In this document: positions 1 through 64,000 of the stretch, in pieces
Layout of the letters: every line of letters starts with the position of its first letter
Position numbering within the stretch: position 1 is the first letter of the stretch
Assembly (NCBI RefSeq): GCF_009740395.1
Contig: NZ_WOXT01000004.1
Span: forward strand, 310,001-374,000
Source of the DNA: Noviluteimonas gilva
GTDB lineage: Bacteria; Pseudomonadota; Gammaproteobacteria; Xanthomonadales; Xanthomonadaceae
Direction of reading: 5' to 3'
Length of the DNA stretch: 64,000 nucleotides
The notes under the pieces: generated by a model
Seen by the model: only the letters and a program-made list of their open reading frames with translations
Database searches by the model: none
Told to the model about the DNA's origin: nothing
Program-made: the position numbers and the translations under genes

Positions 1-546
1 GAGGTCGCGGATCGCGACCGCTCGTCGGGGGATGTCGGCGCGATACGGGATCGAACGTTGGACCGCGCCCCGCCCCATGCCGACCTGCGTGGCGATGCGT
101 TCCAGCACCGCGTCTTCGCCGATGTCGCCGCCGTTCGCGAAGTAATCGACGAACAACGCATCGACCAGGCGTTCCTGCAGCGCCGAACCGCCTTCGATGT
201 GCGCCGAACGGATGAGCGCATGCGCGGCCACGGTGTTGGGCGTGCGATGTTGCAGCGAGTAGTCGAAATGCGCACCGATGCGGCGGCCCGCGTCGGCGGC
301 GCGCGCATCCATCTCCAGCGCGACATCCCATCCGAATCGTGCGGACCGGAACGCCTTCCGATCCATGCCTTCGAGGGGCATGGACGGATTGAGCAGGTAC
401 GGCAGCCATTCGACCTCGACATCGAGGCCCTGTGCGGCAAGACGCTCGCGCGCGAGATCCAGGCTGCGCTTGCCGATGTAGCACCACGGGCAGATCACGT
501 CGATGACGACCTGCAACTGCAGCGTGCGGCGGGGCTGGAATTCCAT
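1..546 (-). CDS. DsbA-family oxidoreductase, FrnE/2-hydroxychromene-carboxylate isomerase-like (3' end beyond window)
   Basis: The frame is open from an ATG at 546 to the window edge, giving 182 codons without a stop, so the C-terminus is missing. A thioredoxin-fold start (LQLQVVIDVICPWCYIG) carries a CPWC redox motif near residue 20. It is followed by the helical insertion typical of the FrnE/DsbA branch (AAHALIRSAH, LQERLVDALF, GEDAVLERIA). Such proteins are thiol-disulfide oxidoreductases; no signal peptide is visible, so it is probably cytoplasmic. It starts 5 nt after the crotonase stop and is probably co-transcribed with it. The exact substrate is unknown. Confidence 0.85.
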   Translation of the reverse strand, partial: MEFQPRRTLQLQVVIDVICPWCYIGKRSLDLARERLAAQGLDVEVEWLPYLLNPSMPLEGMDRKAFRSARFGWDVALEMDARAADAGRRIGAHFDYSLQHRTPNTVAAHALIRSAHIEGGSALQERLVDALFVDYFANGGDIGEDAVLERIATQVGMGRGAVQRSIPYRADIPRRAVAIRDL

Positions 547-551
547 TGCGC

Positions 552-1493
552 TCACTTCGGACGCTCGGCGTAGTTGCCGGTGTAGTCGGCCAGGCGGCGT
601 TCGACGTCGCCCTCTTCCTGCAGGCCCAGGCCCATCAGGTCCTTGATGCGTCGCTGCGCCTGCGGGCGCCCGGCGGAGGTGACGAAGCTGTTCCACTCCG
701 CGCCGATGTCCGCGTCCGACGGCAGCGTCGATTTGTTGACCATGCCCTTGATGTCGATGATGGCCTGCTTGTCGAAGCTCGCGATGCGGCGCGCGAGCTT
801 GTCGACGAACGCGTCGAGCTCGTCGTCCTGCAGGGAGCGATTGACGTAGCCGTACTTCTGGGCGAGCTCACCGTCGATGTCGTCGCCGCTCAGCAATACT
901 TCGAGCGCGCGTCCGCGGCCCATCAAGCGCGGCAGGCGCGAGATCGGGCCACCGCCCGGCACCAGTCCCGCGCCGACTTCCCACTGCGACAGCACGGCCT
1001 TCTGCAGGCTCGCGAAGCGCATGTCGCTGGCGAGCGCCAGCTCGCTGCCCACGCCCGAGGCGCGGCCGCGGATCGAGACGATCGAAACCACAGGCGCTCG
1101 GCTCAGCCGCACGAGGATGTCCGGCAGCGGTGCCAGGCCCGTGGGCCCGGGCGCCATGCTGGTCGTCTGGCTCAGCGGCGCTTCGAAGTCGTAATGCGTG
1201 AGGAAGAAGTTGGGCACCGCGCTGTCGAACACGACGACCTTGACCTTCGGATCGACTTCGAGCGCGCTGACGATCGCATTCAACTGCGGGATCGACTCGG
1301 GCCCGAAGATGTTGAACGGCGGGTTGTCGATGGTGACGCGCCAGTATTCGGGCGTGACGTGCGTGATGCGGAATTGCGGCTTGGTTGCCTGCTGGGGCGC
1401 GGGCGCCCGCGTGGTTTCGGCAGCGGCCGCAGAACCGGCGAACAGCATTCCGGCGGCGAGCAGGCCGGCGGCGATGGCGCGTTGCGGATTCAT
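552..1493 (-). CDS. Exported crotonase (enoyl-CoA hydratase/isomerase) family protein
   Basis: The 313-residue product has a crotonase core. There is an oxyanion-hole segment NFFLTHYDFE, then SIRGRASGVGSELALASDMRFAS, then SQWEVGAGLVPGGG carrying an acidic residue in the catalytic region. Unusually, the first 25 residues are a clear Sec signal peptide (RAIAAGLLAAGMLFAGSAAAAE), although crotonases act on CoA esters in the cytoplasm. The protein may therefore have another substrate or a structural role in the periplasm. The gene is followed at 5 nt by the DsbA-like gene and lies downstream of a LysR regulator on the same strand. The family call is firm; the activity is unknown. Confidence 0.85.
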   Translation of the reverse strand: MNPQRAIAAGLLAAGMLFAGSAAAAETTRAPAPQQATKPQFRITHVTPEYWRVTIDNPPFNIFGPESIPQLNAIVSALEVDPKVKVVVFDSAVPNFFLTHYDFEAPLSQTTSMAPGPTGLAPLPDILVRLSRAPVVSIVSIRGRASGVGSELALASDMRFASLQKAVLSQWEVGAGLVPGGGPISRLPRLMGRGRALEVLLSGDDIDGELAQKYGYVNRSLQDDELDAFVDKLARRIASFDKQAIIDIKGMVNKSTLPSDADIGAEWNSFVTSAGRPQAQRRIKDLMGLGLQEEGDVERRLADYTGNYAERPK

Positions 1494-1608
1494 GAGGGGG
1501 GCCTTCGGGTGTCGACGTCTTGTCGCGACGGGACATCCAATCTATGGGCATACGACCCCGCAGAGAATCCACGACTTCAGGGAGACACAATTCCACCCAG
1601 CGGACGAA

Positions 1609-2520
1609 TCACACGCGCAGGCGTGCGAACGCGGCGCGCAACCTCGGCAGTGCGAAGTCCACGAATGCGCGCACCTTTGGAACGGACAGTCGCCCCTGCG
1701 GCGACACCAGGTGCACGGGAATCGGTTTGGGCTCCGCATCGGGCAGCACGATGCGCAATGCATCGGCTTCGAGCAGCGCGGCGGCGTGGTACGACAGCAC
1801 GCGGCCGATGCCATGCCCATCGACCACCGAGCCCAGGGCCGCATGGATGCTGTTCACCACCATGCGCGGCGCGAAGGACACCGAACGCGGCAAGGATGCG
1901 GCATCCACCGCCGGGAAGCTCCACGAATCCAGGCCCATGTGGTCGGTGGTGATGATCGCGTGGCGCGCGAGGTCGCCGATGTCGTTGATGCGCGGATGCG
2001 TGGCGAGGTAGCGCGGCGATGCGATGAGGATGCGGCGCACTTCCCCGACGGGTTTGGCGATGAGCGTCGAGTCGGCCAGGTGGGTGATGCGCAGCGCGAC
2101 GTCGATGCCCTCGTCGATGAGGTTCACCGGCCGCTCGAGCAGCTGCATGCGCACGTGCACGGTCGGGTATTCGTCGATGAAGGCGTCGACGATGGGTCGC
2201 AGGATTTCGATGCCCGTATACAGCGTCGAGGTGATCGTGAGCGTGCCGCGCGGCACGGAGCGCTCGCCGGCGGCGTCGCGGTCGGCCTGTTCGAGTTCGG
2301 CGATCACCCGGCGCGATGCCGCGGCGTAACGTTCGCCGGCCTCGCTCAGCTTGATCGAGCGCGTCGTGCGATGCAGCAGCGGCACGCCGACGTGCGCTTC
2401 GAGCGAGGCGATGGCGCGGCTCACCGCGGCCGGCGAACGCCCGGTGCGTCGGCTTGCGCCCGCAAGGCTGCCTTCGTCCAGTGCAGCGACGAAGATCTTC
2501 ATGGCCTCCAGGCGGTCCAT
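1609..2520 (-). CDS. LysR-family transcriptional regulator
   Basis: The product has 303 residues, a normal LysR length. The N-terminal winged helix-turn-helix spans about residues 1-60 (MKIFVAALDEGSLAGASRRTGRSP, then AVSRAIASLEAHVGVPLLHR). A type-2 periplasmic-binding-like effector domain follows from about residue 90. It lies 7 nt downstream of the GlxA-type regulator and 115 nt upstream of the exported crotonase, all on the minus strand. It probably controls the crotonase/DsbA pair or the divergent dehydrogenase-efflux genes. The inducer cannot be read from sequence. Confidence 0.93.
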   Translation of the reverse strand: MDRLEAMKIFVAALDEGSLAGASRRTGRSPAAVSRAIASLEAHVGVPLLHRTTRSIKLSEAGERYAAASRRVIAELEQADRDAAGERSVPRGTLTITSTLYTGIEILRPIVDAFIDEYPTVHVRMQLLERPVNLIDEGIDVALRITHLADSTLIAKPVGEVRRILIASPRYLATHPRINDIGDLARHAIITTDHMGLDSWSFPAVDAASLPRSVSFAPRMVVNSIHAALGSVVDGHGIGRVLSYHAAALLEADALRIVLPDAEPKPIPVHLVSPQGRLSVPKVRAFVDFALPRLRAAFARLRV

Positions 2521-2527
2521 CGCGTGC

Positions 2528-3511
2528 TCAGGCCGCTGCCAGCCGCGCGTTGCGACGGATCACCTGCGGCGGCTGGCCGAAGGCGCGCAGGAACGCGCGG
2601 CGCATGCGCTCGGGATCCGCGAACCCGGTTTCGGCCGCCACTTCGTCCATCGTGATGCGGCTTTGCTCGACCATCATGCGGGCGGCTTCGACGCGCAGTT
2701 GTTCGACGGCCTTGGCGGGCGACTGCCCGGTTTCCGAACGAAATGCACGACTGAATTGCCGCGGGCTCAGGTGCGCGGCTTCCGCGAGTTCTTCGACCGT
2801 CAGCGCCGAACGCAGGTGTTGTCGCGCATACGCCAACGCGCCCTGGATGCGATCGGTCTTCGCATCCAGGTCCAGCAACGCCGAGTGTTGCGATTGCCCG
2901 CCCGCACGACGGTGATGCACGACGAGCGATCGTGCGACCGCGCGCGAGAGCTCCGCGCCGAAATCCTTCTCGATCATGCCCAGTGCGAGATCCACGCCCG
3001 CGCTCATGCCGGCCGAGGTCCACACGTGGCCGTCGATGATGAAGATGCGGTCTTCCTCCAGGTGCACGTCGGGGAATTGCGCCTGCAGGTCCTTCGCCCA
3101 GCGCCAGTGCGTGGTGACGCGCCGGCCGTCGAGCAAGCCCGCTTCGCCCAGCAGGAACGCGCCGGTGCACACCGACGCGATGCGTCGGCTCGTCGTCCCA
3201 TGGCGTTTCAACTGGCGGATCAGGCCGGGCGAACTCGGCTTGGGTCGCAGCAAACCGGTGACGATCAACGTATCGACGCGCTGCCGCGACAAGGCCCTGG
3301 TGTCGACCGACACGCCGAAGGAATTCACCAACGGCCCACCGTTTTCGGACAGCAGGCGGATCTCGTACAGCGGCTCGCGCGCCACGGTGTTGGCGAGTTC
3401 GAAGGCCGACACCGGCGCCAGACCCATGATCTGGAAGCCGGGCGGCAAGGCGAATCCGATGGTGATCACGGCATTTCCTGGCGATGGCACGAATCGAGGT
3501 ATATACGACAT
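2528..3511 (-). CDS. GlxA-family transcriptional regulator (DJ-1/PfpI domain plus AraC DNA-binding domain)
   Basis: The first 180 or so residues form a DJ-1/PfpI domain with the nucleophile-elbow cysteine in VCTGAFLLGEAGLLDG and the WTSAGMSAGVDLAL segment. The last 100 residues are an AraC-type double helix-turn-helix (LTVEELAEAAHLSPRQFSRAF; MDEVAAETGFADPERMRRAF). I chose the ATG at 3511, because the reading frame upstream opens only with GTG or TTG. The gene is divergent from the dehydrogenase/efflux cassette at 3584, a common arrangement for a local regulator. Ligand unknown. Confidence 0.9.
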   Translation of the reverse strand: MSYIPRFVPSPGNAVITIGFALPPGFQIMGLAPVSAFELANTVAREPLYEIRLLSENGGPLVNSFGVSVDTRALSRQRVDTLIVTGLLRPKPSSPGLIRQLKRHGTTSRRIASVCTGAFLLGEAGLLDGRRVTTHWRWAKDLQAQFPDVHLEEDRIFIIDGHVWTSAGMSAGVDLALGMIEKDFGAELSRAVARSLVVHHRRAGGQSQHSALLDLDAKTDRIQGALAYARQHLRSALTVEELAEAAHLSPRQFSRAFRSETGQSPAKAVEQLRVEAARMMVEQSRITMDEVAAETGFADPERMRRAFLRAFGQPPQVIRRNARLAAA

Positions 3512-3583
3512 TTCGGCCACATGCAAGCCGGCCTAGGATGCGCTCCGTCCCCGGCACCCCGCCGCACATCGGAACTCCGCACC

Positions 3584-4387
3584 ATGAATACCTCCCTCCA
3601 CCGTGGTACCGCGCTCATCACCGGCGCATCGTCGGGCATCGGCGCGGTCTATGCCGATCGCCTCGCCCGTTCGGGTTACGACCTGATCCTCGTCGCACGC
3701 CGCGCCGACAAGCTGCGCGCACTCGCCGAAGACCTCACCAATCGCACGGGTCGCTCCGTCGAAACGCTGGCCGCCGACCTCACCGACCCGGCCGGCGTCG
3801 CGAAAGTCGAAGCCGTGCTGAAGCACGACGCGAGCATCACGATGCTGGTGAACAACGCCGGCATCGGTGCGACCGCGCCGCTGCTGCAGTCCGACATCGG
3901 CGCGATGGAGCGCTTGATTGCGCTGAACGTCAACGTCGTCACCCGACTGGCGTATGCGGTCGCTCCGGCGTTCGTCGCGCGCGGCGACGGCACGATCGTC
4001 AACATCGCCTCGGTAGTCGCCATCGCACCGGAACTGCTCAACGGCGTGTACGGCGGCAGCAAGGCCTACGTGCTTGCGTTCACGCAGTCGCTGCACCACG
4101 AACTGTCCGACAAGGGCGTGCGCGTGCAGGCCGTGCTGCCCGGCGCCACCAAGACGGACTTCTGGGAAATCTCCGGCAAGCCCGTCGACGAACTGCCGCA
4201 AGAGATCGTGATGTCCGCGACCGACATGGTCGACGCCTCGCTCAAGGGCCTGGAACTGGGCGAAGTCGTGACGATCCCCGCGGTGCCTGCCGGTGAATTC
4301 AACGCGTGGGAAAGCGCGCGCAAGGCGATCGCGCCGAAGTTGTCGTCGACCACGCCGGCCGCGCGCTACGCGGTCGCAGCGAAGTAA
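3584..4387 (+). CDS. Short-chain dehydrogenase/reductase, SDR family
   Basis: The 267-residue product is a classical SDR. It has the TGASSGIG dinucleotide-binding motif near residue 13, NNAG near residue 90, and the catalytic Ser/Tyr/Lys set (VNIASVV, then YGGSKAY). It is probably NADP(H)-dependent and cytoplasmic, with unknown substrate. It opens the plus-strand cassette with the efflux pump genes, 44 nt upstream of the exporter. The cassette runs divergently from the GlxA regulator across a short (about 70 nt) intergenic region, which suggests shared control. Confidence 0.92.
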   Translation: MNTSLHRGTALITGASSGIGAVYADRLARSGYDLILVARRADKLRALAEDLTNRTGRSVETLAADLTDPAGVAKVEAVLKHDASITMLVNNAGIGATAPLLQSDIGAMERLIALNVNVVTRLAYAVAPAFVARGDGTIVNIASVVAIAPELLNGVYGGSKAYVLAFTQSLHHELSDKGVRVQAVLPGATKTDFWEISGKPVDELPQEIVMSATDMVDASLKGLELGEVVTIPAVPAGEFNAWESARKAIAPKLSSTTPAARYAVAAK

Positions 4388-4431
4388 GGCATCGCAACGG
4401 TGCGCCGTCCCGGCGCACCGGAGCCCGCCCC

Positions 4432-6021
4432 ATGAGCGCCTTCACTGCCATCAACCTCGCCCCCGCGAGCGCGCCCGTTGCAGCGAAGAGCACCACTCCC
4501 CTGGTGTTCACCGCGCTCGCCGGCAGCTTCATCGCGAACCTCGGTGCCCAATTCGCGGGCACCAACCTCGCCGACATCCAGGGCAGCCTGGGCGTGTCGG
4601 CCGATGAAGTCTCCTGGGTCACGACGATTTACTCGGCGGCGAACTTCTTCGGCTTCGTCGCCTCGCCGGTGCTTGCACGGGCGCTTGGGTTGCGTCGACT
4701 GTTCCTTGCGAGCGCGGTGGCGTTCGCGGTGATCGCATGGCTGTGCTCGAGTGCGACCTCGCTGCCGTTCCTACTTTTCCTGCGGGCCCTGCACGGGTTC
4801 GTCGGTGGCACGTTCGGCCCGATGGCATTCGTTGCGCTGTTCCGCGCGTGGAACGGCCCGCGCCTGCCCTTCGGCCTGGCGTTGCTCGCGTTCGTGCTGC
4901 TGGTCTCGGTCAACGCGGGGCCCGTGGTGTCGGGTTACCTGGAAGCCGCAGTCGGCTGGCGCGGCTTGTTCCTGACGCAAGGTTTGGTCGGCGTCACGCT
5001 CGTGTTCGCGGGGCTGCGCTGGTTGCCCGCATCGCCCGCCAACCTCTCGGAATTGAAGTCCGATTGGGTCGCCGCGCTGTTGCTCGCCGTGGCGACGAGC
5101 AGCCTGCTGATGGTGATTTCGCAGGGCACGCGCCGGTTCTGGTTCGAAAGCCCGCTCATCGCGACGCTGGCCACCGTCGGCATCGGCGCGTGGATCGGTT
5201 TCACCGTCATGTACTTCGTCTCGCCGATCCGCATCGTCAACCTGCGCAAGTTCCTGGATCCGCGCTTCGGCGCGCCGATCACGATGAACTTCATCATCCG
5301 CGCGACCTTCTCCATCACCGTCTATGCGCTGCCGCTGCTGCTGGGATTCACGCAAGGCTATCGCCCGCTGGAGATGGCCAACGCTTTGCAGTGGAACCTG
5401 GTGCCGCAGATCGCCGCCTTCCCGCTCGCGTGGTGGCTGGTGAGCCGTCATGACGGGCGCGTGTCGATGTTGATCGGCCTGCTGGCGTGCTTCTTCGGCG
5501 TGGCGCTCGCGAGCGATGCGAGCAACCTCACCGCCGCCGCGCAACTGCACGCAAGCCTCGCCCTGATCGGCGCCGGCCAGATGCTGTTCCTCGTGCCCGG
5601 CGTGATGATCGGCGCCGGTTCGATCAAACCCGAAGACGGCCCCACCGCGGCCATCGCCTTCAACATGTCGACGGTCGGCGGTACCGCCATCGGCACCGGA
5701 TTGCTGTCGCACTTCACGACCGAGCGCGAGAAGTTCCATTCCAGCGTGCTGGTCGAGCACGTGTCGTGGCTCAACCCCTTCCAGTCCGATCGCCTGACCG
5801 CGTTGGCGGACAAATTGGCCACGCGCACCGGCGACGAAACGCTCGCCACCGCGCGCGCCGTCGCGCAGATCGGCGCCGGCGTGCGCCGCGAAGCCTGGCT
5901 GTTGGCGATCAACGATGCCTTCGTGCTGGTCGCCGTCGTCTTGCTGCTGACGACCTTCGTCGTCGTGTTCATCGGCCCCGCGCCTCCCCCCGTTCGAATC
6001 CGTTCCGGAGATCTGCAATGA
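4432..6021 (+). CDS. MFS transporter, DHA2 (EmrB-like) drug exporter
   Basis: The 529-residue, strongly hydrophobic product has the length and segment pattern of 14-helix DHA2 exporters. It begins with a cytoplasmic N-terminus and a first helix around residues 23-45, followed by LADIQGSLGVSADEVSWVTTIY, a hallmark of EmrB-type proteins. It should pump drugs or toxic organic compounds using the proton gradient. Its stop overlaps the start of the HlyD-family gene (ATGA), so pump and periplasmic adaptor are translationally coupled. An outer-membrane partner is not encoded nearby. Confidence 0.92.
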   Translation: MSAFTAINLAPASAPVAAKSTTPLVFTALAGSFIANLGAQFAGTNLADIQGSLGVSADEVSWVTTIYSAANFFGFVASPVLARALGLRRLFLASAVAFAVIAWLCSSATSLPFLLFLRALHGFVGGTFGPMAFVALFRAWNGPRLPFGLALLAFVLLVSVNAGPVVSGYLEAAVGWRGLFLTQGLVGVTLVFAGLRWLPASPANLSELKSDWVAALLLAVATSSLLMVISQGTRRFWFESPLIATLATVGIGAWIGFTVMYFVSPIRIVNLRKFLDPRFGAPITMNFIIRATFSITVYALPLLLGFTQGYRPLEMANALQWNLVPQIAAFPLAWWLVSRHDGRVSMLIGLLACFFGVALASDASNLTAAAQLHASLALIGAGQMLFLVPGVMIGAGSIKPEDGPTAAIAFNMSTVGGTAIGTGLLSHFTTEREKFHSSVLVEHVSWLNPFQSDRLTALADKLATRTGDETLATARAVAQIGAGVRREAWLLAINDAFVLVAVVLLLTTFVVVFIGPAPPPVRIRSGDLQ

Positions 6022-7049
6022 AACTGCGTACCGCTTCCGTCGTCGGCCTGCTCGCGGCTGCCGTCGCCACCGCCGCCGCTGCCGCGGCCCTGCATCCCGG
6101 CAGTGTGGTGCAGTCCTGGGACTCGCATTACACCGACAACGCCTACGTGCGCGGCGACATCACCCAGATCAGCCCGAAGGTCGCCGGTTACGTCGTCGAC
6201 GTACGCGTCACCGACAACCAGCGCGTCGCGGCCGGCGATGTGCTGTTCCGCATCGACGATCGCGACTATCGCGCGAAGTTGCAGCAGGCCCAGGCGGCCG
6301 TCGCCGCGCGTCGCGCAGCGGTGGTCAACCTCGACGCGCAAATCACGCTGCAGCACGCTGTCATTCGCCAGGCCAACGCGGCCGTCGGCGCGGCGTCGAC
6401 CGAAGCCGGGCGTTCCTCGCGCGATGCCGCACGCGGTGCGCAACTGGCGAGCCAGCAACTGATCGCCGCCTCGTCGTACGACCAGCTGCAGTCCTCGGCG
6501 CAATCGGCCGCTTCGCGCGTCGTCGAAACGCAGGCCAATGCAGCGGCAGCGCAACAGCGCATTGCCGTCCTCGAAAGCCAGCGCCCGCAGTTGCAGGCCG
6601 ACATCCGCGCCGCCGAAGCGGCCGTTGCGCTGGCGCAGCTCGACGTCGAGAGCACGACCGTGCGCGCGCCCGTCGCTGGCCGCGTCAGCGAACGCATCGC
6701 GCGCGTCGGCCAGTACGTGCGGCCCGGCACGCAGTTGATCGGCCTGGTGCCGACCGAACTGTGGGTGGTCGCCAATTTCAAGGAGACGCAACTGCCCGGC
6801 ATGCGCATCGGCAATCAGGTCGAAATCGCAATCGACGCCGTGCCCGGCGCCACCTTCCACGGCCGCCTGGAAAGCCTGTCGCCGGCGAGTGGCGCGCAGT
6901 TCGCACTGCTGCCGCCCGACAACGCAACCGGCAATTTCACCCGCATCGTGCAGCGCGTGCCCGTTCGCATCGCATTGGACGACGCACGCGAACTCGACCG
7001 CCTGCTGCCCGGCATGTCCGCCAGCGTGCGCGTGCTGGACGCCCAGTGA
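6018..7049 (+). CDS. HlyD-family periplasmic adaptor (EmrA-like)
   Basis: The 343-residue product has an N-terminal anchor or signal segment (residues 7-25, Ala/Val rich). A first lipoyl half follows (VRGDITQISPKVAGYVVDV), then a long alanine/glutamine-rich coiled-coil hairpin at about residues 85-215, then the second lipoyl half (TTVRAPVAGRVSERIARVGQ) and a beta-barrel region. This is the membrane fusion protein design of EmrA/HlyD. It overlaps the exporter stop by 4 nt and should link the pump to an outer-membrane channel encoded elsewhere. Confidence 0.92.
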   Translation: MKLRTASVVGLLAAAVATAAAAAALHPGSVVQSWDSHYTDNAYVRGDITQISPKVAGYVVDVRVTDNQRVAAGDVLFRIDDRDYRAKLQQAQAAVAARRAAVVNLDAQITLQHAVIRQANAAVGAASTEAGRSSRDAARGAQLASQQLIAASSYDQLQSSAQSAASRVVETQANAAAAQQRIAVLESQRPQLQADIRAAEAAVALAQLDVESTTVRAPVAGRVSERIARVGQYVRPGTQLIGLVPTELWVVANFKETQLPGMRIGNQVEIAIDAVPGATFHGRLESLSPASGAQFALLPPDNATGNFTRIVQRVPVRIALDDARELDRLLPGMSASVRVLDAQ

Positions 7050-7090
7050 TCGCCCTTCCGTTCTTACCCACAGACCACCGCGAGACGCAA

Positions 7091-8011
7091 ATGCATTCCC
7101 AATCTCCCATCCTCGTGACCGGCGCTGCCGGCGACGTCGGCGCCATCGGGCGCACGCTCACCGAACTGCTGATCGCCAAGGGCCATCGCGTGCGCGCGCT
7201 GGTTCGCCGCGAAGACGAGCGCGCGGTGTACCTGCGCAACCTCGGCGCGGAAGTCGTGCAAGGCGACCTCACCGATCTTTCCGACATGCATCGCGTCATG
7301 GAAGGCGTCAAGCGCCTGTACTTCGGCATGTCGATCTCGCCGACCTACCTCGAAGCGACGGTGAACACCGCGGCGGTCGCGCGCCATCACGGCGTGGAAG
7401 CCTTCGTCAATCTGTCGCAGATGACGGTGTCGCAGATGAGCATCACGCAAACCACGCCCAGCCCGCAGCACAAGCAGCATTGGCTCGCCGAACAGGCGCT
7501 CGCCTGGTCGGGCCTGCCGGTGGTGACGGTGCGGCCGACGGCGTTCATCGAAGGCTTCTTCCTGAAGCTCGCGGCCGAGGGTGTACGCAACAACGATGCG
7601 CTCGTCCTGCCGCTGCGCGACAGCAAGACCTCGCCGATCTCCTCGGTCGATGTCGCGCGCGCGCTCGCCGTGATCCTCGATGAACCTGCGCGACATCTCG
7701 GCAGGATCTACAACCTCACGGGCTTCGAGTCCGCGAACGTGGCCCACTACGCAGACGCCTTCTCGAAAGCGCTCGGCCGGCCGATCGCGTATCACGACGT
7801 TCCCTTGTCGGCGTGGACCGAACGCCTGCGCGCCGCCGGCGTGCCGCCGCACCTGCTCGCGCACCTGGCGACGATGGTCGAATTGCACCACGCCGGTCGC
7901 TACGACCGCATGACCGACGACTTCGCGCGGATTACCGGTCACACGCCGATCAGCATCCGCCACTTCGTCGAACGCAACGCCGGCGCGTTCACGCAGGTAC
8001 GTGCGGCCTGA
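7091..8011 (+). CDS. NmrA-like NAD(P)-binding reductase or sensor
   Basis: The 306-residue Rossmann protein starts ILVTGAAGDVGAIGRTLTELL and continues with VRALVRREDER, the NmrA/atypical-SDR signature that includes a likely NADP-phosphate-binding arginine. The classical YxxxK is absent, as is usual for this branch. Proteins of this type act as quinone or nitrosative-stress reductases or as redox sensors. It is the fourth gene of the SDR/efflux cassette, 41 nt after the adaptor gene, and its end lies 16 nt before the chosen start of the next hydrolase. Substrate unknown. Confidence 0.85.
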   Translation: MHSQSPILVTGAAGDVGAIGRTLTELLIAKGHRVRALVRREDERAVYLRNLGAEVVQGDLTDLSDMHRVMEGVKRLYFGMSISPTYLEATVNTAAVARHHGVEAFVNLSQMTVSQMSITQTTPSPQHKQHWLAEQALAWSGLPVVTVRPTAFIEGFFLKLAAEGVRNNDALVLPLRDSKTSPISSVDVARALAVILDEPARHLGRIYNLTGFESANVAHYADAFSKALGRPIAYHDVPLSAWTERLRAAGVPPHLLAHLATMVELHHAGRYDRMTDDFARITGHTPISIRHFVERNAGAFTQVRAA

Positions 8012-8027
8012 TCGGCCGCAGGACGCC

Positions 8028-9017
8028 GTGTCGCTGCTGCCGGTCTCTTCCACGCGCGACAACCTTCGCCACTTCCGCGTGGCGTTGCGGGGCCTGGTCG
8101 GTGGCGAACACGCCGCCGACCGCGCCGGCATCCATCTTCCCCAAGGCTACGATCCGGCCAAGCGCACGCTGGTCATGTTGCACGGGCTGTGCAGCAGCCC
8201 GCTGATCTGGGCGCGACTGACCGATGCGATCGGCGCGGACACGGCGCTTCGCGAACGCTTCCAGGTCTGGCACGTGCTGTACCAGACCAACGCACCGACG
8301 ATCGTCGCGCGGCGGCGCGTGCACGATTACCTCGCGAACGCATACGACCTCCTCGATCCACGCGGCGATGCCCCCGCGCGCGACGGCATCATCCTCATCG
8401 GCCACAGTTTCGGCGGCGTGATCGCGCGCCTGTTGTGCGCCGAGAGCGGCACGCGACTGTGGGATGCGGCCTTCACCGTACCGCCGGATCGTATCCAGGC
8501 GCGCGCGGAGGATGTTCGCTCGGTCGAGGATGTCTTCGGGTTCGCGCCGTTCCCGGGCGTGTCGCGCGCGATCTTCATCGCGGCGCCGCATCGCGGCAGC
8601 CCGCGCGCGATGAGCACGCTCGGCCAGGTCACGCGCCTGCTCGCGGGGCGCCGCACGCCGGAGATCGACACGCTCCAACGCGTTGCGATGTCTGATCCCG
8701 ACGCGGTGCATCCCGCGTTGCGCGAGCACTATCGTCATGGCGCGGTCAACAGCGTCACGTCGCTGCAGGTCGCACAACCCGTGCGCGTGGCGAGCGAAGC
8801 ACTGATGCCGCGGACGGGCATCGCCTATCACACGATCGCCGCAGCGATTCCCGGCCGCTCGCCGGAAACCGACGGATCGGTGCCGCTGGACAGCGCACTG
8901 ATCGATGGCGCGCGCTCGACCTTCGTCGTGCCCGGCGACCATCATCTGTTCAACGATCCGGCAACGATCAACGAAGTGTTGCGCATCCTGCACGAGTCGC
9001 TGGAAGCGGTGCACTAG
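8028..9017 (+). CDS. Alpha/beta hydrolase (lipase/esterase-like)
   Basis: The product is about 329 residues. An oxyanion segment MLHGLCSSPLIW is followed by the nucleophile elbow GHSFGG, with a C-terminal histidine candidate in VPGDHHLFND. I chose the GTG at 8028, preceded by an AGGA sequence. An in-frame GTG at 8001, which would overlap the preceding stop, is possible. No signal peptide is seen. It is clearly paralogous to the C-terminal half of the lipoprotein hydrolase at 39802-41451. The shared blocks are the oxyanion loop, QVWHVLYQTNAP/QIWHVVYQSDAP, FPGVSRAIFIAAPH/YPGVGRDIFLATPH and the end NEVLRILHE/AEVLRILHE. Substrate unknown. Confidence 0.85.
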   Translation: MSLLPVSSTRDNLRHFRVALRGLVGGEHAADRAGIHLPQGYDPAKRTLVMLHGLCSSPLIWARLTDAIGADTALRERFQVWHVLYQTNAPTIVARRRVHDYLANAYDLLDPRGDAPARDGIILIGHSFGGVIARLLCAESGTRLWDAAFTVPPDRIQARAEDVRSVEDVFGFAPFPGVSRAIFIAAPHRGSPRAMSTLGQVTRLLAGRRTPEIDTLQRVAMSDPDAVHPALREHYRHGAVNSVTSLQVAQPVRVASEALMPRTGIAYHTIAAAIPGRSPETDGSVPLDSALIDGARSTFVVPGDHHLFNDPATINEVLRILHESLEAVH

Positions 9018-9142
9018 CGCCGCAGGCTTTACGCCGATTTTACGCAGTCGCCCGCCTTCGGGAATGGAGATTTGAGGCGCCCCTTTTCGACAATCCTCCC
9101 CGTGGCCGAACGGGTCATCTGGAATGTCGAAGGATCGGTGAA

Positions 9143-9868
9143 ATGGTTGGGACCTTCCGGGCGCGCGAAACCGCGCTCCCCCTCGTGACTTCGCTGTGCG
9201 CCCTTGCACTCGCGTGCAGCCCCGCGCGCAGCGAAGCCGCGGACTTCAGCGGCAACGCGACGCTGACGTCCGATTACGTCTGGCGCGGCAGCACGCAGAC
9301 GCACGGCGATCCCGCGGTGCAGGCTGGCTTCAAGGTCGCGGGCGAGTCGGGATTCTATGGATCGATCTGGGGTTCGAGCGTCGAGTTCGCGCCGGAAACG
9401 CATGCGAGCAGCGAACTCGATTTCACGCTCGGCTGGAGCAAGGCGCTGTCGAACGATTGGGCGCTGGACGTCAATATCCTGCGTTACCAATACCCGTCCA
9501 CGACGGTCGACCTCAACTGGACCGAACTCAATTCCACGTTGACCTACAAGAACAACTACTGGGCGTCCCTCGGCTGGTCCGATGAAGCGCTCGGCTACGA
9601 CGCCAGCGGCACCTACGCGCTGGTCGGCGCGAAGTTCCCGGTCAACGACACAGTCCGCTTCGAGGCTGCGCTCGCGCACTACTTCCTCGATGACGCCGTC
9701 GTGGCCGAAGACGGCTACACGCACGGCTCGGTGAGCGCCGTGTGGACGTTCCATGCCCCTTTCGAAGTGCGCGTCACCGCGCACGGCACCGATTCGAACG
9801 CGAAACGCATCTTCGGCGACGACTTCGCCGGAGCGCGCATCGAAGCGGCCCTGCAAGCGAGTTTCTGA
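9143..9868 (+). CDS. TorF-family putative porin, first gene of the kdp cluster
   Basis: The 241-residue product has a signal peptide ending near ARSEA|AD. The mature part is a beta-barrel of alternating strands: FSGNATLTSDYVWRGSTQT at the start, many aromatic girdle residues, and a terminal phenylalanine (ALQASF). The opening strand with DYVWRG is typical of the TorF/TIGR02001 outer-membrane family. The stop is only 10 nt before kdpF with no promoter space between, so the porin is probably co-transcribed with the potassium pump. A role in potassium entry through the outer membrane is inference. Confidence 0.82.
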   Translation: MVGTFRARETALPLVTSLCALALACSPARSEAADFSGNATLTSDYVWRGSTQTHGDPAVQAGFKVAGESGFYGSIWGSSVEFAPETHASSELDFTLGWSKALSNDWALDVNILRYQYPSTTVDLNWTELNSTLTYKNNYWASLGWSDEALGYDASGTYALVGAKFPVNDTVRFEAALAHYFLDDAVVAEDGYTHGSVSAVWTFHAPFEVRVTAHGTDSNAKRIFGDDFAGARIEAALQASF

Positions 9869-9878
9869 GGAGAACGAC

Positions 9879-9971
9879 ATGCCCGACTGGCTGATGATCG
9901 TGTGCGGCGTGACGGTGATCGTCGCGTGCGCCTACTTGTTCTACGTGATCCTGCGCCCCGAGCGCTTCTGA
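9879..9971 (+). CDS. kdpF: K+-transporting ATPase subunit KdpF
   Basis: This 30-residue single-helix peptide consists of a short N-terminus (MPDWLM), a hydrophobic span (IVCGVTVIVACAYLFYVIL) and the basic tail RPERF. Size, sequence type and position 10 nt before kdpA identify KdpF, the small stabilising subunit of the Kdp pump. It is preceded by a good ribosome binding site (GAGGAG overlapping the porin stop). Confidence 0.93.
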   Translation: MPDWLMIVCGVTVIVACAYLFYVILRPERF

Positions 9972-9981
9972 GGAACCCGCC

Positions 9982-11667
9982 ATGATGGAAGCGTTCCTCG
10001 TCCTCGCGCTCGCGATCGGCCTCGGTTGGCCGCTCGGGCGTTATCTCGCTGCCGTCATGCGCGGCGATCCGATGCGCAGCGATCGCCTTTTCGCCTGGAT
10101 CGAGCGGCCGATGTATCGGCTGCTCGGCACCAATCCCGCGCAAGGCATGTCGTGGCGCGGCTACGCGAAGGCCTTCGTCCTGAGCAACCTGTTCGTCGGC
10201 GGCCTGGTCTGGTTGCAGTTCATGACCCAGGCCTGGCTACCGCTGAATCCCGACGCGATTCCTAACATGCGGTGGGACACGGCGCTGCACACGATGGTGT
10301 CGTTCGTGACGAACACCAACCAGCAGCACTATTCCGGCCAGGCGCAGTTGTCCTATCTCTCGCAGATGGCAGGCATTGTCGGCCTGCAGGTCGTCACGCC
10401 GATGATGGGCCTGGGGCTGGTCGTGGCGACCTTGCGTGCGTTGATGGGCGGTCGCCAGACCGCGGGCGACGAACCGGATGTCGGCAACTATTGGGCCGAC
10501 GTGATTCGTTCGACCGTGCGTTTCATGCTGCCGCTGTGCCTGCTGTGGAGCGTGCTGCTCACTTCGCAGGGCGTTCCTTCGACATTGCAGGGCGGCCCTG
10601 TCGCGACGCCGCTCGATACCAGTGTCGAAATGAAGGAACAGAAGATCCCGATCGGCCCGGTGTCGCCGATGGTGGCGGCCAAGCAGCTCGGGACGAATGG
10701 CGGCGGCTGGTATGGACCCAACAGCACCGTCGCGCTGGAAAATCCGACGCCGTTCGCCAACCTGCTCGAAACGCTCGCGCTCATCCTCATCCCGATCAGC
10801 GTCGTCTTCATGGTCGGGCCGTTCACGGGTCGCAAGAAATTCACCGCGTTGGTGTTCGGCAGCATGTTGCTGATGTCGCTCGTGTCGACGGGCGCGGCGA
10901 TCGTGCTCGAAGGGCACTCCGCGACCGCGGCCGATCCTGCGTTGATGGAAGGCAAGGAAGTCCGCTTCGGCGCCGATGCCTCCGCGGCCTGGGCCGCGTT
11001 CACGACGCAGACCAGCAACGGTTCGGTCAACGCGATGCACGACTCGCTCTCGCCGCTGACCGGCATGGTCACGATGGGCAACATGCTCGTCAACGCGATC
11101 TGGGGCGGCATCGGATGCGGCCTGCAGCAATTCCTCGTGTACCTGCTGCTCGCGGTGTTCCTCGCAGGCTTGATGACCGGGCGAACGCCGGAACTGTTCG
11201 GCCGCAAGATCGAAGCGCACGAAGTCCGCTTGTTGTCGCTGCTGATCCTGTTGCAACCCTTCGTGGTGCTCGGCTTCACGGCGCTCACGCTCGCGCTGCC
11301 TGCGTTCACCGGCAACTCGAACCCCGGCTTCCACGGCATCAGCCAGGTGTTCTACGAGTACACCTCGGCCTTCGCCAACAACGGTTCGGGTTTCGAAGGG
11401 CTCGGCGATGCGACGTATTGGTGGAACCTGACCTGCGTCGCGGTGCTCGCGCTCGGCCGGTATCCCGCGTTGATCATCCCACTGGCCGTGGCCGCGAGCA
11501 TGGCGCGCAAGCGTCGTGCGCCCGAGGGGCCCGGCAGCCTGCACGTCGAAACGCCGACCTTCGCGCTCACGTTGATCGCGGTGATCGTGATCCTGACCCT
11601 GTTGCAGTTCATGCCCGCGCTGGTGCTGGGGCCGGTGGCCGAGCACCTGAGCCTGGCCGTGCATTGA
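9982..11667 (+). CDS. kdpA: K+-transporting ATPase, potassium-binding subunit KdpA
   Basis: The 561-residue polytopic protein has the usual KdpA length. Selectivity-filter-like loops are visible (FVTNTNQQHYSGQ; GTNGGGWYGPNS; FANNGSGFEGL), corresponding to the four pore repeats of the superfamily of K+ transporters. KdpA forms the channel-like path for potassium in the inner membrane. It lies between kdpF (10 nt) and kdpB (10 nt) in one operon. Confidence 0.97.
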   Translation: MMEAFLVLALAIGLGWPLGRYLAAVMRGDPMRSDRLFAWIERPMYRLLGTNPAQGMSWRGYAKAFVLSNLFVGGLVWLQFMTQAWLPLNPDAIPNMRWDTALHTMVSFVTNTNQQHYSGQAQLSYLSQMAGIVGLQVVTPMMGLGLVVATLRALMGGRQTAGDEPDVGNYWADVIRSTVRFMLPLCLLWSVLLTSQGVPSTLQGGPVATPLDTSVEMKEQKIPIGPVSPMVAAKQLGTNGGGWYGPNSTVALENPTPFANLLETLALILIPISVVFMVGPFTGRKKFTALVFGSMLLMSLVSTGAAIVLEGHSATAADPALMEGKEVRFGADASAAWAAFTTQTSNGSVNAMHDSLSPLTGMVTMGNMLVNAIWGGIGCGLQQFLVYLLLAVFLAGLMTGRTPELFGRKIEAHEVRLLSLLILLQPFVVLGFTALTLALPAFTGNSNPGFHGISQVFYEYTSAFANNGSGFEGLGDATYWWNLTCVAVLALGRYPALIIPLAVAASMARKRRAPEGPGSLHVETPTFALTLIAVIVILTLLQFMPALVLGPVAEHLSLAVH

Positions 11668-11677
11668 GGACCCTTCG

Positions 11678-13750
11678 ATGATCGAACAGACGTACCAACG
11701 CAAGACGCACCGCAATCATCCGGCGTTGATCGATGCCGCGACGATGCGCAGTGCGATCGCGGATGCGTTCCGCAAACTCGCGCCGACCTCGCTCGTGAAG
11801 AGCCCTGTAATGACGATCGTGTTCGGCGGCACGCTGCTCGCCGCGCTGATCACACTCGCTGGTGCGGCACCGGCCGGTTTCGGCTGGTCGGTGACCGCGA
11901 TCCTCCTGGTCACCGTGTTGTTCGGCAACTTCGCCGAAGCGGTGGCCGAAGCGCGTGGCCGCGGGCAAGCCGCCTCGTTGCGACGTGCGCGCAAGGACCT
12001 CGTGGCGCGCAAGCTGCTCGACGGTAAGGGCTATGTCGGTGGCGTGCGCGGTGCGGAAACGCAGATCGCCGCCGCCGATCTGCGCCCCGGCGATCTCGTC
12101 GTGGTCTCGGCGGGCGAGTTGATTCCCGCCGACGGCGAAATCGTGCACGGCCTGGCGACGATCAACGAGTCCGCGGTGACCGGTGAATCGGCGCCCGTGC
12201 TTCGCGAAGCAGGCACCGACCGCAGCGGCGTGATCGGCGGCACGAAGGTGCTGTCCGACGAAATCGTCCTGCGCATCACCGCCGAGCCCGGGCACAGCTT
12301 CCTCGATCGCATGATCGCGCTCGTCGAAGGCGCCAACCGCCAGAAGACACCGAACGAAATCGCGCTGACGATGTTGCTCGCCGCGATGACGCTCACCTTC
12401 CTCATCGTGTGCGCGACGCTGCCGGCCATCGGCTCGTTCGTCGGCGTTCGCGTCGATCCACTGCTGTTGATCGCGCTGCTCGTGTGCCTGATCCCGACGA
12501 CGATCGGCGGCCTGCTGCCCGCCATCGGCATCGCGGGCATGAACCGCGCGTTGTCGGCCAACGTGCTCGCCAAGTCCGGCAAAGCGGTGGAAGTGGCGGG
12601 CGACGTCGACGTGCTCCTGCTCGACAAGACCGGCACGATCACGCACGGCGACCGCCAGGCCACCGCATTCCACGCGGTCAGCGGCATCGACCCCGAGCAA
12701 TTGCGCGACGCCGCCCTGCTCTCTTCGCTCGCCGATCCCACGCCCGAAGGCAAGTCCATCGTGAAGCTCGCGCGTGAACAGGGCGCGGCCATGCAGGATC
12801 CGGCGAATGCGCACTACATCCAGTTCACCGCACAGACGCGCATGTCCGGCGTCGATCTCGACAACGGTGCGCGCGTGATTCGCAAGGGTGCGGGCGATGC
12901 GATCGAACAACACGTGCGTGCGCTCCAGGGCACTGTGCCCGCGGAGTTGAAGGCGCGCATCGAACAGGTCGCGCGTGGCGGTGCCACGCCGCTGGTCGTG
13001 AGCGAAGGCAAGCACGTGCTGGGCGTGATCGAACTGTCGGACGTCGTGAAGCACGGCGTGAAGGAAAAATTCGCCCGCCTGCGCGCCATGGGCATCCGCA
13101 CCGTGATGATCACCGGCGACAACCCGCTGACCGCCGCGGCCATCGCGGCCGAAGCCGGCGTCGACGACTACATCGCGCAAGCGCGACCGGAAGACAAGCT
13201 CGCCCGCATCCGCACCGAACAGGCCGGCGGCCGGCTCATCGCGATGGTCGGCGACGGCACCAACGATGCGCCCGCGCTTGCGCAGGCGGACGTGGGGCTT
13301 GCGATGAATTCCGGCACGCAGGCGGCGAAGGAAGCCGGCAACATGGTCGACCTCGACAGCGATCCGGCGAAGCTGCTCGCGGTGGTGGAAGTCGGCAAGC
13401 AACAGCTCATCACGCGCGGCGCGCTGACGACGTTCTCGCTCGCGAACGATGTGTCGAAGTACTTCGCGATCCTGCCGGCCTTGTTCGCCGCGGCGATTCC
13501 GTCGATGGCGGCGTTGAACGTGATGCATCTGTCGAGCCCGACCAACGCGGTGCTCGCGGCGTTGATCTTCAATGCGCTGATCATCCCGGCGTTGATCCCG
13601 CTGGCCTTGCGCGGCGTGCGTTTCAAGCCCGCGAGCGCGACGGTGCTGCTGCGCCGGAACATGTTGCTGTACGGCGTGGGCGGCGTGGTGTTGCCGTTCG
13701 TGGCCATCAAGCTGATCGACCTGGCGCTGTCCGCCACCGTCGGTGCATGA
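11678..13750 (+). CDS. kdpB: K+-transporting P-type ATPase subunit KdpB
   Basis: The 690-residue P-type ATPase has a TGES actuator motif (VTGESAPV), the phosphorylation site LLDKTGTITHGD, a KGA nucleotide-binding region and a hinge with MVGDGTNDAPALAQ. It hydrolyses ATP to energise potassium uptake through KdpA. It has about seven membrane spans and normal family length. Position in the operon and motifs leave no doubt. Confidence 0.98.
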   Translation: MIEQTYQRKTHRNHPALIDAATMRSAIADAFRKLAPTSLVKSPVMTIVFGGTLLAALITLAGAAPAGFGWSVTAILLVTVLFGNFAEAVAEARGRGQAASLRRARKDLVARKLLDGKGYVGGVRGAETQIAAADLRPGDLVVVSAGELIPADGEIVHGLATINESAVTGESAPVLREAGTDRSGVIGGTKVLSDEIVLRITAEPGHSFLDRMIALVEGANRQKTPNEIALTMLLAAMTLTFLIVCATLPAIGSFVGVRVDPLLLIALLVCLIPTTIGGLLPAIGIAGMNRALSANVLAKSGKAVEVAGDVDVLLLDKTGTITHGDRQATAFHAVSGIDPEQLRDAALLSSLADPTPEGKSIVKLAREQGAAMQDPANAHYIQFTAQTRMSGVDLDNGARVIRKGAGDAIEQHVRALQGTVPAELKARIEQVARGGATPLVVSEGKHVLGVIELSDVVKHGVKEKFARLRAMGIRTVMITGDNPLTAAAIAAEAGVDDYIAQARPEDKLARIRTEQAGGRLIAMVGDGTNDAPALAQADVGLAMNSGTQAAKEAGNMVDLDSDPAKLLAVVEVGKQQLITRGALTTFSLANDVSKYFAILPALFAAAIPSMAALNVMHLSSPTNAVLAALIFNALIIPALIPLALRGVRFKPASATVLLRRNMLLYGVGGVVLPFVAIKLIDLALSATVGA

Positions 13751-13760
13751 GGAACGACTG

Positions 13761-14366
13761 ATGAATCTCGAAACGAACGTTCAACCCGTGGTGCTGCAGG
13801 ACAAGGTGGGCATGCGTGCGCCGATGCTGTTCGCCGGCGTGATCCTCCTGGGGTTCGGCTTCCTGTATTCGCTCGCCGGTACCGCGCTGGGCCGCGTCGC
13901 GTTTCCGGACCAGGCCACGGGCAGCACGATCCTCGAGGCGGGCCATGTCGTCGGCTCCTCGCTCGTGTCGCAGCCCTTCGCCGACGCGCGCTACTTCGTC
14001 TCGCGTCCTTCGGCGGCGAACTACGATCCGATGGCCGCCGCGGGCAGCAACCAGGCGCGCAGCAATCCCGATTTGCGCAAGCGCATCGACGCTGCCATCG
14101 CTGACGTCGCGGCGCGTGAAGGCATCGCGCGGTCGGAGGTTCCGGCCGACCTTGTGACGCAATCCGGCGGCGGCCTCGACCCCCACCTCTCCCCCGCCGC
14201 GGCCCGCGTGCAGATTGCGCGCGTGGCCAGGGCGCGGGGTTTGTCGGAAGCCGTCGTGGCACGCGCGGTTGCGGACGCGACCGAAGGCCCGCAATTCGGC
14301 GTGCTGGGCCAGGCGCGGGTCAACGTCTTGCGCCGGAACCTGGCGCTGGATGCATCGCAACGCTGA
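13761..14366 (+). CDS. kdpC: K+-transporting ATPase subunit KdpC
   Basis: The 201-residue product has a single N-terminal transmembrane helix (residues 20-45) and a periplasmic domain with the KdpC pattern: GRVAFPDQATGS, YFVSRPSAANYDP, GSNQARSNPDL, VPADLVTQSGGGLDPHLS. The ATG at 13761, ten nt after the kdpB stop, is preceded by GAGGAACG. A longer in-frame start overlapping kdpB is less likely. KdpC assists ATP binding by KdpB. Confidence 0.97.
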   Translation: MNLETNVQPVVLQDKVGMRAPMLFAGVILLGFGFLYSLAGTALGRVAFPDQATGSTILEAGHVVGSSLVSQPFADARYFVSRPSAANYDPMAAAGSNQARSNPDLRKRIDAAIADVAAREGIARSEVPADLVTQSGGGLDPHLSPAAARVQIARVARARGLSEAVVARAVADATEGPQFGVLGQARVNVLRRNLALDASQR

Positions 14367-14385
14367 GCTGGCGCAGAATCCCACC

Positions 14386-17052
14386 ATGGCGACCGAGGAA
14401 CGCAGCGCGACCCACCGACGCGAACAGGCCGACGCGCTGCTGGGGGAAATCCAGCGCGGAGGCAGTGGGCGCCTGACGCTCTTCCTCGGCGCCGCGCCCG
14501 GCGTGGGCAAGACGTACGCGATGTTGTCGCGCGCACGCGAGTTGAAGAAGCAAGGGATCGACGTGGTCGTCGGCCTCGTCGAAACCCACGGACGCATCGA
14601 AACGCAAGCCCTGCTCGAAGGCCTCGAGCTGCTTCCGCGCACGCGCCTGGACTACCAGGGCCGGCCGATGGAGGAACTCGATCTCGACGCGTTGCTCGCG
14701 CGCAAGCCGCGCATCGCGCTGGTCGACGAACTCGCCCACCGCAACGTGCCCGGCAGTCGCCACGAGCGTCGTTGGCAGGACGTCATCGAACTGCTCGATG
14801 CCGGCATCGATGTCTACACGACCGTCAACATCCAGCACCTGGAGAGCCTCAACGACGTCGTGCATCGCATCACGGGCGTGCGTGTCAGCGAGACGGTGCC
14901 CGACCTGGTCTTCGATCGCCTGCGCGACATCAAGCTGATCGACCTGCCGCCGCGCGAACTGATCGAGCGCCTGCAGCAGGGCAAGGTGTACGTGCCCGAC
15001 CAGGCGGCGCATGCGCTGCAGGCGTTCTTCTCGCCGTCGAACCTCACGGCGCTGCGCGAGTTGGCGATGCAGACGGCCGCCGATCGCGTCGACAGCGATT
15101 TGCGCGAATCGCAGGCGGCGCGTGGGGTTCCCGGTATCGCGCTTCGACGTCGCGTGCTGGTCGCGATCGACGGACAGGGCCAGTCGGAATATCTGGTGCG
15201 TGTCGCGCGCCGCCTCGCGGAACGACGCGACGCGCCCTGGGGCGTGGTCACCGTGCAGACCGGCCGCGTGGCGGATGCCGCGCAACAGCTCGAACTGGAT
15301 CGCGCGTTCGCCCTCGCACGCCGTCTCGGCGGCGACGCCGAAGTCGTGCACGGCGCCAGCATCGCCGACGCCATCCTCGACCACGCCAGTCGCACGGGCG
15401 TGTCGACGATCGTGCTCGGTCGTACGCGCGAGCGGCCCGTCGCGCGTATGTTCAACCAGACGCTGACGCAGCAACTGTTGCAACGTGGCGCGCACTACGA
15501 ACTCACGATCTTCGCCACGCCGGAGGCGCGCGCGAAGTCGCGACGTTCGGTGCGGGAGTTCGGCCGGCGAATGACGCGCAGCGACATCGGCCTGGCGGTC
15601 CTTTCGGCGATCTTCGCGACCATCGCCGGCGCCATCGCCGAACGCTGGGTCGGGCTGGACGATCTGTCGATGGTGTTCATCGTCGCCGTGGTGGTGGTCG
15701 CCTCGCGCACGCGCATGTCCGCGGCGGTGCTCGCCGCGGCGCTGTGTTTCCTCTCGTACAACTTCTTTTTCATCGATCCGCGCTTCACGCTGATGATCGG
15801 TGGACGCCAGGGCGTGGCGACGGTCCTGATGTTCCTGCTCGCGGCGTTGGTGGCGGGGCGACTGGCCTCGCGGCTGCGCACGCAGATCGTGGCCTTGCGC
15901 GCCGCCAATGCGCATGTCACTGCGTTGCAGGCGCTCAGTCGCCAACTCGCGGTGGCGGCCGACCTCGGACAGGTCATGGCGGCAGGGCGACAGGCATTGA
16001 AGCAGGCGACCGGCGCCGATGCGTTGGTGCATGTCGGCAACGCGCCGCTCCCCGACGACGGGCCGCAAGTCTTCTCCGAGAAGGACCGCGCCGCCGCGGA
16101 CTGGTCGCTGCGCCATCGCCAGGAAGCCGGACGACACACCGATACGCTCGGCAACGCCGCGTGGTGGTTCCGGCCCTTGTCGACGGATGGCGATGCCGAC
16201 GGATTGATCGGATTGCGCTTTGCGGAGGACGCACCACGCGCAGGCCCCGAACAGGCGCGCCTCATCGAAGCGATGGCCGACGACATCGCGCAGGCCGTCG
16301 TTCGCGCGCGCCTGGTGGCCGATCTGGAAGACGCGCGCGTGAGCGGCGAAACCGAACGCCTGCGCTCCGCCCTGCTCTCCTCGGTCTCGCACGACCTGCG
16401 TTCGCCGCTGGCTTCGATCATCGGCGCCGCCGAAAGCCTCGAACACTATGCCGACGCGATGAGCGCGGACGATCGGCGCAGCCTGCTCGACACCGTGCGC
16501 ACCGAAGGCGAGCGCCTGGATCGCTACGTGCAGAACCTGCTCGACATGACGCGCCTCGGGCACGGCGGGTTGACCTTGAATCGCGACTGGATCGGTGTCG
16601 ACGAACTCGTCGGATCGGCGGTCGGCCGGTTGCAGCGCTACCAGCCGGAGGCGAAGTTCGACTTGCGCTTCACGCCGGGGCTCGCGCCGATCTGGGTGCA
16701 TCCCGCGCTCGTGGAACAAGCGCTGTTCAACGTGATCGAGAACGCGGTGAAATTCTCGCCGCCCGGCGAAGCGATCATCGTGGACGCCAGCGACATCGAT
16801 GGGCGCCTGCGCGTGGACGTCACCGATCGCGGCCCCGGCATTCCCGACGACGAGCGCGAACGCATCTTCGACATGTTCTACAGCGTCGAACGCGGCGATC
16901 GCGGCCGCCAGGGAACGGGGCTGGGCCTGGCGATCACGCAAGGCATGGTGGGCGCGCACGGCGGCAGCGTGGATGCGCTGCCGGGGCCCAACGGGCGCGG
17001 CACGACGATCCGCATTACATTGCCGCGTCTGACCCCGCCGACGCCCGCATGA
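14386..17052 (+). CDS. kdpD: Sensor histidine kinase KdpD
   Basis: The 888-residue product starts with the KdpD regulatory domain, with Walker A (GAAPGVGKT, residues 35-43) and VDELAHRNVPGS. A universal-stress-protein domain (about 250-375) follows, then four close transmembrane helices (about 400-510), a GAF-like region, HisKA (SVSHDLRSPLASI, phospho-acceptor His) and the HATPase_c boxes (NVIENAVKF, DRGPGIP, GTGLGLAI). It senses potassium limitation and phosphorylates KdpE. Its stop overlaps the kdpE start (ATGA). Confidence 0.97.
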   Translation: MATEERSATHRREQADALLGEIQRGGSGRLTLFLGAAPGVGKTYAMLSRARELKKQGIDVVVGLVETHGRIETQALLEGLELLPRTRLDYQGRPMEELDLDALLARKPRIALVDELAHRNVPGSRHERRWQDVIELLDAGIDVYTTVNIQHLESLNDVVHRITGVRVSETVPDLVFDRLRDIKLIDLPPRELIERLQQGKVYVPDQAAHALQAFFSPSNLTALRELAMQTAADRVDSDLRESQAARGVPGIALRRRVLVAIDGQGQSEYLVRVARRLAERRDAPWGVVTVQTGRVADAAQQLELDRAFALARRLGGDAEVVHGASIADAILDHASRTGVSTIVLGRTRERPVARMFNQTLTQQLLQRGAHYELTIFATPEARAKSRRSVREFGRRMTRSDIGLAVLSAIFATIAGAIAERWVGLDDLSMVFIVAVVVVASRTRMSAAVLAAALCFLSYNFFFIDPRFTLMIGGRQGVATVLMFLLAALVAGRLASRLRTQIVALRAANAHVTALQALSRQLAVAADLGQVMAAGRQALKQATGADALVHVGNAPLPDDGPQVFSEKDRAAADWSLRHRQEAGRHTDTLGNAAWWFRPLSTDGDADGLIGLRFAEDAPRAGPEQARLIEAMADDIAQAVVRARLVADLEDARVSGETERLRSALLSSVSHDLRSPLASIIGAAESLEHYADAMSADDRRSLLDTVRTEGERLDRYVQNLLDMTRLGHGGLTLNRDWIGVDELVGSAVGRLQRYQPEAKFDLRFTPGLAPIWVHPALVEQALFNVIENAVKFSPPGEAIIVDASDIDGRLRVDVTDRGPGIPDDERERIFDMFYSVERGDRGRQGTGLGLAITQGMVGAHGGSVDALPGPNGRGTTIRITLPRLTPPTPA

Positions 17053-17765
17053 CCGAACACGCCGCCTCCGCCGCGCGCATCCTCGTCATCGACGACGAGC
17101 CGCAGATCCGTCGCTTCCTCGACATCGGCTTGCGCGCCGAAGGCTACGTGGTGGAACTCGCCGACAGCGGCGAATCCGGCCTGGCCGCGCTTGCGCGACA
17201 AGGCGCGGACCTGGTCGTGCTGGACCTCGGCCTGCCGGATCGCGACGGACACGATGTGCTGCGCGATCTGCGCACGTGGACACAGGTGCCGGTCGTGGTC
17301 CTGACCGTGCGCGCGGGCGAAGCGGAGAAAGTGGCTGCGCTCGACGCCGGCGCCAACGATTACGTCACCAAGCCCTTCGGCGTGCAGGAATTCATGGCGC
17401 GCGTGCGCGCCTTGTTGCGGACGCGCGCGACCGGACAGGAAGCACCGCCGGTCTACGACGATGGCGTGCTGCACGTCGATCTTGCACGCCGCGAAGTGAC
17501 GCTGCGCAACGAACCACTGACGCTCGCGCGCAAGGAATACGCGTTGCTCGCCCTGCTGATCCGGCATGCGAATCGCGTCATCACGCAACCGCAGATGCTG
17601 CGCGAGCTGTGGGGCGAACACCACGAACACGACACGCATTACTTGCGCGTGCTGGTCGGCAAGCTGCGCCAGAAACTCGGTGACGATGCCTCCGCGCCGC
17701 GCTGGATCGCGACCGAACCGGGGGTGGGCTTGCGATTCGTGGGAAGGTCCGACACGCCCAGCTGA
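17049..17765 (+). CDS. kdpE: Response regulator KdpE (OmpR family)
   Basis: The 238-residue product has a receiver domain (ILVIDDEPQIRRFL; phospho-Asp in LVVLDLGLPDRDG; VVLTVRAGEAEKV; KPFGVQEF). A C-terminal winged-helix domain follows (LTLARKEYALLALLIRHANRVIT, LRVLVGKLRQKL). It is coupled to kdpD by a 4-nt overlap and should activate the kdp cluster. No KdpE box could be picked out reliably upstream of the porin or kdpF. Confidence 0.96.
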   Translation: MTEHAASAARILVIDDEPQIRRFLDIGLRAEGYVVELADSGESGLAALARQGADLVVLDLGLPDRDGHDVLRDLRTWTQVPVVVLTVRAGEAEKVAALDAGANDYVTKPFGVQEFMARVRALLRTRATGQEAPPVYDDGVLHVDLARREVTLRNEPLTLARKEYALLALLIRHANRVITQPQMLRELWGEHHEHDTHYLRVLVGKLRQKLGDDASAPRWIATEPGVGLRFVGRSDTPS

Positions 17766-17827
17766 TCACGCCGTCCTGACCCACGCACGGCACCAATGCA
17801 CATCTCGACTCAACGAGGGCGTCACCG

Positions 17828-18760
17828 ATGAGTTCAATCTCCCGCCTGCCCCTGTTCGCGCTGCTGGCCCTGTTGATGGGCATGGCCACCGCCGCGAAGG
17901 CCGAAGTGCGTCCCTACTCCGCCGCCTTCCACGGCAGCGACATGGCGGTCACCGGCGGCACGCAGTACGTGCGCGTCGGCGGAAAAGGCCCGGCGGTGTT
18001 GTTGCTGCACGGCTTCGGCGACACGGGCGACATGTGGCAACCGCTCGCCGAGCGCCTGGTGAAGGACCACACGGTGATCATTCCCGACCTGCGCGGCATG
18101 GGCCTGTCGTCGCATCCGGAAGGCGGCTACGAGAAAGCCGCCCAGGCGCGCGACCTCATCAGCCTGCTCGATGCATTGAAGGTCGACAAAGTGCAACTGG
18201 TCACGCACGACATCGGCAACATGGTCGGATACGCATTGATCGCGCAGTTTCCGGATCGCGTGACGAAGTGGGTCGTGATGGATGCGCCGCTGCCGGGGCT
18301 GGGCACGTGGGACAAGCAACTGCTGAATCCCCGTGTCTGGCACTTCAACTTCCGCGGACCCGATGTCGAGCGCCTGGTCGCCGGGCGCGAGCGCATCCTG
18401 CTCGATCGCTTCTACAACGAGTTGTCGGCCAATCCCGCCGGAATCGATGAAGCCACGCGCGAGCATTACGCGGCGCTGTACGCGCGACCAGGTGCGATCC
18501 ACAACGCGACCAGCGGCCAGTTCGGCGCGTTCGCACAGGACGCCAAGGACAACCAGGCGTTGTTCGCGAAGGGCGGCAAACTGAAACTGCCCGTGCTCGC
18601 GATCGGCGGCGACCACTCGTACGGCGCATCGATGAAGACCGAAGTCGAAGCCGTCGCCACCAACGTGGAAGGCGCGGTCATCACCGACTCGGGCCACTGG
18701 ATCATGGAAGAGCAGACCGACCAGGCCGTTCCCGTGATCGAAGCCTTCCTGCGCAAATAG
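17828..18760 (+). CDS. Exported alpha/beta hydrolase of the epoxide hydrolase/haloalkane dehalogenase type
   Basis: The 310-residue product has a signal peptide (residues 1-25, ending near KAE). The fold shows LLLHGFGDTGDMW (oxyanion region), DLRGMGLSS, and a nucleophile elbow THDIGNMVG with aspartate instead of serine. A C-terminal histidine lies in TDSGHWIMEEQ. An Asp nucleophile is the mark of epoxide hydrolases and dehalogenases, so a serine esterase is unlikely. The exported cupin starts 9 nt downstream, suggesting a two-gene unit. Substrate unknown. Confidence 0.87.
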   Translation: MSSISRLPLFALLALLMGMATAAKAEVRPYSAAFHGSDMAVTGGTQYVRVGGKGPAVLLLHGFGDTGDMWQPLAERLVKDHTVIIPDLRGMGLSSHPEGGYEKAAQARDLISLLDALKVDKVQLVTHDIGNMVGYALIAQFPDRVTKWVVMDAPLPGLGTWDKQLLNPRVWHFNFRGPDVERLVAGRERILLDRFYNELSANPAGIDEATREHYAALYARPGAIHNATSGQFGAFAQDAKDNQALFAKGGKLKLPVLAIGGDHSYGASMKTEVEAVATNVEGAVITDSGHWIMEEQTDQAVPVIEAFLRK

Positions 18761-18769
18761 GAGCGTGCG

Positions 18770-19228
18770 ATGTTCCAGGTCAAGTTCGCGCTTGCGTTGC
18801 TGGTCGTCGCCACCGGATCGTTGTCGGCGGCGACGTCCGAATCGCAACGTCGCCTGACACCCGAAGACATCGAGCGCATCGCGACGGCATCGGCCGGGCC
18901 CGGCACATCGGGATTGCCGGGCGTCCGAACCAGCGTGCTTTACGGCGATCCGACGAAGGCGGGCCTGTACACCATCCGTTTGCAGGTCGCGCCGAACACG
19001 GTGATCCAGGCGCATACGCACAAGGATGCGCGCACGGCGACGGTGGTCAGCGGCGCGTGGCACTTCGGCTACGGCGGGAAGAACGTGCCCGAGGCCCTGC
19101 GCACGCTGCCCGCGGGCAGCTTCTACACCGAGCCCGCGGGCGATCCGCACTTCGCGCGAACCGGACCGGAAGGCGCGGTCGTCCTGATCACCGGCGTTGG
19201 ACCGACGGACACCGTCTACCTCAAGTAG
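18770..19228 (+). CDS. Exported cupin-domain protein
   Basis: The 152-residue product has a signal peptide (KFALALLVVATGSLSAA) and one cupin barrel. The first metal motif is QAHTHKDARTATVVSG and the second motif is PAGSFYTEPAGDPHFA. Histidines and a glutamate suitable for a metal site are present. It is translated 9 nt after the exported hydrolase, so the pair may act together in the periplasm. A second, distinct exported cupin is encoded at 31549. Function unknown beyond the fold. Confidence 0.85.
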   Translation: MFQVKFALALLVVATGSLSAATSESQRRLTPEDIERIATASAGPGTSGLPGVRTSVLYGDPTKAGLYTIRLQVAPNTVIQAHTHKDARTATVVSGAWHFGYGGKNVPEALRTLPAGSFYTEPAGDPHFARTGPEGAVVLITGVGPTDTVYLK

Positions 19229-19253
19229 CCGCGCTCACCCAGGCGATTACGCC

Positions 19254-19829
19254 TCACGCGTCCCGCGGCAACACCGTCAACACGCGCGCGACGAACAGAT
19301 GGAATTCGCGCAGGTAATTGCGCAGGAACTCTTCCAGCGACGCATCCGTCACCTCGCCGCCCTCGGTGATGATCCCCGGCTTGAAGGTGATGTACGCCTC
19401 GACGGTGTTCATCAGCGGCGAGTTGCAGAAGCACAACACGCTGCGCAGGTGTTGCTGCGCGACGGCCGTGCCGATCGCGCCCGGCGATGTACCGATGACG
19501 CCGGTCGGCTTGCGCGCGAAGGAGTTCTGGCCCCACGGGCGGCTGGCCCAATCGATGGCGTTCTTCAATGCGCCGGGAATGGAGCGGTTGTATTCCGGCG
19601 TGACGAACAGGATCGCGTCGACATCCGCGATCGACTGTTTGAACGACCTCGCCACCGCTGGATAGTCGGCGTCGAAGTCGTAGCAGTACAACGGAAGGTC
19701 GCGGATCGGAATTTCCCGCAAGTCCAGCTTCGCGTCGGGCGCGAGCTTCGTGAGGGCTTGCGCGAGCAGCCGGTTGATCGAACCCTTGGCCAGGCTTCCG
19801 ACCAGGTAACCAACGCTGTACGTCGCCAT
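19254..19829 (-). CDS. NADPH-dependent FMN reductase family protein
   Basis: The 191-residue flavodoxin-like protein opens with a phosphate-binding loop (VGSLAKGSINRLLAQAL). It then has VTPEYNRSIPGALKNAIDW, the characteristic YNRSIPG(A/V)LKN signature of ChrR/YieF-type quinone and chromate reductases, and a GTSPGAIGTA loop. It is cytoplasmic and probably reduces FMN or quinones with NADPH. It is transcribed towards the cupin gene, convergently, with 25 nt between stops. Confidence 0.92.
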   Translation of the reverse strand: MATYSVGYLVGSLAKGSINRLLAQALTKLAPDAKLDLREIPIRDLPLYCYDFDADYPAVARSFKQSIADVDAILFVTPEYNRSIPGALKNAIDWASRPWGQNSFARKPTGVIGTSPGAIGTAVAQQHLRSVLCFCNSPLMNTVEAYITFKPGIITEGGEVTDASLEEFLRNYLREFHLFVARVLTVLPRDA

Positions 19830-19919
19830 CGTCCACCTCCGGTGGTGTCGGCGCGAGACCCCACGCGATGCTCGCAGCAGCGGCGTTAGCGATCGGTTAT
19901 CAACCTCGGCGGTGGCGAA

Positions 19920-19946
19920 CGCACCGGGACGCGAAGTCCCGGTGCG
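19920..19946. terminator. Perfect 11-bp stem-loop after the S8 protease gene
   Basis: Two perfect 11-nt arms (CGCACCGGGAC and its complement) flank a 5-nt loop, 10 nt beyond the protease stop at 19956 on the minus strand. There is no clear T-tract on either side, so it may be a weak or Rho-assisted terminator or an mRNA-stabilising hairpin. Confidence 0.5.
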
Positions 19947-19955
19947 TGGATTCCT

Positions 19956-21794
19956 TCACCAACTCGCCAGCACGGTGAATCCGCTGGACGCCTGTTCGCC
20001 TTGTACGCGCACGTAATACACGCCCGCGCCCGGGCGCGACACCACGATGGCTTCGGCAATGCCCGCGTGCGACGAACGCCAGCCGTAGGCCGTCGTCGAC
20101 GGAACGGTGTCGCGGCTCAGGTACAGCGACACGTCGCCCGTGCCGCCATACGTGCGGACGTTGAGTTGCGTCGCGCCCGCGGGCACCGTGATCCGATAGA
20201 GCGACGAAGCGCCGCTGCCTGCCGCCTGCCCGACGACCGCGCCGCGCGATGCGAGCGGAAGCGCGAGATCCGCTTCGTTCGCACCCGACGCCGCGACCGC
20301 GACGGCCGCCGGCAGATCGAGGATCCCCGAACCCACCGGCGTCGTCGTCGAGGGCTGCACGACGAACGGCTTCACCGTCGCGCGCAACACCTGCGCGACG
20401 AGCCCGGGCGACAGGGGTGCATGACCGGCGCCGACCGCGGCACTCTGGATCAAGGCCACCGCACCGGCGACATGCGGCGCGGCCATCGATGTCCCGATGT
20501 GCGCCATCACCACATCACCGCCGGGGCTTGCGGCCGGTGTGGTGCGGCTGCTGTTGCCGAGCGACCAGATCCACGCATCGTCGGGTGCACCGCCGGAATT
20601 GGCGTTGCCGCCCGGCGCGGACAACATCACGTTCGGACCATAGTTGGAGTACCACGAACGTGCGCCGTCGACACCCGTCGCACCCACCGTGATCACGCCG
20701 CGACAACTGGCGGGTGAAAACGAAGCCGCGTTCGTGTTCGCATTGCCCGCCGCAACCACGACGCTGGTGCCGCGCGCGAGGGCGCCGTCGATCGCATCCT
20801 GCGTCGCCGGATCGTCGATGCAACGCTGGAAACCCCCGAGGCTGAGGTTGAGCACTTCGGCCGGCGTGGGATTGCGCGGAACGCCCGGCACGTCGCCGCC
20901 GGAGGCCCAGGTGATCGCGTCGGCGATGTCCGACGTGAGACCACCGCAGCGACCGAGCACGCGCACCGGCTGCACCTTCGCGCCGTATGCCACGCCCGCA
21001 ACGCCCTTCGCGTTGTTCGTCACGGCCGCGATCGTGCCCGCGACATGCGTGCCGTGCCACGAACTGTCCGAAACGGCGCCGTTGCAGAAACCTTCCATGC
21101 CCGTGAGGAAGTCGCCGGGATCGCGCGCGTCGGCATCGCGCCCGTCGCCGTCGCCCGCGATGTTCGGATACGTCATGCCGTCTTCGACCTGTCCGTACCA
21201 ACTCACGAAGTCGTAGCCGGGCACGAGATTGCTCGCCATGTCGGCGTGATCGACGACACCCGTGTCCAGCACGGCCACGACCACGCCGGTGCCGGTCGTC
21301 GTGTCCCACGCCTGCGGCGCGCCGATGCCCGACTGCGGATGCGTGAAGTCCCATTGCAAGGTCGCGAAGTGCGTGTCGTTCGGCACCGTGTCCATGCGCT
21401 GCTTCATGTAATCCGGCTGCGCCCAGGCGATGCCGGGATCGCTGCGCAACTGCGCGAGCAGCGCATCGCTTTCGGTCAGGGAGAGCGCACGCGAGGTCCG
21501 CACCACCGCGGCGCCGCGGCTCATCGTGCGCACGCGCTTGACCGTCAGCGCCGACGCGGCCGATTGCCGCACGCCCGCACGTTGCGCGGCCGAAGCGAAC
21601 AACGCTTCCGCGGTCGCGCCGCTACGGGGCTTGATGATGAAGCGTGCGAATGCGCTTGGCGCCGTTGGGGTATCCGCCGCGAAGCGCGTCGTCGACGCGC
21701 GTTGTTTCGTCGCCGTGCTCAAGTCCCCGGCGCCCGCGCCGAAGACGATGCCGCACAGGGCGACGCACAGGCTGGTTTGCTTGATCAGCGTCAT
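19956..21794 (-). CDS. Secreted S8 (subtilisin-like) serine protease with C-terminal PPC domain
   Basis: The product is 612 residues from the ATG at 21794, which has GAGG seven nt upstream; a GTG at 21809 is possible. It has a signal peptide (residues 1-23), a propeptide (about 24-125) and a catalytic domain with Asp177 (AVLDTGVVDHAD), His247 (WHGTHVAGTI) and Ser436 (IGTSMAAPHVAG). A C-terminal pre-peptidase (PPC) domain follows (about 520-612, YRITVPAGATQLNVRTYGGTGDVSLYL). It should be a type-II-secreted protease of the Xanthomonas/Lysobacter extracellular type. It starts 11 nt beyond the stop of the adhesin gene and is probably co-transcribed. Confidence 0.94.
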   Translation of the reverse strand: MTLIKQTSLCVALCGIVFGAGAGDLSTATKQRASTTRFAADTPTAPSAFARFIIKPRSGATAEALFASAAQRAGVRQSAASALTVKRVRTMSRGAAVVRTSRALSLTESDALLAQLRSDPGIAWAQPDYMKQRMDTVPNDTHFATLQWDFTHPQSGIGAPQAWDTTTGTGVVVAVLDTGVVDHADMASNLVPGYDFVSWYGQVEDGMTYPNIAGDGDGRDADARDPGDFLTGMEGFCNGAVSDSSWHGTHVAGTIAAVTNNAKGVAGVAYGAKVQPVRVLGRCGGLTSDIADAITWASGGDVPGVPRNPTPAEVLNLSLGGFQRCIDDPATQDAIDGALARGTSVVVAAGNANTNAASFSPASCRGVITVGATGVDGARSWYSNYGPNVMLSAPGGNANSGGAPDDAWIWSLGNSSRTTPAASPGGDVVMAHIGTSMAAPHVAGAVALIQSAAVGAGHAPLSPGLVAQVLRATVKPFVVQPSTTTPVGSGILDLPAAVAVAASGANEADLALPLASRGAVVGQAAGSGASSLYRITVPAGATQLNVRTYGGTGDVSLYLSRDTVPSTTAYGWRSSHAGIAEAIVVSRPGAGVYYVRVQGEQASSGFTVLASW

Positions 21795-21805
21795 CGTGGA
21801 GGTCC

Positions 21806-23974
21806 TCACAGGTCGATGCCGAAGCCGACGCCAGCGGAGCTGTCGCCGTCGGTGAAGGCGCCGCCCAGGCTGAAGGACATGCGGCCGAAGGTTTTCGAAT
21901 AGCCGACCGACAACGCCGACTCGCCGCTCTGCATGCCCGCACCGACCGCCAGGCGCCCGTTTTCGCTGCGCGAACCGGCGGCGTTGATCGCCATGCTCAT
22001 CATCGCCGAGCTCATCGCGCCCATGCGGTCGATGCGCTCGTCCTGGTGGTCCAGGCGCGTGTCGACTTCACGACTCAGATCGATGAATTGATCGTTGATC
22101 GCCGACAGGCGCTGGTCGGTGTACGCATTCGCGCTGCTCAGCGTCTTGGCCGCGGTGGCGTTGGTGTACTGGTTCGCCGATGCGAGTGTCTGCGCGTCGC
22201 CCTGGTCCATCTGCCCCTTGTTCACGGCGTCGCGCGGCGCGGTGCCGTTGGCGACGTTCTTCACCTGCGTGCCGTTGGTGCCGCCGAGCGTGACGCTGTC
22301 CTTGCCCGCGTTGTCGTATGCGATCCCGTCGCCGCTGCCGGGGTTGGTCGGATCGGTGGGATCCGTCGGATCGGTGGGATCGGTCGGATCGGTCGGATCG
22401 ACCGGCGGAACGTCGATGCCGTCGATGGCCTGCTGCAGGTTGGTCAACTTCGCATCGACCGCGGCGAACGCGCTGCCGACATTGCCGTAGCTGCCGCCCT
22501 GGATCGTGTACGCAGGCGCCTGCATCACGCCGCCTGCGAACGACGCGCCGCCACCGAACATCGACGCAAGTTGCCGCGCCTGCCCGACGTTGACCGCATC
22601 GTTGTCTTCGGTGCCCGCGGACACGTTGATGATCTGGCGCGTGAACGCACCGATCGTCGAGCCGTCGTTACGCATCCAACTGCGCGAAGCACCGACGGAC
22701 ACCGCGTTGTCGCGATCGGTCAACGAACCCGCACCGAGCGCCACCGAGTTCTCGCCGAGCGTGAGGCTGTTGTAACCCAACGCCATGCTGCCGAAACCGA
22801 AGGCTTGCGCGCCCTGGCCCAGCGCGATGGCGTACAGCGGTTGTTCGGCACGCCACGGGCCGACCACGCCGCAATCGGGATCGGTGGCCGGATCGCACGG
22901 CGGCGGCAGGTTTTCAGGCGGGCGATCGCCACCGGTGATGGCGAGCATGCCGATCGCGATGGACCCCTCGCCCCAGGTGTGCGCCTGGAAGCCGATGGCG
23001 GTCGAGCCGTAACCATCGGAATAGGCCGCGTTGCCGACGGCGATCGACAGGTCGTCCCATGCATGCGCGAACATGCCGATCGCCGTGGTCTGGTTGCCGA
23101 ACGCGTACGACTGCGCACCGAGCGCCGTCGAATACATGCCCTCCGCGGCGCTGGCGCCACCGATGGACGTCGAGAAGTAGCCGCGCGCTTCGGCCTGGCT
23201 GCCCATCGCGGTCGCGATGTAGTCGCCCGCGACCGCGAAGTTGCCGACCGCCGTCGAAACCGGCCCAAGGGCCTGCGCGCGATGACCGATCGCGACCGCA
23301 AGCGTGTCCGTCGCCTCCGCACCGGGGCCGATGGCCACCGACACATCGCCATCGGCTTGCGCGCCAGGGCCGAGCGCGGTCGACAACAGGCCGTCGGCGC
23401 GCGTCACGAACGTCGCATCGCCCTCGCCGATCGCGACCATGAGCGTGGCCTCGGTGCCGATGGCGATCGCGCCGGCGCCGTTGCTGCTCGCGTTGTAACC
23501 CATTGCCAGCGATGCGAAACCGCTCGCGTTGGAACCGTAGCCCAGCGCGGTGCTGTAGTCGCCGAGCGCCGTCGTGCCGAAACCGAATGCGGACGACCCC
23601 GTGCCGAGCGCAAGACTCAGGGGACCGATCGCCGTGCTGTCGTCGCCGAGCGCGGTGCTGCCGAAACCGAATGCAGCGGCGTTCTCACCGCTCGCGATGC
23701 TCGACGCGCCGGCCGCGGTGGCATTCGCGCCATCGGCGATCGCGGCATCGCTGCCGTCGCCCGCGCCGTTACCGTCGAAGTAATCCTGCGCGGACGCGAG
23801 GTCCAGCGCATCCACTGCATCCGTCGTCTCGACAGGCGCCGTATCTGTCTCGTCGGATTGCGCCTTGTCGGCGGGCGGATCGATCGCGAATGCGGGCGAA
23901 GTCGCCAGCGCGAGTGCGATGGCCAATGGAATGGAGCGGCGCGCGGACAACTTGCGTGTTGCGAAGTGCAGCAT
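21806..23974 (-). CDS. Trimeric autotransporter adhesin (YadA-like)
   Basis: The 722-residue product has a signal peptide ending at AFA|ID. A long head of about fourteen-residue YadA repeats (S-A-x-G-x-x-x-A-x-G, about residues 85-430) follows. Then come a neck (NVSAGTEDNDAVNVGQARQL), a linker of DPT repeats (about 525-545), a second neck, a short coiled-coil stalk and a membrane anchor ending GVGFGIDL. It should trimerise at the outer membrane and mediate adhesion. An insertion in the head (about 345-365) holds two cysteines eight residues apart, which is unusual in this family. The S8 protease gene follows directly. Confidence 0.93.
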   Translation of the reverse strand: MLHFATRKLSARRSIPLAIALALATSPAFAIDPPADKAQSDETDTAPVETTDAVDALDLASAQDYFDGNGAGDGSDAAIADGANATAAGASSIASGENAAAFGFGSTALGDDSTAIGPLSLALGTGSSAFGFGTTALGDYSTALGYGSNASGFASLAMGYNASSNGAGAIAIGTEATLMVAIGEGDATFVTRADGLLSTALGPGAQADGDVSVAIGPGAEATDTLAVAIGHRAQALGPVSTAVGNFAVAGDYIATAMGSQAEARGYFSTSIGGASAAEGMYSTALGAQSYAFGNQTTAIGMFAHAWDDLSIAVGNAAYSDGYGSTAIGFQAHTWGEGSIAIGMLAITGGDRPPENLPPPCDPATDPDCGVVGPWRAEQPLYAIALGQGAQAFGFGSMALGYNSLTLGENSVALGAGSLTDRDNAVSVGASRSWMRNDGSTIGAFTRQIINVSAGTEDNDAVNVGQARQLASMFGGGASFAGGVMQAPAYTIQGGSYGNVGSAFAAVDAKLTNLQQAIDGIDVPPVDPTDPTDPTDPTDPTDPTNPGSGDGIAYDNAGKDSVTLGGTNGTQVKNVANGTAPRDAVNKGQMDQGDAQTLASANQYTNATAAKTLSSANAYTDQRLSAINDQFIDLSREVDTRLDHQDERIDRMGAMSSAMMSMAINAAGSRSENGRLAVGAGMQSGESALSVGYSKTFGRMSFSLGGAFTDGDSSAGVGFGIDL
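22342..22402 (-). repeat. 9-bp in-frame tandem repeat encoding the DPT linker of the adhesin
   Basis: Six to seven copies of a 9-bp unit (variants of GATCCGACC on the coding strand) encode Asp-Pro-Thr repeats between head and stalk. The unit is a multiple of three, so slippage would change linker length but keep the frame. Third-position differences between copies show the array is not brand new. Confidence 0.85.
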
Positions 23975-24147
23975 GTGCGGTGATCCCCTGCTCGGCGTGG
24001 AGTGATGTGCGTGCGTTGTGCAATGCTTCCGTGCGTCGAAAACCTCATATTCCAGCGCCGAAACACTACTTTTCAGTTCCGCGACTTGTCACGCACGCGT
24101 TCTCGCCGAATCTCTCCTGGTTCTCACCGTTTCACCCCCGGGCTTCC

Positions 24148-25542
24148 ATGACGACCGACACCCTTCGCGCCCTGCTTCCGACGATGCCTTCGATCGCGAT
24201 CCGAGGCTGGCGCTGGCTCGGCGAGGTGCCCATCGCCGACGCGATCGATCGACGCAACGCGCCGACGATGCAGGTGCTGTTCGCGGTCATCGCGACCACC
24301 CTGCCCCTGAGTTGGGTTATCCACTTTTCATCGCTCGACATCACGCCGGGAATGCTGCTGCTCGCGGCGATGGACCTGATCACCGTCGCCACGGCCGCGA
24401 TCGGCATCGTGGTGATTCGCCGCGGCGCATTCCGGGTCGCGGTGTCTGCCTTCCTCGCGGCGCTGTTGCTGGGGTTGTTCGTCACGCATGCGCAATTGGG
24501 GTACCGCCTGGTCGCGCCCGACCAGACCTCGCAGATGTTGTCGCTCGCCGTCAGCGGGCTGGTGCTCGGGCGGCGTGCGTTGTGGACGGTGTTCGGCGTG
24601 TTGATGCTGGTGTTCCTCGCCGGCTTCACCGCGGACGCGGCAATCCTCGCGAAGGCGGGCCAATCACCGATGTCGGCCTTCCATTTCGTTCCGGCGGCCG
24701 CCTTCAGTTACTTCGTGATCGTGCTCGTGCTGGATCGATGCATCACCGCTTTGCGCGTGGCGCTGCGCGACTCCGAAGCGCACCGGCGCGCGTTGCAGCA
24801 CGAGATCGACGAACGCGAACGCATGCAGGCGCGCCTGCTCCATGCGCAGAAGATGGAAACGATGGGACGCCTGGCCGCCGGCGTCGCGCACGACTTCAAC
24901 AACGTGCTCGGCGTGGTCATCGGATACGCGGACGCGCGCCATCGCATCGATGATGTGGGCGATGATCCGCGCGAGATCGCGCGCGACATGGCCGACGCGC
25001 TCGAAGGCGTGGCTGCCTCCGCGCAGAAGGGTGTGGAGCTCACGCGGCGCCTGCTGGATTTCGCGCGCCGCGACGAAACGCGTTACGTCGTCCTCGATGC
25101 GGGCCAGCTGCTGTGCGACATGCAACCGATGCTGCGCCGCCTGCTGCCGCGCTCGATCGCGCTTTCCCTCGACACCGCGCCCATCGATGCCCCGGTTCGC
25201 GTCGATAGAAGCCAGTTCGAACTCGTCGCACTGGACATCGCCACGAACGCGCGCGACGCGATGCCCGAGGGCGGTCGATTGCAGGTCGCCGTGCAACGCG
25301 AAGGCGACCACGTCGAAATCGCCTTCGCCGACACCGGCCACGGCATGACAGCCGACGACGTCGAACGCGCGTTCGAACCCTTCCACAGCACGAAACCCGC
25401 AGGCGCAGGCACGGGCCTCGGGCTCGCGACGACACGTTGCGTGGTGGAACGCGCCGGCGGCACGGTGGCGCTCGACAGTGCGCCAGGACGCGGGACGACG
25501 GTGCGCGTGCGCTTGCCGCGGGCCGATCAGCCGACGACGTAA
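24148..25542 (+). CDS. Membrane sensor histidine kinase
   Basis: The 464-residue product has about six transmembrane helices in residues 40-205. A short coiled coil (RRALQHEIDERERMQARLLHAQK) follows, then an H-box of the HDFNN type (GRLAAGVAHDFNNVLGVV). The ATPase boxes N (ATNARDAMPEGG), G1 (DTGHGM), F (FEPFHSTKP) and G2 (GTGLGLATT) are all present. The membrane domain resembles uncharacterised MASE-like sensors. The gene is convergent with a response regulator, the two 3' ends overlapping by 16 nt, so they probably form a pair despite opposite strands. Confidence 0.9.
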   Translation: MTTDTLRALLPTMPSIAIRGWRWLGEVPIADAIDRRNAPTMQVLFAVIATTLPLSWVIHFSSLDITPGMLLLAAMDLITVATAAIGIVVIRRGAFRVAVSAFLAALLLGLFVTHAQLGYRLVAPDQTSQMLSLAVSGLVLGRRALWTVFGVLMLVFLAGFTADAAILAKAGQSPMSAFHFVPAAAFSYFVIVLVLDRCITALRVALRDSEAHRRALQHEIDERERMQARLLHAQKMETMGRLAAGVAHDFNNVLGVVIGYADARHRIDDVGDDPREIARDMADALEGVAASAQKGVELTRRLLDFARRDETRYVVLDAGQLLCDMQPMLRRLLPRSIALSLDTAPIDAPVRVDRSQFELVALDIATNARDAMPEGGRLQVAVQREGDHVEIAFADTGHGMTADDVERAFEPFHSTKPAGAGTGLGLATTRCVVERAGGTVALDSAPGRGTTVRVRLPRADQPTT

Positions 25543-26228
25543 CCCTCGCCGTGCACGCAGATCAGGGGGAATTCCTCGCCCGAGGCATTTCGCACCTTGC
25601 GGCGCAATCGATGCACCAGCGAATCCAGGCGATGCGGGTCGAAGTCGTGCGCGTCGGGCGCGAGTTCGTTGATGATCGCCTCGCGCGTCATCATGCGACC
25701 GGGCCGCGTCATCAAGGGACGCAGCAGGCGACGTTCGGTCTTGCTGAGCGCGATGCTCGCGTCGCTGGGCGTCAGCAAGCACCAACCCTCGGCGTCCAGG
25801 CGCCATGTGCGTACGCGCGGTGTCGGGCGCGCAGGTTGCACGCGCCGCGCGACGCTGTGCAGCGTTGCGGCGAGCAGCGCGAGATCGACTGGCTTCGAAA
25901 GGTAAGCATCCGCGCCTTCGATGAGCCCGCGGATGCGATCGCCCGTATCGGAGCGGCCCGTGAGCATCACCAATCCCATCGTGGGCCAACTGTCGCGCAA
26001 TGCACGTGCAAGCTGGAACCCATCGGCATCCGGCAGCCCGACATCCAGCACGACGATGTGCGGCGGCGAGTCGAGCAAACTCGCATGCAACTCGGCGGCG
26101 GTGCCCATCGGGATCATCGCGAACCCGTAACCGCGCATGCGCGGGACCAGGACCTCGTCGCGCAACCGCTCATCGTCTTCGACCAGCGCGACGCGAAGAT
26201 CGCCATAGGCAACATCGGGGGCGTACAT
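25527..26228 (-). CDS. Response regulator with OmpR-type winged-helix domain
   Basis: The 233-residue product has a receiver domain (VALVEDDERLRDEV; phospho-Asp in IVVLDVGLPDADG; MLTGRSDTGDRI; KPVDLALLAATL). A C-terminal winged helix follows (IALSKTERRLLRPLMTRPGRMMTREAI, LDSLVHRLRRKVR). The last coding bases overlap the end of the facing histidine kinase gene. It is therefore the likely partner, although convergent pairs cannot be co-transcribed. Confidence 0.9.
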   Translation of the reverse strand: MYAPDVAYGDLRVALVEDDERLRDEVLVPRMRGYGFAMIPMGTAAELHASLLDSPPHIVVLDVGLPDADGFQLARALRDSWPTMGLVMLTGRSDTGDRIRGLIEGADAYLSKPVDLALLAATLHSVARRVQPARPTPRVRTWRLDAEGWCLLTPSDASIALSKTERRLLRPLMTRPGRMMTREAIINELAPDAHDFDPHRLDSLVHRLRRKVRNASGEEFPLICVHGEGYVVG

Positions 26229-26353
26229 GGGGGATCGTGCGGTGGGGGAGCGCGCATCCTACGCGCCGAACTGCCGGGAAATGTGTCCGAATGCAGTCAC
26301 CGCACGCGTTGCAGGTGACATCGGCCACATTCCGGCGCGCGCCAAGGTGAAAG

Positions 26354-27307
26354 ATGTATGGAGGCTTACTGCGGAGCCTGTTCGCAGCCATTTTGGTGGC
26401 CTACGCCACCATCGCCTCGGGGTGCGCCCATCGGATGAGCAAGCCGACCACGACCATCGACGCGCTCCGGATCGACGACGAGATCACGCTGAGGCGGATG
26501 GTCGTGCGGAACGGACCGCCCACGCGTACCGTGCTGTTCCTGCACGGGTTTCCCGAAACGATCTACGCCTGGCAGAACATTGCGCCGGCCCTCGGCGAGG
26601 GCTATGAGGCGCATGCGTTCGACTGGCCGGGTTACGGATTGTCCTCGCGCCCGCCGGTCGATAAGTTCTCATACGCCCCCGTCGAGTATGCGCGCGTGCT
26701 GAAGGCCTACATCGAGAAGTCCGGCATCGACACCGCGACGTTGACGATTTACGCGACCGACATCGGCGCCCTGCCCGCGCTGCTGCTGGCATTGGAAGAA
26801 CCCGACATCGCGCGGACGATCATCGTCGGCGACTTCGCGCCGTTCGACCGCCCCGCCTACATGTACGAAAGCCTGCAGGGATTGAAGTCGCAACCGTCGG
26901 CCGAACACGTGCGCGCTGCGTTGAACAAGAACCGCGACGAGATCCTCGCGAACACGTTCACGCGCGGATTGCCGGAAGAAGCGAAGTTCACGATCTCGCC
27001 GGAATTCCAGCAGGATCTCGCAAAGGGATGGAACCACGGCACGATGACGGCCGCCGATGCGTTCCATCACTACTACGCGCACTTCACCCGCGACCAGCAG
27101 TACTTCGAATCCAACCTGGCGCGCCTGAAGACCCCGGTAAAAGTGGTCTGGGGCGAGAAGGACCTCTACATCAGGAAGGACATGGGCGAGGAATTCGCGC
27201 AGAAGACCCACAGCACGCTCGAGATCCTGCCCGGCATCGGGCACTACCCGCATCTGCAGGATCCGGCGCACGTCGTCGCGCAGATCCGCGCGTCATTCGG
27301 TGACTAG
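26354..27307 (+). CDS. Lipoprotein alpha/beta hydrolase with Asp nucleophile
   Basis: The 317-residue product starts with a lipoprotein signal (TIASGC, Cys at about residue 24), so it should be membrane-anchored. It shows FLHGFPETIYAW, DWPGYGLSS, a nucleophile position YATDIGALP with aspartate, VVWGEKDLY, and a catalytic histidine in PGIGHYPHLQD. This places it with epoxide hydrolase/haloalkane dehalogenase-like enzymes. Its 3' end overlaps that of the facing sensor kinase gene by 15 nt. It is a second exported Asp-type hydrolase besides that at 17828. Substrate unknown. Confidence 0.87.
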   Translation: MYGGLLRSLFAAILVAYATIASGCAHRMSKPTTTIDALRIDDEITLRRMVVRNGPPTRTVLFLHGFPETIYAWQNIAPALGEGYEAHAFDWPGYGLSSRPPVDKFSYAPVEYARVLKAYIEKSGIDTATLTIYATDIGALPALLLALEEPDIARTIIVGDFAPFDRPAYMYESLQGLKSQPSAEHVRAALNKNRDEILANTFTRGLPEEAKFTISPEFQQDLAKGWNHGTMTAADAFHHYYAHFTRDQQYFESNLARLKTPVKVVWGEKDLYIRKDMGEEFAQKTHSTLEILPGIGHYPHLQDPAHVVAQIRASFGD

Positions 27308-28626
27308 AGCGCCCACGGGCAGTTCGACGATCGCCTCCAGCCCACCGCCCTCGCGATTGCGCAAGGTGAGCGTCGCGCCGATCGATGCGGTAAGTTGCTG
27401 CGCGATCGCAAGGCCGAGCCCGGTGCCGCCGGTGTCGCGATTGCGCGAGGTTTCGAGCCGATAGAAGGGTTGCATGACCTTGTCGAGTTCTTCCGCGGGA
27501 ATGCCGGGACCGCGATCGGCAATCACGATGCGGACCCGATCGTTGCCGACGCTCGCCACTTCGACCTCCGCCGCGCCCGCGTAGGCCAGCGCGTTGTCGA
27601 TCAGATTGCCGACGACACGCCGCAAGGCCTGCAAACGCGTCACGACATGCGTGCCTGCGCGACCCGCCAGATCGACACGCTTTCCCACGTCCTGGTAATC
27701 GGCGACGAGGCTTTCGAGGAAGGCATCCATTTCGATGCGGACCATGGGCTCGGCCGCCCCGTGCGCGCTGCGCGCATAGGCGATGCCTTCGCGCACGAGG
27801 TGTTGCATGTGGATCAGGTCTTCCATGATCCGCTCGCGTTCCGGCGAATCGTTCATCGTTTCGGCGCGCAAGCGCAGCCGCGTGATGGGCGTCTGCAGGT
27901 CGTGCGAGATCGACGCGAGGATCTGCAGGCGTTCGCGCGTGTAGTTCGCGATGCGGTCCTGCATCGAGTTGAAGGCCACGACCGCCTCGGTGACTTCCGC
28001 GGGCCCCACCGAAGACAGGCGCGCACCTTCGCCGGAGGGGGACAAGGTTCGCGCCGCCGAGGCGAGACGTTCGAGCGGACGCGTCGCCAAGCGCACCGCG
28101 GCCCACGTGCATGCGAGCAACACCAGCAATTGCGCGGCGAGCACGTACGGCAGCCACTTCGCCACCGGCATCAGCGACGGTTGCACATCGATCGTGAGCG
28201 GCGTTCCGTCGCGGAGCGCGACGTGGATCTGGAATTGTTCGGGGTCGTCCGACACCACGTTCGCGACGATGGGGCGTTCCGGTCCCAACGCGCGCGCGAT
28301 CCCTTCGGTCATTCCGCGCGCAAGCGCGCTCTTCGGCGGTGGGCCCGCCGTCTCGCCGCGGCCCAGGAGATAGGTGACGGTGCGGCGATGCAGGATCGGC
28401 AACGCGCCGGCGCGCTCGCTGGCCGGCAGGCGATCGAGCATGTTCACCGCAACGCCGACGTCGTGCTCGACGTTGGTCATCAGCATCGAGGACGCGGCTT
28501 CATGGCGTTCGTAGAAGAGCAGCCCGAACGACAGCGCATGCGCGGCCAGCAGCCCGCCCAGCAGGATCAGCGAGAGCCGCGCCGCCATCGTGCGCGGCAG
28601 CCAGCGCGCCCATGCGCTCGGCGCGT

Positions 28627-28630
<4 letters not shown>
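27293..28630 (-). CDS. Sensor histidine kinase (HAMP, EnvZ-like architecture)
   Basis: The 445-residue product has two transmembrane helices (about 17-40 and 165-190) around a periplasmic domain. HAMP follows (ATRPLERLASAARTL), then HisKA with the EnvZ-like H-box ILASISHDLQTPITRLRLR. HATPase boxes are NLIDNALAYAG, DRGPGIPAEEL, FYRLETSRNRDTGGTGLGL. The start overlaps the stop of the upstream response regulator gene by 4 nt (ATGA), so the two are co-translated. Confidence 0.94.
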
Positions 28631-29367
<737 letters not shown>

Positions 29368-29471
29368 TGCGTTCGACTCGATACTTGGAGCAGTGGGTGC
29401 AGGTTAGGTCCGGACGGCGCGGCGTGCCACCCTGCCCCGCGAATCGGAGCAGGAGGCACGCCTGGCGTTCC

Positions 29472-29894
29472 TTACTTCGCCGCGATGTCCACCGTGACTT
29501 CGCCGCGGGTCATGCGGGAGTACGGGCAGGTCTGGTGCGCGAAGGCGAGGAGCTTGGCTTTCGTCTCTTCGTCGACGCCCGGCAGATTGACGTTGAGCTT
29601 CACGGCGAGCTGGTAGTTGCCTTCGCTGGTCTTGCCCAGGTCGACCTGCGCATCGACGGCGGTTTCCGGCGGCAGGCGCACCTTCAGCTGCTGCGCGGCG
29701 ATGCCGATCGCGCTGAGGAAGCAGGCCGAGTAACCGACGCCGAAGAGCTGCTCCGGATTCGTGCCTTCCTTGCCCGAGACGAAGTGGTCGAGCTTGACGT
29801 CGAGCTTGCCGTCGCTGGAGCGGCCGCTGCCGTCGCGACCACCGGTGACGTGGGTGTTGGTGGTGTAGAGGACTTCTTGCAGGGGGAGTGCCAT
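29472..29894 (-). CDS. ohr: Organic hydroperoxide resistance protein, Ohr subfamily of OsmC
   Basis: The 140-residue product carries both redox cysteines of Ohr: VGYSACFLSAIG (about Cys58) and HQTCPYSRMTRG (about Cys122). It also has the conserved Arg region near the N-terminus and the Glu in GTNPEQLF. Ohr reduces organic hydroperoxides at the expense of lipoylated proteins. No OhrR regulator is encoded next to it. It lies between a two-component system and a thioredoxin/CcdA pair on the same strand. Confidence 0.92.
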   Translation of the reverse strand: MALPLQEVLYTTNTHVTGGRDGSGRSSDGKLDVKLDHFVSGKEGTNPEQLFGVGYSACFLSAIGIAAQQLKVRLPPETAVDAQVDLGKTSEGNYQLAVKLNVNLPGVDEETKAKLLAFAHQTCPYSRMTRGEVTVDIAAK

Positions 29895-29938
29895 GAGGGG
29901 GATTCCGGTTGGGGGAGGTGGTATTTCATGCCGATGCG

Positions 29939-30004
29939 GTATCGGCGGTGTGTCGCGTCAAGGGGCGATTTGTCGGCGCGCATGTCGTGCAACGGCGCCG
30001 ATAC
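29939..30004. promoter_or_regulatory. 9-bp inverted repeat between ohr and the thioredoxin gene, possible operator
   Basis: The segment GTATCGGCG at 29939-29947 is repeated in inverted form as CGCCGATAC at 29996-30004, 48 nt apart, in the 125-nt gap upstream of ohr. Such widely spaced half-sites suit a looping regulator or two dimers. The related sequence CGATACA follows at 30009. Recognition by a regulator is inference. Confidence 0.3.
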
Positions 30005-30019
30005 GGTTCGATACAAAAC

Positions 30020-30565
30020 TCACTTGCCGAGCAAACCGCGGATCTTCGCTTCGGTCTGCGCGTACTGGCCTTCGCCGAAGTGCGAGTAGACGACGTGGCC
30101 GGTCTGGTCGATCAGGTACTGCGCGGGCCAGTACTGGTTGCCGTAGGCATTCCACGTGCGATAACCGTTGTCCTGCGCGACCGGATAGGTGATGCCGAAG
30201 CGCTTCACGGCGTCCTGGACATTGCCGAGGATCCGCTCGTGGCCGTATTCGGGCGTATGCACGCCCACGACGACGAGCCCGTCCTTGGCGTAGCGCTCGT
30301 GCAATTGCTTCACGTGCGGGATGACGCGGATGCAGTTGATGCAGTCGTAGGTCCAGAATTCGACGAGCACGACCTTGCCGCGCAGCGACTGCATCGTCAG
30401 CGGCCTGGTGTTGATCCAATTGTTGATGCCGGTGAATTCCGGCGCGGCCGGCGGCGAGGCGGTGTTGGCGTTGGCGAGCGCGCCTGCGGGCGCGTCCGCC
30501 GCGCACGAGACGCACGAGACGGCCGTGAGGCCCGCGAGGAAGAGAGCGGAAAGCGACTTGTGCAT
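30020..30565 (-). CDS. Thioredoxin-like protein related to the DipZ C-terminal domain
   Basis: The 181-residue exported protein has a signal sequence (possible lipoprotein, AVSC near residue 18). Its thioredoxin fold has the redox motif WTYDCINC, the DipZ/TlpA variant of CxxC. The typical tail YRTWNAYGNQYWPAQYLIDQTG is followed by HFGEGQYAQTEAKIRGLL. It probably takes electrons from the CcdA-like protein encoded 4 nt upstream and keeps periplasmic thiols reduced. The pair equals DipZ split into two genes. Confidence 0.9.
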   Translation of the reverse strand: MHKSLSALFLAGLTAVSCVSCAADAPAGALANANTASPPAAPEFTGINNWINTRPLTMQSLRGKVVLVEFWTYDCINCIRVIPHVKQLHERYAKDGLVVVGVHTPEYGHERILGNVQDAVKRFGITYPVAQDNGYRTWNAYGNQYWPAQYLIDQTGHVVYSHFGEGQYAQTEAKIRGLLGK

Positions 30566-30569
30566 GGTT

Positions 30570-31274
30570 TCAAAGTCCTGTTGCGACGGCGGGGAACCAC
30601 TGCGTCGCCCACGCGATGAGCGCGACGTCGTAGTGGAACAGTTGCAGCACGGCCACCACGATGGCGATCGCGCCGAACGCTTTGCGGAACAGATCCGCAC
30701 TGCGATGGAAGGAAGACAGGCGCGCGGAGATCCAGCGTCCGCCATAGGCGATCGCCAGCATCGGCACCGCCGCGCCGAGCGCATAGAGCGCGAACAGCGA
30801 CGCCGCCTGGCCCGGCGCCTGCGCACTCGCGGCGAGCGCGAGCATCGCCGCGAGCACGGGGCCGGCGCAGGGCGTCCACGCCACACCGAGCGAAGCGCCG
30901 ATGACCAGCGCACCCCATGTGCCGCGCGGTGCTTGCGATGACGAGGCGCGGCCGCCGAATCGCGCAGACAGCTGCTGCACGCGCGCGACGAGCCAATCGA
31001 AAGGCGCCGACCACACGCACGCGATGCCCGCGAGCAGCAGCAGGAGAATCGAGCCGTTGCGGATCGATTCCTGCAACTCACCCGAACTCGACGCGAGCGC
31101 ACCGATGAGAATGCCGCCGAGTCCGAAGCTCAGCACGAAGCCGAGGATGAGCAACAACGGTTCCGCCCTGCTCCGCCCCGCGGTGGTGGCGAGCACGATC
31201 GGCAGCATCGGCAGGATGCAAGGGGACGCGATGGTGGCGACGCCGGCGACGGCCGCGAGTGCGTAATCGAGCAT
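30570..31274 (-). CDS. CcdA/DsbD-like membrane electron-transfer protein
   Basis: The 234-residue product has about six transmembrane helices. The paired redox cysteines lie in ASPCILPMLPIV (helix 1) and WTPCAGPVLAAM (helix 4), as in CcdA and the membrane part of DsbD and DipZ. It should move electrons from cytoplasmic thioredoxin to the exported thioredoxin-like partner that follows 4 nt later. I took the ATG at 31274 because family proteins begin right before the first helix; longer in-frame starts exist. Confidence 0.9.
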   Translation of the reverse strand: MLDYALAAVAGVATIASPCILPMLPIVLATTAGRSRAEPLLLILGFVLSFGLGGILIGALASSSGELQESIRNGSILLLLLAGIACVWSAPFDWLVARVQQLSARFGGRASSSQAPRGTWGALVIGASLGVAWTPCAGPVLAAMLALAASAQAPGQAASLFALYALGAAVPMLAIAYGGRWISARLSSFHRSADLFRKAFGAIAIVVAVLQLFHYDVALIAWATQWFPAVATGL

Positions 31275-31379
31275 GGGGGGTGTCTGCTTGAACTCTGGGG
31301 CGCGCAGGATGCCGCGGGTGTGTACCGCACCCATGTCGGCGGCGGTCGCGCGTGCAACATCGTGTTTCAGTAGTGCCGA

Positions 31380-31430
31380 CGGATACACGGAGATACAGAA
31401 AGGCAGCACACTGGTGCGGCCTTGTATCCG
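31380..31430. promoter_or_regulatory. Spaced 8-bp inverted repeat in the ccdA-cupin divergent region
   Basis: CGGATACA at 31380 is mirrored by TGTATCCG ending at 31430, with centres about 43 bp (four helical turns) apart and a further GATACA between them. The 274-nt gap holds the promoters of the divergent CcdA and cupin genes, so a shared operator is plausible. Nothing else was recognised in this gap apart from an AAGGAGA ribosome binding site at 31533-31540 for the cupin. Confidence 0.3.
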
Positions 31431-31548
31431 ATCGTGTCGGGGCCCGGTGACGACACGCTTCCAGACAGTCATCCCTTGCGCGCGACACACCGCGGATACC
31501 GCACGCGCCTCAAATGACGGTTCCCAAGCAAACAAGGAGAACGACACG

Positions 31549-31959
31549 ATGAAAACCAATTACGCATTCGGCCTGGCGGCTTTGTCGCTGGTTGCGCTGC
31601 TGGGCGGAACGATGCTTGCGCACGCGCAGCAATCGGGTATCTCGCGCAAAGATCTGTTGCAGGAGAACCTCAGCGCACCGGGCCGGCAGGTGGTGCAAGT
31701 GAGCGTGGGCTTTGCGCCTGGTGCTTCAGCGGCGCGCCACAGCCACCCCGGCGAAGAAGTCGCGTACGTGCTCGAAGGGCGCATCGAGTACCACATCGAT
31801 GGCAAGCCGCCCGACGTCCTGATGCCCGGCGACACGGTGTTCATTCCGGCCGGCGTCGTGCACTCGGCGCGGAACCTCGACGAAAACACCAGGTCGACGG
31901 AATTGGCGACCTACATCGTCGAGCGCGGCAAGCCCTTGGTGCAGGCTGCCGCACCCTAA
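31549..31959 (+). CDS. Exported cupin-domain protein
   Basis: The 136-residue product has a signal peptide (residues 1-25, ending AHA|QQ). Its single cupin barrel has a well-kept metal site: ARHSHPGEEVAYVLEG (two His and one Glu), then PAGVVHSARN with the third His. A strong AAGGAGA ribosome binding site precedes the ATG. It is divergent from the CcdA/thioredoxin pair and ends with a 4-nt overlap against the stop of the TPR gene. Role unknown. Confidence 0.87.
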   Translation: MKTNYAFGLAALSLVALLGGTMLAHAQQSGISRKDLLQENLSAPGRQVVQVSVGFAPGASAARHSHPGEEVAYVLEGRIEYHIDGKPPDVLMPGDTVFIPAGVVHSARNLDENTRSTELATYIVERGKPLVQAAAP

Positions 31960-34142
31960 CGCGATCGTGCGGTCGCATCCCCCGCCGGCATCAACGCCAA
32001 CCGATCCCGCGCCAGCATCGCCGGCAGGCCTGCGTGCTGCGCGCGATGCATACGACGCAGCTCCGCGTTGCGCGCGACGATGCGCGGATCATCGGCGATC
32101 CCGAGCCAGCGCTGCCGTGCTTCCCGGCCCACTTGTTCGGTGTAGCGCGCGCCCAGCTCTTCGCGCACCAGCGCTTCGCGATCCGGTTGCAGGAACGCGA
32201 CGAATCGCGCGTTCGAGGGCTTGCGCATCCACGCCGGCCCCTTCAACGCAGTGACCGTCGCCAGCAACTCCGCACGCCGCGCGTTCCAGTCCTGCGGCTC
32301 GGCCAGGCACGGCGCCAGCATCGAAAGCCGCCGCACCTGCGCGTTGATCGGCGTTCCGTTCGGCACGAGTGCGCGGAAACTCGCGACGTCATAACGCGGG
32401 GCCAGCACGCCTGCGTGCACGAGCGCCTGGCGCATCTGCGCCGAGCGCCCGAGTTCGACGGCGGCCAGGCAGCCCGCGCCCATTGCGATGGTCCAGTTCC
32501 AACGGCGCTCCTCGGCGGCGCGCGGAATCAACGCAAAGGCGCCGTCGTAGGCGGCCTGCGCGTTGCCGCGCGCGTTTTCGACTACGACGCGGCTGGATTC
32601 GGCGAACAGGTTGCCCGGTGCCAAACGTTGCGACACGCGCAGCCACGCATCGGCAGCCGCGGGCTCGCCCAGGTCCTGCAGGGCCGGCACCATCTCCGCG
32701 ATGATTTCGTGGTCGTCCGGGTCGATGCGGTGGGCGACCAGGTTCCAGTGCACGTAGGCGGCGAGATCGTTGCGAAACGCGGCGACGCCCGCCATCGCGG
32801 AGGCGGCATTCGGATTCTGCGGTTGCAATTGCCAGCCGCGTCGCGCGCTCGCCTCCGCCTCGTCGATCCGCCCGAGCCACAGCAACGCACTGGTCTTCAG
32901 GAAATAGAGCGAGCCGTTGAGCGGATCCAGGCTCAACACCGCCTCGGCACTCGCCAGCGCCGATTCGAATTCCATGTCGTACAGGTGACGCCGCGCCTGC
33001 GTCGTGCGCAGCCACGTGTCGTTGGGCGCGCGCTCGATCGCCTGCGCCAACAGGCGCCGCGAAACATCGAACTCACCGGCCTCTTCCGCCAACTCCGCAC
33101 GCACGCCGAGCAACTGCGCGTTGCCCGGATCGATCTGTTCGATCCGCGCGAGCCACGGCCGCGCACGCAACCGCGCGGTGCGCTTGGGGATCTTGCCGGT
33201 CTGCGTCATCAACATTTCCACGCGCACCAGGCCGACCATCGCGTCGAGGTAATTCGGATCACGTGCGAGCGCTTGCAACATCGCGCGTTCGGCGGCGTCG
33301 AGCGAGGCGAAACTGTCGATCGCGATCTGTTGCAAGCCGTGCGCATACGCATCGTAGGCGGCCACGTCACGTGTCCCCCCCTGCACCGCCTTCGCGTGCT
33401 CGTCCGGCAACACTTCACCGACGAGCGCTTTCGCGACTTCCGAAGCGATCTCATCCTGGATCGCGAACAGATCGGCCAGCCGGCGATCGTAACTGCGCGA
33501 CCACAACTCCGACCCATCATCGGTGCGCACCAATTGCGCGGTGATGCGGACCATCTCGCCGGAACGCTGCACGCTGCCCTCCACCACGGTGGCCACGCCG
33601 AGCAACTCGCCGATGCGGCGCACATCGTCCTGCTTGCCGCGGAAGGAGAACGACGACGTGCGTGCAGCCACTTTCAACTTCGGCACCTGCGCAAGCTGGT
33701 GCAGCAGCGTCTCGCTCAACCCGTCGGAGAAATATTCATCCTCCGGGCGCGACGAAAGATTGAGGAACGGCAACACTGCCGTCGACGCCGCACCCAGGCG
33801 CGCCTTCGACCCGGTGAGCCCGACATCGCCGCTCAACGCATGGACGAACCAACCGACGCCCGCCGCGACCAGCAACGCCGCGACGAAGAAGACGCGCTTG
33901 TTGCCCTTGGGTGCGCGTTCAAGCCGCAGACCCTCTGGCGTGAGTTCGGTGAGCCATGCGATGACGACCGCAACGGGCAACCCCAGCAAGACGATCAGGG
34001 TGATCAGGCGCGGCGCCCAATCAGGTAAGCCCAACTGCGGCGCGACTGTTGCGCCGACCTGGATCACCAGCCAAGCGACGACCAGATAGCCGGCGGCGAC
34101 CTTGAAGACCTTGCGGCGCTTGAGTTCGGCGAACAGGGACAT
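31956..34142 (-). CDS. TolB-like/TPR membrane protein
   Basis: The 728-residue product starts MSLFAELKRRKVFKVAAGYLVVAWLV, the usual opening of Xanthomonadales TolB/TPR proteins, right after a GGAGAGG ribosome binding site. It has three N-terminal transmembrane segments (about 15-110). A FlgO/TolB-like domain follows (TAVLPFLNLSSRPEDEYFSDGLSETLL and VEGSVQRSGEMVRITAQLV, about 120-235). A long series of tetratricopeptide-like helices runs to the end. Homologues are often linked to adenylate cyclase or CadC-type regulators. No catalytic domain is present; function unknown. Confidence 0.85.
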   Translation of the reverse strand: MSLFAELKRRKVFKVAAGYLVVAWLVIQVGATVAPQLGLPDWAPRLITLIVLLGLPVAVVIAWLTELTPEGLRLERAPKGNKRVFFVAALLVAAGVGWFVHALSGDVGLTGSKARLGAASTAVLPFLNLSSRPEDEYFSDGLSETLLHQLAQVPKLKVAARTSSFSFRGKQDDVRRIGELLGVATVVEGSVQRSGEMVRITAQLVRTDDGSELWSRSYDRRLADLFAIQDEIASEVAKALVGEVLPDEHAKAVQGGTRDVAAYDAYAHGLQQIAIDSFASLDAAERAMLQALARDPNYLDAMVGLVRVEMLMTQTGKIPKRTARLRARPWLARIEQIDPGNAQLLGVRAELAEEAGEFDVSRRLLAQAIERAPNDTWLRTTQARRHLYDMEFESALASAEAVLSLDPLNGSLYFLKTSALLWLGRIDEAEASARRGWQLQPQNPNAASAMAGVAAFRNDLAAYVHWNLVAHRIDPDDHEIIAEMVPALQDLGEPAAADAWLRVSQRLAPGNLFAESSRVVVENARGNAQAAYDGAFALIPRAAEERRWNWTIAMGAGCLAAVELGRSAQMRQALVHAGVLAPRYDVASFRALVPNGTPINAQVRRLSMLAPCLAEPQDWNARRAELLATVTALKGPAWMRKPSNARFVAFLQPDREALVREELGARYTEQVGREARQRWLGIADDPRIVARNAELRRMHRAQHAGLPAMLARDRLALMPAGDATARSR

Positions 34143-34244
34143 CGCCTCTCCGGCTTGGGCCGGATGAGGCCGGCACAACTCCCCTAACGGCGGGAGGCCG
34201 TCAGACCGGTCCCCATCGCCCGCGGTGCCGTCGCGACGCAATCC

Positions 34245-34586
34245 TCAATGGAGCAGGTTCAGATTGGGATTGAGGTAGACGGCGAGGCCGAAGAACACCA
34301 AGGGCGCGCCGCAAAGCGCGAGCAATATCCAAGCGATTCGCTGTGCCCACGACGTCAGCGTTCCGGAGATCGCCGCCCGGATCGAGACTGCGATGCACAG
34401 GATCCAAAGGACAAGCGTGCCGTAGCACCCGAGGTTCCCCATCTGGATCCAGAAATTGACGTCACCGTGTTGTCCTCCGACATTGAAGCCGTCGTATCGG
34501 TGACTCGCATACGCCCACAACGCCGCGAACGAGAGCGCTGCCAGGTTGAGCGTGACGAAGGTGCGCCTGAAGGCCGCTTGGCTCAC
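34245..34586 (-). CDS. Small hypothetical membrane protein
   Basis: The 113-residue product has three predicted membrane helices (about 8-27, 50-72, 83-105) and no recognised domain. The GTG start at 34586 overlaps the stop of the upstream gene (GTGA), so it is translated together with the membrane protein at 34583. It belongs to a run of lower-GC orphan genes from about 34.2 to 38.1 kb. Confidence 0.7.
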   Translation of the reverse strand: MSQAAFRRTFVTLNLAALSFAALWAYASHRYDGFNVGGQHGDVNFWIQMGNLGCYGTLVLWILCIAVSIRAAISGTLTSWAQRIAWILLALCGAPLVFFGLAVYLNPNLNLLH

Positions 34587-35035
34587 GCCTTACCCCCAAG
34601 CCATTTGAACTGATCGACCCGCGCGACGTAGGCAGCCAGCGCCAGTGCAGCGGCAGCCCAGCCAATTTCGCCAAGGGAGCGCGCCTTGAGGCCCCACAGA
34701 TGCATTGCGAGCAATAACGAACCGATCGACAGCAGCGCGGCAACCACGCTGTTCAACCCGCGACGCCATGCACGTTCGCGCCATTCCACCGGCACAAGGA
34801 CGGCAATCGACGCGAGCAATACGACATACGCGCACCATGCGAGCCAAATCCTTGTCCCGAGCGCCTCGAACCAATACGGGCTGAAAACCAGGATGCGCTC
34901 GCGCGTGTGGTGCGCGAGCGTGAAGCCTACCTGGAATCGGAACAGCCCCAATGCGGCCACACCCAAGCCGGCGGCGATTGCGAACTTCAGCATCCAGCGT
35001 TTGGTCATCGGCGACACACTACTGCCCTCCAGCAT
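34583..35035 (-). CDS. Hypothetical membrane protein
   Basis: The 150-residue product has four hydrophobic helices after a short N-terminus, with residues LKFAIAAGLGVAALGLFRF forming the first. No known domain is recognised. I chose the ATG at 35035 because GTGGAG sits seven nt upstream; this start overlaps the preceding gene by 17 nt. The ATG at 35008 is the alternative. The gene is part of a tightly packed three-gene membrane-protein unit (34245-35888). Confidence 0.65.
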   Translation of the reverse strand: MLEGSSVSPMTKRWMLKFAIAAGLGVAALGLFRFQVGFTLAHHTRERILVFSPYWFEALGTRIWLAWCAYVVLLASIAVLVPVEWRERAWRRGLNSVVAALLSIGSLLLAMHLWGLKARSLGEIGWAAAALALAAYVARVDQFKWLGGKA

Positions 35036-35888
35036 CGTTTCGCTCCACCGAATGAGAGAACCACAGGATCGGGAGTGGAATGTCCGCATCGCAAGCGTCG
35101 ACGGCCGTTCTGCCCTTTGGCGCCAACGGATAGAAATTGTCGATGCCACCGGGCACGAGACCAACGCCTCGGGCAGCGAATATCCTGACAAGCGCAACGG
35201 GGATCGCGGAGTCCTTGTAAATCGACAGCACCTCGGCGGCACCTGCGTCCGCGCCACGCCCGCCCTTCTTTTGACACGCCGCTTTCCAGGCGTGGACCAG
35301 GGCGGCCTGATTGACCCGGGAGCTTGGGCCCACCAAGGAAACGTAATCCACGCGCGACGAACCGAAACGATCAAGCGATTCCTCCAGCGCGGCAGAGAAC
35401 GCCTCCGCCGTTGCGTCGCAAGCCGTCGCATCGATGTGCAACGTCGCCTTTCCAGCATCATCGCGGCTGGTTTCAAGTTTGATCGAGCACGCGCCATCTA
35501 CAGCCAACGGTCCGAGGGCGCCGGTACTGCGCGCCATCTCGGCTGGCCTCTGCATCAACGCTCGATACATCGCGTAGTCGGTGGCGACATATGCCGAAGC
35601 ACAAAGCACGAGATACGTGACAAGGAACGTCCATCTCTTCAACCGCATCCAGGCCAGCGCCAACAACGCGGAAGCCGCTCCCGCGACGAGCACATAGACC
35701 AGATAGGAAGCAACGGATCCCCCGAACCATCCCGCAAAGAACGTAAGCTGCAGCGGAAACACGAAAAGGCCGACCGGGTTCGAGATTCCGCAGAACATCC
35801 TGAGCGGCGGGCAGCCGAAGAAAATCCCTGCCCCGAGTACGACCGATGGGATCAGGAACAGCAACCACGTCCTTATCCCTCGGCTCAC
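35019..35888 (-). CDS. Hypothetical membrane protein with C-terminal soluble domain
   Basis: The product is 289 residues from a GTG at 35888, which has a G-rich ribosome binding site. It has three or four membrane helices in the first 105 residues, then a domain of about 180 residues with several cysteines (DGACSIKLE, DATACDATAE, WKAACQKKG). No family is recognised. The following gene starts inside its last codons. Confidence 0.65.
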   Translation of the reverse strand: MSRGIRTWLLFLIPSVVLGAGIFFGCPPLRMFCGISNPVGLFVFPLQLTFFAGWFGGSVASYLVYVLVAGAASALLALAWMRLKRWTFLVTYLVLCASAYVATDYAMYRALMQRPAEMARSTGALGPLAVDGACSIKLETSRDDAGKATLHIDATACDATAEAFSAALEESLDRFGSSRVDYVSLVGPSSRVNQAALVHAWKAACQKKGGRGADAGAAEVLSIYKDSAIPVALVRIFAARGVGLVPGGIDNFYPLAPKGRTAVDACDADIPLPILWFSHSVERNDAGGQ

Positions 35889-35950
35889 GGCTCGCCCCCT
35901 TCAAGCGCGTTCAACGATCAACTCCCCCAGTGTCGGCGACTCGGACGTCG

Positions 35951-36904
35951 CTAGGGAAACAGACGCGAAGCATCCGGCGCAAGCCCCGTGGCATCGACAA
36001 CACGTTCGGCAACGATATAGCGCGACGGAACGTCGTTCTTCTTCCAGCGATAGACCCCGTAAAGCTCGATGACGGTGTTGCCCGCCCTCGGTGCCGGATA
36101 GCCCTCCCAAACGACCTTCATCATCTTCTCGACCCCGGGCGTGCCGTGCAGACTGCTTGGCACGTCGAGCACGACAACTGCGTCCTTGCATGCCTCGTCG
36201 TAAAGCAAGATCACGGAATGCGCGGCAGGCCTCGCCAGGGATTTGATGTGCACTCGAGTGTCGGCGTTCATTTCGGGGTTTGCGATCAACTCGCACGGGC
36301 TCGTAACGGCCAAATCGCCTCCCGTGTTGCTCGCAGCTTGCCCTTTTATCGAATCGCGCAAGATCTGTTGCGCATCCCCATCCAGCATCGGGGAAGACTT
36401 GCACTCAATGCTGGTCAACCCACTTTTTGAACAGAGCCGGAAACTGGGCAGCGTCTCCACAAGCGCGATCTTGCCGGGCTCTGTCTCCACGCCGAAGACA
36501 TGAACAAACAATCCCTTCGGGTACGCCAATCGGAGTTCGAGGCCCCTCGCCCCGGCTTCTGTCGGATAGGTCCCCGCAGAAATTCCGACTCCGTTCGATT
36601 GAACCGCAAACAGGCCAACGTCCTGCCGCGTGCGCTCCGGCGCGGTGCCTACGTAGACCGACCAAAGCGCGCGACCGCTCTCGCCGTCGACAACCCGGTA
36701 GATGTCGAAGTCGGGCCCGGACCGCAACTCAACGACCGCGCCGTACGGCTTCCTGAAGCAGAAGTTGAAGTTGAATACGTCGCACGGGTAATTCGAAGAT
36801 GGGCTCGCCTGCACTGCTAGCTCAGCGGGCGTTGCACAGCCAGTAGTGCCGAATCCGAGCACAAGAAGGCCCATCGCGATGAAGGACCTCGCGTCAAGTC
36901 TCAT
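35951..36904 (-). CDS. Hypothetical lipoprotein
   Basis: The 317-residue product has a lipoprotein signal with lipobox GTTGC (Cys at about residue 23). The mature part contains several cysteines (NYPCDVFNFNFCF, LCSKSG, ECKSSP, SPCELIA, DEACKD) that may form disulfides. No known domain was recognised. It is 62 nt upstream of the membrane-protein unit on the same strand. Base composition is lower in GC than the surrounding housekeeping genes. Confidence 0.65.
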   Translation of the reverse strand: MRLDARSFIAMGLLVLGFGTTGCATPAELAVQASPSSNYPCDVFNFNFCFRKPYGAVVELRSGPDFDIYRVVDGESGRALWSVYVGTAPERTRQDVGLFAVQSNGVGISAGTYPTEAGARGLELRLAYPKGLFVHVFGVETEPGKIALVETLPSFRLCSKSGLTSIECKSSPMLDGDAQQILRDSIKGQAASNTGGDLAVTSPCELIANPEMNADTRVHIKSLARPAAHSVILLYDEACKDAVVVLDVPSSLHGTPGVEKMMKVVWEGYPAPRAGNTVIELYGVYRWKKNDVPSRYIVAERVVDATGLAPDASRLFP

Positions 36905-37054
36905 TCCCTGGCCTCCATGCGGCGTCTGGATCAGTAGAGGGCGTTAAACGCATCGTGCGGCGCAATCCCAGTGAGCGGTGAATGGTCTGATCGGTCTCTT
37001 TGACGGACCCGATGGGGTTTTATTTCCGCGCCGTGCAGCACGCGCGGGGCGACT

Positions 37055-37603
37055 TCAATCCCTACGCTCCACGCATTTCATGAAGTCATCGATCGCGAAA
37101 TACTTGCCGTCCGTATCGAACGGCCCGAACTCGATCTCAGATTGCGTGCCGGTACGCGTACTTGTATTCGAGACCGTGACTGTGTTCATCGCGCAACCAA
37201 GCGATCGATCATGGGGATACTCAACCCTGATGAACGTCCTCTTGGAGTACAAGTCCTGGATCCCCGGCAACAAGAACGTACGCATGTCCTCGGAGGGCAC
37301 GAAGTAGCTCTCTGCCGGGCACCTGCGGTGCGACAGCTTATCGCCGAGCACAAATAGCAATGGCGCCCCGATGACGAGCTGTTCGCCGGTACAGAGAGCG
37401 ATCTTCTTGCTTGGCCGTCCGTACTCCACGATATAGAGATACGCGGCACCGTCAGCCAACTGTTTGGCCTCCGTCACGTGGCCGAAGCCGGAACGTTCGG
37501 CTCCCTTGTACGCAGAAACAATCGACCACGGCGTCGATGCGGCAGCGGTAGAGGCAATGGCTACGACTGCGCTTGCCGTGATCGCCCCAAGAAAACGTGT
37601 CAT
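37055..37603 (-). CDS. Hypothetical exported protein
   Basis: The 182-residue product has a signal peptide (residues 1-22, ending AAAS). The mature part has paired cysteines (ALCTGEQ, HRRCPAES, LGCAMN, KCVER). The ATG at 37603 has AAGGGG nine nt upstream; an upstream GTG is less likely. The length, cysteine pattern and neighbourhood resemble the lipoprotein at 35951, but no domain is recognised. Confidence 0.65.
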   Translation of the reverse strand: MTRFLGAITASAVVAIASTAAASTPWSIVSAYKGAERSGFGHVTEAKQLADGAAYLYIVEYGRPSKKIALCTGEQLVIGAPLLFVLGDKLSHRRCPAESYFVPSEDMRTFLLPGIQDLYSKRTFIRVEYPHDRSLGCAMNTVTVSNTSTRTGTQSEIEFGPFDTDGKYFAIDDFMKCVERRD

Positions 37604-37690
37604 CGCACTTCGCCCCTTCAACTTGCTCACGGCGACTCGGCGCCATGGCTGCCCCGCCTTTTCGGCGACTACTCAGACCTGATGTGGACT

Positions 37691-38059
37691 CTATTTCCGA
37701 ACTTTGCTTTGAAAGGTAAAGGTCGTTGTCTCTTCGCATGCCGCTCGCATGGGCGGATATTTCCACGAACTGACCGCATCAACAATGGCAGCTTCCAGTT
37801 CAGATGAATCGCGGCTTCCGCGACCAATCGGCTGAAGCGATGATCCCACTACTGTTACGTTGGCAATTGATCCGTCATTTTGCACGGAGTATCGAACGGT
37901 AACGGAACCCGAGAACTGATAGTCGGTGCGATGCGGGAATTCAACGTCGTTTGTCGTCAGTGGCTTGACCATGTCCGAGCAAACATTCGCCTTCTCCGCG
38001 CACGCCCCAACCATTGGCGAAATGGCAAGCAAGAATGCGGCGAATGGCCTGGTAAGCAT
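37691..38059 (-). CDS. TonB C-terminal-like domain protein, probable lipoprotein
   Basis: The 122-residue product has a lipoprotein-type signal (ISPMVGAC, Cys at about residue 20). The mature region matches the TonB C-terminal fold: VEFPHRTDYQFSGSVTVRYSVQNDGSIANVTVVGSS, with a closing SWKYPPMRA segment. It lacks the transmembrane anchor and proline-rich spacer of a true TonB, so it probably is not an energy transducer. It is the first gene of the orphan cluster after the S41 protease. Confidence 0.7.
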   Translation of the reverse strand: MLTRPFAAFLLAISPMVGACAEKANVCSDMVKPLTTNDVEFPHRTDYQFSGSVTVRYSVQNDGSIANVTVVGSSLQPIGRGSRDSSELEAAIVDAVSSWKYPPMRAACEETTTFTFQSKVRK

Positions 38060-38138
38060 TGGCTAGCACTCCTTCGTGCGGTCGGATGCGCCGTCCCGGT
38101 AACGATAGCCGCTTACCGCCCCCCCAGTCTCAAGCGGA

Positions 38139-39617
38139 TCAATCCTTGGGGCTTTTCCCCAACTCCTCGCGAACCCGCGCAAGCTCCGCATCACGCCCTT
38201 GCGCGATGTCCTCCACGCTGGGCACCACGGCGATGTCAGGCGTCATCCCCGCATCCGGAACACCGTCGACGAAGCGCGCAATGAGCGGCAGGTCCAACTC
38301 GATCTGCGTATTGGGCAGGCGCAGGAAGAAGAACGCGCCGCCGTTGATGCCGCGCTGGTTGCCGCCCGTGGTTTGTCCGACCAGTGTCCCCAGACGGTTG
38401 CGTTGCACCTGTTCGGCGAACTGGAAGGTCGCCGAACTGTTGGTGGGACCGACGAGCACGAAGACGCGGCCGGCATAGCGCGGCGATTTTGGTTCGATGC
38501 GCCGCGGCCCCACGTTTCCGTCGTCGTCGCGCAGGGTGTAGAAGCGATCGTCATGGCGCACCGCGTCGCTGCCCCAATCCTTGAACGAGGGGTCCCAGGT
38601 GTCGAGCATGGGCGCGAGTGCGTCCGGGACTTTGCGGTAACGCACCAGGCGGGGTGGCTCCTGCAGGACCAGCGGGGCCGACAGCAGGTGCGGCAGGATC
38701 GCGTCGCCGACGTCGAGCCCGCCTTCGTTGCCGCGCAGGTCGATCACCAGGCCTGTCGGTTTGCGGCGATCCAGTTCGGCGAAGGTGCGATCGAGGAACG
38801 CCTTCCAATCCCACTTGCTGTCGTAGAGCGCCCACGTGGGCATGCGCAGGATGGCAAGCGTTTGATCCGAGGTGTCGAACGACCAGCCCGACTGCGGATC
38901 GTCGTCGCCTTCGTGTCGCGCGGCGAGGCGCTGCGCGTAGGTGAGGGCCTGGACCTCGACGGTCTGTCGTTCGCCAGACGGGGTTCGAATCGCCAGGGTT
39001 TGCGTCGCACCGATTTGCGGAAAATACAAGGACAGATAGACGTCGAAGGTTTCGTATTTTTCGGTGCCCTGCACTTCCAGCAGGGCGATGCGCTTGCCGT
39101 CGTTGCTGCCGTCGGCGCGCGCGATGTGCATCAGCCGGTCGAGGATGCGCGCCACCGGAACGTCATCGATCGACTCGATCTCCGATCCGCGCGGGAGGAC
39201 ATGGTCCGCGGTCAGATCCCGCGTCACGATCATGCGTCCGTCGAGCCAGCGGAACTCGAAGGGCACGCGGTCCTGCGCTTCCAGCAGCGCGTGTTGGATG
39301 GACTCGGTTTGGTTGGTTGGATTCGCGTAGGTGTGCCCGCAACGGATCGTCGCCGCGAACTCGGAGAACGCGAGATAGGCCTGGCGTAAATCGCGCGACC
39401 CGTCGAGCGCCTTGCGCAGCTCACGCACGTGCGCGTCGAACTGCGCCGGCGTGTTGTAGCGGTAAATTCCGGGGTGGAGCCGCGTATAGGCCTGGACCAG
39501 CACATCGACGTCGGCCTGCAAGGCCGCGCGGTCGAACGTCGGTAGCGCCTGTGGTGTCGCGGCACTCGCGAAGCGAACGATCCCGATGAGCAGGAGCGCG
39601 CAGATCCATCGGCGCAT
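38139..39617 (-). CDS. Exported S41-family (tail-specific/tricorn-like) protease
   Basis: The 492-residue product has a signal peptide ending ASA|AT. The C-terminal half holds the S41 core: GLVIDLRGNEGGLDVGD, VFVLVGPTNSSATFQFAE (catalytic Ser region), then LVGQTTGGNQRG. A PDZ-like stretch (RGSEIESIDDVPVARIL) lies in the middle. It should process or degrade proteins outside the cytoplasm. I chose the ATG at 39617 because AAGGGG lies six nt upstream; 39623 is possible. It is divergent from the lipoprotein hydrolase, 184 nt away. Confidence 0.87.
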   Translation of the reverse strand: MRRWICALLLIGIVRFASAATPQALPTFDRAALQADVDVLVQAYTRLHPGIYRYNTPAQFDAHVRELRKALDGSRDLRQAYLAFSEFAATIRCGHTYANPTNQTESIQHALLEAQDRVPFEFRWLDGRMIVTRDLTADHVLPRGSEIESIDDVPVARILDRLMHIARADGSNDGKRIALLEVQGTEKYETFDVYLSLYFPQIGATQTLAIRTPSGERQTVEVQALTYAQRLAARHEGDDDPQSGWSFDTSDQTLAILRMPTWALYDSKWDWKAFLDRTFAELDRRKPTGLVIDLRGNEGGLDVGDAILPHLLSAPLVLQEPPRLVRYRKVPDALAPMLDTWDPSFKDWGSDAVRHDDRFYTLRDDDGNVGPRRIEPKSPRYAGRVFVLVGPTNSSATFQFAEQVQRNRLGTLVGQTTGGNQRGINGGAFFFLRLPNTQIELDLPLIARFVDGVPDAGMTPDIAVVPSVEDIAQGRDAELARVREELGKSPKD

Positions 39618-39801
39618 GGCCATCCCCTTCCGGCTGCGATGGCCCGGGAGTGTAGCGAGCATCGTGCTGCGTTCCCTTCACGACGAGGGCGTCGGGATGC
39701 ACGGCGTTCCGATCGAATCTCAGCGGTAGGAAATGTGCGATCCGGCGCACCGTCTTCCACTACGATTCTCTCCCGTCCTCTCTCCAGGGCCAGGCTCCGA
39801 C

Positions 39802-41451
39802 GTGACCCTTCGACGCGCTTGGTTGGTGGCCGCCGCGATCGCGATCACGGGCTGCGCGACGCCGTCGGCGTCGCGTTCGGCCGACGATGCGATGCAGTCG
39901 GCGCGCGATGCCGCCGCACGCGCGGAACGTCTGGCCGGCAGGCGTCAGTCGATGAATGCCTGGCTGCGTTGCGCGGGCGACGCTTGGCGCGCGATGGCGT
40001 CGGACGCACCCGAGGCCACGCAACTGTCGACGCGCTGCACCGACGAAGTCCTCGCGCGCGCCTTCGCGCAACGCGCGCACGGATGGAAACCCGGTGCCAC
40101 GCGGGTGGAGGGCAATGACCTCCGCGTCGAGTTCCGCGGACTGTCATCCGACCTGCAACTGCCACTCACCCTCGCGCGCGCCGTGGACATCGACCTGGGC
40201 AGCTATGGCGATCGGCAACTGGTGCGCGGCTACGGCGTCGCGCTCGCGGTGATGTCCGCGCGGTGCAAGGGCACGCCACGCTGCGACCTCAATCCTCCCG
40301 AAGGCGTGTTCCGGCCCGCGGCGGCATGGATCGAACAGAACGCGGAAGACGAGATCCCCACGCTCGTGATCACCGATCCGTTCCGCCACCCGGTGCTCGC
40401 GACACCGGCGGGCGAGCGCACCTTGTCCATCGATACGTCCGCGCCCTATGCCCTCGGTGCGGGCACGTCCAAGTTAAATCGGCTGGGCGTGTGGGGATTG
40501 TTGGGCGGCCGCGAGATCGGTCGGCGCGCGGGGGTGTACCTGCTCGACGAATACGACCCGAACAAGTTCCCCATCGTGATGATCCATGGGCTCGGCAGCA
40601 GTCCGCTGATCTGGGGACGAATGTCGAATGCGATCTGGGCCGACCCTGCCCTGCGCGCCCGCTATCAGATCTGGCACGTCGTGTACCAGAGCGACGCACC
40701 GCTGCTCGCGGTGCGCCTGCGCGTGCAGCGTTATCTCGATACCGCATTGCGCGTGCTCGATCCGGAATGCGACGACCCGGCGCGCCGTCACATCGTGCTC
40801 GTCGGCCACAGCATGGGCGGCGTGGCGGCGCGCATGCTGTCCGTCGACAGCGGGGAAGCGCTGTGGAATGCCGCGTTCGTCGTGCCGCCGACGCAACTGC
40901 ACGGCGATCCGGAATTGCTCGCCACCTTGGACGCGATCTTCCACTTCCGCGCGTATCCGGGCGTGGGGCGCGACATCTTCCTGGCCACGCCGCACCATGG
41001 CGCCCCGCGCGCCGAGACTTTCTTCAGTCGCTTCGTGCGCGCGCTGGTCGGCAACAACACGCCGGAAATCCGCGGGCTGCGCAAGATCGCGCAAGAGAAT
41101 CCCGACGCCATGCAACCGGACCTGCGGGAGATCTACCAGCGCGGTGCGATCAACAGCATCTCCACGCTGCAGCGCAAGCAACCCGTGCGCGCCGCCGGCG
41201 AGATGCTGCTGCCCGGCCCCGGGATTCCGTACCACACGATCGCGGGCGTGTTGCCGGGCTCGCAGCCGCCGGGCGATGGCGCGGTGCCGCTGGAGAGCGC
41301 GCGCATCGCGGGCGCGGCGTCGACGCTGGTGATCGATTCGCACCATCAGATCTACGACAACCCGGAGGCGATCGCGGAAGTGCTGCGCATCCTGCACGAG
41401 GATCTTGCGGCGCCGGTCGAAGCGAGCCTGCCGGGGTGCGTTGGCGGTTGA
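39802..41451 (+). CDS. Lipoprotein alpha/beta hydrolase, paralogue of the 8-kb enzyme
   Basis: The product is 549 residues from a GTG at 39802, which gives a lipoprotein signal with lipobox AITGC (Cys at about residue 16). The first 230 residues have no recognised domain. The rest is a serine hydrolase: MIHGLGSSPLIW, GHSMGGVAARML, candidate triad Asp in PPGDGAVPLE and His in DSHHQIYDN. The catalytic part is closely similar along its whole length to the shorter hydrolase at 8028. A strong terminator follows at 41469. Substrate unknown. Confidence 0.87.
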   Translation: MTLRRAWLVAAAIAITGCATPSASRSADDAMQSARDAAARAERLAGRRQSMNAWLRCAGDAWRAMASDAPEATQLSTRCTDEVLARAFAQRAHGWKPGATRVEGNDLRVEFRGLSSDLQLPLTLARAVDIDLGSYGDRQLVRGYGVALAVMSARCKGTPRCDLNPPEGVFRPAAAWIEQNAEDEIPTLVITDPFRHPVLATPAGERTLSIDTSAPYALGAGTSKLNRLGVWGLLGGREIGRRAGVYLLDEYDPNKFPIVMIHGLGSSPLIWGRMSNAIWADPALRARYQIWHVVYQSDAPLLAVRLRVQRYLDTALRVLDPECDDPARRHIVLVGHSMGGVAARMLSVDSGEALWNAAFVVPPTQLHGDPELLATLDAIFHFRAYPGVGRDIFLATPHHGAPRAETFFSRFVRALVGNNTPEIRGLRKIAQENPDAMQPDLREIYQRGAINSISTLQRKQPVRAAGEMLLPGPGIPYHTIAGVLPGSQPPGDGAVPLESARIAGAASTLVIDSHHQIYDNPEAIAEVLRILHEDLAAPVEASLPGCVGG

Positions 41452-41468
41452 GCGGCGGCAGGCAACAA

Positions 41469-41492
41469 AAAACCCCGCGCCGGCGGGGTTTT
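41469..41492 (+). terminator. Intrinsic terminator of the lipoprotein hydrolase gene
   Basis: Ten-bp stem (AAAACCCCGC with its complement) and a GCCG loop end in TTTT, 17 nt after the stop at 41451. The A-run on the other side makes it usable in both directions. A near copy lies at 43354. Confidence 0.85.
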
Positions 41493-41533
41493 GGGTGAAG
41501 CCGTCTGACTGCGGTGGTTTTCGTCGGACTGGA

Positions 41534-41553
41534 ATTTGGTGCCGGGAGAGGAC
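41534..41553. repeat. Partial copy of the tRNA-Leu 3' end, candidate attachment-site remnant
   Basis: The 20 nt match the CCA and T-arm end of tRNA-Leu at 43417-43437, with one C missing in the GCCCGGG run. Both copies lie about 50 nt beyond a terminator of near-identical sequence. The two copies bracket a low-GC insert of about 1.9 kb, as expected for integration at a tRNA 3' end. Confidence 0.65.
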
Positions 41554-41604
41554 CCTTTTTTAGTTCTGCAACCGTTCTACAAGACAGGATCGCGATCCAA
41601 CGTG

Positions 41605-41799
41605 TCGTTACTGCCGGTGATCGCGCAGACCACGCTGGATGCGCTGGTAGCCCTCGAGGCAGCTCCGACGATGGCCGCGCCGAAGATGCGCGGACCGCAG
41701 AAGAATCTCCGGCAGCATCTCGAACAGATCGAAGCGCTTCCGCTCGCCAAACAACGCGCCATCTCGCGAGTGTTCGACTCGGTACTCGCCGCGCATCAA
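41605..41799 (+). pseudogene. C-terminal remnant of an XRE-family regulator
   Basis: The frame reads through VIAQTTLDALVAL and then RGPQKNLRQHLEQIEALPLAKQRAISRVFDSVL, which resembles the dimerising tail of Xanthomonadaceae XRE regulators. The helix-turn-helix half is missing, and the frame upstream runs into the tRNA fragment. No start or ribosome binding site fits, so I read it as an eroded gene at the edge of the insert. The frame stays open to 42057, but the codons after about 41800 look random. Confidence 0.5.
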
Positions 41800-41826
41800 T
41801 TAGCGCCAAACACCACGTCGAAAACG

Positions 41827-41850
41827 ACAAGGTCCGCGAGCGGGCCTTGT
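41827..41850. terminator. Stem-loop in the tRNA-Leu insert
   Basis: Ten-bp stem (ACAAGGTCCG with CGGGCCTTGT, one G-T pair) around a CGAG loop, without a T-tract. It may end transcription from the remnant or from the small gene at 41944. The rest of 41800-41943 shows no gene. Confidence 0.3.
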
Positions 41851-41943
41851 GCTTATTGGTCAAATAACTGTTCTCTGAAGTTTTCCTCTGACTACCCGTC
41901 TGTGGAGACGGGACGGTCCAGCTTGACCCCTGCTTCGCCATTA

Positions 41944-42294
41944 CTAGGCTTTCCCTTCAAACAAAGCACGGATGTTCTCTGGGATCTCAGATTTCTCCAC
42001 GCGTCCGTAGCCACCATCAAAAGGGCGGCTCCCTTCGGCCTCAAAAGCGGCCCATAGCTTTCCTTTGATCAACAAGCCTACGAACTGTTCATTCTGATCC
42101 CATCGAACAGCTACTTCGTCCGCTGAAAAATCAGCCGTACCCGACATCATGTGCAACGCGGCGATGATCCTTTGACTCTCTCCCTTCGTTAAATCGTAGA
42201 GATAAAAATAGCCTGTATCACCATCGTGCTCAAAGACGCCCGCCAGGTCATCGTTGGACCGAACCTCGCTTTCAAATATCTCTTGTTCGTCCAT
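41944..42294 (-). CDS. Small protein resembling DUF2251
   Basis: The 116-residue product contains GVFEHDGDTGYFYLYDL and ALHMMSG, a pattern I associate with the uncharacterised DUF2251 family, plus a C-terminal part with WDQNEQFVGLLIKGKLWAAF. No signal or membrane segment is present. Codon use and GC are far below the chromosomal norm. It is divergent from the abortive-infection-like gene across 97 nt. The ATG at 42294 is chosen because further upstream the frame opens only with TTG. Family match not verified. Confidence 0.6.
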   Translation of the reverse strand: MDEQEIFESEVRSNDDLAGVFEHDGDTGYFYLYDLTKGESQRIIAALHMMSGTADFSADEVAVRWDQNEQFVGLLIKGKLWAAFEAEGSRPFDGGYGRVEKSEIPENIRALFEGKA

Positions 42295-42391
42295 TCTATT
42301 CGTCCGGGTGATTTTTCTTGTAGTTATCGCCAAGCCTGTGTTCAGTCCGAGTCATGGGCTCAATGCCGCCCTCCGGCGTGCGGTCTTTGTG

Positions 42392-43240
42392 ATGCAATTC
42401 CATTGGATGCCCGTTGTGCTGATGGTATGCATCGCGTGGATCGCACTTGGATGGTTCGCCTTGGTTCAACACCACGAAGAACCAGGAACGTTTGGGGACA
42501 TGTTCGGTGCGGCCAACTCGCTGCTCTCGGCGCTAGCGTTTGCAGCATTGATCTATACGATCCTCTTGCAGCGATACGAGCTGAAACTTCAGCGCATTGA
42601 GTTGACCGAAACTCGAACTGAGTTAAAGGGGCAGCGCGAACAGATGGAGGGCCAGAGCGAGCAAATGCGCACGGATTCTTTCGAGAATTCGTTCTTTCGT
42701 GTTCTCGGCGTATTCGGCGACATTGTCGCTTCCATTGATCTGATCAAGCGAGAGAGTGGCGTAGTAACAACATCTGGCCGAGACTGCTTTGGCGTGTTCT
42801 ATGATCGGCTTGAGAATCGGTACGCTTCACTCAGGCGTTCTGGATACTTCGAAGAGCTTAGCGATCGTCAGATCGCAGAAAGAGCGTACAAACACGTCTA
42901 CACCGAGTCGCACGGAGATGTCGGTCACTACTTCAGGACCCTTTACAATCTTGTGAAGCTAGTAGATCGAAGTGCTGTCGACGACAAGCATTTCTATACG
43001 AACTTGATTCGCGCACAACTTTCGAATCAAGAGACCCTACTCCTTTTTTACAACTGCGCGTGCGGCGACGGCCGGCCAAAGTTCGAGCCGCTAGTGGAGC
43101 GGTACGCGTTGCTGAAGAACATGCCGCGTGAGCGCCTAATAGATCAAAACCACATCGGATGGTTTGAGCCGAGTGCGTTTGGCAAGGAGTTCATGGGGTC
43201 AACAATGGACGGGCGTGTCGACGCGAATGAAGGTGGTTGA
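42392..43240 (+). CDS. Putative phage abortive-infection membrane protein (putAbiC-like)
   Basis: The 282-residue product has two N-terminal membrane helices (about residues 8-24 and 38-58). A polar coiled coil of about 35 residues (KLQRIELTETRTELKGQREQ) follows, then a soluble domain with SFENSFFRVLGVF, GHYFRTLYNLVKLVD, FYTNLIRAQLSNQETLLLFYN. This architecture and the FYTNLIRAQLS block are typical of proteins annotated as putative phage abortive infection proteins. The ATG at 42392 is preferred since it directly precedes helix 1. Low GC marks it as acquired. Antiphage function is inferred from family only. Confidence 0.75.
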   Translation: MQFHWMPVVLMVCIAWIALGWFALVQHHEEPGTFGDMFGAANSLLSALAFAALIYTILLQRYELKLQRIELTETRTELKGQREQMEGQSEQMRTDSFENSFFRVLGVFGDIVASIDLIKRESGVVTTSGRDCFGVFYDRLENRYASLRRSGYFEELSDRQIAERAYKHVYTESHGDVGHYFRTLYNLVKLVDRSAVDDKHFYTNLIRAQLSNQETLLLFYNCACGDGRPKFEPLVERYALLKNMPRERLIDQNHIGWFEPSAFGKEFMGSTMDGRVDANEGG

Positions 43241-43250
43241 GGAGGGCGCG

Positions 43251-43328
43251 ATGGGTCACTCGTGGATTACTCGCTTCCTTGCGTTGAATGACCTCTTGTC
43301 TGCGGCTGGAACTGAAAGCGCCGTTTAA
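43251..43328 (+). CDS. Possible 25-residue microprotein after the abortive-infection gene
   Basis: An ATG at 43251 is preceded at ideal distance by GAGGAGGG, ten nt after the abortive-infection stop. It opens a frame of 25 codons (MGHSWITRFLALNDLLSA followed by AGTESAV) ending at TAA. The peptide is mildly amphipathic. The strong ribosome binding site is the only positive evidence, so it may be a degraded gene end. Confidence 0.35.
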   Translation: MGHSWITRFLALNDLLSAAGTESAV

Positions 43329-43353
43329 GCACTCCAACAGACGGCAAACAACA

Positions 43354-43381
43354 AAAAACCCCGCGCGTCGGCGGGGTTTTT
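43354..43381. terminator. Bidirectional terminator between the insert and tRNA-Leu
   Basis: Eleven-bp stem (AAAAACCCCGC and its complement) with a six-nt loop and T/A runs on both sides. It can end transcription of tRNA-Leu from the minus strand and of the insert genes from the plus strand. It is a near copy of the terminator at 41469. Confidence 0.85.
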
Positions 43382-43419
43382 GCTTACCAGATCGTCGTAG
43401 ACGACCGGCGACCTCTATT

Positions 43420-43504
<85 letters not shown>

Positions 43505-43541
43505 AGGTGGGCGCGTATGGTGCGGTGCGGCGCAGCCGATG

Positions 43542-44927
43542 TCAACGCGTCGGGCCGGGATTTTGCGCGCCTGCAGCCGGGGGCGCGTCGCCCTCATGGG
43601 CGAGCGGCAGGGAAACCGTCGCGCGCAGGCCCGGGTGGTTGTCGTCCAGCGCGATCCGCGCGTGGTGGCGCACGGCGATCGCGCGGACCAGGCTCAGGCC
43701 CAGGCCGCTCCCCTGCGTGCCGCGGTGGCGTTCGCCGCGATGGAAACGGTCGAAGACGCGGTCGCGCTCGTTCTCCGGGATGCCGGGGCCGCGGTCGCCC
43801 ACCACGATGCAGGCGTGGTTGCCGGTGCGCGCGACCGCGAGGTCGACGCCGGTGTTCGCGGGGGCGTACTTGATGGCGTTGTCGAGCAGGTTCACGGTCA
43901 TCTGGAACAACTGGTCGGCGTCGCCGCGCACTTGCAGCGGCTGCGTCTGGAGCGTCAATGCGATGCCCCGCTCCGCCGCGATCGGTTCGTAGAGGTCCAG
44001 TGCGTCGCGCGCGAGTTTGGTGAGGTCGACGTAGGGCTCGTCTTCGATGCGCGCCTGCGCTTCGATGCGCGCCAGCCGCAACAGGGCGCCGGAGGATTGA
44101 AGCAGTTGGTCGGCGTCGGCGATGGCGGGTTCCAGGGCTTCGGGATCGACCGGGCCTTGCGTCCGCAACTGGTCCAGGCGCGTGCGCATGCGCGTGAGCG
44201 GGGTGCGCAGGTCGTGCGCGATGTGGTCGGTGGCTTCGCGCACGCCGGCGAGCAGCGCTTCGATGCGGTCGAGCATCGTGTTGAAGCGCAGCGAGAGGCG
44301 GTCGAACGCGTCGCCGGTGCCGTCGCTCGGGGCGCGCAGTGCGATCTCGCCCGCGCCCACGCGCATCGCCGTGGCATCGAGGGCCTGCAGGCGGCGCGAC
44401 ACCCACCGCGCCGTCAAGGCGCCGATCAGCAGACCGAGGACGACGGCGATCGCCAGCGCAGCCAACGTCGTGCGTGCCATCAATGCGAGGAAGCCGCTTT
44501 CCGAACGCAGCCGCAGGCCGGTGGCGATGACCACGCCCGGCGCGAGCGTCGTGCGCTGCACGAGCACGCGCGTGCCGTCATCGTCCTGCGCCTCGCGCCA
44601 GCCATCGCGCGTCGGCACGCTGCCGCGTGGCGTGTTCGCGGCGATCGCGCGGCCATCGAACCACGCGCCGTACAGCGCATCGGGTTCGTCGGGGCTCGCG
44701 ACGCGGTCGCGCACGGCTTCGGCCAGGCCCGCGCGTCCGCCATCGTGGAAGGCATCGCGCAGGCCTTCGCCTTCGGCGACGATCGCTTCGCGGGCATCGC
44801 GCACCAGCAACGTCGAAACGGCTGCATACACCGCGCCGCCCAGCAACGCGAACCCGAGCAGGAAGGACACGCACACGGCGAAGGCGAGATGCCCGCTGGT
44901 CGAACGCAGTGCGCGCGCGAGGTTCAC
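43542..44927 (-). CDS. Sensor histidine kinase of the OmpR-partner type
   Basis: The 461-residue product starts at a GTG (44927) that overlaps the regulator stop (GTGA). Two membrane helices (about 13-38 and 145-170) flank a periplasmic domain. HAMP follows (ARWVSRRLQALDATAMRVGAG), then HisKA (ATDHIAHDLRTPLTRMRTR) and HATPase boxes NLLDNAIKYAP, DRGPGIPENER, GSGLGLSLV. Domain order resembles the QseC/CusS group. The signal is unknown. Confidence 0.94.
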   Translation of the reverse strand: MNLARALRSTSGHLAFAVCVSFLLGFALLGGAVYAAVSTLLVRDAREAIVAEGEGLRDAFHDGGRAGLAEAVRDRVASPDEPDALYGAWFDGRAIAANTPRGSVPTRDGWREAQDDDGTRVLVQRTTLAPGVVIATGLRLRSESGFLALMARTTLAALAIAVVLGLLIGALTARWVSRRLQALDATAMRVGAGEIALRAPSDGTGDAFDRLSLRFNTMLDRIEALLAGVREATDHIAHDLRTPLTRMRTRLDQLRTQGPVDPEALEPAIADADQLLQSSGALLRLARIEAQARIEDEPYVDLTKLARDALDLYEPIAAERGIALTLQTQPLQVRGDADQLFQMTVNLLDNAIKYAPANTGVDLAVARTGNHACIVVGDRGPGIPENERDRVFDRFHRGERHRGTQGSGLGLSLVRAIAVRHHARIALDDNHPGLRATVSLPLAHEGDAPPAAGAQNPGPTR

Positions 44928-45604
44928 GCGTCGCCGAAGCGGTAGCCCGCGCCACGCACGGTGTGCAGCAGAGGCGTGGTTTCGCCGTGGTCGATCTTCT
45001 GGCGCAGGCGGCTGATGTGCACGTCGATGACGTTGGTCTGCGGATCGAAGTGGTAGTCCCACACTTGTTCGAGCAGCATCGTGCGGGTGACGACGCGCCC
45101 GGTCTGGCGCATCAGCGCTTCGAGCAGGCGGAATTCGCGCGGTTGCAGTTCGATGCGGCGTGTACCGCGCTGGGCTTGGCGGCGCAGGAGGTCGAGTTCG
45201 AGGTCGGCGACCTTCAGCTTGGTTTCGGTTGCGGCCGATCCACCGTCGCCGCGACGCACGATATTGTCCAGGCGCGCGCTCAATTCGGCGAACGCGAAAG
45301 GTTTGCAGAGGTAATCGTCGGCGCCCGCGCGCAGGCCTTCGACGCGATGGTCCACGTCGCCCAGCGCCGTGAGCACGATCGTCGGGACGCGATTGCCAGC
45401 GCCGCGCAAGGTGCGCAGCACGGTGAGACCGTCGAGCAAGGGCAGCATGCGATCGACGATCAGGGCGTCATAGGGTTCGGTGGTGGCGAGGAAGAGGCCT
45501 TCCTTGCCATCGGCCGCGTGGTCGACGGCGTGCCCCGCTTCCTTCAGGCCCTGTCGCAGCCAGGCGGCGGTGTCGGCGTCGTCTTCGATCAACAAGATGC
45601 GCAT
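44924..45604 (-). CDS. OmpR-family response regulator
   Basis: The 226-residue product starts at the ATG at 45604, preceded by GGAGG. The receiver domain has MRILLIEDDADTAAWL, a phospho-Asp in DALIVDRMLPLLDG, VLTALGDVDHRV and KPFAFAEL. The winged helix has IELQPREFRLLEALMRQTGRVVT and VIDVHISRLRQKID. It is co-translated with the kinase at 43542. It is nearest in type to CopR/CusR/QseB regulators; target genes not identifiable here. Confidence 0.94.
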   Translation of the reverse strand: MRILLIEDDADTAAWLRQGLKEAGHAVDHAADGKEGLFLATTEPYDALIVDRMLPLLDGLTVLRTLRGAGNRVPTIVLTALGDVDHRVEGLRAGADDYLCKPFAFAELSARLDNIVRRGDGGSAATETKLKVADLELDLLRRQAQRGTRRIELQPREFRLLEALMRQTGRVVTRTMLLEQVWDYHFDPQTNVIDVHISRLRQKIDHGETTPLLHTVRGAGYRFGDA

Positions 45605-45745
45605 TGCCGCCTCCTTCCGGCCCAGCATAACGCCGGGCCGGGGGGCGGACTTGTCAGTGCAGGCTTCGGGGATGCGAGCCACCGGGCGGACGCGACGGTG
45701 CGGGGTCAGGGGATCGCCGCGCCGCCCGGGGTCGCTTCGGGGAGA

Positions 45746-45961
45746 TCACTTCCTGGCGGCGGCCTTGGTTTCCGACTTCGACCACTTCTCGCAGTGGCCG
45801 GTCTTGCCTTGCTTTTCGCAAGTGCGGTTCTTGTGTTCGGACTTCACGGCGGTGGACTTGGCCGGCTGCGCCGCGGTGGAGGCGGCCTGCGGCGAAGCCG
45901 CGAACGCGGAGCCGGCGACGACGGTCATGGCAAGCAGCAGCAGGGCTTTGCGGGCGAGCAT
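45746..45961 (-). CDS. Small exported cysteine-containing protein
   Basis: The 71-residue product has a signal peptide (ARKALLLLAMTVVAGSAFA) and a basic mature part with two cysteines in NRTCEKQGKTGHCEKWSK. An AGGAG ribosome binding site precedes the ATG at 45961. Its closest visible neighbours are a two-component system and divergent parC. No family recognised; PsiF-like proteins were considered but the motifs do not match. Confidence 0.65.
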   Translation of the reverse strand: MLARKALLLLAMTVVAGSAFAASPQAASTAAQPAKSTAVKSEHKNRTCEKQGKTGHCEKWSKSETKAAARK

Positions 45962-46107
45962 GGCGGAACTCCTGTGGACGTGGGCGATGGATATCGCAGG
46001 ACCAAGGCTGCGCCCGCGCGGCTTGCGGGCCGGTTGCCCGGAGATGAAACATTCTTCATCCGGCGGCGGCGGGTACACTTCCGGCGACTGTCCCCACGCA
46101 GCATTCG

Positions 46108-48351
46108 ATGAACGACACCGTCCGCCCCGTCTTCCACGGCTTCGAGCAAATCCCCCTCCGCGAATACGCCGAACGCGCGTATCTCGATTACTCCATGTAC
46201 GTCGTGCTGGACCGCGCGCTGCCCTTCCTGGGCGACGGGCTCAAGCCGGTGCAGCGCCGCATCATCTATGCGATGAGCGAGCTCGGGCTCAACGCCGGGG
46301 CCAAGCCGAAGAAATCCGCGCGCACCGTCGGCGACGTGATCGGCAAATACCATCCGCACGGCGACTCGGCTTGCTACGAGGCGCTGGTGTTGATGGCGCA
46401 GCCGTTCTCGTATCGCTATCCGCTGATCGAAGGCCAGGGCAATTTCGGTTCGAGCGACGATCCGAAATCCTTCGCCGCGATGCGTTACACCGAATCCAAG
46501 CTCACGCCGATCGCCGAAGTGTTGTTGGGCGAACTGGCCCAGGGCACGGTCGATTGGGTGCCGAACTTCGACGGCACGCTGGACGAGCCTTCGTGGATGC
46601 CCGCGCGCCTGCCGCACCTGCTGCTCAACGGCACGACGGGCATCGCGGTGGGCATGGCCACCGACGTCCCGCCGCACAACCTCAACGAAGTGGTTGCCGC
46701 GTGCATCCGCCTGCTCGAGGATCCCGACGCGACCGTGCGCGACCTGTGCGAGCACCTGCGCGGCCCCGATTACCCGACGACGGCGGAGATCATCACGCCG
46801 GCCGCCGACCTGTTGTCGATGTACGAAACCGGCCTGGGCAGCGTGCGTGCGCGCGGCACGTTCGTGAAAGAACAGTCCAACATCGTCATCACCGCCCTGC
46901 CCTACCAGGTGTCCTCGTCGAAGGTCATCGAGCAGATCGCAGCGCAAATGCGCGCGAAGAAGCTGCCGTGGCTGGAAGACATCCGCGACGAATCCGACCA
47001 CGAGAATCCCGTGCGCGTCGTGCTCGTGCCGCGCAGCAACCGCGTCGATGCCGAGCAGTTGATGGGCCATTTGTTCGCGACGACCGACATCGAGCGCTCG
47101 TATCGCGTCAACCTCAACGTCATCGGCGAAGACGGCCGCCCGCGGGTCAAGAATCTCAAGGAGCTGCTGAGCGAGTGGTTGGTGTTCCGCACCAACACCG
47201 TCGTGCGCCGCCTGCAGCATCGCAAGGAACGCGTCGAGCGCCGCCTGCACATGCTGGAAGGCTTGTTGATCGCCTTCCTCAATCTCGATGAAGTCATCCG
47301 CATCATCCGCACCGAAGACGAGCCGCGCGATGCGTTGATCGCGCGCTTCGCGCTTAGCGACGAGCAGGCCGACTACATCCTCGAGACGCGCCTGAAGCAA
47401 CTGGCGCGCCTGGAGGAAATGAAGATCCGCGGCGAGCAGGACGAGCTGTCGACGGAACTGGAAAAGCTCATCGCCACGTTGGAAAGCAAGGCGAAGCTGA
47501 AGAAGTTGGTGAAGGACGAGTTGCTGGCCGATGCGAAGAAGTTCGGCGACGCGCGCCGTTCGCCGCTGGTCGCGCGCGATGCCGCGCAGGCGCTGGACGA
47601 AACCGAGCTGGTGCCGAGCGAGCCGATGACGGTCGTGCTCAGCGAGAAGGGCTGGATTCGCGCGGCGAAGGGACACGATGTGGATGCGGCGGCGCTGTCG
47701 TATCGCGATGGCGATGGTTTGCTCGCCGCGGTGCGTGGGCGGAGTACGCAGCAGGTCGCGTTCCTCGATTCGACGGGGCGCAGCTATTCCACCGTCGCGC
47801 ACACGCTGCCGAGTGCGCGGGGCAATGGTGAGCCCTTGAGCGGACGCTTCGCGCTCGCTTCGGGCGCGTCGTTCCAGGCGATCGCCAGCGCCGACGATGA
47901 AACGCGCTTCGTGCTCGCGTCTTCGCACGGGTATGGCTTCGTCACCAAGTTCGTGAACCTCACGGGTCGTCAGAAGGCGGGTAAGGCGATGCTCTCGCTC
48001 ACGCCGGGCGCGAAGGTGTTGCAGCCGGCGCAGGTGGGCGGGGTCGAAAGCGATCGCGTCGTCGCGGTCACGAGTGCGGGCCATCTGCTTGCGTTCGCGG
48101 TCAGCGATCTGCCGGAACTCGACAAGGGCAAGGGCAACAAGATCATCGAGATTCCGAAGGCGAAGCTCGGGACCGAACGTGTCGTCGCAGTCGCCGTCGT
48201 GCCGCCGGGCGGCAAGCTTTCGGTGAAGTCGGGGTCGCGTTCGATGACGCTGTCGTTCAAGGAGCTCGACGAATACATCGGTGCACGCGCGTCGCGTGGC
48301 GGGCTGTTGCCGCGCGGTTGGCAGAAGGTCGACGGCCTGGTCGTGGAATGA
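46108..48351 (+). CDS. parC: DNA topoisomerase IV subunit A
   Basis: The 747-residue type IIA topoisomerase subunit has the active-site tyrosine in [16 protein letters not shown] context downstream of [36 protein letters not shown]. The QGNFGS motif and a C-terminal pinwheel region (about 500-747) are also present. The GAKPKKSAR wording and length fit ParC more than GyrA. It decatenates daughter chromosomes together with ParE. The tpm gene overlaps its stop by 4 nt. Confidence 0.95.
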
Positions 48352-49022
48352 GCGAGGAGCTGCTGCGCGATCGCGAGAACTGGCTGGCGCGCTGGCGCGA
48401 GGGCCGGATCGGGTTCCACCAGGACACGCCGTCGCCCTTGCTCGTCGAATGTTGGGAGCGCGTGGGTGCGCCCGAAGGTTCGACGGTGTTCGTGCCGCTG
48501 GCCGGCAAGTCGGTCGACATGCCGTGGCTCGCCGAGCACGGGCATGACGTGTTCGGCGTGGAGCTGGCGTCGCTCGCGGTCGAGCAGTTTTTCGCGGAGC
48601 AGCGGTTGGAGGCGAAGGTCGAAGAGACGCCGAAGGGTGCGCTGTGGCGGTCCGGTCCGATCGCGTTGTTGTGTGGCGATGTGTTTGCGCTGGATGCGCA
48701 GGATCTCGCCAAATGCCGCGCGTTCTTCGATCGCGCCGCGATCATCGCGTTACCGCGCGGGTTGCGCCAGCGCTACGCGCGCGAGGTCTATGCGCAATTG
48801 CCGCGCGGCTGCGTCGGGCTGATGGTCACGCTCGAATATCCCGAACATGAAAAACAGGGGCCGCCCTTCTCCGTGCGCGAAGCGGAAGTGCGGGACCTGT
48901 TCGAATCCGACTGGACCGTCGACGTGCTCGTGCGCCGCGAGATCCTGGCCTACCAGGCATCGTGGCGGAACGAAGGCGTGACGGCCCTGCACGCGGTGGC
49001 ATATCGACTGCAGCGGCGCTGA
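48348..49022 (+). CDS. tpm: Thiopurine S-methyltransferase
   Basis: The 224-residue SAM-dependent methyltransferase begins [22 protein letters not shown], the TPMT signature. It then has [28 protein letters not shown] (SAM site) and [15 protein letters not shown]. Bacterial TPMTs methylate thiol, selenium and tellurium compounds. The ATG overlaps the parC stop (ATGA), so the start at 48348 is secure. Confidence 0.95.
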
Positions 49023-49046
49023 CGCGCGTCGCACGAAGGGGGCTGC

Positions 49047-51395
49047 ATGCGGCGCTGGATGATCCGGATCGGTTTGGGGCTGCTGGGGCTGTTGCTGATC
49101 GCGCTGTTCGCGCTGTGGCTGGCGATGCGCGCGAGCCTGCCGAAGCTGGAAGGCACGCAATCCCTGCCCGGCCTGTCCGCGCCGGTGACGATCCAGCGCG
49201 ATGCACTGGGCGTGGTCACCATCAACGCCGCGAACGAAACCGACGCCCTGCGCGCACTCGGCTACGTGCATGCGCAAGAGCGCTTCTTCGAGATGGATTT
49301 GATGCGCCGCTCGGCGGCGGGTGAGTTGTCGGGATTGTTCGGCGAGATCGCGCTGGGCGTCGACAAGGCGGCGCGTTCGCATCGCATGCGCGCACGCGTG
49401 CAGGAGCGCTTGAATGAAATCGCCGGTGATCGGCGCGCGCAGTTGGAGGCCTACACGCAGGGCGTGAACGCGGGACTCGATGCGCTCTCCGCGCGGCCGT
49501 GGGCGTATCTGGTGTTGCGCCAGCATCCGAAGCCGTGGCGCGCGGAAGATACGCCGCTGGTCGGTTACGCGATGTACTTCGACCTGCAGGACGCGGGCAA
49601 CAAGCGGGAACTCGCGTTGTGGAAGCTGCAATCGCACGTGCCGCCGGCCTTGTATGCGCTGCTCACGCACGATGGATCGAGCTGGGATGCGCCGCTGACG
49701 GGCCCGCCGACCGGCGACGCGAAGTTACCCGGTCCGGATGCATTGAACTTGCGCGACCTGCCCGTGCCCTTCCTCGCAGCGATTCCGTCGTTGCCCGATC
49801 CGCCCGCGATCGGCAGCAACAACTTCGCCGTCAGCGGCGATGCGACGCGCGACGGCCGCGCGATCCTGGCCAACGACATGCACCTGGCCTTGCGCGCGCC
49901 GAACATCTGGTTCCGCACGCGCCTGCGTTATCCCGATGCGCGCGCCGAAGCGGGCCGCGTCGATCTCAACGGCGTCACCCTGCCCGGCATGCCCGCGATC
50001 GTGGTCGGCAGCAATGGGCATGTCGCATGGGGTTTCACCAACGGTTACATCGACGCGGCGGATTGGGGACGGTTGGTGAAATGCGGCGAGGCGCGCTACC
50101 GCATCAAGGGCGCGTGCGTTCCCTTGCAGGTGCATCGCGAGCGCATCGAGGTTGCGGGCGGCTCTGCGGTCGACATCAATGTCGAGGAATCGCCGTGGGG
50201 ACCGGTGCTCGACGAAGCGGAGAACGGCGATGCGCTTGCGCTTCGGTGGTCCGCGCATTTGCCGGGGTCGTTGCGATTGGCGTTCATGGACATGGCGTAC
50301 GCCACCGATGTCGACGATGCATTGCGTCGCGCGAGTCGCGCGGCGATTCCCGCGCAGAACCTGCTGATCGCGGGGAAGCGCGACATCGCATGGCGCGTGA
50401 TCGGTCCCTTGCCGCAACGTGCGGCCGGGTGCGATGCCCCGATGCCGGATGCGGGCACGTGCGCGCCGTGGGGATTGCGACTCGACGCATCGCCCGTGGT
50501 CGCGCGACCAACGTCGGCGCGGTTGTGGAGCGCGAACGCGCGAACGATCCAGGATCGACCCGGCGCCGCGCGTTTGTACGACGGGAATTTCTGGCTCGGC
50601 GTGCGCGCGCATCGCATTCGCAGCGATCTGTTCGAACGCCCGCAATTCGACGAGCGCGCGCTGCTCGAGATCCAGACCGATGATCGCGCGGTGTTCCTGT
50701 ATCGCTGGTGGCAATTGATGCAGGCGCAGGCGAAAACCGACGGCACGCCTGCCTTGCATGCGCTGGCCGATGCGTCGCGCACCTGGGAAGGTCGCGCGAT
50801 GCCCTCGTCCGTCAGCTTCCGCATCGTGAAGGCGTGGCGCCGCGCGGTGCTCGATCGCCTCGCCGATGGACTCACGGCACCGGCGCAGGCGGAGCTCGGG
50901 CAGGACTTCGTGATGCCGCAGATGCCGCAGCTCGAAGGCGTCGCGTGGCCGCTGGTCACGCAGCGGCCGATGCATCTGCTGCCGCGACGCTACAAGACGT
51001 GGACGGCATTGTTCGAAGACGCCGCGAAGGAAGTGCGCGCGGACCTCGAAGGCGAAGGCGAACTCGCCGAACGCACGTGGGGCGAAGCGAACGCCGCGCG
51101 CATCTGTCATCCCTTGGCGCGTGCGCTGTTCTTCGCGCGCAAGCTGTTGTGCATGCCGGCCGATCCGCTGTCCGGCGATGCGACCACGCCGCGCGCGCAA
51201 TCGCCCGACAACGGCGCGTCCGAGCGCATGGTCGTCTCGCCGGGTCACGAAGCGGATGGCATCTTCCACATGCCGGGCGGACAGAGCGGGCATCCGCTGT
51301 CGCCGTATTGGGGCGCGGGACACGACGACTGGGTGCAGGGACGTCCCACGCCTTTCCTCCCGGGTCCGACAGAGCACACGCTTACGCTGAATTAG
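49047..51395 (+). CDS. Penicillin acylase family protein (Ntn hydrolase)
   Basis: The 782-residue product has an N-terminal membrane/signal segment (residues 6-28). The alpha part follows, with GVVTINAANETDALRALGYVHAQERFFEMDLMRR. The conserved autocleavage site is GSNNFAVSG, where the serine becomes the catalytic N-terminus of the beta chain at about residue 253. AILANDMHLALRAPNIWF and GHVAWGFTNGY are also family motifs. Substrates range from beta-lactams to acyl-homoserine lactones, so quorum quenching is possible but unproven. Confidence 0.92.
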   Translation: MRRWMIRIGLGLLGLLLIALFALWLAMRASLPKLEGTQSLPGLSAPVTIQRDALGVVTINAANETDALRALGYVHAQERFFEMDLMRRSAAGELSGLFGEIALGVDKAARSHRMRARVQERLNEIAGDRRAQLEAYTQGVNAGLDALSARPWAYLVLRQHPKPWRAEDTPLVGYAMYFDLQDAGNKRELALWKLQSHVPPALYALLTHDGSSWDAPLTGPPTGDAKLPGPDALNLRDLPVPFLAAIPSLPDPPAIGSNNFAVSGDATRDGRAILANDMHLALRAPNIWFRTRLRYPDARAEAGRVDLNGVTLPGMPAIVVGSNGHVAWGFTNGYIDAADWGRLVKCGEARYRIKGACVPLQVHRERIEVAGGSAVDINVEESPWGPVLDEAENGDALALRWSAHLPGSLRLAFMDMAYATDVDDALRRASRAAIPAQNLLIAGKRDIAWRVIGPLPQRAAGCDAPMPDAGTCAPWGLRLDASPVVARPTSARLWSANARTIQDRPGAARLYDGNFWLGVRAHRIRSDLFERPQFDERALLEIQTDDRAVFLYRWWQLMQAQAKTDGTPALHALADASRTWEGRAMPSSVSFRIVKAWRRAVLDRLADGLTAPAQAELGQDFVMPQMPQLEGVAWPLVTQRPMHLLPRRYKTWTALFEDAAKEVRADLEGEGELAERTWGEANAARICHPLARALFFARKLLCMPADPLSGDATTPRAQSPDNGASERMVVSPGHEADGIFHMPGGQSGHPLSPYWGAGHDDWVQGRPTPFLPGPTEHTLTLN

Positions 51396-51494
51396 CGAAA
51401 TTTCGTCTGCACCAACCGGCCGAATCCAAGAAGGATGGCTCGCACGCGCCACTACGATGCCGCGGCGTTTCCCTCCCCCTTATTGGAATCGAGC

Positions 51495-52145
51495 ATGACC
51501 AAACTGAAACTGATCGCGCTGGCCCTCGCGCTCGCGCCGGCCACCGCGTTCGCCACCGACGGCCCCGGCTTTGCCTTCACGGGCGGCTACGGCAGCCTCG
51601 AAGGCGGCGGCAATCCTCTTGTCGGCGTTCCGCTCGAGATGCCGGGCCCGCTGGCGACCATCGACAGCGACGACAGCGACAGCGTGTGGAGCCTGTCGGC
51701 CTCGTGGTTCATCAACAAGCACTGGGCGGTCGAACTGTGGACCTCGCAGGGCGCCGAGCACCACGTGCACATCGACCCGGAGTTCGCGCCGGACATCCGC
51801 GTCGCCGAATACTCCACCGCGCCGGTCTCGCTGATGGCGCAGTACCACTTCGGTGGCATGGGTCGCTTCACGCCCTTCGTGGGCGCGGGCTGGCACTGGA
51901 CCAACGTCAGCGGTGTCCGCACGAACGTGGCGTATGACGAGGTCACCGGCCTGAAGCTGTCCAGCGACAACGGCTTCGCCGCCGTCGCCGGCCTGGACTA
52001 CGCCATCGCCGATGGCTGGTTCGCCCGCGGCGACGTCCGCTGGATGGATTCCTCCATGGACGTGACAACCCTCAGCAATCCGATGTCGCGCACGGTCAAG
52101 AGCGACAAGACCTATTACGGCGTGTCCATCGGTTACCGCTTCTGA
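51495..52145 (+). CDS. OmpW-family outer membrane protein
   Basis: The 216-residue product has a signal peptide (ending AFA|TD). The eight-stranded beta-barrel pattern of OmpW is visible: VWSLSASWFINKHWAVELWTS, then APVSLMAQYHFGG, then FTPFVGAGWHWTNVSG. The barrel ends with GYRF, the outer-membrane sorting signal. It is expected to form a narrow hydrophobic channel. It converges on asnB with only 3 nt between the stop codons. Confidence 0.9.
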   Translation: MTKLKLIALALALAPATAFATDGPGFAFTGGYGSLEGGGNPLVGVPLEMPGPLATIDSDDSDSVWSLSASWFINKHWAVELWTSQGAEHHVHIDPEFAPDIRVAEYSTAPVSLMAQYHFGGMGRFTPFVGAGWHWTNVSGVRTNVAYDEVTGLKLSSDNGFAAVAGLDYAIADGWFARGDVRWMDSSMDVTTLSNPMSRTVKSDKTYYGVSIGYRF

Positions 52146-52148
52146 GGT

Positions 52149-53858
52149 TCATGCCGCCGTCGCCGCGTCGTCCTCCACGGACGCGGCGGCGGCGTGCACT
52201 TCGCGCATGGCGCGGCCGGACGGGTCGGCGCGCGAGGCAAAACTCGCATCCCACGCGATCGCCGCCGGCGACGAACACGCGATCGACTTCCCACCCGGCA
52301 CCGTGCGCGCCGCGGCATCTCCCGGGAACATCGCTTCGAACCACCGCCGATACAGGAACGCTTCCTTCGTCTCCGGCGTGTTGATCGGAAACCGCTCTGC
52401 CGCCGTCGCGAACTCCGCGTCGCTCACTTCGCGCGCGGCATAGGCCTTCAGTCCGTCGATCCAGCCGTAACCGACGCCGTCGCTGAACTGCTCCTTCTGC
52501 CGCCACAGGATCGCGTCGGGCAACGCGCCTTCGAAGGCCTCGCGCAACACCGCCTTTTCGATCTTCCGCCCGCCGCGCATGCGCACGCACTTCGCATCGG
52601 CATCCATCGCCATCGCGACATCGAGGAACGCCAGGTCGAGGAACGGCACGCGCGCCTCCACGCCCCAGGCCATCATCGCCTTGTTGGCGCGCGCACAGTC
52701 GAACTGGTGCAGCGCATCGAGCTTCCGCACGGTCTCGGCGTGGAATTCGCGCGCATCCGGCGCTTTGTGGAAATACAGATAGCCGCCGAAGATCTCATCG
52801 GCACCCTCGCCCGACAGCACCATCTTCACGCCCATCGCCTTGATGCGGCGCGCGAGGAGGAACATCGGAGTCGACGCGCGGATCGTCGTGACGTCGTAGG
52901 TTTCTACATGGCGGATCACGTCGGGCAGCACATCGAGCCCTTCTTCCAGCGTGTAGGTGAAGCCGTGGTGCACCGTGCCGATCGCGTCGGCGGCCACCTG
53001 CGCGGCGGCGAGGTCGGGCGAATCCGCCAGGCCGATCGCGAAGGAATGCAGGCGCGGCCACCAGGCTTCGCTGCGGTCGTCGTCTTCGACGCGGCGCCGC
53101 GCATGCAAGGCCGCGCACGCCGCGACGATCGAGGAGTCGAGCCCGCCGGACAACAACACGCCATAAGGCACGTCGCTCATGAGTTGGCGATGGACGGCGG
53201 ATTCGAGCGCTTCACGCAACGCGGGCGGTGAGACTTCGACGCCACGCGTTGCCTCGTATTCGCGCCATGCACGGTCATGAAACGCAACGAGCGCACCGGT
53301 CGCGCTGTCGTACCAATGCCCGGGCGGAAACACCGCGACATCGGCGCAGACGCGCACGATCGCCTTCATCTCCGACGCGACCCACAAGCGCCCGTCTGCA
53401 TCGTGGCCCCAGTACAGCGGACACACACCGAGCGGATCGCGTGCGATCACGACACGCTGCTCAGCCGCATCCCACAGCGCGAACGCGAAGATGCCGTTGA
53501 GGCGCGCGAACGCCTCCGGCCCGGCTTCGCGATACAGCGCGCTGACGATCTCGCAATCGGAGCCGGTCGTGAACGCGTACGGCGCCGCGAGCCCATCCTG
53601 CAATTCGCGATGGTTGTAGATCTCCCCGTTGACCGCGAGCACGAGCGCGCCGTCGGCCGACACGATCGGCTGCGCGCCGCCGGCCGGGTCGACGATGGCC
53701 AGGCGCTCGTGCACGAGCATCGCGTGGGCTTCGGCATGCACGCCGGACCAGTCGGGCCCGCGATGCCGTTGCAGCGCGGAGAGGGACAACGCGAGCGGGC
53801 GCAGCGGACGCAGGTCCGCGTGCGGGCGCGCGTCGAAGATGCCGAGGATGGAACACAT
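52149..53858 (-). CDS. asnB: Asparagine synthetase, glutamine-hydrolysing
   Basis: The 569-residue product has the N-terminal glutaminase domain with catalytic Cys2 (MCSILGIFD), QRHRGPDWSG and NGEIYNH. The synthetase domain has the ATP pyrophosphatase loop LLSGGLDSS, then LSGEGADEIFGGY. It makes asparagine from aspartate, glutamine and ATP. Length and motifs are those of AsnB. It stands behind a 240-nt leader with an Asn-rich peptide and hairpin (see 53898 and 53951), which suggests control by asparagine supply. Confidence 0.97.
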   Translation of the reverse strand: MCSILGIFDARPHADLRPLRPLALSLSALQRHRGPDWSGVHAEAHAMLVHERLAIVDPAGGAQPIVSADGALVLAVNGEIYNHRELQDGLAAPYAFTTGSDCEIVSALYREAGPEAFARLNGIFAFALWDAAEQRVVIARDPLGVCPLYWGHDADGRLWVASEMKAIVRVCADVAVFPPGHWYDSATGALVAFHDRAWREYEATRGVEVSPPALREALESAVHRQLMSDVPYGVLLSGGLDSSIVAACAALHARRRVEDDDRSEAWWPRLHSFAIGLADSPDLAAAQVAADAIGTVHHGFTYTLEEGLDVLPDVIRHVETYDVTTIRASTPMFLLARRIKAMGVKMVLSGEGADEIFGGYLYFHKAPDAREFHAETVRKLDALHQFDCARANKAMMAWGVEARVPFLDLAFLDVAMAMDADAKCVRMRGGRKIEKAVLREAFEGALPDAILWRQKEQFSDGVGYGWIDGLKAYAAREVSDAEFATAAERFPINTPETKEAFLYRRWFEAMFPGDAAARTVPGGKSIACSSPAAIAWDASFASRADPSGRAMREVHAAAASVEDDAATAA

Positions 53859-53897
53859 GGACGGACTCCTTTGGATTTTCGGAGGCCGCTAACGCAG

Positions 53898-53924
53898 GAA
53901 GCCCGCGCTTGCGGCGCGGGCTTC
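53898..53924 (-). promoter_or_regulatory. Hairpin of the candidate asnB attenuator
   Basis: A perfect 11-bp stem (GAAGCCCGCGC with GCGCGGGCTTC) and a 5-nt loop lie 39 nt upstream of asnB. The 5' arm contains GCCCGCG (53921-53915), complementary to CGCGGGC (53979-53973) just after the Asn codons of the leader peptide. The two pairings are mutually exclusive, as in terminator/antiterminator pairs. No U-run follows, so termination may be Rho-assisted, or the hairpin may act otherwise. Confidence 0.55.
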
Positions 53925-53950
53925 GGGCGAATCTTTGCGTGGAAAACGTT

Positions 53951-54028
53951 CTATCGCACGCGCGAATCGCCGGCCCGCGGGAGGCTGGCGTTATTCGAAT
54001 TGCGATTATTGGCGCGGGTGAACGTCAT
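53951..54028 (-). CDS. Asparagine-rich leader peptide of asnB
   Basis: A 25-codon frame on the minus strand (ATG 54028, TAG at 53953-53951) encodes MTFTRANNRNSNNASLPRAG followed by DSRVR. Asn occupies positions 7, 8, 10, 12 and 13, five of seven residues. This lies directly upstream of asparagine synthetase, the exact pattern of amino-acid-biosynthesis attenuators. AATCGC within the Asn codons (54007-54002) can pair with GCGATT (53970-53965), a possible protective stem. A ribosome stalled for lack of Asn-tRNA would free CGCGGGC to pair with the hairpin arm. The frame is seen; the regulation is inferred. Confidence 0.7.
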   Translation of the reverse strand: MTFTRANNRNSNNASLPRAGDSRVR

Positions 54029-54035
54029 GGCACCG

Positions 54036-54064
54036 ACCCTAGCGCTACGCGGGGGACTACGCAA
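54036..54064 (-). promoter_or_regulatory. Candidate sigma-70 promoter of the asnB leader
   Basis: On the minus strand TTGCGT (54064-54059) and TAGGGT (54041-54036) are 17 nt apart, a good -35/-10 pair. The expected transcription start is about seven nt on, at or next to the ATG of the leader peptide (54028), so the leader peptide mRNA could be leaderless. Confidence 0.5.
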
Positions 54065-54102
54065 CCCCACCCCAGCCCTCCCCTGCTTGCAGGAGAGGGA
54101 GT
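54061..54102. repeat. REP-like palindrome between dapE and the asnB leader
   Basis: The sequence CCCTCCCCTGCTTGCAGGAG followed by AGGG forms an imperfect palindrome. It resembles the abundant CCC-rich extragenic palindromes of Xanthomonas and Lysobacter genomes. It sits at the dapE stop and may also act as its transcript end. Copy number in this genome is unknown. Confidence 0.45.
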
Positions 54103-55230
54103 TCAGGCGAGCAACCGGCGCATGAGGGCGAGATACAGCCCCGGCAGCGCTTCGAGGTCGGCGATCGACACATGCTCATCGACCTTGTGGATGCTCGCAT
54201 TCACCGGCCCGATCTCGACGCACTGCGCGCCGAGCGGCGCGATGAAGCGCGCGTCCGAGGTTCCGCCGCCCGTGCTTTCCTCCGGCGCAGAACCTGCGAT
54301 TTCAGCCAGCGTCTCGCGCGCCGCGGCACGCAGCGGACCTTCGGGCGTGTGGAACGGTTCGCCACCGCGATGCCAGTGGATCGCGTACTCGAGCGCGTGC
54401 TTGCGGAAGATCGCTTCGCACTCGGCTTCCAGCTGCGCTGCGCTCCAGTTCGGGTTGAAGCGCAGGTTGAACAAGACCTGCATCTCGCCGGGGATCACGT
54501 TGTTCGCGCCGGTGCCCGCGTGGATGTTGCTGATCTGCAGGCTGGTGGGCGGGAAGGTTTCGAAGCCTTCGTCCCATCGGCGCGCGACCAGTTCGTCGAG
54601 CGCGGGCAAAGCCTGGTGGATCGGGTTGCGTGCCTTGTCGGGATACGCGACGTGGCCCTGGATGCCGCGAATCGTCATCGTCGCCGACAAGGTGCCGCGA
54701 CGGCCGACGCGCAGTAGATCGCCAAGTTTCGCTTTCGACGACGGCTCACCCGTCACGCACCAATCGATGCGCTGCCCGCGTTCGCGAAAGACGTCGGCGA
54801 CGCGACGCACGCCATCGATCGCATCGCCCTCCTCGTCCGACGTGACAAGCATCGCGACGGTGCCGCGATGTTGCGGATGCGCGGCAACGAACTGCTCCAG
54901 CGCGACGACGAACGCCGCGACGCTGCCCTTCATGTCCGCCGCGCCGCGGCCGTACAACAGCCCGTCGCGTTCGGTCGGCACGAACGGATCGCTCGCCCAC
55001 GCCTCGCGCGGACCCGACGGCACGACATCGGTATGACCGAGGAAAACGAGGACCGGCCCCTCGCTGCCGTGCGTCGCCCACAGATTGTCGACGTCACCGA
55101 AGCGCAGCGATTCGCACGCGAAGCCCGCACGCGATAGACGCGACGCGAGCATCGCCTGGCAGCCGTCATCGTCCGGCGTCACCGACGCGCGTTCGATCAG
55201 CGCCTTCGACAACGCCAACACGTCGCTCAC
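54103..55230 (-). CDS. dapE: Succinyl-diaminopimelate desuccinylase
   Basis: The product is 375 residues from a GTG at 55230 that overlaps the preceding stop (GTGA). Metal-site motifs are [22 protein letters not shown] and [11 protein letters not shown], with a late His region ([10 protein letters not shown]). DapE removes succinate from N-succinyl-L,L-diaminopimelate, giving the precursor of lysine and peptidoglycan. It acts two steps after DapD, encoded in the same operon. Confidence 0.96.
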
Positions 55231-55586
55231 TGGCGCACTCCGAACCGCAGCTTGAAGCCGTTGTCGGTGAATCCCTGCGTGACCGTGCCGTCGTCGGTGA
55301 CGACAACCGGGCGACGAATCAGCTGCGGATATTCCTTCAGCAGCAACTGCCATTCCGGATCGCTGCCCGGCGTCTTGCGCCCCTGCGGGAGCTCGCGCCA
55401 CGTCGTCGACGACTTGTTGATCAGCGCATCGAACCCGCCGGCCTGCTTCGCCCAATCGGCGAGCGTGGTGGCCGCCTGGCGATTGTCGCGATAGTCGACG
55501 AAGGTGTACGCGATGCCGAAGCGCTCCAACCAGTTGCGCGCCTTCTTGCAGGTGTCGCAGTTGGACAGGCCGTAGAGAGTGGTCAT
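55227..55586 (-). CDS. ArsC/Spx-family protein, YffB-like
   Basis: The 119-residue thioredoxin-fold product has the motif [16 protein letters not shown] near the N-terminus and RRPVVV in the anion-binding part. This is typical of YffB (Spx/ArsC family) rather than true arsenate reductases, and the usual neighbour of dapD and dapE in gammaproteobacteria. It overlaps dapE by 4 nt and follows dapD by 3 nt. Its function is unknown; glutathione binding is reported for homologues. Confidence 0.9.
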
Positions 55587-55589
55587 TGC

Positions 55590-56477
55590 TTACCCGCGCA
55601 AGAGGTCATTGATCGAGGTCTTCGAACGGGTCTTCGCATCCACCTGCTTGACGATCACCGCGCAGTACAGCGAGTGCGAGCCATCCTCCGCCGGCAGCGA
55701 ACCGGAGACGACCACCGAACCCGGCGGCACGTAACCGTAGGTGATTTCCTTCGTCGCGCGGTTGTAGATGCGCGTGCTCTGGCCTAGGAAGACGCCCATC
55801 CCGATCACGCTGTGGTGGCCGACGACCACGCCTTCGACCACTTCCGAGCGCGCACCGATGAAGCAATGGTCTTCGATGATCGTCGGCGAGGCCTGCAGCG
55901 GTTCCAGCACGCCGCCGATGCCCGCGCCGCCGGAGATATGGCAATGCTTGCCGACCTGCGCGCACGACCCGACCGTCGCCCAGGTATCGACCATCGTGTT
56001 GGCGCCGACATGCGCGCCGATGTTCACGAAACTGGGCATCAGCACGACGTCCTTGCCCAGATACGTGCCGCGGCGCACGACCGTGCCCGGCACCACGCGC
56101 ACGCCCAGCTTGCGGAACTGCGATTCGCCGAAGCCCTGGAAGCGCAGCGGCACCTTGTCCCAGAACGGCGCCGGCTCGCCTTCCATCAGCGTCATGTCGC
56201 GCGTGCGGAAGTACAGCAGCACCGCTTTCTTCAGCCACTCGTTGACCTGCCAGCCGCCTTTGCCATCAGGCTCGGCGACGCGGAACTCGCCGCTCTCCAT
56301 GCCTTCGATCACGCGCTCGACCGACGGGCGCGTGGCCCACTCGATCTCTTCGGGCGTAAGCATCGTGCGGCGCTCCCACGCGCTGTCGATGTGGAACTTC
56401 AGCTCCTCCACGCTCAGGCCCGGCGCGGGCTGCGGCGTGGTGGATGCCTTCTTCCTCGTGGTCTTGCGGGCGGTCAT
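55590..56477 (-). CDS. dapD: Tetrahydrodipicolinate N-succinyltransferase
   Basis: The 295-residue product has an N-terminal helical domain, then a left-handed beta-helix of hexapeptide repeats ([62 protein letters not shown]). It transfers succinyl from succinyl-CoA to tetrahydrodipicolinate in lysine/diaminopimelate synthesis. A basic 18-residue N-terminal extension ([12 protein letters not shown]) makes it longer than the 274-residue E. coli protein. The ATG overlaps the glnD stop by 4 nt. Confidence 0.96.
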
Positions 56478-59116
56478 CGTGGATCTCCATCGAAAAGGGC
56501 CGACAGCGCCGCGCGCAGGGCGTCGCGGCGCGCGTCGTCGAGCGCGTGGTCGCGCTCGTCGGTGAGTTGGAACACGTCCTCGGCGCGGGCGCCGAAGGTC
56601 GCGATGCGTGCATCGTGCACGCGCAGGCGCTGTGCACGGAAGACCTGCGTGACATCGGCGAGCAGGCCCGGTCGATCGGTGCAGACCAAACTGAGCAAGG
56701 TGCGGCGCCCGTCGGCGGCATCGACGAACCCGATCTGCGGTGCGATGCGGAAATGTCGCAGGTGGCGCGGCTGGTTGCGGCGCACCGGCTTGATCGTGTC
56801 GAGGTTCGCCACGGCGAGCGCGGTCGTCAGGCGTCGCTCGACTTCCTCCGCCGCCACCGCACGCTGGCCTTCGGCCGGCAGCACTTCGAACGTATCGAAC
56901 ACGCGCGCATCCGGGCCGTCGAACAGGCGCGCCTGCATGATCGCCAGGCCCGCGCGATCCAACGTCGCGACGATCGCCGCGAACAGGCCGTCGCGATCGG
57001 GCGCGAGCACGAACACTTCCAATGCACCGATGCGCGCCGCGCCCTGTGCGTTCAGAGTGCGCGCACTCACGCGCACGACGTCGGGCTTCGCGCCGCGCAC
57101 GACGGTGGCCTGCCACGCGATCTGGTCGGGCCGCGCACGCAGGAAGGTTTCATCGGGCATCAGCGCGAACAGGCGCTGCGCTTCTTCGGCCGCGATGCCG
57201 AATTGCGCGAGCAGCGTCTGCGCGGACGCCCGCGCTTCGGCGATGCGGTCGGCGGCGGCGACGGGATGCTCGAGGCCACGACGCAAGGCCAGGCGCGTCG
57301 CCGTGTAGAGATCGGCGAGCAGGCGGTCCTTCCACGCGTTCCACAACTTCGGCGAGGTGCCGGCGATGTCGGCGCAGGTCAGCAGGTACAGCAAGTCCAG
57401 GCGTTCGCGGTCGGCGACTTCGTGCGCGAAGCGATGGATGACCTCGGGATCGGAGATGTCCTGCTTCTGCGCGGTGATCGACATCAACAGGTGCTTGCGC
57501 ACGAGCCACGCGATGAGTTCGGTGTCGGCGTCGCTCAGGCCGTGCGCGACGCCGAATTCGCGTGCGTCGACGGCGCCGAGTTCGGAGTGATCGCCGCCCC
57601 GCCCCTTCGCGATATCGTGGAAGAGGCCGGCGAGCAGCAGCAATTCCGGCTTGCGCAGGCGTGGGTGCACTTCGTGCGCAATCGAGAAGCGCTCGTCCTG
57701 CGTACCCGCGGCGAAGCCGGCGATGTTCCGTAGCACCGCGAGCGTGTGCTGGTCGACGGTGAAGACATGGAACAGGTCGAACTGCATGCGACCGGATACC
57801 TGCGCGAACGCCGGCAACCAGCGCGCGAGCACACCAAGCCGCGCGAGGCGCGCGACGGTCTCGACCGCATGCGGACCACGCAGCAGCGCGATGAACTGTG
57901 CGCGCAGCTCGGGCGTCGCGTCGGTATACGCGGGAATGGTCGGCAGCGACTCGGCCAGCGCGCGCGCCGTTTGCGAATGTAGGCCGCGGATGCACGGTTG
58001 CGCCGCCCAGGTCGCGAACAACGCGAAGATCGCCGCGGTGTCGCCGTTCGGCCACTGTGGATCGCGCGCGGCGAGATAGCCGCGGCGCAATTCGAACGCA
58101 GCGTCGATCGGCTCGGGCGCGACTTCGCCTTCGAGTTGTTCCTCGAAGCGTTGCAGCAACCGATCGTTGATGCGCAGCACGATGGACGCGCTGCGATAGA
58201 AGCCCTGCATCATTTGTTCGACGGCGAGCGTGCCGTCGGCATCGACGTGCCCCAGGCGCGTGGCGAGCGTCTTCTGGTGATCGAAACGCAGGCGTTCTTC
58301 GCGGCGATTGGCGACCAGGTGCAAGCCGTAACGCAGGCGGGCGAGCGCGCGGCGTTCGCGTTCGAGCGTGGCGTATTCGTCGGCACCGAGCTGACCGAGG
58401 GCGATCATGCCCTGCGCATCGCGCTGGCCGAGCACGCGCAGCGCCATCCAGCGCAGCGTCTGGATATCGCGCAGGCCGCCCGGGCCTTCCTTGAGATTGG
58501 GTTCGAGGTTGTCCGAGGTGTCGCCGAAGCGCGCTTGCCGCACGCGCTGTTCCTCGCGCTTGGCGCGGAAGTATTCGCGCGCGGGCCACACATGGCGCGT
58601 GTCGATGGCGTGCAGCAGCGCGCGCAGGTCGTGTTCGTCGGCCACCAGCGGGCGCGCTTCGGACAGCGCGGTGAGCACGGTGATGTCTTCGCGCGCGGCG
58701 CTGGTGCATTCGTTGTGCGAACGCACGGCGTGGCCGGTCGGCAGGCCCGCGTCCCACAGCAGCGCGAAGAAGCGTGCGAGGGCGTCGTGTTGCGCGGTCT
58801 GCGCATCGGGTTCGGCGAGAACGAGCAGGTCGATATCCGACTGCGGATACAACTCGCCGCGGCCGTAGCCACCGACGGCGAACAGCGCGAGCTTCACGTC
58901 ATCGGCGATGCATTGCGACCAGGCGTCGCGCACGATCGCGTCGACCGCCATCGCGCGGTCGCGCAGCAGCGTGTCGATGTCTTCGTTGCGGTCGAAACGC
59001 GCAGCGAGCGCGGCATCGGCGTCGATCAGGCGCGCACGCGCCTGCGCGGCCCATGCGGCGGGTTCGCTCGGCGGCGCGCTCGCCGCCGGCCTGGAGGCGG
59101 CGGCGGGATCTGTCAT
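56474..59116 (-). CDS. glnD: Bifunctional PII uridylyltransferase/uridylyl-removing enzyme
   Basis: The 880-residue product has a nucleotidyltransferase domain ([22 protein letters not shown], about 80-100) and an HD domain for de-uridylylation ([23 protein letters not shown], about 500). Two C-terminal ACT domains follow ([35 protein letters not shown]) that sense glutamine. GlnD controls PII and thus nitrogen metabolism. It overlaps map upstream and dapD downstream by 4 nt each, so the operon is tightly coupled. Confidence 0.97.
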
Positions 59117-59889
59117 AGGTCGTTGTCGTCGCCGGGGACGCGGGTGAGGATCTCGACGCCGTCGTCGGTCACCACCACCGTGTGTTCCCACTGGGCCGAA
59201 AGCTTGCGGTCCTTGGTCACCACGGTCCAACCGTCGGGCAGCAGCTTGGTGTGGCGTGCGCCTTCGTTGATCATCGGTTCGATCGTGAAGGTCATGCCCT
59301 TCTTGAGCACCAGGCCTTCGCCCGGGCGGCCGTAATGCAGCACCTGCGGGTCTTCGTGATAGACCGTGCCGATGCCGTGGCCGCAGTACTCGCGCACCAC
59401 GCTGAAGCGTTCGCCTTCGGCGAATTGCTGGATCGCATGGCCGATGTCGCCGAGCGTGGCGCCCGGCTTGACGGTGCGGATGCCGCGGAACATCGCCTCG
59501 CGCGTGGTGTCCACCAGCCGCTTGGCCATCACCGACGGCGCGCCGACGTAGTACATGCGCGAGGTGTCGCCATGCCAGCCGTCCTTGATGACGGTGACGT
59601 CGATGTTGACGATGTCGCCGTCCTTCAGGACCTTGGCTTCGCTCGGGATGCCGTGGCAGATGACGTTGTTGACGGACGTGCAGACGGTCGCGGGGAAGCC
59701 CCGGTAACCGACGTTGGCCGGGATGGCCTGCTGCACGTTGACGATGTGGTCGTGGCAGATGCGGTCGAGTTCGGCGGTGGTCACGCCCGGCTTCACGTGC
59801 GGGGCGACGACTTGCAGGACCTCGGCGGCCAGGCGGCCGGCGACGCGCATCTTCTCGATGTCCTCGGGGGACTTGATGGTGATCGACAT
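59113..59889 (-). CDS. map: Methionine aminopeptidase, type I
   Basis: The 258-residue product keeps all metal ligands: [17 protein letters not shown] (two Asp), [12 protein letters not shown] (His), FTIEPMI (Glu) and WEHTVVV (Glu). It removes the initiator methionine from nascent proteins in the cytosol. It is the first gene of the map-glnD-dapD-yffB-dapE operon and is divergent from rpsB, an arrangement common in gammaproteobacteria. Confidence 0.97.
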
Positions 59890-59955
59890 GGGGGGATTAT
59901 CGCCTCCCGGGGCCCTTCCCGGCCATCACATCCCCGCGCCGGAGCGTTCCACGAC

Positions 59956-59985
59956 TTGCCCGCAAGTGGCTGGAACCGCTAGAAT
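59956..59985 (+). promoter_or_regulatory. Sigma-70 promoter of rpsB
   Basis: TTGCCC (59956-59961) and TAGAAT (59980-59985) are 18 nt apart, a strong match to the consensus. Transcription should start near 59992, giving a 5' leader of about 190 nt. The same 293-nt gap must hold the divergent map promoter, which I could not place. Confidence 0.65.
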
Positions 59986-59991
59986 TCCGCT

Positions 59992-60182
59992 CCTTCCCGT
60001 GGCACATGCCCCCGGAAGCCGCCCACGAGGGGCGTCACCCTCGAATCCACACCTGCCGCAACAGCCCGCCCCGGGGTGCCTCGCAAGAGGTTCGGAGGCG
60101 GAAGCGACAGGGAGGCCCAACCCCGGAACCATCGTCCGCCCCAACCAATGGGCGGCAGGTTCCACTGTCAGGAGTTACCGCA
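59992..60182 (+). promoter_or_regulatory. Long 5' leader of rpsB, probable autoregulatory region
   Basis: About 190 nt separate the promoter from the rpsB start. In E. coli and relatives the rpsB leader binds ribosomal protein S2 and represses its own operon, and a similar role is inferred here. The leader ends with a clear ribosome binding site (CAGGAG, ending 60174). I did not find a reading frame of interest in it. Confidence 0.45.
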
Positions 60183-60998
60183 ATGTCCCAGGTCACCATG
60201 CGCCAGATGCTGGAAGCCGGCGTCCACTTCGGCCACCAGACGCGCTACTGGAATCCCAAGATGGGCCCGTACATCTTCGGCGCCCGCGGCAAGATCCACA
60301 TCATCAACCTCGAGAAGACGATGCCGCTCTTCTCCGACGCGATGAACTTCATCTCGGCCATCGCGCAGAAGCGCGGCACCATCCTGTTCGTCGGCACCAA
60401 GCGCTCGGCGCGCGAGGCGATCAAGGAAGAAGCCACGCGTTGCAGCATGCCGTACATGACGCAGCGTTGGCTGGGCGGCACGCTCACCAACTTCCGCACG
60501 GTCAAGCAGTCGGTCCAGCGCCTGAAGGAACTGGAAGCCGGCGAAACCGACGGCACGTTCCAGAAGCTGGTCAAGCACGAAGTGCTCGGCCTGCGCCGTG
60601 AGCGCGACAAGCTCGAAGCCTCGCTCGGCGGCATCAAGGACATGAACCGCCTGCCCGACGCGCTGTTCGTGATCGACATCGGCCACGAAGACATCGCCGT
60701 CAAGGAAGCCAAGAAGCTCGGCATCCCGGTGATCGCGGTCGTCGACACCAACTACGATCCGGCCCTGGTCGACTACGCCATCCCGGGCAACGACGATGCC
60801 ATCCGTGCCGTGCAGCTGTACGCCCGCGCCGCGGCCGACGCCGTGCTCGAAGGCAAGGCTGCCGCTCCGTCGGCCGCCAACGTGCGCGAAGAAGACTTCG
60901 CCGAAGCCGCCGGCGCCGAAGGCGACGACAAGAAGGGCCCGCGCCGCGCCCCGGCCAAGAAGGCCGCCCCGCGCAAGCCGGCCGCCAAGGCCGAGTAA
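60183..60998 (+). CDS. rpsB: 30S ribosomal protein S2
   Basis: The 271-residue product has the S2 signature [22 protein letters not shown] at its start and [38 protein letters not shown] further on. A basic, alanine-rich C-terminal tail of about 35 residues extends beyond the E. coli protein. S2 is part of the small ribosomal subunit. tsf follows 107 nt later, as usual. Confidence 0.98.
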
Positions 60999-61012
60999 GC
61001 ATCGGCTGTCAC

Positions 61013-61038
61013 GCAGCCGCGCAAGACTGCGCGGCTGC
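61013..61038 (+). terminator. Hairpin between rpsB and tsf
   Basis: Perfect 11-bp stem (GCAGCCGCGCA with complement) and AGAC loop, 14 nt after the rpsB stop, followed by a mixed T-containing stretch. It probably acts as a leaky terminator or mRNA end that sets the rpsB:tsf ratio. Confidence 0.5.
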
Positions 61039-61048
61039 TGCTCGTTTC

Positions 61049-61082
61049 GTCATTCCTGCCGCCCTGCGTTCGCAGGGATGAC
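61049..61082. repeat. REP-type palindrome (GTCATYCCTGC)
   Basis: GTCATTCCTGC and GCAGGGATGAC form an 11-bp inverted repeat with one mismatch. It is of the GTCATCCCTGCG type widely scattered between genes in Lysobacteraceae. It lies 23 nt before the tsf start. Confidence 0.55.
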
Positions 61083-61105
61083 ACCCATTTTCCAGAGGAA
61101 CCCCC

Positions 61106-61987
61106 ATGGCTGAAATCACCGCTTCCCTCGTCAAGGAACTGCGCGAGCGCACCGGCGCCGGCATGATGGAGTGCAAGAAGGCACTCACCGAAAACAACGG
61201 CGACATCGAAGCCTCGGCCGAATGGCTGCGCAAGTCGGGCCTGGCCAAGGCCGACAAGAAGGCCGGCCGCGTGGCCGCCGAAGGCCGCATCTCGGTCGCC
61301 CAGTCGGGCAACAAAGCCGTGCTGGTCGAGATCAACTCCGAAACCGACTTCGTGGCGAAGGACGACAACTTCATCCGCTTCGCCGACGCCGTCGCGCAGA
61401 CCGCGCTGACGTCCGGCGCCGCCGACGTCGAAGCGCTCAAGTCCGCGAAGATGCCCTCGGGCGAAACGGTCGAGGAAACGCGCGCCGCCGTGATCTCCAA
61501 GGTCGGCGAGAACGTGCAGGTCCGTCGCCTCGTGCGCATCGACACCGCCAACAACGTCGCGGCCTACGTGCACACCGGCAACAAGATCGGCGTGCTCGTG
61601 GAACTCAAGGGCGGCGACGCCGACCTGGCCCGCGGCATCGCGATGCACATCGCCGCGCTGAATCCGCCGCACAACAAGGCCGCCGACGTGCCGGCCGACT
61701 TCGTCGCGAAGGAAAAGGAAATCGAACTGGCCAAGATGTCCGACAAGGACAAGCAGAAGCCGGCCGAAATCCTCGAGAAGATCATCAGCGGCAAGATCGC
61801 GAAGATCGTCAACGAAGTGACGCTGTACGGCCAGCCGTACGCGCTGGACCAGGACAAGACGGTCGAAGCCACGGTGAAGGCCGCCGGCGCCGATGTCGTC
61901 GGCTTCCAGCGTCTCGCCGTCGGCGAAGGCATCGAGAAGGTGAAGGAAGACTACGCCGCCGAAGTGGCCAAGGCGATGCAGGTCTGA
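61106..61987 (+). CDS. tsf: Elongation factor Ts
   Basis: The 293-residue product starts [20 protein letters not shown] with the [10 protein letters not shown] motif that contacts EF-Tu near residue 80. The ending [19 protein letters not shown] is typical. EF-Ts exchanges GDP for GTP on EF-Tu. It is co-transcribed with rpsB at least in part, and a strong terminator follows. Confidence 0.98.
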
Positions 61988-62010
61988 TCCACCGCGACAA
62001 GTGAACGACG

Positions 62011-62038
62011 AAAAACCCGCGGGTGACCGCGGGTTTTT
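62011..62038. terminator. Intrinsic terminator of tsf
   Basis: Twelve-bp stem (AAAAACCCGCGG and complement), GTGA loop and TTTTT tail, 24 nt after the tsf stop. The symmetric A/T runs make it bidirectional. The following stretch to 62270 shows no gene or recognisable element. Confidence 0.9.
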
Positions 62039-62270
62039 CTTTGTCTGTGAATGGCCGTTGATCGTGGCGTTGGCTTGAGGCACGATGCCTCGCGTTGGAC
62101 CGATGCAAGAGTTCGTGGCGGAAGGCGTGGTCGAGTTGGAGCCTTCGCGTCAATCAGTGCGATTGGGAGACCGACACTCCCAGGCGGCCCGATGGCTCTC
62201 CGCCATGAGCCAGTTCCCGACCAAGCCACACGGTTGACTAAGGGAATACTTCTACGGCCCGGACCAACAC

Positions 62271-62756
62271 TCAGCCAAGGGCTCCCAGACGGGAGCCCTT
62301 CGGTTTTACGGGGTGCCTGATCGCAGTGACGATCGAGTAGAACGGGCGTTCCGCGGTGCCGCGCTCCTCGACGATGACCTCTCCATTCGCGTTGCAGAAG
62401 ATCGCCACGCGCCGGCCCGTCTCCCAGTACACGTGCGCGCCGGGCCGCAGGATTCCGGCGACGAATTCGCAGACCGCGTCCATTGCCTCGCCATGCTCCG
62501 CGACATGGTGGAACCGCCGCGCCCAGATGTGGCGGAACCCGAAGCCATTCTGGCTGAAGCGACTTCCTGTATGGCGGCCATAGCGGAGCACGATGTCTCC
62601 GCCTGCGAAGATGGTCCTGCCTGCATGCACGACCTCCGGCATGGCGCCGAAACACGCGGTGCCGTTCGATGGATGCTGCAAGCGGCTTTCCACGCTCCAG
62701 CGTGTCGCTGGAATCGGCGTGTACTTCCACTTCCTGCGGACGATGGCATCTTCCAT
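62271..62756 (-). CDS. Orphan protein, possible BECR-fold (PBECR-like) nuclease
   Basis: The 161-residue product has no signal or membrane segment. Its second half reads GFGFRHIWARRF, then AVCEFVAGILRPGAHVYWE, RRVAIFCNANGEVIVEERG and FYSIVTAIR. The order of His helix, strand and final strand with a closing TA is like the barnase-EndoU-ColicinD-RelE superfamily members found in phages. This resemblance is by eye only. The frame ends inside a terminator-like hairpin (62277-62300). The ATG at 62756 is weakly supported; a GTG at 62765 is possible. Confidence 0.55.
   Translation of the reverse strand: MEDAIVRRKWKYTPIPATRWSVESRLQHPSNGTACFGAMPEVVHAGRTIFAGGDIVLRYGRHTGSRFSQNGFGFRHIWARRFHHVAEHGEAMDAVCEFVAGILRPGAHVYWETGRRVAIFCNANGEVIVEERGTAERPFYSIVTAIRHPVKPKGSRLGALG
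62277..62300 (+). terminator. Stem-loop with T-run at the 3' end of the orphan gene
   Basis: Ten-bp perfect stem (AAGGGCTCCC/GGGAGCCCTT), AGAC loop, then CGGTTTT on the plus strand. It overlaps the last codons of the minus-strand gene at 62271, so it could stop plus-strand transcripts entering that gene. Confidence 0.5.
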
Positions 62757-62843
62757 CCGCTGCACTCTTCCAGCGAGCGCACGACGGCGAGAAGGCGATG
62801 CGCGCTCGATGTTGCGCCCGCAGGTTCGCCAATGGGAAGGCGT

Positions 62844-63719
62844 TCAATCCAGCGTGACGTGCTCTGCCAGGTGATGCGCCGCCGTCGCGATGCGTCGCAG
62901 ATGGCGTGACTCCGGATGCGTCAACAACCACAGCTGCGTTTCGGCATCCGTGAGCGGCTCGGTGAGTGCAACCAGGTCGTGGCGATCGCGCGCAAGGAAC
63001 AGCGGCAACACGCCCACGCCCAGCCCCGCGGCGATGCCTTCGGCGACCGACAAGATGCTGTTCACCTGCACGCGCGGGACGATCCCGGGCATGTGGCGTT
63101 TGCGCCACAGCACGCCCTGGTGTTGCGGAAGCGCTTCGTCGGGCGCGATCCACGGGCTTGTCGCGGGATCGGGCTTGCGACCGCGCGTGCGCGGCCCGTA
63201 GATCGCGACGCGAATCGTGCCGAGATGCTTGCCGACGACATGGTCTGGCGGACGCGAGGTCGCGCGCAGTGCGATGTCCGCGTCGCGCTTGGTGAGGCTC
63301 GCGAGTTCGTGGCTCGCGTTGATTTCGAACGACAACAACGGATGCGTTTGCGACAGATCGCGCAACGCGGGCAGTAACAGGCCGTGCAGCAAGGTGTCCG
63401 TCGTGCTGATGCGCACCGTGCCCGACACCGCCTGCCCCGGCGCCTGCGCGACGCCGCGCGCGGTCTCGAGTTCGGTTTCGATGCGCTCGGCGTGTCGCGC
63501 GAGTTGCGCGCCCAGTTCGCTCGGGCGATAGCCGGCGCGCGTGCGTTCGAACAGCCGCTGCTGCAACCCCTTCTCGACGCGCTGCAGCGCGCGGAACACC
63601 GTGGACGCGTCGACACCCAGCAATTCGCCCGCCGCCGCGAGCGTGCCCCGCCGCGCGAGGGCGAGCACGACGCGCAGATCCGCAGGGCCCAGCTCGTATT
63701 GCACGGATGCAACTGGCAT
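62844..63719 (-). CDS. LysR-family transcriptional regulator
   Basis: The product is 291 residues from the ATG at 63719; a GTG at 63731 is possible. The winged helix-turn-helix is at residues 10-65 (LRVVLALARRGTLAAAGELLGVDASTVFRALQRVE). The effector domain (RISTTDTLLHGLLLPALRDL) starts near residue 95. It is divergent from the DoxX-family gene at 63794, which it probably regulates. Confidence 0.92.
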   Translation of the reverse strand: MPVASVQYELGPADLRVVLALARRGTLAAAGELLGVDASTVFRALQRVEKGLQQRLFERTRAGYRPSELGAQLARHAERIETELETARGVAQAPGQAVSGTVRISTTDTLLHGLLLPALRDLSQTHPLLSFEINASHELASLTKRDADIALRATSRPPDHVVGKHLGTIRVAIYGPRTRGRKPDPATSPWIAPDEALPQHQGVLWRKRHMPGIVPRVQVNSILSVAEGIAAGLGVGVLPLFLARDRHDLVALTEPLTDAETQLWLLTHPESRHLRRIATAAHHLAEHVTLD

Positions 63720-63793
63720 TTGTGATTCCACATATTCCGATTGCGTCGTCGCAATCCTAGAGTGCGTCCACCTTCACCGCAACCGAGCTCCCC

Positions 63794-64000
63794 ATGGACA
63801 CCCGCACCTACGCCCCGCTGCTGCTCCGCCTCGCGCTCGCCGCGATGTGGCTGTCGCACGCCCTGCTCAAGATCCTCGTCTTCACCCTGCCCGGCACGGC
63901 CGCTTTCTTCGAATCCAAGGGCATCCCGGGCTTCCTCGCCTACCCCGTTGTCGTCGCCGAGCTCGCCGGCGGCTTGGCGATCCTTGCCGGCTTCTACGCA
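63794..64000 (+). CDS. DoxX-family membrane protein (3' end beyond window)
   Basis: Sixty-nine codons are visible from the ATG at 63794 to the window edge. RLALAAMWLSHALLKILVF forms the first helix, FFESKGIPGFLAYPVVVAELAGGLAILAGFY the loop and second helix, typical of DoxX/DoxD membrane proteins. It is divergent from a LysR regulator across 74 nt. Role unknown, often linked to thiol or quinone stress. Confidence 0.85.
   Translation, partial: MDTRTYAPLLLRLALAAMWLSHALLKILVFTLPGTAAFFESKGIPGFLAYPVVVAELAGGLAILAGFYA

Follow-up and report, generated by a model that had tools for sequence, protein, structure and literature searches.

A putative asparagine-responsive leader-peptide attenuator upstream of asnB in Lysobacterales

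The his, trp, leu, ilv, thr and phe operons of enteric bacteria are controlled by ribosome-mediated attenuators. The region upstream of asnB described here shares their plan, in that a leader ORF has clustered codons for the amino acid that the pathway makes, antiterminator and terminator stems overlap, and a biosynthetic gene lies downstream. Unlike the enteric systems, it would sense asparagine and precedes a stand-alone gene; its leader mRNA is probably leaderless, its region 2 is part of the coding sequence of the leader, and no separate 1:2 pause hairpin is established for leaders of this type. The charging of tRNA-Asn is also sensed by T-boxes of Firmicutes, which bind the tRNA directly and involve no leader peptide; one such T-box was reportedly induced by reduced Asn-tRNA charging. 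The asnB leader would respond to the same signal, but it differs from a T-box in that it would act through a leader peptide, and no Rfam family matches it. In Sinorhizobium meliloti, according to the available part of its description, the transcript of the trpL attenuator (rnTrpL) starts at the leader ATG (PMC7298713); that system differs from the asnB leader in concerning Trp, in being alphaproteobacterial and in having been shown experimentally. A full-text literature search found no asparagine leader peptide or asnB attenuation, its coverage stopping short of the survey by Lopatovskaya (2010), so an earlier prediction is possible. A term search of the main text of PMC2965389, PMC1183508, PMC1262725 and PMC4833913, so far as these texts were accessible, did not return the word asparagine. 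The mechanism is a known one, and asparagine would be a new signal for it as far as the searched literature extends.

We refer to the entire 64 kb stretch of DNA analysed as the window; all elements of the locus lie on its minus strand. The leader ORF, MTFTRANNRNSNNASLPRAGDSRVR, spans 54028-53951, with its ATG at 54028-54026, 25 sense codons and a TAG stop at 53953-53951. Its regulatory codons at 54010-53990, AAT AAT CGC AAT TCG AAT AAC, encode NNRNSNN, in which five of the seven codons specify Asn (four AAT and one AAC). Region 2, CGCGGGC at 53979-53973, within the leader codons P-R-A, is the predicted 5' strand of the antiterminator and is complementary to GCCCGCG in the 5' arm of the hairpin that follows. 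That arm, region 3 (GAAGCCCGCGC, 53924-53914), is shared, since it can pair either with region 2 as an antiterminator or with region 4 (GCGCGGGCTTC, 53908-53898) as a terminator. The loop between regions 3 and 4 reads directly as CGCAA (53913-53909), and region 4 is the 3' arm of a terminator-like hairpin (53924-53898) that has 11 pairs and no mismatches and has lost its U-run. The initial annotation had described a 25-codon frame with five Asn codons in seven and a segment at 53979-53973 complementary to the 5' arm of a perfect 11-bp hairpin before asnB; direct reading of the minus strand reproduces both exactly.

The gene that we infer to be regulated is asnB (52149-53858, start 53858), which encodes a 569-residue asparagine synthase B (NF006949, E 1.1e-249). 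It starts about 40 nt beyond the hairpin and has its own Shine-Dalgarno sequence, AGGAG, at 53866-53870. Upstream of the leader, a -35 box (TTGCGT, 54059-54064) and a -10 box (TAGGGT, 54036-54041) are predicted, the latter 17 nt after the former and 7 nt before the leader ATG. The -35 box adjoins a GC-rich, palindromic, REP-like stretch (54065-54099) that separates the leader promoter from dapE, occurs once in the window and is probably the dapE terminator or a repeat. A similar stretch is found between leader and asnB at two other loci (L012 and L035). The upstream neighbour on the same strand, dapE (succinyl-diaminopimelate desuccinylase, 54103-55230), has an approximate 5' end: its ORF as listed begins at 55455 and the family match near residue 77-80.

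Read from sequence, the leader, the two alternative stems with their covariation, the promoter pattern and the T-run terminator of the relatives make up what is very probably a ribosome-mediated transcription attenuator, which would adjust asnB to the supply of charged tRNA-Asn. RNA polymerase would begin at or beside the leader AUG, and the leader would be translated from the extreme 5' end of the transcript. When Asn-tRNA is scarce, the ribosome would stall in the Asn cluster and leave region 2, which lies 11-17 nt past the last Asn codon, free to pair with region 3, and transcription would continue into asnB. When Asn-tRNA is ample, the ribosome would pass region 2 and reach the stop codon, regions 3 and 4 would pair, and transcription would end before asnB. 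In the window the antiterminator has 7 pairs and the terminator 11, so the former must win by timing.

The leader stands out within the window. NNRNSNN is the sole place in all six frames where at least five of seven codons specify Asn, and among the 401 short ORFs (10-60 aa) only the leader exceeds three Asn per seven codons. To follow it in relatives, we searched 149 genomes of the family for AsnB and obtained matches at E <= 0.001 in 138, some of them only to distant amidotransferase-like proteins. Upstream DNA was taken for 130 asnB loci, comprising 115 close orthologues (69-100% identity) and 15 divergent genes (61-64%); G023, G142 and G143 were left out for a partial gene or a contig end, while the gene at L122 is incomplete and that at L130 split in two frames. 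Defined as at least three Asn in eight residues, an Asn-rich leader precedes 114 of the 115 close orthologues, with L103 as the sole exception, and none of the 15 divergent genes. A first scan found 112 of these leaders; the other two, at L012 and L035, lie farther upstream, behind the GC-rich palindromic insert.

By the same measure, the leader occurs at each of the 39 loci that carry a label of the order among 80 named ones. The leader-bearing genera include Arenimonas, Lysobacter, Luteimonas, Thermomonas, Pseudoxanthomonas, Xanthomonas, Stenotrophomonas, Rhodanobacter, Dyella, Fulvimonas and Frateuria; the named and unnamed sets overlap, some loci being from the same genomes. The leader is also present at L155, labelled Pseudomonadota only, and absent from L139, L149 and L162, which carry other labels in the same identity range. 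Among the 37 loci of other groups (L174-L210), L184, L188, L189 and L201 reach four Asn in eight and L208 and L209 three; upstream G+C at L188, L189 and L201 is 0.29-0.33, a composition at which Asn codons are common. L184 (1320-1500), from a MAG labelled Rubrivirga with an upstream G+C of 0.69, carries four Asn codons in eight (NLTNANRN), with a GC-rich hairpin and a run of eight T directly before an asnB of the same type, and is possibly an independent Asn attenuator in another phylum. A class-wide search of 185 genomes found full-length AsnB of this type (at least 61% identity) in only 4, so that level offers no leaders for comparison.

Codon usage in the leader points to conservation of the residue. 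The 596 leader Asn codons of 98 loci divide into 295 AAT and 301 AAC, while AAT accounts for 40 of the 365 Asn codons in 44 asnB genes, so Asn is kept and its codon varies. Among the 41 leaders sharing the C-terminal motif of the window's leader, 37 retain one particular Asn codon and 39 another. At majority-Asn codons the third base differs in 0.46 of pairs, a modest excess over the first (0.29) and second (0.27).

We then compared the downstream hairpins. Our T-run, codon and folding counts cover the same 98 loci, which remain after leaders without a called hairpin or promoter are left out; the perfect-stem rule called no hairpin in the leader-bearing L098, L100, L101, L104 and L122. The best 8 nt at the hairpin end contain at least five T in 92 of the 98, a count that may include T of the 3' arm. 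A stricter count over the 9 nt after the called arm finds at least five T in 50 of 98, lower because the arms often end in paired T. Examples of such hairpins are aaaacccgcatc-GGCC-gatgcgggtttttt (L064) and aaggcctgcact-GCGA-agtgcgggcctt-TTTGTTTT (L004). In two alignments, A1 and A2, of 33 and 31 sequences chosen from the two main leader types, 94.2% and 98.9% of terminator-stem cells are paired; slid by 1-3 columns, terminator and antiterminator stems taken together pair in 21-59%. Both sides have changed in 8 of 12 terminator pairs in A1 and 3 of 12 in A2. Median distances are 33 nt from the last Asn codon to the stop and 30 nt from the stop to the hairpin.

The window copy departs from this form. 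Its best 8-nt stretch holds 3 T, which bears out the reported absence of a U-run; L002 likewise has 3, and L005, L019, L020 and L025 also lack a T-run. In the lineage of those last four loci, the hairpin has little or no T-run, and the terminator 3' arm can pair with a further copy downstream. The T-run in 92 of 98 loci suggests that the ancestral form is an intrinsic terminator and that the loss in the window is recent and local. The place of the window copy among the attenuators thus leans on its orthologues, its own stem being present and its U-run absent. With the T-run missing, termination in the window species may be inefficient or need NusG or Rho. The family, with its T-runs, need not invoke the possible dependence on Rho or on translation that was suggested earlier.

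Two other readings address this difference directly. In one, leader and hairpins in the window's genus regulate without intrinsic termination, by Rho/NusG, by a pause or by coupling of leader and asnB translation. The T counts speak for it (3 in both L001 and L002, 5 in L003, compared with five or more in 92 of 98), as does a T-run terminator-like site at 62010-62039, which, as a consensus match only, suggests that the organism does use T-runs. However, the hairpin is perfect and the antiterminator kept in all three loci of the genus (L001-L003), the asnB start, some 40 nt away with its own Shine-Dalgarno sequence, is not visibly masked, and most relatives have standard terminators; we consider this reading unlikely, though worth keeping in mind. 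In the other, selection has relaxed in the window's genus, asnB is no longer under strong control, and the attenuator is decaying. Two of the three copies of the genus lack the T-run, the stop lies four codons farther downstream (GAT TCG CGC GTG CGA TAG, where relatives have GAT TAG), L002 has an Asn-to-His change, and asnB is absent from two of five sampled genomes of the genus, the window's own included in the five. Yet the Asn cluster, both stems and the promoter boxes persist in all three genomes that retain asnB, and we likewise give decay a small chance of being correct.

The antiterminator was examined through the pairing of leader codons with the hairpin arm. In the 41 loci matched by the peptide motif, with 66 other hairpin-bearing leaders outside this count, an Arg or Gln leader codon agrees with the 5' arm base in every case, with C accompanying CGG at 28 loci and T accompanying CAG at 13. 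At 11 of these 13 the facing base of the terminator remains G and forms a G-U pair; since the terminator 3' arm is unchanged there, the change follows the antiterminator. The leader thus swaps an amino acid and so preserves the antiterminator pairing. Mapped onto a tree of asnB from 34 loci and an outgroup, the CGG/CAG covariation takes 5 changes, at least 3 of them forced by well-supported branches; seven of the 41 loci are outside the tree, namely L017, L024, L029, L033, L034, L068 (start unrecognised by the motif) and L130. The tree yields 3 independent pairs (sign test p 0.25), too few for significance.

For the antiterminator stem as a whole, 90.0% (A1) and 89.2% (A2) of cells are paired, versus 22-42% when the stem is slid, and its covariation score exceeds all 500 shuffles. 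A count of two pairs changed on both sides, as seen in each alignment, is also reached in 108 and 119 of the 500 shuffles, and the further pair types in A1 are reached by 499 of 500, so that the covariation signal comes mainly from one pair. At 78 of 98 loci the duplex of region 2 with its own arm is stronger than mismatched combinations, and at 58 of 98 it beats all 20 shuffles. In leaders ending in RARPMRVCD before the stop, region 2 repeats the terminator 3' arm almost letter for letter, and a comparable pair, GGCGGG in the leader and CCCGCC in the arm, is visible by eye at named Rhodanobacteraceae loci. The RARPMRVCD-type leaders (A2) also contain GCGCG-AATAAT-CGTGC, which could fold into a short stem whose loop holds two Asn codons, possibly a 1:2 pause hairpin.

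Single-strand folding with the ribosome footprint removed reproduces the switch. With the ribosome at the Asn codons, the antiterminator forms at least 5 pairs in 96 of 98 loci; with the ribosome at the stop, the terminator forms at least 6 pairs in 96 of 98. The folding fails at L019 and L025, where another hairpin is picked. The antiterminator excludes the terminator and, in this model, would be freed by a stalled ribosome. The attenuator logic for asparagine that the initial annotation had put forward is accordingly supported at the sequence level by leaders at 114 of 115 loci and by two stems that both pair with compensatory changes. Alignment of asnB upstream regions showed the Asn frame to be conserved, and neither loss of the Asn codons nor loss of hairpin pairing emerged in close relatives.

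We next considered where the transcript begins. The promoter pattern, TTG..., [TC]ANNNT and ATG in promoter spacing, is complete at 99 of 112 leader ATGs. Because this pattern guided our choice of the leader start, the fair control is the set of 444 other ATGs in these regions, of which 1 carries it. Random positions match in 71 of 5600. The spacer between -35 and -10 is 17 or 18 nt in 98 of the 99 and 19 nt in one, and 6 or 7 nt separate the -10 box from the ATG in 97. Nine of the 112 leaders have no recognised -10 box and four more no -35 box. The predicted transcript start thus coincides with the leader ATG (~54028) to within one or two bases. It lies upstream of 53951, a start downstream of which would have spoken against the attenuator, and the leader mRNA is probably leaderless. 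Pairing with the anti-Shine-Dalgarno sequence averages -4.1 before the leader versus -6.7 before asnB, and reaches -5 or lower at 32 of 103 leaders versus 100 of 103 asnB genes. A short 5' UTR is possible, some -10 boxes (CAGGAT, TAGGGT) resembling a Shine-Dalgarno sequence. The promoter rule recognised 3 of 16 named loci (Rhodanobacter, Dyella, Fulvimonas, Frateuria and less well placed members); most of the 14 such loci inspected have, by eye only, TTGC and a -10-like stretch at a similar distance. The sequence-based case for a leaderless start is strong for the window's family, and the pattern goes mostly unrecognised in Rhodanobacteraceae.

A leaderless start followed by termination would set free a short leaderless mRNA, comparable with rnTrpL as presented in the accessible part of its report (PMC7298713), and the terminated leader RNA or peptide could then also act in trans, as rnTrpL/peTrpL does in Sinorhizobium. 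We regard such a role as quite improbable here, since the peptide is highly variable in its N-terminal half and the Asn codons together with the overlapping RNA stem account for the conservation. As for a chance Asn-rich frame before an ordinary terminator, terminator-like sites are indeed common by chance (15 found versus 13.3 expected in 19.5 kb), but a leader at 114 of 115 loci, unique in 64 kb and with covarying stems, rules this out for practical purposes. A riboswitch or T-box was rejected for want of a relevant Rfam match: at gathering thresholds the window has one match, a tRNA elsewhere, and six loci searched at E <= 1 gave three weak, unrelated matches, all below gathering.

Searching 200 genomes of the order with model R2 gave 26 matches with E < 1e-12 among the matches listed, which extend to E ~1.7e-4 under stricter filters. 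Twenty of the 26 were examined as loci, and asnB is adjacent in all 20; five more are at asnB loci already sampled, and the remaining one, G291, was left out. R2 has no match in the window's own genome, where model R1, run on 14 genomes, did match. A second target of the Asn leader in the order was therefore rejected, the strong matches examined all being at asnB. Of the weaker R2 matches, the 16 regions examined comprise 14 Ile/Val/Leu-type leaders and two bare terminators (L262, L266). These LVLVLIT-type leaders (L251-L261, L263-L265) precede ilvC, leuA or ilvD where the gene is visible, the genes being recognised by eye. They share the plan of the Asn leader, with region 2 in the last codons, then the stop and a T-run terminator, and are weak matches to its model, but differ in their Ile/Val/Leu codons, in the genes that follow and in a TTGACA-like box upstream.

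The genes for asparagine supply bear on what such a leader would sense. AsnRS is over the cut-off in all 44 genomes tested and GatA in none of the 44; given this combination, free asparagine should be the substrate from which tRNA-Asn is charged, and its limitation would then be reported directly by the leader. Two genomes of the window's genus, G039 and G075, have no asnB match. In 13 of the 18 genomes searched, no asparagine synthase passes the NCBIfam cut-off, G002 having a weaker match and G007 and G047 being incomplete; AsnA is found in none of the 18, and GatA is likewise below the cut-off. The genomes without asparagine synthase, two of them in the window's genus, are possibly asparagine auxotrophs. 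In X. citri, asnB is listed, in the part of the study available, among amino-acid genes whose expression DSF signalling lowers in planta, alongside thr and his genes (PMC6337780); this is compatible with attenuation and is no test of it.

The broader proposal, that these loci form a class of Asn attenuators conserved through Lysobacterales and starting on a leaderless mRNA, has in our estimate about an even chance of being right. In such a class, the first ribosome would load at the 5' AUG as it exits from the polymerase, which would fix the timing between ribosome and polymerase with no need for a Shine-Dalgarno site or, perhaps, for a pause hairpin. If true, asparagine would become one of the few amino acids known to act through leader-peptide attenuators, and the control of asparagine synthase in much of a bacterial order would be accounted for. 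The probable leaderless start would, moreover, offer a clean natural test of ribosome-polymerase synchrony in attenuation.
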